From positions 1 to 20,852 of the IMG/VR virus record IMGVR_UViG_3300025840_000328: a stretch of DNA of 20,852 nucleotides. One strand, given 5' to 3'. This document shows, one piece after another, positions 1 to 20,852 of this stretch; the stretch's first letter is position 1; the number at the start of each line of letters is the position of its first letter. The translations under genes were made by a program, and so were the position numbers. The notes below the pieces were generated by a model, which saw only the letters and a program-made list of their open reading frames with translations, did not search any database and was not told the DNA's origin. Origin of the DNA: a virus.

Positions 1-21
1 GAGTCAGATGGCTTTTTGCTA

Positions 22-203
22 AGTGTCACGGCTTAACTCGTTGATGATCAGCGGATTACTTTATTAGGTGACACTATGACACTTGATATCAGCCTTTGTA
101 GATGGTGGATATATATATATATATATATTAAGTATATATGGTTATTATAAGGGAATAAGTGTGTTGTACAGACAAGGGTAGGGAGGAAGTGTCATCTGTC
201 ACT
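22..203. repeat. Inverted AGTGTCA(C/T) sites flanking an AT-rich tract
   Basis: The octamer AGTGTCAC/T occurs at 22-29 (+), 68-75 (-), 76-83 (-) and 188-195 (+). A weaker copy (CTGTCACT) lies at 196-203 (+). The two inner minus copies are tandem, and so are the two right-hand plus copies. The 9 bases ATGACACTT at 76-84 are exactly inverted at 187-195, with an AT-rich centre near 135. Chance would give only a few such heptamers in the whole window. Paired, inverted short sites around an AT tract suggest protein-binding sites: operator, replication iterons, integrase arm sites or transposase end sites. I cannot tell which. Confidence 0.5.
109..128. repeat. (AT)10 dinucleotide tract
   Basis: Ten uninterrupted AT units are followed by further AT-rich sequence (TTAAGTATATATGG, then TTATTATAAGG) up to about 151. 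The tract lies midway between the two inverted pairs of AGTGTCA sites. It would melt or bend easily. A TATTAT at 143-148 could serve as a -10 element, but no good -35 sits at the right distance, so I do not call a promoter. Confidence 0.7.
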
Positions 204-212
204 CAAGGCAAA

Positions 213-239
213 CCGGCATCCCCGGCATCCCTGGCATCC
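213..239. repeat. Three tandem copies of a 9-bp unit
   Basis: CCGGCATCC is present at 213-221 and 222-230, followed by CTGGCATCC at 231-239. If it were translated the period of nine would encode a three-residue repeat, but I find no believable coding frame here. It is likely a small slippage-prone tandem repeat. Confidence 0.8.
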
Positions 240-277
240 CCCCGCCGCTTTCGCTGCATCTTTGCGCGAAATAGAAG

Positions 278-374
278 GGGCCGGTAGCGTCCCGTTCTTT
301 CGAGAAAGGACACGGGAAGAACAAAGTAAAGAGGGGGGGGGTGCCCCCCCCCTCTTTCAAATAGGGCCGGTAGC
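278..374. repeat. Two hairpins between 11-bp direct repeats
   Basis: The 11 bases GGGCCGGTAGC occur at 278-288 and again at 364-374. Between them lie two stem-loops. The first, at 294-311, can form seven Watson-Crick pairs and one G-U pair around a two-base loop. The second, at 328-357, is a perfect 14-bp inverted repeat with a run of nine G, the two-base centre TG, and a run of nine C. No T-run follows either stem, so neither looks like a standard intrinsic terminator. The layout recalls a small palindromic (MITE/REP-like) element between target duplications, but that is inference. Confidence 0.6.
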
Positions 375-424
375 CATGAAAAAACGATCTTGCCTCACCG
401 ATAGAATGGGCCATATTTCCCATA

Positions 425-685
425 ATGGGAGTCATTCGCCGATCGAACGGAGGGCGTGGGAACCGTTTAACCTATCGCAGGTCGTTGCATTCGGTTGCTG
501 GTCATCAGTTGGCCTGTTCCCGCATCGAAATGAGTCTAGGCACTAGCGATCCCGGCGAGGCTCAAGCTCGAGCTCTATTGCTCGATCGGTTCGCGGCGAA
601 ACTCCAGCTCTTGCCAAATCATCCGGCATCCAACAATATCGGCGCCACTCACCCGCCAGTCCCGAGCAAACGAACCAATGATTGA
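425..685 (+). pseudogene. Short ORF resembling an integrase N-terminus, probably a remnant
   Basis: This 86-codon frame contains a stretch around residues 33-55 (IEMSLGTSDPGEAQARALLL) that is very like the N-terminal domain (DUF6538 type) of many tyrosine integrases, where a SLGT-x-D-x-x-EA signature precedes the core-binding domain. No catalytic domain (R...HxxR...Y) follows: the frame stops at 683-685, inside the start of the next gene (ATGATTGA). The residues just before the signature fit the family poorly. A neighbouring frame starting at ATG 376 reads V-G-L-F-P-H-R at the point where the family usually has a similar segment, so a frameshift near 520 is possible. It could be an integrase remnant or a small DNA-binding protein. 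The resemblance is from memory of the family. Confidence 0.35.
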
Positions 686-1532
686 GCGGCCCTTACCTTG
701 GCGAGAGGCCATCGATGTTCTGCGAAGGCGTTTGCCCCAGGGGAGCAAACGAACGGCCTCAGAATGGAGCAAGGAAGCCCAGGTGGTCAAAGATCGCGCG
801 TTTTTCTCGGCTCAGGTCGAATCCACGCGGTTTCTCGCTCGCGCGCGGAAATTCCTGCTTGATTTCATCGAGCATGAAACGGAGAACACACCCCGGGGAA
901 TTGCGTTGCGAGCGGACGGTCGAGCACGGTTCGTCAATGAGATGGCAGAATTTGCGATCCGCGAAGGACTTGGCCCGATCGGCATCCCGGCCGATGCGGT
1001 TGATCAAACAGACATCACCGACATCCGATCGGAGGCGCGCCTGCGCCTCATTTTCGACACGCAAACCCGGCAATCAGTCGGGTATGGCTGGTATAAGCAA
1101 GGACTCGATCCAGAGATTCTGGAGGCGTGGCCGGCCGCTCGGTTCATCCGTTATCCTGGGTCTAAAACCTATCGACCCAGGCATGCGCGTCACGAGGGCG
1201 ATATACGGTTAAAAACCGATAATGAGTATTGGGCATTGTATCAGAACGCAGAAGAGATCGGCGGTTTCGAAACGCCCTACGAGCCCTACGGATTCAACTC
1301 AAACATGGGTCAGGAGGACGTGAGCCGGGAGGAAGCCATTCAAGTCGGGCTGATCAAGGAAAGCACAAACGTCTCTCCTCCAAAGAAAACACCGTCGTTT
1401 AATGATAATTTGAGAGCATCGCTAAACGGGATCGATCCTGATTTACGCGCACAGTTGGCCAAAGAATTGGGCGTGAAAACGCCACGAAAACGCGACTACA
1501 TCAAGCCCCCGAAATCAAATGCCAGCAGCTAA
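678..1532 (+). CDS. Minor head protein, Mu gpF-like
   Basis: This 284-residue protein probably belongs to the Mu gpF / SPP1 gp7-like minor head family, which sits near the portal inside the capsid. The N-terminus has the family's P-x-x-E-A-I-D-x-L pattern (residues 6-14), followed by the usual stretch where the protein is delivered to the head (K-D-R-A-F-F around 38-43). The middle reads S-E-A-R-L-R-L-I-F-D-T-Q-T-R-Q-S-x-G-Y-G (about 117-136), which is the conserved core. Further on, PYEPYGFNSNMGQEDVSREE (about 200-219) ends the domain. A basic, low-complexity tail (K-T-P-R-K-R-D-Y) follows. The start overlaps the preceding short ORF, and the end overlaps the small terminase gene by 14 bases. 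The position upstream of the terminase is unlike Mu, where gpF follows the portal. Confidence 0.65.
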   Translation: MIERPLPWREAIDVLRRRLPQGSKRTASEWSKEAQVVKDRAFFSAQVESTRFLARARKFLLDFIEHETENTPRGIALRADGRARFVNEMAEFAIREGLGPIGIPADAVDQTDITDIRSEARLRLIFDTQTRQSVGYGWYKQGLDPEILEAWPAARFIRYPGSKTYRPRHARHEGDIRLKTDNEYWALYQNAEEIGGFETPYEPYGFNSNMGQEDVSREEAIQVGLIKESTNVSPPKKTPSFNDNLRASLNGIDPDLRAQLAKELGVKTPRKRDYIKPPKSNASS

Positions 1533-1920
1533 AAAGCCGGTTCCTGCGAAAGCGCGAAAGGAAACTACTGAAAAGGTCAAGACTGGCCGACCGTTGGCCG
1601 TGGTAGATGAAGAGCAAGTTTACAAGCTCAGCCAGTTTGGCTGTACCTACGAAGAGATCGGCAGTTTCTTTGACGTCAATGGTGACACGATCCGGCGCCG
1701 TTTTGCGGACACTGTTGCAAAAGGGCGAGATCATTTGAAAAGAGTGATTCGGAAAAAACAGGTCGAGTTAGCTATGCATGGAGATCGAACAATGTTGATC
1801 TGGCTAGGCAAACAGTTGCTAGGCCAAAGCGAACCGGCGTTGATACAGCAGACCAACAATGTTGTGCAAGTGACTGAAGATCCCAAGAAACGATTGGAAC
1901 GCTGGAAATCTAATCTTTGA
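1519..1920 (+). CDS. Phage terminase small subunit
   Basis: A 133-residue DNA-recognition subunit of the packaging motor. After a basic, Lys/Ala-rich N-terminus (1-24) comes a helix-turn-helix: Q-V-Y-K-L-S-Q-F-G-C-T-Y-E-E-I-G-S-F-F-D-V-N-G-D-T-I-x-R-R (about 33-61). The C-terminal half carries the family's L-A-M-H-G-D-R-T-M-L-I-W-L-G-K-Q-L-L-G-Q signature (about 84-103), frequent in terminase small subunits of Mu-like and other prophages. It overlaps the upstream gene by 14 bases and runs into the large subunit through a TTGA overlap, so the two are probably translationally coupled. Confidence 0.85.
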   Translation: MPAAKKPVPAKARKETTEKVKTGRPLAVVDEEQVYKLSQFGCTYEEIGSFFDVNGDTIRRRFADTVAKGRDHLKRVIRKKQVELAMHGDRTMLIWLGKQLLGQSEPALIQQTNNVVQVTEDPKKRLERWKSNL

Positions 1921-3248
1921 AAGAGGACGCGTCCCCGTTAGACCTGCTCTTGCCGTATCAGCGGGCTTGGGTCAACGATCCAGCTCGGTTCAAGATCGGT
2001 TTAATGTCTCGCCAAGTTGGCAAGTCGTTAGGGTGCGCATTTGAGTGCGTCCATGATGCAAGCTTGACCGGCAACGATTGGCTGATTTTTTCTGCCGGCG
2101 AACGACAAGCAAAAGAGTTCATCTCAAAGGTAGGTAACGTTGCCTTAATGTATTCGGAAGGGCTCGAGGTGGCGCGACCAGACGTTAAAGTTTCAGAAGT
2201 TAAACTTTGGAACGGCGCCCGCATAACTGGTCTGCCAAGCAATCCGGCAACTGCTCGAGGCTATAGCCGTTCTGTCATCCTCGATGAGGCGGCTTTCCAT
2301 GAGCAACCAGACGAGCTCTGGAGAGCGGTTTTCCCGATCATCACAAACCCGCTGAAAGGAGATTTGAAGGTGCGCATCATATCAACGCCAGCCGGGAAGA
2401 ACAATCTGTTTTATCGGTTATGGAGTGGCGAAGGAATGGTCAAGGGTGGGCCGTGGTCACGTCACAAGATCGACGTTTATGATGCGGTAAAGGCCGGGTT
2501 GGATCTAAACGTAGAGGAATTGCGCACTGCATTGGACGACCCTGATGGATGGGCTCAAGAATACGAGTGTGAGTTCCTCGAGGAAGCCACACAGCTTTTC
2601 CCTTATGAACTCATCGAGCATTGCACCGACGATCGGGCTACGGTCGAAAGCGCATTACCGAGGAAGGAACATATCATCCGATATGGTGGAGGCGACATCG
2701 GCCGGCATCGGGATCTATCGTGTTCCTGGCTATTGAATAGGGACACGCGCGATCCAGACGGACCGCTAGTCACCGAGGAAGTCGTCACGATGGAGCGGGT
2801 TGATTTCTCGACGCAACAAAAGATTTTCGGGGACCGGATCATCCGGTCGAGTCGGTTCGCGATCGATGCCACCGGGATCGGCGAGGAAACGGCCGAGCGA
2901 TTGACCATGAAATATGGGGAAGGCCGAGTGGATGCGTGCAAGCTGACGGCTGAGTTCAAAGGGAAGCTTTTCCCGGCCCTGAAGGATGCCATGCAGCGCC
3001 GAGCGGTCCTTATCCCAAGGAATGAGAAAATCCGCAAAAGCCTCGCGAGCGTCCAAAAAACGGTTTCCCAAGGAGGAACGATCCGCTATGTGGCAGCGCA
3101 CACTGCGGACGGGCACGCGGATGAGGCTTGCGCGCTGGCGTTGGCGGTTTGGGCGGCGAGAAGCCCAACGGGTGCCATTTCGGCGACGCAGGCCCGACAG
3201 ATCAAATCGCCGAAACCGCTTTTCCAGGCCCAACGATACAGGTTTTAG
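1917..3248 (+). CDS. Phage terminase large subunit, Mu gp28-like
   Basis: The 443-residue motor ATPase and nuclease that packages DNA into the prohead. The Walker A motif is SRQVGKS at residues 31-37, Walker B plus catalytic Glu is VILDEAA at 120-126, and the coupling motif is ISTPAGKNN at 155-163. The nuclease domain shows the expected three acidic sites: GGGDIG (Asp260), IDATGIG (Asp318) and HADEA (Asp402). The start is TTG 1917, overlapping the small-subunit stop. The next in-frame ATG is residue 30, immediately before Walker A, and would remove the N-terminal segment (LLPYQRAW) that such enzymes carry, so TTG is preferred. Length and motif spacing fit an intact protein. Confidence 0.9.
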   Translation: MKEDASPLDLLLPYQRAWVNDPARFKIGLMSRQVGKSLGCAFECVHDASLTGNDWLIFSAGERQAKEFISKVGNVALMYSEGLEVARPDVKVSEVKLWNGARITGLPSNPATARGYSRSVILDEAAFHEQPDELWRAVFPIITNPLKGDLKVRIISTPAGKNNLFYRLWSGEGMVKGGPWSRHKIDVYDAVKAGLDLNVEELRTALDDPDGWAQEYECEFLEEATQLFPYELIEHCTDDRATVESALPRKEHIIRYGGGDIGRHRDLSCSWLLNRDTRDPDGPLVTEEVVTMERVDFSTQQKIFGDRIIRSSRFAIDATGIGEETAERLTMKYGEGRVDACKLTAEFKGKLFPALKDAMQRRAVLIPRNEKIRKSLASVQKTVSQGGTIRYVAAHTADGHADEACALALAVWAARSPTGAISATQARQIKSPKPLFQAQRYRF

Positions 3249-3297
3249 TGCCCACAATTATCTGTTTCAGCCGGCGGTTTGCGGGTTATAAAGAGGG

Positions 3298-4740
3298 ATG
3301 GTCAAGTTCATCGATTTCAATTTAGTCTCTTCGATCGTGGCGGGGGACTATTTCGTCGGGCACAATGCATCGAGCAATGGAGAGCTCCGTGCTACGGCGC
3401 AGAATATCGCTTCCGATTTTGCGACCATGATTCGACCGACCTGGGCGCAATCGCTGACGGATTTTCGGGGGATTGATTTAGATGTAACGAACACAGCGAG
3501 CGGGGCCGGTTCATTGCTCATGCGACTGGCAGTCGGCGGCGTGGACAAATTCACCGTCGACCTTGATGGCAACCTGAGCACGTCGGGGGATTTCTCGATC
3601 GGTTCGCCGTTGGTGTTGGATGGCAACACATCATTGACCAATGACGGTTCGACGATCGAGCTGGGTGACAATGCGCTGACGGAAACGCATCTATTTGGCA
3701 ACGTCGGCATTGGGACTACGTCGCCTGCGTCCCTGTTAGACCTTAAGGGGAATTTTAGACAACTTACGTTAGGAGATACGGGCCAATCGGGAGCCATCGC
3801 ATTTAGACGCGCCACGGACGGAGCTGTGACATCGTATGTGGGCTATTCCGGAGCGACAGAGAACGCCGTTTTTGAAATTCGCCCAGGTGGGGGCTCTGCC
3901 GAGCTACGGTTAGGTGGGAGTACAGTTAGCTCGTTTACGACTCTTTACGGGGGCGCGGCAGAGGCAATACGCATCGACTCCAGCGGCTACGTCGGCATCG
4001 GGACTACGAGTCCTGAATTCGCACTAGACGTGTCTGGTGATATTCAGATCGCCGATTCCGAGCCTCGTCTATTTTTCAAAGAGACGGACCAAGCAGATGA
4101 TGTCTGGTGGTTTCAAATGCTAGGTGGCGATTTATTTATTGAGCCAGAGGACACCGATGCGCTGTTGCGAATTCGCAACGTCGCTAATCAGACTGTTTTC
4201 GCTGTTGATACCTCCAGCGGAAACGTCGGCATTGGGACTGCGAGTCCAGCGGCTGCTTTGGACGTCAGCGGAGATATTGCGTTAGACGGCGAAATCCTAA
4301 ATTCCTACGGATCTTTAGAGGTCGAAAGCAACTCGACAGACATCACGATTTCGGGGACAGACACAGCTTTCGGCGCGAATGCTGCTCAACTTCTCGTATT
4401 CGATACGAACGGCCCCAGCAACGGTACTACCCCCGACCACACCCAGGACCACATAACAATCGATGAGGCAGGCACTTACCTGATTAGTTTCTCAGTCTCT
4501 TTTTCTGGCGGATCTGCTGATACAATTTCAGCGGCCTTTTTCATAAACAACAAGACCACCCAGCTTGGATCTCGGATGACCAGAAAACTTGGGACAGGGG
4601 GGAGCGTTGGGAGTGCCAGCCACTTAGCTATAGCCACGCTTGCGGCTACTGATACCGTCGAGGTTTGGTTTCAAAACGAATCGGCTACTGCAAACATAAC
4701 GGTTGAGGATGCTTGTCTCTCAGTCGCAAAACTCGGATAA
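3298..4740 (+). CDS. Tail-fibre-like protein with C1q/TNF-like C-terminus
   Basis: A 480-residue adhesive appendage. The motif VGIGT(T/A)SP, followed by a LD(V/L)xG(D/N) element, occurs three times, starting at residues 136, 232 and 310. This repeat is common in phage and bacterial trimeric fibres. Residues 360-480 resemble a C1q/TNF-type jelly-roll: it has the pattern I-T-I-D-E-A-G-T-Y-L-I-S-F-S-V-S-F, a central F-F-I-N-N, and a final V-E-V-W-F-Q-N, and such domains form trimeric tips. There is no signal peptide and no catalytic motif. The gene sits between terminase and portal, an unusual place for a fibre. A GAGGG directly abuts the ATG, closer than a normal Shine-Dalgarno. It may decorate the head or the tail; the sequence does not settle this. 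Confidence 0.65.
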   Translation: MVKFIDFNLVSSIVAGDYFVGHNASSNGELRATAQNIASDFATMIRPTWAQSLTDFRGIDLDVTNTASGAGSLLMRLAVGGVDKFTVDLDGNLSTSGDFSIGSPLVLDGNTSLTNDGSTIELGDNALTETHLFGNVGIGTTSPASLLDLKGNFRQLTLGDTGQSGAIAFRRATDGAVTSYVGYSGATENAVFEIRPGGGSAELRLGGSTVSSFTTLYGGAAEAIRIDSSGYVGIGTTSPEFALDVSGDIQIADSEPRLFFKETDQADDVWWFQMLGGDLFIEPEDTDALLRIRNVANQTVFAVDTSSGNVGIGTASPAAALDVSGDIALDGEILNSYGSLEVESNSTDITISGTDTAFGANAAQLLVFDTNGPSNGTTPDHTQDHITIDEAGTYLISFSVSFSGGSADTISAAFFINNKTTQLGSRMTRKLGTGGSVGSASHLAIATLAATDTVEVWFQNESATANITVEDACLSVAKLG

Positions 4741-4742
4741 TT

Positions 4743-5099
4743 ATGCCAGTACCACTAGATACACCAGTTAACCGAGAAGCCCAACCGGCGAAGGAATTCG
4801 CCAGCGCATGGTTTTCTCGGATCACCATCAACGCGCCTACTCCGTCCGACAAGGGCTTGGTGCGTATCAATGTTGCCGCCTACGATGCAGCCAGCGGGGA
4901 GGTGCTCACCGACTCCGACGGTAATCCCAAATTCATCAAGCGAATTTCAACTAACGACCTGTCGGACGCTGCGGCGAATGTCCCAGAGGTTGCAACTGCA
5001 TACGCTGCCATCATCGCTGCCATTCCAGCGCTGGAAGCCTACGAGGAGGCCAAGGCTGCAACGCCTGAACCTGAGCTTGAGCCTGAGCCTGAGGAATAG
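4743..5099 (+). CDS. Small acidic-tailed protein downstream of the fibre
   Basis: I do not recognise this 118-residue protein. The start at 4743 is chosen because it lies two bases after the fibre stop; an in-frame ATG at 4713 would add ten residues that overlap the fibre gene. The N-terminal two-thirds look like a compact fold with a basic strand (G-L-V-R-I-N-V-A-A-Y-D) and an Ala-rich helix. The C-terminus ends in a Pro/Glu repeat (PEPELEPEPEE). Its tight spacing to the fibre suggests a partner, such as an assembly helper or attachment protein, but that is inference. Confidence 0.55.
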   Translation: MPVPLDTPVNREAQPAKEFASAWFSRITINAPTPSDKGLVRINVAAYDAASGEVLTDSDGNPKFIKRISTNDLSDAAANVPEVATAYAAIIAAIPALEAYEEAKAATPEPELEPEPEE

Positions 5100-5104
5100 T
5101 CTCT

Positions 5105-5548
5105 ATGCTTGCTGAGATCGATTTGACTCAAATAGTGGTCAGTCTGTTCACCTTGTTAGGGGTAATAGTGACTTCATATTTTTCATTTCGATCCCACCGC
5201 ACGACTCGGGAGGTAAACGATGCCGTGAACAATGTTCACAAGACAGGAGGAGAACGGATTTATGATCTGGTTCTCAACAACGCCAAAGCGGCCCAGAAGG
5301 TCCAAGATGGGCTCGACCATGTCCATGAAAAAACCGATGAGCTTCTGGAGTGGAAACGTTCTTACGCAAATAGCCCGTGGAATTCAGGCGCCGGCGTGCA
5401 AGAATGGCTGAAGGATTACAACCGGACCTTGAAAGAGTTGAAGTGCGGTCATCGCCCGTGCTCTCCCCATCAAGACACAGCTAGAATTTTCGCCAAACCA
5501 AACCCAATGGCGGACACTGAAAAACAAAATGGAAAATCCAACGATTGA
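5105..5548 (+). CDS. Single-span membrane protein with coiled coil, holin-like
   Basis: A 147-residue protein with one N-terminal hydrophobic segment (residues 8-28, I-V-V-S-L-F-T-L-L-G-V-I-V-T-S-Y-F-S-F) followed by a basic turn (R-S-H-R-T-T-R). A long helical, charged stretch to about residue 85 is probably a coiled coil. The pattern V-N-N-V-H-K-T-G-G-E-R-I-Y-D recalls the DUF2746-type membrane proteins of actinobacteriophages that lie near lysis genes. Two Cys (C-G-H-R-P-C, around 114-119) follow. A holin, a spanin-like component or a membrane anchor are all possible. It overlaps the next gene by 20 bases. Confidence 0.55.
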   Translation: MLAEIDLTQIVVSLFTLLGVIVTSYFSFRSHRTTREVNDAVNNVHKTGGERIYDLVLNNAKAAQKVQDGLDHVHEKTDELLEWKRSYANSPWNSGAGVQEWLKDYNRTLKELKCGHRPCSPHQDTARIFAKPNPMADTEKQNGKSND

Positions 5549-5723
5549 ACTAAACGCAACCGAGACTCAAAACCTATTGGCGGCTTTGGATCTCATGAGC
5601 AAAGACCAGCAGGTCGGTGGGCTCAAATCGATGCAAGCGATCTTCCCGCTTGCTGCGAAGTTGTCGCAGCACGGCGTCGCGCTGCAAGAAGCCACGCCAT
5701 CGGCCGATCCTAACGAGGAATAG
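5529..5723 (+). CDS. Small hypothetical protein before the portal gene
   Basis: A 64-residue soluble protein I do not recognise. It has a predicted amphipathic helix (T-E-T-Q-N-L-L-A-A-L-D-L-M) and a second one (K-L-S-Q-H-G-V-A-L-Q), then a short acidic tail. It overlaps the membrane-protein gene by 20 bases and stops five bases before the portal start, so it is well placed in the operon. No function can be assigned. Confidence 0.5.
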   Translation: MENPTIELNATETQNLLAALDLMSKDQQVGGLKSMQAIFPLAAKLSQHGVALQEATPSADPNEE

Positions 5724-5728
5724 AACAA

Positions 5729-7342
5729 ATGGACACGCAAGCCCCTACCCGAATTTCCGCGCCTGTAATCAATCCCACCGCATGGGATAGGTTACAGCAT
5801 TTGATCAATCGAACGATGGCCCCGCATTCGGTAGAGTCCATCCTTCAAAGTGCGATCAATGGGGATTTGAGGGATCAGGGGCTTGTGTTCCTGGCCATGA
5901 TGGACACATGGCCAAGGTTGCAGAAGTGCATCAACGAAGTGGCCGGCGCCGTGGCGTCCGCGCCATTGACGCTCGAGCCGTTTTCGTTGCGTGGCGAGGA
6001 TGCCGCAGATTCGGCGACAGAAGCCGCTGCGAGCGTGGAGGATGCTCTGGCGAGTTTGACTCCCGATCCTACAAGATCGCATGAGTGCGATTTCGAGGGG
6101 CTGTTGGAGCGAATGACACACGGTTACTACGCCGGGCATTCGGTTTCAGAGATTTATTATCACCCCAATGAATCGCCGAGAGCGTTTCGCGTCCTCGATT
6201 CTAGGTATTATTCGTACCCTAGAGATCAACGGTCAGAAGATCGCTTGATGCTCAACCCGTCGGGGCACTACAACGGGCACCTGGAAGATTTCTCTAACTA
6301 TCCCGGCCGGTTCGTGGTCGGCATCAATTCCGGGCATCTAGGTCATGCGTCAGTGTCGGCGCCTCTTCGCTCATTGGTTCAATGGTGGATGGCATCGCAT
6401 TTCGGGCTTAAATGGATGTTGGAGTTTGCGCAGACGTTTGGAACGCCGATTCGTTGGGCTACCTATCCTAATGGGGATGACTGCGCGATGAATGCAGTTT
6501 CTGAAATGCTCGACACGATGGGGCTGTTGGGTTGGGGCGCATTCCCCGAGGGGACGACTCTCGACGTTAAAGAATCGAGCAAATCGGCCGGTGATCTTCC
6601 GCAGAAAGCGTTGATTGAGATGGCCGACAGACAGGTAGACATCGCGATCCTGGGTCAATCACTAACGACCGACGTGGCTGACAGTGGCTCGAGGGCGTTA
6701 GGCGATGTCCATGCAAGCGTTCGCAAGGATGCGATCAATTCTGTGGCGAATTGGGCGTTGCGCGTTCTAAATAGCCAGCTCATCCCCGCACTGCTCCCTG
6801 AGAATGGTCTAGAGCTCCCCAGGTTTAAATTGAATTGGCCTGAGATTTCGGATGAAAAAGCCTTGGCTGAACGTGACGAAATCTTGTTAGCGCGCATGAA
6901 ACTGCCAGTCGCAAAATCCTGGCTTTATGGCCGTCATAATGTGCCGGAGCCAGAAGAGGGTGAAGAGCTTTTTTCTATTGCGCCTCCCACACCCGAGCCT
7001 GAGGCCGAGCCTGCTGCGGTCGAGGCGCAACAAGCGAGCGGGGGGAGGATGGTCATGAACCGGCCGGTTGTTGATCAATTGACCGATGCGGTGATGGAAT
7101 CCGTTTCTGGCGAAGCGGCCGTTTTTCTGGCGGGGGTTCGCCCGACTTTTCGACGATTGGTGGCAACTGCACTCGATGGGAGCATTTCGGATGCGGACTT
7201 TATAGCAACGCTTGATTCGGTCGCTCTATCGATCCCAGAGATGCGCAGTGAGCTGAACACCGAAAGCCTCCAGCGAGCGCTAGAAGAGGCGATAGGGTCA
7301 GGCATGCTGGCAGGTGCCGGCGAGCGAGTGATTTCAAGATGA
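5729..7342 (+). CDS. Phage portal protein, Mu gp29-like (DUF935)
   Basis: A 537-residue portal of the DUF935 family, which forms the ring at one capsid vertex through which DNA passes. Recognisable family features in order are: the L-Q-K-C-I-N-E-V-A-G-A-V near 65-76; L-L-E-R-M-T-H-G-Y-Y-A-G-H-S-V-S-E-I-Y-Y (about 125-144); the region P-L-R-S-L-V-Q-W-W-M-A-S-H-F-G-L-K-W-M-L-E-F-A-Q-T-F-G-T-P-I (about 212-241); and the A-I-L-G-Q-S-L-T-T-D-V-A segment (about 304-315). A Pro/Glu/Ala-rich linker (about 412-430) separates a C-terminal helical extension. The end overlaps the gpG-like gene by ATGA. In Mu the portal follows the terminase directly, but here four genes intervene. Confidence 0.88.
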   Translation: MDTQAPTRISAPVINPTAWDRLQHLINRTMAPHSVESILQSAINGDLRDQGLVFLAMMDTWPRLQKCINEVAGAVASAPLTLEPFSLRGEDAADSATEAAASVEDALASLTPDPTRSHECDFEGLLERMTHGYYAGHSVSEIYYHPNESPRAFRVLDSRYYSYPRDQRSEDRLMLNPSGHYNGHLEDFSNYPGRFVVGINSGHLGHASVSAPLRSLVQWWMASHFGLKWMLEFAQTFGTPIRWATYPNGDDCAMNAVSEMLDTMGLLGWGAFPEGTTLDVKESSKSAGDLPQKALIEMADRQVDIAILGQSLTTDVADSGSRALGDVHASVRKDAINSVANWALRVLNSQLIPALLPENGLELPRFKLNWPEISDEKALAERDEILLARMKLPVAKSWLYGRHNVPEPEEGEELFSIAPPTPEPEAEPAAVEAQQASGGRMVMNRPVVDQLTDAVMESVSGEAAVFLAGVRPTFRRLVATALDGSISDADFIATLDSVALSIPEMRSELNTESLQRALEEAIGSGMLAGAGERVISR

Positions 7343-7935
7343 AAGAATTTTCAGTCACGGTAAAGGACGATCTCTCGCCCACGATTCGCCGTGCTCTGGT
7401 AGCGCTCGGTCCAGGCAACCGACGCAAAATCAACAACGTCGCCGCTCGCGAATCGCTCAATGCGTTACGCCGATATCATAGGGCATTCGATGAGGCCGGG
7501 AAATGGCGAACGACTCGACCCGGCGGCGGCGGGAGCGTTTTCGGGTCAAATATCGTGCGCGGTTGGGGCGTTTCCAAGGTCAGCGCTGGAGGAGCCACGC
7601 TGACAAATCAGGCGCCCTATTTAGGGTTCAAGATCAGAGGCGGGACTGTTCGAGCTAAGCGGTGGAAATATTTGACCATCCCTCTCGTGCCCGAGGCGAA
7701 GGGACGATTTGCCAAGGAATATCAGCGAGTGACAGGCAAGAAACTTTTTCGCCCAGGCAAATCAATGGTTCTCGCTGAAGCGGACAAAGGGAGTTCCAGA
7801 GGATTCAAGGCCATCTATGCACTGAAAGAAACGACCAAACATAAACCGCTGCCGGGGGCGATGCCTGCGCCCGAGGTTTATGCGGCGCCGTTTGTGAAAT
7901 CCATAATCGATCAACTATCCAACGCTTTGCGATGA
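7339..7935 (+). CDS. Virion morphogenesis protein, Mu gpG-like
   Basis: A 198-residue, strongly basic protein in the position of Mu gpG, which helps join head and tail. The N-terminal half has the pattern S-V-T-V-K-D-D-L-S-P-T-I-R-R-A-L, then a helix with R-E-S-L-N-A-L-R-R-Y-H. A Gly-rich turn follows (G-G-G-G-S). The C-terminus reads A-P-F-V-K-S-I-I-D-Q-L, like the final helix of HK97 gp10-type tail-completion proteins. The gene is coupled at both ends by ATGA overlaps. Family assignment rests on position and general pattern. Confidence 0.55.
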   Translation: MKEFSVTVKDDLSPTIRRALVALGPGNRRKINNVAARESLNALRRYHRAFDEAGKWRTTRPGGGGSVFGSNIVRGWGVSKVSAGGATLTNQAPYLGFKIRGGTVRAKRWKYLTIPLVPEAKGRFAKEYQRVTGKKLFRPGKSMVLAEADKGSSRGFKAIYALKETTKHKPLPGAMPAPEVYAAPFVKSIIDQLSNALR

Positions 7936-8162
7936 AACTAGGGAATGATTCTACCAGCTCAGATTTAACCATTTCGCGCCGAGGTGTGTGGATGTCTTGG
8001 CCAGTTTACATCATCCACGCTGCGGTTTTGGTCGTCCCGTGGTGGGTGCTCGCCAATAATATCTCTTTTGATGAGGTCCAGAAAAGCATCGGGCTAGTGA
8101 TTGCGCCGACGCTGTTGGGGTTTGCCCATTTCATCGAAAAGATTTCAAGCCGGCGTTCCTGA
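7932..8162 (+). CDS. Small two-span membrane protein, holin-like
   Basis: A 76-residue protein with two hydrophobic segments, about residues 20-40 (S-W-P-V-Y-I-I-H-A-A-V-L-V-V-P-W-W-V-L-A) and 51-68 (S-I-G-L-V-I-A-P-T-L-L-G-F-A-H-F-I). It ends in a basic tail (S-S-R-R-S). Size and topology fit a class II holin, but no endolysin is adjacent, so this is only a candidate. It overlaps genes on both sides (ATGA and TGATG). Confidence 0.5.
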   Translation: MKLGNDSTSSDLTISRRGVWMSWPVYIIHAAVLVVPWWVLANNISFDEVQKSIGLVIAPTLLGFAHFIEKISSRRS

Positions 8163-8776
8163 TGGGGGGATTTGATTGGCAGCGCATGGTTCAGGAAGAA
8201 TCCTCAAGCGCGGAGGCATTGTCAGAATGGATCAATCTGCAAAATTGGCCAGTGTCATCAATCGCCGACGTGGGCGCAGGACCGGGCCATTGGGCGCAAG
8301 CGATCGCGACCGGGCTCAACCTTTCGAGGGGCTGCGTAAATGGCTATGACATAGCCTCCATCGATTTTGCAGGGTTCCCAATCCATCGTTGGGACATCAC
8401 GCGGCTGAGAATCCCCCCGGCGTGGTTGGTCCTTTGCCTGGAAGTCTTCGAACATATTGACGAGGCGCATGCGGATCAACTGGCGGATCATTTGGCGGCT
8501 GCGGTTTTGGTGAACGGCCGTCTAGTTTTCTCTGCCGCTCGACCTGGGCAAGGCGGCATCGGACACATTAACTGTCAGCGTCGCGAGTATTGGGCGGAAA
8601 AGCTCGAGGCTCGAGGGCTACGTTTAGCGATCGGGGAGAGTGCTTCTCTTATCAATTTCGTGAGATCTCAACGTTCATGGATTGGATGGTTTCCGCAGAA
8701 TTTGATGATATTCCGCCAACCCGGCAGGATCGCAGATCGGGCGCGCATTCTCGACAAAATCAGTGCCCAAAGTTGA
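8162..8776 (+). CDS. SAM-dependent methyltransferase (class I)
   Basis: A 204-residue class I methyltransferase that would move a methyl group from S-adenosylmethionine to an unidentified acceptor. Motif I is IADVGAGPGHWAQ (about 34-46), an acidic motif II residue lies in GYDIAS (Asp63), and the motif IV region is LCLEVFEHID (91-100). Then comes GHINCQRREYW (134-144), a signature of Methyltransf_11/23-type enzymes that act on small molecules, lipids or sugars. No DPPY or similar motif is present, so it is not a standard DNA adenine methylase. It sits between the holin-like and protease genes and overlaps the former by one base. A methyltransferase inside a head operon is uncommon. Confidence 0.8.
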   Translation: MGGFDWQRMVQEESSSAEALSEWINLQNWPVSSIADVGAGPGHWAQAIATGLNLSRGCVNGYDIASIDFAGFPIHRWDITRLRIPPAWLVLCLEVFEHIDEAHADQLADHLAAAVLVNGRLVFSAARPGQGGIGHINCQRREYWAEKLEARGLRLAIGESASLINFVRSQRSWIGWFPQNLMIFRQPGRIADRARILDKISAQS

Positions 8777-8812
8777 CCATTTTTTTCGTTCTCAGCGGGC
8801 TATTAATGAGAG

Positions 8813-9811
8813 ATGCATCTCATTGCGGCAGCGGGCGAATCCATAGCGACAGCCCCAGAGACGATTGTTTACCTTCCCGAGGGAAGGACGACAATCAGCG
8901 CCACCGTTGACGGGCGCCCGCAGACTGTAGACGTTGAGGTTGGCCCCGAATCGCTGGAAGCGTTGCAGCGTGATCTAGAGTCGAGGAACGAACAGAATGT
9001 TCGGCCGATCGTTGATTTCGATCATCGAGACGATGGGCCAGCCGCCGCGATCCCTCGTCAATTCCGCTATGAAGCAGGCCGAGGCGTTTTGCTGGATCTA
9101 GAATGGACTCGCGCTGGTCGCTCGGCCATCGAGGGGCGAGATTACAGCTATTTTTCGCCTCTGTTTATAGCCGATGATTCGGGCCGACCGGTCGGGCTCG
9201 ATCCTCTGCGCCCTATTGGCGGATTGGTGAATTCGCCGGCATTTCGAGAAATTCAGCGGATCGCAGCAAAAGCGGTCTCTAACGAAACAAATAAAGTCAT
9301 AATGGACCTTAGCAAATTGGTGGAAGCTTCCGCCATCACCCAAGAGGAGGCGACCAGCGAAGACGCTGTGTCGGCAATCGCTGCGGCTTTCGCCCGCAAA
9401 ACCGAGGAACTGAATGCCGCAGAGGCAAAGCTTAAGGCGACCGAAAAGGCGCGTGACGAGGCTTTGCGAGAAATCGCCGCGAGCAAGCAGGGCAAAGCAG
9501 ACGAAGCAGTCCAACGCGCAGTTCAGGCTGGCCGACTTTCTGCCAAGGACGAGGAAGGCCAAAAGTTCTGGTCTGATCTGATCGTCGAAAAGGGCGCCGA
9601 GGCACTTCGCCAGTTGGAAGCCAAAGCGGCTATCAATCCCGGCATTTCAAAGCCCATCGTCGCCGCCGGAGGAGCCGCCACGCCCAACAGCGAAACCAAC
9701 GTCTTGGAGGCCAAGGCAAGCGCGATCCGCAACCGTGCCGCTGAAATCCAGAAAAGCCAAGGACTCGACTTCTCCCGAGCATGGCGCGCCGCAGCTGCTG
9801 AGTCTGTCTAG
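8813..9811 (+). CDS. Prohead protease with scaffold domain, Mu gpI-like
   Basis: A 332-residue protein combining a maturation protease and a scaffold, as in the Mu gpI/gpZ pair. The N-terminal domain (1-160) carries IVDFDHR (His71) and GRDYSYFSPLF (Ser115), which match the places where Mu gpI-like proteases hold their key residues. A long, Ala/Glu/Lys-rich helix (about 164-260) is typical of a scaffold that is cleaved from the prohead. An in-frame ATG at 9302 (residue 164, M-D-L-S-K-L) could start a separate scaffold, as gpZ is made in Mu. The domain order and the motifs are well supported; the exact active site is from memory of the family. Confidence 0.8.
   Translation: MHLIAAAGESIATAPETIVYLPEGRTTISATVDGRPQTVDVEVGPESLEALQRDLESRNEQNVRPIVDFDHRDDGPAAAIPRQFRYEAGRGVLLDLEWTRAGRSAIEGRDYSYFSPLFIADDSGRPVGLDPLRPIGGLVNSPAFREIQRIAAKAVSNETNKVIMDLSKLVEASAITQEEATSEDAVSAIAAAFARKTEELNAAEAKLKATEKARDEALREIAASKQGKADEAVQRAVQAGRLSAKDEEGQKFWSDLIVEKGAEALRQLEAKAAINPGISKPIVAAGGAATPNSETNVLEAKASAIRNRAAEIQKSQGLDFSRAWRAAAAESV
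9302..9811 (+). CDS. Possible internal-start scaffold protein
   Basis: This is an in-frame internal reading of the protease gene starting at ATG 9302, giving a 169-residue mostly helical protein. In Mu, the gpZ scaffold is made from an internal start of the same gene as the gpI protease. Here an ATG stands exactly where the globular protease domain ends and the coiled-coil domain begins, but no clear Shine-Dalgarno precedes it. It is inference. Confidence 0.35.
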   Translation: MDLSKLVEASAITQEEATSEDAVSAIAAAFARKTEELNAAEAKLKATEKARDEALREIAASKQGKADEAVQRAVQAGRLSAKDEEGQKFWSDLIVEKGAEALRQLEAKAAINPGISKPIVAAGGAATPNSETNVLEAKASAIRNRAAEIQKSQGLDFSRAWRAAAAESV

Positions 9812-9834
9812 TAACAATTCACCATCACATATAA

Positions 9835-10251
9835 ATGGGATATCAAACAGAAGTAAAAATCGGAGGGCCAGTTAGGCTTCCAGCTGCCGCTGGAGTCGTG
9901 GCAGTCGCTACCACGGGCGCCGGTCGAGGTGTTAAGTGGGACGACGGCAACGCCAACTTGGCACTATGTGCAGACGATGATCGAATCGATTTCATCGTTG
10001 ATGAGGTTCACACGGACGACAACACCGCTAGCGTTTTGCCGGTGGATGCTTCGCGCCAATTCCGAGTTCGCCTGGACGCTACGCCGGGAACGCTCGCACT
10101 GGGCAAGCTCGTCAAAATCGCCGCTGGAGGTGGCGGGCTGTTCGCGCTCGGAGGCGGGGCCAGTGACATCAACGTGGCTATTTGCGAAGAGGTCGCTGGC
10201 GCTAGCGGTGCCGCTCTTGTTCGCCCATTGGCCGGAACCATCACCACCTAA
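9835..10251 (+). CDS. Capsid cement / head decoration protein (DUF2190-like)
   Basis: A 138-residue protein resembling DUF2190 capsid cement proteins, which stabilise the mature head. It has the typical Gly/Ala/Val-rich fold: P-V-R-L-P-A-A-A-G-V-V-A near the N-terminus, R-V-R-L-D-A-T-P-G-T-L-A-L-G-K-L-V-K-I near 80-98, and a terminal A-A-L-V-R-P-L-A. Its place between protease and major capsid protein is the expected one. The start at 9835 is preceded by AT-rich sequence with no Shine-Dalgarno, like its abundant neighbours. Confidence 0.65.
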   Translation: MGYQTEVKIGGPVRLPAAAGVVAVATTGAGRGVKWDDGNANLALCADDDRIDFIVDEVHTDDNTASVLPVDASRQFRVRLDATPGTLALGKLVKIAAGGGGLFALGGGASDINVAICEEVAGASGAALVRPLAGTITT

Positions 10252-10271
10252 TCTTTTAACGTTTCATAATC

Positions 10272-11198
10272 ATGGGCAAACTCGATTCCATCTCCCCGAA
10301 TCCCGTCATGCGGGAATACGCGCAGGGCGCCGCACAATCGGCCATTCTCCCTGTTGCCGATTTCATTGCACCTCCCGTCGAGGTCGCCACGTCAGTCGGT
10401 CAATACAAAAGTTACACCGAAAAGAACAGGTTTCACATTCCTGATACTGCTAGGGCCATCGGTGGCCCCGCTACACAACTGTCTTTCGAGGCTTCCGATC
10501 TGACGTATAACTGCAAACCGCATGCCTTGGATTTCCCGGTTGATAACCTGGAAGCCATCGAAACGGCTCAGCTCGAAAACATGCTGATGGAAGGTGCGCG
10601 TGCGGTGGCTGAAGTCGCCGCCTTGTCACACGAAAAGACTGTTGTGGATGCTGCTCTCGCCGCTGCCGGCGCCGGGACCGATCTGACGCTCGGGACTGAC
10701 GATCTCGTTGATGGCCTTGACGATCAGCTTTTGGCCATGGCCAAAGTGGCCAAGTACGGCTCGATCATGAATATTGGCATCGTGTTTGGTGCCACTGCGT
10801 TCAAGAGCTGGAAAAATGATGTCAGCGTGAAGAACCGTTACAACGGCGGCATTCGCGGCAATCAGCGCATGATCAGCCCAGGCATTGATGATGTCAGCGG
10901 CTTGCTGGTGGGCAATCCCGACGCGCGGGTCACATATACGGTGTATGATGCGAACGGCCCAGGCGAGGCTGATTCGATCAATTTCGTTTTAGACAACTCC
11001 ATTCTGGTCTTCGCTCGCAATCCGAGCCCGAGCCGCCGTGATCCCTCGTTTATGAAGACGTTTCGCTTGGCAGGCCAGTGGATGGTTCCTGGCTCCTACA
11101 TGAGCCCAGACGGTCGTGTGGAGTTCGCAAAATATGACTGGAGCGAGGACGTCAAAGTGACGAACAGCGCCGCTGTGTCTCGCATCAACCTCGTCTAG
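10272..11198 (+). CDS. Major capsid protein
   Basis: A 308-residue protein that should form the capsid shell. It follows the protease/scaffold and cement genes, the normal place for the major capsid protein. N-terminal residues form an extended arm (M-G-K-L-D-S-I-S-P-N-P-V-M-R-E-Y-A). The C-terminal half contains N-P-S-P-S-R-R-D-P-S-F-M-K-T-F-R-L-A-G (about 251-269), a pattern I associate with major capsid proteins of prophages of this type, and D-W-S-E-D-V-K-V-T. The start at 10272 follows TCTTTTAACGTTTCATAATC with no Shine-Dalgarno. Confidence 0.8.
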   Translation: MGKLDSISPNPVMREYAQGAAQSAILPVADFIAPPVEVATSVGQYKSYTEKNRFHIPDTARAIGGPATQLSFEASDLTYNCKPHALDFPVDNLEAIETAQLENMLMEGARAVAEVAALSHEKTVVDAALAAAGAGTDLTLGTDDLVDGLDDQLLAMAKVAKYGSIMNIGIVFGATAFKSWKNDVSVKNRYNGGIRGNQRMISPGIDDVSGLLVGNPDARVTYTVYDANGPGEADSINFVLDNSILVFARNPSPSRRDPSFMKTFRLAGQWMVPGSYMSPDGRVEFAKYDWSEDVKVTNSAAVSRINLV

Positions 11199-11207
11199 TA
11201 GGTTTCA

Positions 11208-11648
11208 ATGGCGTGGATTTCCCTCACGGCCGATGATGTCAAGGAACGGTTAAGCGGTCCAGAGTTCGATGCTTTCCAGACATGGCATCTGGACTCTGGT
11301 CAGGCTGATCCGATCCCTGACACTATTCTCGGCGTAGTGGGGGAAATCCGTGGCCGAGTCGGGGCCTGCCAACGCAACACGCTCGGCGCTGCGGCTACGA
11401 TCCCCGACGAACTTTATAGTGCAGCGCTGACTTTGATTTCCTGGCGCCTCTCCCTTCGCCTGCCTGGAGGTGGGGCGCATCTTCAAGACGAGGGCCGGCG
11501 CAAGGATTACGAAGACGCTACGGAATTACTGCGCGCAGTCGCGCGTTGCGAGTTCGCAGTAGAACAACCGACCACGCACTCTTGTGATGTGGTCAACAAT
11601 GCAAACAGCGCCGGCCAGTTCGGTGGTTGCACACGGGCGACGTTCTAG
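11208..11648 (+). CDS. Head-tail connector, Mu gp36-like (DUF1320)
   Basis: A 146-residue protein that probably joins the head to the tail. The N-terminus (W-I-S-L-T-A-D-D-V-K-E-R-L) is characteristic of DUF1320/gp36-type and related gp6-like connector proteins. It then has two helices with A-L-T-L-I-S-W-R-L-S-L-R-L (about 71-83) and ends with a flexible tail rich in Asn and Gly. It lies directly after the major capsid gene, the usual place for the first connector. Confidence 0.6.
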   Translation: MAWISLTADDVKERLSGPEFDAFQTWHLDSGQADPIPDTILGVVGEIRGRVGACQRNTLGAAATIPDELYSAALTLISWRLSLRLPGGGAHLQDEGRRKDYEDATELLRAVARCEFAVEQPTTHSCDVVNNANSAGQFGGCTRATF

Positions 11649-11650
11649 TC

Positions 11651-12226
11651 ATGGGCAAGCTTTTCGACTTAACCAGTGCTATTGCTGCCAAGCTGGAGGC
11701 TAACGTGCCGTCTTTGGCTGACATCGATGTCTTGGCATACAGGGGCCGGGACGTGTCCAACCATCTCCAGGTGGCATTGCAGAAAACGGCAGGCCTTGCG
11801 GTTTTGGTTGGGTTATCCAGCGGCGAAGATGTCCAAGAGGATCAGCGCTTAAAGATGGGTCCCAGGCAGAACACGCAAGTCTCAGTTACTATTTTTGCGA
11901 CGCCTGCACTATTGAGCTCAGGCAGTCCAGATGCTCCATTAACGACTAGGGCTCGAGAGGTCGACGATGTCTTAGAATCCATCATGCAGTATTTGCATAA
12001 TTTGGATGTCTTTGACGTGGGATCGCTGGAAGGGGGGTTGGGGACCCTGCGCGTTTCGCGGTGGACGCAAATAGAATCCGCGCCCCCGGTGCATGCCGTT
12101 GAGATTCAATGTGAAATTCTAGTGCAAATCCCTGAGTTTCCGGCGGTCACTACTCAGCGCCTTTCTGCCGAGCGCAGTGGAAGACTGTTAAGCGATGAAA
12201 GCGGCGACCCGTTAAATGCTGATTGA
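11651..12226 (+). CDS. Minor tail / connector protein, Mu gp37-like
   Basis: A 191-residue protein in the place of Mu gp37 (DUF1834), a minor component at the head-tail joint. The start at 11651 lies two bases after the upstream stop; an in-frame ATG at 11627 would add eight residues inside the upstream gene. The protein has an early helix (A-I-A-A-K-L-E-A-N-V-P-S-L), then beta-rich segments (Q-V-S-V-T-I-F-A-T, E-I-Q-C-E-I-L-V-Q) typical of tail terminators or completion proteins. The charged end (L-S-D-E-S-G-D-P-L-N-A-D) recalls the end motifs of phage tail proteins. Assignment is mainly by position and pattern. Confidence 0.5.
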   Translation: MGKLFDLTSAIAAKLEANVPSLADIDVLAYRGRDVSNHLQVALQKTAGLAVLVGLSSGEDVQEDQRLKMGPRQNTQVSVTIFATPALLSSGSPDAPLTTRAREVDDVLESIMQYLHNLDVFDVGSLEGGLGTLRVSRWTQIESAPPVHAVEIQCEILVQIPEFPAVTTQRLSAERSGRLLSDESGDPLNAD

Positions 12227-12228
12227 CC

Positions 12229-13272
12229 ATGTTTACTTTATTTACCGAATCTATCGAAAACTCGACTCCAGCCGCAGGCCAATTTATTTTAGGCTTAGAG
12301 GCAGATGGGGCCGAGTTTCGTTACCCGTTAGGGGCGGCGCTAGCCACTTTATTCTCAGATTCTTCAGCGACTAGCGTAGCCGTCCCTCGACTTAATCAAC
12401 TCACCAGCACAACATCTGACCCTACCGTCAGTGATTACGGCGCTGGCGAGTGGGGAGTCCACAAGAATTCATCGACCGGCGATTTATTCCTCGCTTACAA
12501 CGATGGGGGCGCGATGAACAACCTGTCGCTCTCAGGCGGCGACGATTGGGGGTCTCAGGTGGTTGAGACCGACGCAACGCTGTCGGGCAATGGAACAGCA
12601 GGCAGTCCACTGAGCGTGGTTAATAGTGGCGGTGGTTTAACCAACTGGGAGGAAAATGGAACCACCCTACGCCCAGTGGTTGCAGGCTATGACCTGGGCG
12701 AAACAAGCCAGAGAGCTGGCACCTTCTACGGACAGACGCTAGATCTCAGCGGCAACGTGCTTGCCAAGGGCTCGCTCTCGGAGTTTGGCGAGGATGGAGT
12801 GACGAAAGGGGCACTTTTGCTCAATGAATCGACAGCGGGCAGGCAGGTGAGAGTTGAGGCTGGCGACCGTCATGTAGCATTCATCCCAAACGGAGCGTTG
12901 GGAATTGGAAGGCCATTGGTTGCGTCCAATGTAAATGGGTATGGGTTCTGCGTGGTTAGTGGCGGATTTTTGGGGTTTTCGGCAAACACGACAAACGCGG
13001 GATCGCCAGACGCCCTCTTTCGTCGAGTAGCCGCCAACCACATCGGCATGCACAACGGTGCCAACCCACAGAGTTTCTCCATCTATAACCTTGAGGATGG
13101 GGCTAACTACGAACGTGGCGGGATGTATTGGGACACTAACGTGTTGGTTATCGGCACAGAGGCGGCAGGGACCGGAAGCGGCAGAGATGTCCATATTAAA
13201 AACCTACCAACCAGCAATCCTGGTCCCGGCATTCTTTGGAACAACGCGGGCACCCCGGCCATTGGAACTTAA
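12229..13272 (+). CDS. Second fibre-like / appendage protein
   Basis: A 347-residue, Gly/Ser/Asn-rich protein that resembles shafts of phage fibres, with no catalytic motif. The N-terminus (S-T-P-A-A-G-Q-F-I-L-G-L) looks like an attachment segment. The middle alternates short beta strands with turns (N-L-S-L-S-G-G-D-D-W-G, T-D-A-T-L-S-G-N-G-T-A-G-S-P-L-S-V-V). A further stretch, L-G-E-T-S-Q-R-A-G-T-F-Y-G-Q-T-L-D-L-S-G-N (about 156-176), is typical of fibre repeats. ATG 12229 is preferred; TTG 12223 would overlap the upstream stop and adds two residues. Like the first fibre, it interrupts the usual connector-to-tube order. Confidence 0.55.
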   Translation: MFTLFTESIENSTPAAGQFILGLEADGAEFRYPLGAALATLFSDSSATSVAVPRLNQLTSTTSDPTVSDYGAGEWGVHKNSSTGDLFLAYNDGGAMNNLSLSGGDDWGSQVVETDATLSGNGTAGSPLSVVNSGGGLTNWEENGTTLRPVVAGYDLGETSQRAGTFYGQTLDLSGNVLAKGSLSEFGEDGVTKGALLLNESTAGRQVRVEAGDRHVAFIPNGALGIGRPLVASNVNGYGFCVVSGGFLGFSANTTNAGSPDALFRRVAANHIGMHNGANPQSFSIYNLEDGANYERGGMYWDTNVLVIGTEAAGTGSGRDVHIKNLPTSNPGPGILWNNAGTPAIGT

Positions 13273-13284
13273 ACATATAAAACC

Positions 13285-13608
13285 ATGCCGACATTCACAG
13301 TAAATGTAACTGAGGCGAGTGCTGAGCGAGATGGTCAGGCAGCTCGATACATCGTCAATCAGGAAAATGAGCGCAGGGCCGCACTGGACCCACCAGGCGA
13401 TCCGCTGCCAATCACTCCCGCAGGGGCGTTGCTCACCAGCTATGAGACATGTCTAGCTCAGACGCTGGACAGTGCTCATGAGAGCTACGCGCTCCAGGCT
13501 GTCACCAATGCCGCTGAGGCTACTGAGGCCAAAGAGCGCTGGGTAATTTCAACCGACGCCCAGCGGATCGCTTCGCTTAACGAATTGGAGCCACTACCCG
13601 CAGAATAA
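13285..13608 (+). CDS. Small helical protein downstream of second fibre
   Basis: A 107-residue protein I do not recognise. It is mostly helical and charged, with Q-A-A-R-Y-I-V-N-Q-E-N-E-R-R and a second helix with N-A-A-E-A-T-E-A-K-E-R-W. It follows the second fibre gene by 12 bases, as the acidic-tailed small gene follows the first fibre. The two small proteins do not look alike in sequence. A fibre partner is possible, but nothing in the sequence shows it. Confidence 0.5.
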   Translation: MPTFTVNVTEASAERDGQAARYIVNQENERRAALDPPGDPLPITPAGALLTSYETCLAQTLDSAHESYALQAVTNAAEATEAKERWVISTDAQRIASLNELEPLPAE

Positions 13609-13652
13609 ATCTTTTTTCACTCATTCAATCTAACTAAAAACCACTTTATATT

Positions 13653-14228
13653 ATGGGACGCTCAGCAGTACTAGGAAACCACATCTTCTTTCTGAAGGAA
13701 GGAACATTGATCGACACGGTCACGGTCGCGTCAGACGCGAAACCGGACGACGATCCGACGACCAACTGGACCGATTACAAGCTCGGTTGCATTCAAGAGG
13801 TGGATTTCTCCAACGACGCATCGCCAATTTCGATTCGCTGCCCGATTGATGATGTCGGGGGGGGAGTCCCCGGCGGCGTTTATCAAGCGTCGGATGAAAT
13901 CCCGAGCCAGCAGAATCTCGAGGTTGGATTCACGATTGGAGAAATCAACCCGACAGTTTGGCAAGCGATGTGGCTTTCCGACACGATCGGACCGACCGGT
14001 CCTTCTGCCGCTTTCGTTCCTTTGTCAGCCAGCGGCTTCATGAAAGGATGGGTCAGGCTCGATCAATACGACCACAACAACACGCATGTGAGTCGTGCAG
14101 AGTTCTGGGCTAGCCTGCGCTTGAATGGTTCAGTTTCTATCGGCGAAGATGACGCGCTGCGAGCACCTCTGGTTTTCAAGGTTTTTCAGAATGCCCTCAA
14201 CACGGGATCGCTGAAGAGCTTTTTCTAA
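13653..14228 (+). CDS. Tail tube protein
   Basis: A 191-residue protein that is most likely the major tail tube subunit, which stacks as rings around the tail lumen. It has the usual order of an N-terminal beta-rich part (L-G-N-H-I-F-F-L-K-E-G-T-L-I-D-T-V-T-V-A-S), a central loop with I-S-I-R-C-P-I, and a C-terminal R-A-E-F-W-A-S-L-R-L-N-G. The gene lies one small gene before the tape measure, where tube genes sit. No sheath gene precedes it. A 44-base AT- and pyrimidine-rich leader without a Shine-Dalgarno precedes the ATG. Confidence 0.65.
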   Translation: MGRSAVLGNHIFFLKEGTLIDTVTVASDAKPDDDPTTNWTDYKLGCIQEVDFSNDASPISIRCPIDDVGGGVPGGVYQASDEIPSQQNLEVGFTIGEINPTVWQAMWLSDTIGPTGPSAAFVPLSASGFMKGWVRLDQYDHNNTHVSRAEFWASLRLNGSVSIGEDDALRAPLVFKVFQNALNTGSLKSFF

Positions 14229-14250
14229 CGGGTGAAACCGATGCTCCATA

Positions 14251-14661
14251 GTGGAACTGTTATGTTCAACTCTAAAGGTGACATTGGATGGAGTGGTCTT
14301 GATCGACTACACCGATCTGATGGAAACCGAACCGAGCCTTGATGCTAGTCCATTAGCTCAAGTGATCCGCCCTATTCGGGCGACACACGGAAAGACACTT
14401 GATAGAGGTGTGATTACGCACACCTTGACCTTTTCACGCGTGGCTCAGCACGCGGACTTTGTAGAGGCGCAGCGTTCGCTCTTAGTGTTCGCCGCGTCAC
14501 TGCAAGAGCTCGAGGGCACTTGCACGATCCAGATGAAGGCAGACGCTTATGAGCACACGCTAGCGAACGCCACTCTGCGCCCGTGGCGTGCGCGTGTGCA
14601 GCACGCTTATACCTTTCATAATTTACAAGTGACCGGCGGCGCATTCGCCACTGTCAGCTAA
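14251..14661 (+). CDS. Hypothetical tail protein between tube and tape measure
   Basis: A 136-residue protein of unknown function, starting at GTG 14251. An in-frame TGA at 14233-14235 and the lack of an ATG make this the earliest plausible start, though a weaker one. It is beta-rich with I-T-H-T-L-T-F-S-R-V, L-L-V-F-A-A-S-L, and the end Y-T-F-H-N-L-Q-V-T-G-G-A-F. Its position is that of tail assembly chaperones, but it lacks the frameshift arrangement of those genes and reads more like a structural component. Confidence 0.5.
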   Translation: MELLCSTLKVTLDGVVLIDYTDLMETEPSLDASPLAQVIRPIRATHGKTLDRGVITHTLTFSRVAQHADFVEAQRSLLVFAASLQELEGTCTIQMKADAYEHTLANATLRPWRARVQHAYTFHNLQVTGGAFATVS

Positions 14662-14672
14662 TTTTCGATCCG

Positions 14673-16766
14673 ATGGCGAATAAAGACGTTAACGTCAATA
14701 TTAAGACGAAGGCGGACACGTCTGGTCTGGATAAAACGGCCAAAGCGATCGACAACGTCGAGAAGGAAGCGAAGGAGGCAGAAGGTTGGGCCGATCGCCT
14801 GGCCAACAAATTAAAGGGTTTAGGCGATAAGGTTCCTGGCGAAACCCGCATAGGCGGTTTTTTCCAGGGGATAACAAAGGGCGCATCGGGCGCCGTTTTG
14901 AAGATAGGCGCGGTCACGGCTGCGTTGACGGGACTTTTCAAACTCGTCAAAACTGGCATCGGCAATGTTTCTCTAGCTGAAGACATCGAGGCGAGCTTGA
15001 CCACTCTGCTCGGATCAGCAGAGGCGGCGCAAAAGCGTCTCAAAGAAATTCAAGACTTCGCGGCTGAAACGCCGCTTTCGATCGGCGGGCTAGCAACTGC
15101 CTCGAGGCAACTCGAAACGCTGACGGGCGGAGCGATGGGAGCCGCCGACTCCCTGCGCTTGATCGGCAACGCTGCCGCCATCGCGCAGCGCCCCGGCGAA
15201 TCGCTCGACATGACGATCCAGAATGTGGCGCTGCATGTCGGCCGGCTCAACGCTGCATTGACCAGCGGTCAAGGGACGATCGGGGAATCCGTCATGCGGA
15301 TGCAAGAGCTTGGCTTAATGGCACCGGAGCTTGCGTTTGAGCTGCGCAAGCTTCATGAGGAAGGGGGGCGCGGGGCCGAGGCATGGGGAATCCTTGAGGC
15401 ATCGTTGCAGAGGTTTGACGGCGAGATGGAACGCCGGTCCAAGACGATCTCTGGCAAAACAAGCACGCTGGCGGATTCCTGGCGGATGCTAACGGCTGCG
15501 GTTTCAAAGCCGCTCGCTCCTTTCGTAAAGGCGTCACTGTCTGCCGCCACTGTGACTTTGAATGGTCTTCGAGTCGCCATCGAGGGAGTCACCAGTGCTT
15601 TCGGGTTAATCCCCAGGCTAGCGCAAAAGGCCGGCGATAGCATGGCAAAAGCTGCGGACACCGCCACCGCCGCCACAGCTGATCTGAACGCAGCGATCGC
15701 AGATGGCGCCGAGCGAGCGGCCGAGACTGTCGACAACTTGGCAGCATCCTATGACCGGGTGGATGCGCGAGTGGCGCAGAGCATCAAGCGCCAGCAGGCC
15801 TTGAACAAGGCGCGGTTGAACCTGCGCCTCTTGGAAATCGAAACGGACGATTCGCTCAGCGAGGTAGCCAAAGCGCAGAAGTCAGGCGCCGCTCGGAAAG
15901 CGGCTGGCGAGCGTTCGCGAAAAATCGAAGAAAAGGCAGTAGAAGGGCGGATTTCGCGCGTTGAGCGAGAGCGGGCGGCGCAGGTTTCAGCGATCGGCGC
16001 GAGTGAGCAGGAAGCGAATCGGCTAACCAATGAAATTGAGAAGCTGCGAAAAGCGCTTGAGGTTCTGGGACCAGCTCGACAAGCGAATGTTGCCCGCATC
16101 AATAAGGACATTGAAAAGATTGATCAATTGTTGGCTAGCATTCCTTTTGGATTAAAGGATGATCCTCTCACGGCGGGGACTGTATCCCGAGCCGCTCGCA
16201 AAAGGCGGGAAGAATTGATCGGCGAGCGGGAAGACATTAAGCGCAGCGTGGCCCCCAGCATTCGCGATCCCGAAAAGCGCGCAAGCGCAGAGGCGGAACT
16301 GGCCGCGTTGCAAGAGGCTAAAGCGACTGAAATGGCCCGAGCGAATGAATTGCAATCAGCGCTTGCAAACAGCCAGGTGCAATACCAGCGAGAGTTGCAA
16401 GGCTTGCGCGATGAATTGTTTTTCGTCCGAGAGATGGCGAATATACAGCGTCAGGCTGAATCCATCAAAACGCAGCAAGGCGAAGCGAGAGCGAGAGAAT
16501 CTCTTTCAAATGCAGATTTCACGACTCGAGCCGCTGCGGCTGAACCGATTTCAGCCGCCGCCTTGGGAGGATCTACAGCCGCCGCTGAACTGAAGCGGAC
16601 CAGGGAAGGGCTAGAGCAAACTCGCTCGGCGGCTGCGGCGCTAGCGCAAACGGTGGATGGCCTTGATGGGTTGCCGATCATTCTGGGTAATGTCGCCAAT
16701 CAACTTTCAGCGCTGAAAGCGGGACTAGATAGAGTTGGCGAACAGGTGAAAAATAACCGTAAATAG
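14673..16766 (+). CDS. Tail tape measure protein
   Basis: A 697-residue tape measure, the protein that sets tail length and leaves with the DNA. The N-terminus is helical and charged (D-K-T-A-K-A-I-D-N-V-E-K-E-A-K). A hydrophobic segment follows at about 72-92 (A-S-G-A-V-L-K-I-G-A-V-T-A-A-L-T-G-L-F). The family core F-A-A-E-T-P-L-S-I-G-G-L-A-T-A-S-R-Q-L-E (about 129-148) is typical, as is A-D-S-L-R-L-I-G-N-A-A-A-I. The remaining two-thirds is a long Ala/Glu/Arg-rich coiled coil. At about 1.5 angstroms per residue it predicts a tail near 105 nm. The gene runs to three bases before the hub gene. Confidence 0.88.
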   Translation: MANKDVNVNIKTKADTSGLDKTAKAIDNVEKEAKEAEGWADRLANKLKGLGDKVPGETRIGGFFQGITKGASGAVLKIGAVTAALTGLFKLVKTGIGNVSLAEDIEASLTTLLGSAEAAQKRLKEIQDFAAETPLSIGGLATASRQLETLTGGAMGAADSLRLIGNAAAIAQRPGESLDMTIQNVALHVGRLNAALTSGQGTIGESVMRMQELGLMAPELAFELRKLHEEGGRGAEAWGILEASLQRFDGEMERRSKTISGKTSTLADSWRMLTAAVSKPLAPFVKASLSAATVTLNGLRVAIEGVTSAFGLIPRLAQKAGDSMAKAADTATAATADLNAAIADGAERAAETVDNLAASYDRVDARVAQSIKRQQALNKARLNLRLLEIETDDSLSEVAKAQKSGAARKAAGERSRKIEEKAVEGRISRVERERAAQVSAIGASEQEANRLTNEIEKLRKALEVLGPARQANVARINKDIEKIDQLLASIPFGLKDDPLTAGTVSRAARKRREELIGEREDIKRSVAPSIRDPEKRASAEAELAALQEAKATEMARANELQSALANSQVQYQRELQGLRDELFFVREMANIQRQAESIKTQQGEARARESLSNADFTTRAAAAEPISAAALGGSTAAAELKRTREGLEQTRSAAAALAQTVDGLDGLPIILGNVANQLSALKAGLDRVGEQVKNNRK

Positions 16767-20852
<4,086 letters not shown>

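Follow-up and report, generated by a model that had tools for sequence, protein, structure and literature searches.

Organization of the locus

The window, by which we mean the whole stretch of DNA analysed (20,852 bases, positions 1 to 20,852 of the linear IMG/VR record IMGVR_UViG_3300025840_000328), carries a Mu-like head operon encoding a MuF-like protein, the terminase subunits, a portal and a protease of Mu type, and a major head protein. The MuF-like product shares, over the aligned parts, 40% identity with its counterpart in contig L002 and 37% with the head morphogenesis protein of Akkermansia phage Chantilly. At the other end of the window, 16770-20852 is occupied by a tail gene in which Gly-Pro-Thr repeats form long collagen-like runs, and the contig end falls within it. 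To the left of the operon is a group of short repeats arranged around an AT-rich spacer, whose parts are given with the neighbouring features in Table 1.

Table 1. Features of the repeat element and the adjoining genes, in window coordinates
Feature	Position	Strand	Remarks
Possible last 11 codons of a missing helicase gene, ESDGFLLSVTA	1..36	+	stop 34-36; suggestive only
Outlying single box, AGTGTCAC	22..29	+	exact AGTGTCAY
Left iteron pair, GTGACACTATGACACTT	68..84	-	boxes 68-75 and 76-83, both exact AGTGTCAY
AT-rich spacer, 102 bases	85..186	none	proposed melting region
(AT)10 alternating tract	109..128	none	inside the AT-rich spacer
Right iteron pair, AAGTGTCATCTGTCACT	187..203	+	exact AGTGTCAY at 188-195; second box degenerate
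C/G-rich hairpin, nine G and nine C	328..357		terminator-like on the minus strand; between proposed origin and head operon
MuF-like head morphogenesis gene	678..1532	+	first gene of the head operon
Terminase genes, small subunit (1519-1920) and large subunit (1917-3248)	1519..3248	+	

The original prediction had described four octamers and one weaker copy, set as opposing tandem pairs about an (AT)10 core, and all of these were found as described, the weaker copy being CTGTCACT at 196-203. The boxes are spaced by 7 bases in the right pair and by 8 in the left, and the spacer has a GC fraction of 0.31 (measured on 104 bases, 84-187) against 0.55 for the whole window. One stray exact AGTGTCAY, at 8251-8258, is the sole copy elsewhere in the window. 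Immediately right of the element, at 213-240, a (C)CGGCATCC-like repeat occurs three times in direct orientation.

Bases 1-677 contain no gene of known family, and comparison with PHROG gave no meaningful match for the reading frames at 262-546 and 425-685; together with the assignment of 678-1532 to a MuF-like head protein, this leaves no trace of the integrase-like remnant that had been reported beside the repeats. No helicase gene lies within the window, no transposase was recognised among its scanned genes, and it contains no tRNA. Rfam searches of 1-2000 gave only sub-threshold chance matches, and a DNA similarity search with 1-677 found nothing in phages and, in 8 plasmids, matches of 28-33 bases within 213-248 and nothing more.

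The repeats exceed chance, though within the window alone the excess is moderate. Exact AGTGTCAY occurs 5 times in the window compared with a mean of 0.61 in shuffled sequence, and none of 100 shuffles reached 5. Four copies of some 7-mer within 1-260 were reached by 10 of 2000 dinucleotide shuffles, and the best long-loop inverted repeat of 1-260 (68-84 with 187-202, one gap allowed) was equalled in score by 1 of 60. An ungapped inverted-repeat test on 1-400 favoured instead a C/G-rich repeat, 238-251 with 328-341, and passed over the iteron pairs because of their unequal spacing. The strong evidence for the element comes from outside the window.

Recurrence of the layout in uncultured viruses

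The exact left pair has no match in IMG/VR. The pattern TGACACNATGACACTN{85,115}AGTGTCA, which represents the left pair and one right box, is found in 4 IMG/VR contigs, two of which are the same element, and a stricter doubled, inverted TGACAC pattern, which the window itself would miss because its last box is degenerate, is found in 28. The same layout scan with a reversed motif and with a permuted motif gave 2 contigs each. These four control matches have a similar layout by eye, with one located 3' of a VapE gene (L173), one 3' of an AAA_25 gene from which a single gene separates it (L172), one 5' of a VapE gene (L174), and one adjoining an integrase gene (L175).

Adding L103 and L105 to the 28 contigs gave a set of 30 records, comprising 21 sequence groups. 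The spacer has a lower GC content than its locus in all 31 clusters when the window is included. An alternating purine-pyrimidine tract (CGCGCG or ATATAT) is often present in the spacer (L103, L132, L133, L135, L137, and L138), reaching 33 bases in L132, and in L133-L138 it was judged by eye only. The original prediction had named as evidence against it the presence of many similar clusters scattered in the host genome; we approximated this with 387 Verrucomicrobiota genomes, which stand in for the host and do not include the phage's true host genome, and the tandem word AAGTGTCAT-N{1,2}-TGTCAC occurs in just 1 of them. A TGACAGAATGACACTT / TCATTCTGTCA arrangement is also present at 1505-1660 of L106, which belongs to the Verrucomicrobiota genome G337, but it is far from the DUF5906 match of G337, which is on another contig.

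Position of the clusters relative to helicase genes

Among the 30 records, DUF5906 is present in 13 and VapE in 12, with 21 having either. In 19 of these 21, representing 12 sequence groups, the cluster starts 21-401 bases past the helicase stop codon, and in the two exceptions, L111 and L132, the helicase is elsewhere on the contig. Taken with the 28 contigs, this gives good support to the replication iterons that were among the functions first proposed for the element. The remaining 9 records have no DUF5906 or VapE match; one of them, L125, has a DUF927/Cch-type helicase upstream of the cluster, L116 has an AAA_25 protein near the array, and in L107 and L130 the cluster is upstream of a MuF gene. 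On the other side of the L107 cluster are methylase, portal, and terminase genes, and no helicase is found there.

The association was also seen when loci were picked by helicase and not by repeats. The helicase of L103 matches 433 phage records, and of 9 that were examined from 40 listed, 8 have an inverted array no more than 400 bases 3' of the helicase stop that scores above all 30 shuffles: Halomonas phage H4907, Stenotrophomonas phage S1, Pseudomonas phage Turba, pAN, PG1, Moraxella phage Mcat7, ct8d5349, and Achromobacter phage phiAxp-2. Their arrays consist of inverted iterons around an AT-rich or alternating tract, with box sequences that differ from those of the window. The eight are not all independent, because the boxes of Turba, pAN, and PG1 are almost identical; among the others the boxes differ, as they should if every helicase recognises iterons of its own. 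Bhz59 (L139), the sole failure among the nine, has no such array 3' of its helicase. In the feature tables seen for the eight phages with an array, no origin feature is annotated.

The association was weaker for DUF5906 genes in Verrucomicrobiota, where 26 loci (30 fetched, minus four whose downstream sequence was shorter than 250 bases) were tested, and a 3' inverted repeat above all shuffles was present in only 8 of 26, compared with 2 of 26 in-gene controls. A strict score for exact 6-mer arrays was positive (p <= 0.05) in 9 of the 26 loci and was set aside as insensitive, having missed the window itself.

Relatives of the phage

All five confirmed bacterial-genome matches to the large terminase are, by title, Verrucomicrobiota MAGs, and among 387 genomes taken from the phylum to which G029 belongs, 54 contain a relative. 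Single-protein searches with the MuF-like and portal proteins confirmed no close IMG/VR relatives. The closest terminase relatives (G029, G169, and L002) have other replication genes, and neither L002 nor the stretch of G029 showed an AGTGTCA cluster. Between the MuF and terminase genes of L002, at 4293-6582, are genes for a ParB-like protein, a TET-associated glycosyltransferase, and a Tet/JBP oxygenase, a gene set that suggests DNA hypermodification.

The closest counterpart found to the window element, though its box differs, is in a Verrucomicrobiota contig, L095 (G148:C146), whose terminase (46%) and portal (31%) are relatives of those in the window. Its helicase has D5_N, DUF5906, and PriCT_2 domains, and 26 bases past the helicase stop the doubled boxes GGCGAACATGGCGAACTT and AAGTTCGCCAAGTTCGCC are opposed around a 74-base loop.

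A candidate iteron origin and competing interpretations

By analogy with these loci, since the helicase gene is not in the window, we consider it probable that the element is the phage's DNA replication origin, of the PICI/SF3 type. Several of the observations above speak against this reading: besides the absence of a helicase gene from the window, the cluster has no DUF5906 or VapE gene beside it in part of the 30 records, including L107 and L130 with their MuF genes, few of the Verrucomicrobiota DUF5906 genes have a 3' repeat that passes, Bhz59 lacks the array, the closest terminase relatives have other replication genes, and two control matches (L174 and L175) are placed differently. We infer that the phage has a superfamily-3 primase-helicase of the DUF5906/VapE/D5 type, whose gene would end at the contig start or slightly to its left. 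This enzyme would bind the opposing tandem TGACAC iterons through a DNA-binding domain at its C-terminus, probably forming two assemblies that face head to head, and would melt the AT-rich spacer, from which bidirectional replication could then start. The codons at the left edge of the window may be the end of such a gene, but their helicase-like signature is not counted as proof, as it was picked after the window tail had been seen, is found in 5 of the 29 DUF5906 proteins from Verrucomicrobiota, and occurs at 0.6% of random window starts.

The boxes could instead be an operator, at which a repressor or late activator controls either the head operon or, on the left, a divergent gene. They precede the first head gene by about 475 bases, and tandem sites can bind dimers; we nevertheless regard this as unlikely, given that no sigma-70-like promoter was found in 1-1000 (with an E. 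coli-type consensus only), that the strong hairpin separates the sites from the operon, and that the same array is 3' of helicase genes elsewhere.

An attachment site with arm-type integrase sites, as had also been suggested, seems improbable even though tyrosine integrases are present in relatives (Chantilly, G029, and G169 among those checked for integration genes) and the control-motif array of L175 has an integrase for a neighbour. No integrase was found among the scanned window genes, all of which are right of the element, and the array abuts the helicase in nearly all helicase-bearing records. Similarly improbable is a transposase-binding end of a Mu-like phage, in which case contig and phage would end together; the Mu-like portal and protease and the stop of the contig 21 bases left of the first box could be cited for it. 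Mu ends normally adjoin the transposase operon, and the Mu-transposase C domain is above cut-off in just 3 of 25 viral relatives, with integrases being carried by the closest ones; in the two Mu-transposase relatives examined, L030 and L031, repeat clusters do precede the transposase but are unrelated to the window boxes, which leaves this part of the original prediction poorly supported. A terminase recognition (cos or pac) site, which the distance of about 1.3 kb to the terminase small-subunit gene might suggest, is the least credible, as the corresponding array of L095 comes immediately behind the helicase, with more than 7 kb between it and the large terminase gene.

A broader possibility, which we put forward tentatively, is that opposing-iteron origins right after an SF3 helicase gene serve tailed phages generally as a replication module and are not a hallmark of satellites, with the TGACAC/GTGTCA word reused by otherwise unrelated helicases (VapE, DUF5906, and DUF927/Cch) in unrelated phages. 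That the layout extends more widely to ordinary phages, and that the TGACAC word recurs, is the more interesting part of the analysis, though both points rest on small samples, and they could provide a sequence rule for finding replication origins in uncultured phages.

Comparison with known replication origins

Judged by title and abstract, a literature search on the box-pair strings returned nothing relevant, and searches found no paper joining VapE, replication origin, and primase, or Sfi21, origin of replication, and primase. The layout itself is already known from three systems. The portion of the PICI/SaPI study drawn on here describes an AT-rich region flanked by two iteron sets, with the initiator gene ending directly 5' of them (PMC6092414). 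Two iteron sets with an AT-rich region between them are likewise present in the window, which differs in being part of a phage that encodes its own head proteins rather than a satellite, and in that the helicase is not seen in it. In SCCmec, the D5-type helicase Cch2 binds direct repeats directly downstream of its own gene, with the iteron AAGTG (PMC7581432), and both window pairs start with AAGTG when each is read on the matching strand and away from the spacer. The Cch2 site has three iterons in a 23-base direct-repeat region, and opposing pairs are not described in the sections of that article used here (PMC7581432).

In plasmid pRN1, a required element of about 100 bases with inverted arms starts 54 bases after the SF3 primase-helicase gene, and the excerpted part of the same paper already notes a 3' stem-loop in phage BIP-1 (PMC4234260). 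The likeness to the window is in the inverted arms, the scale of about 100 bases, and the position 3' of an SF3 primase-helicase gene; the difference is that the pRN1 arms are read by the authors, in that part of the text, as a stem-loop without iterons (PMC4234260), whereas the arms in the window are tandem boxes. The window element, as a candidate origin, joins PICI/SaPI, SCCmec Cch2, and pRN1 in this layout.
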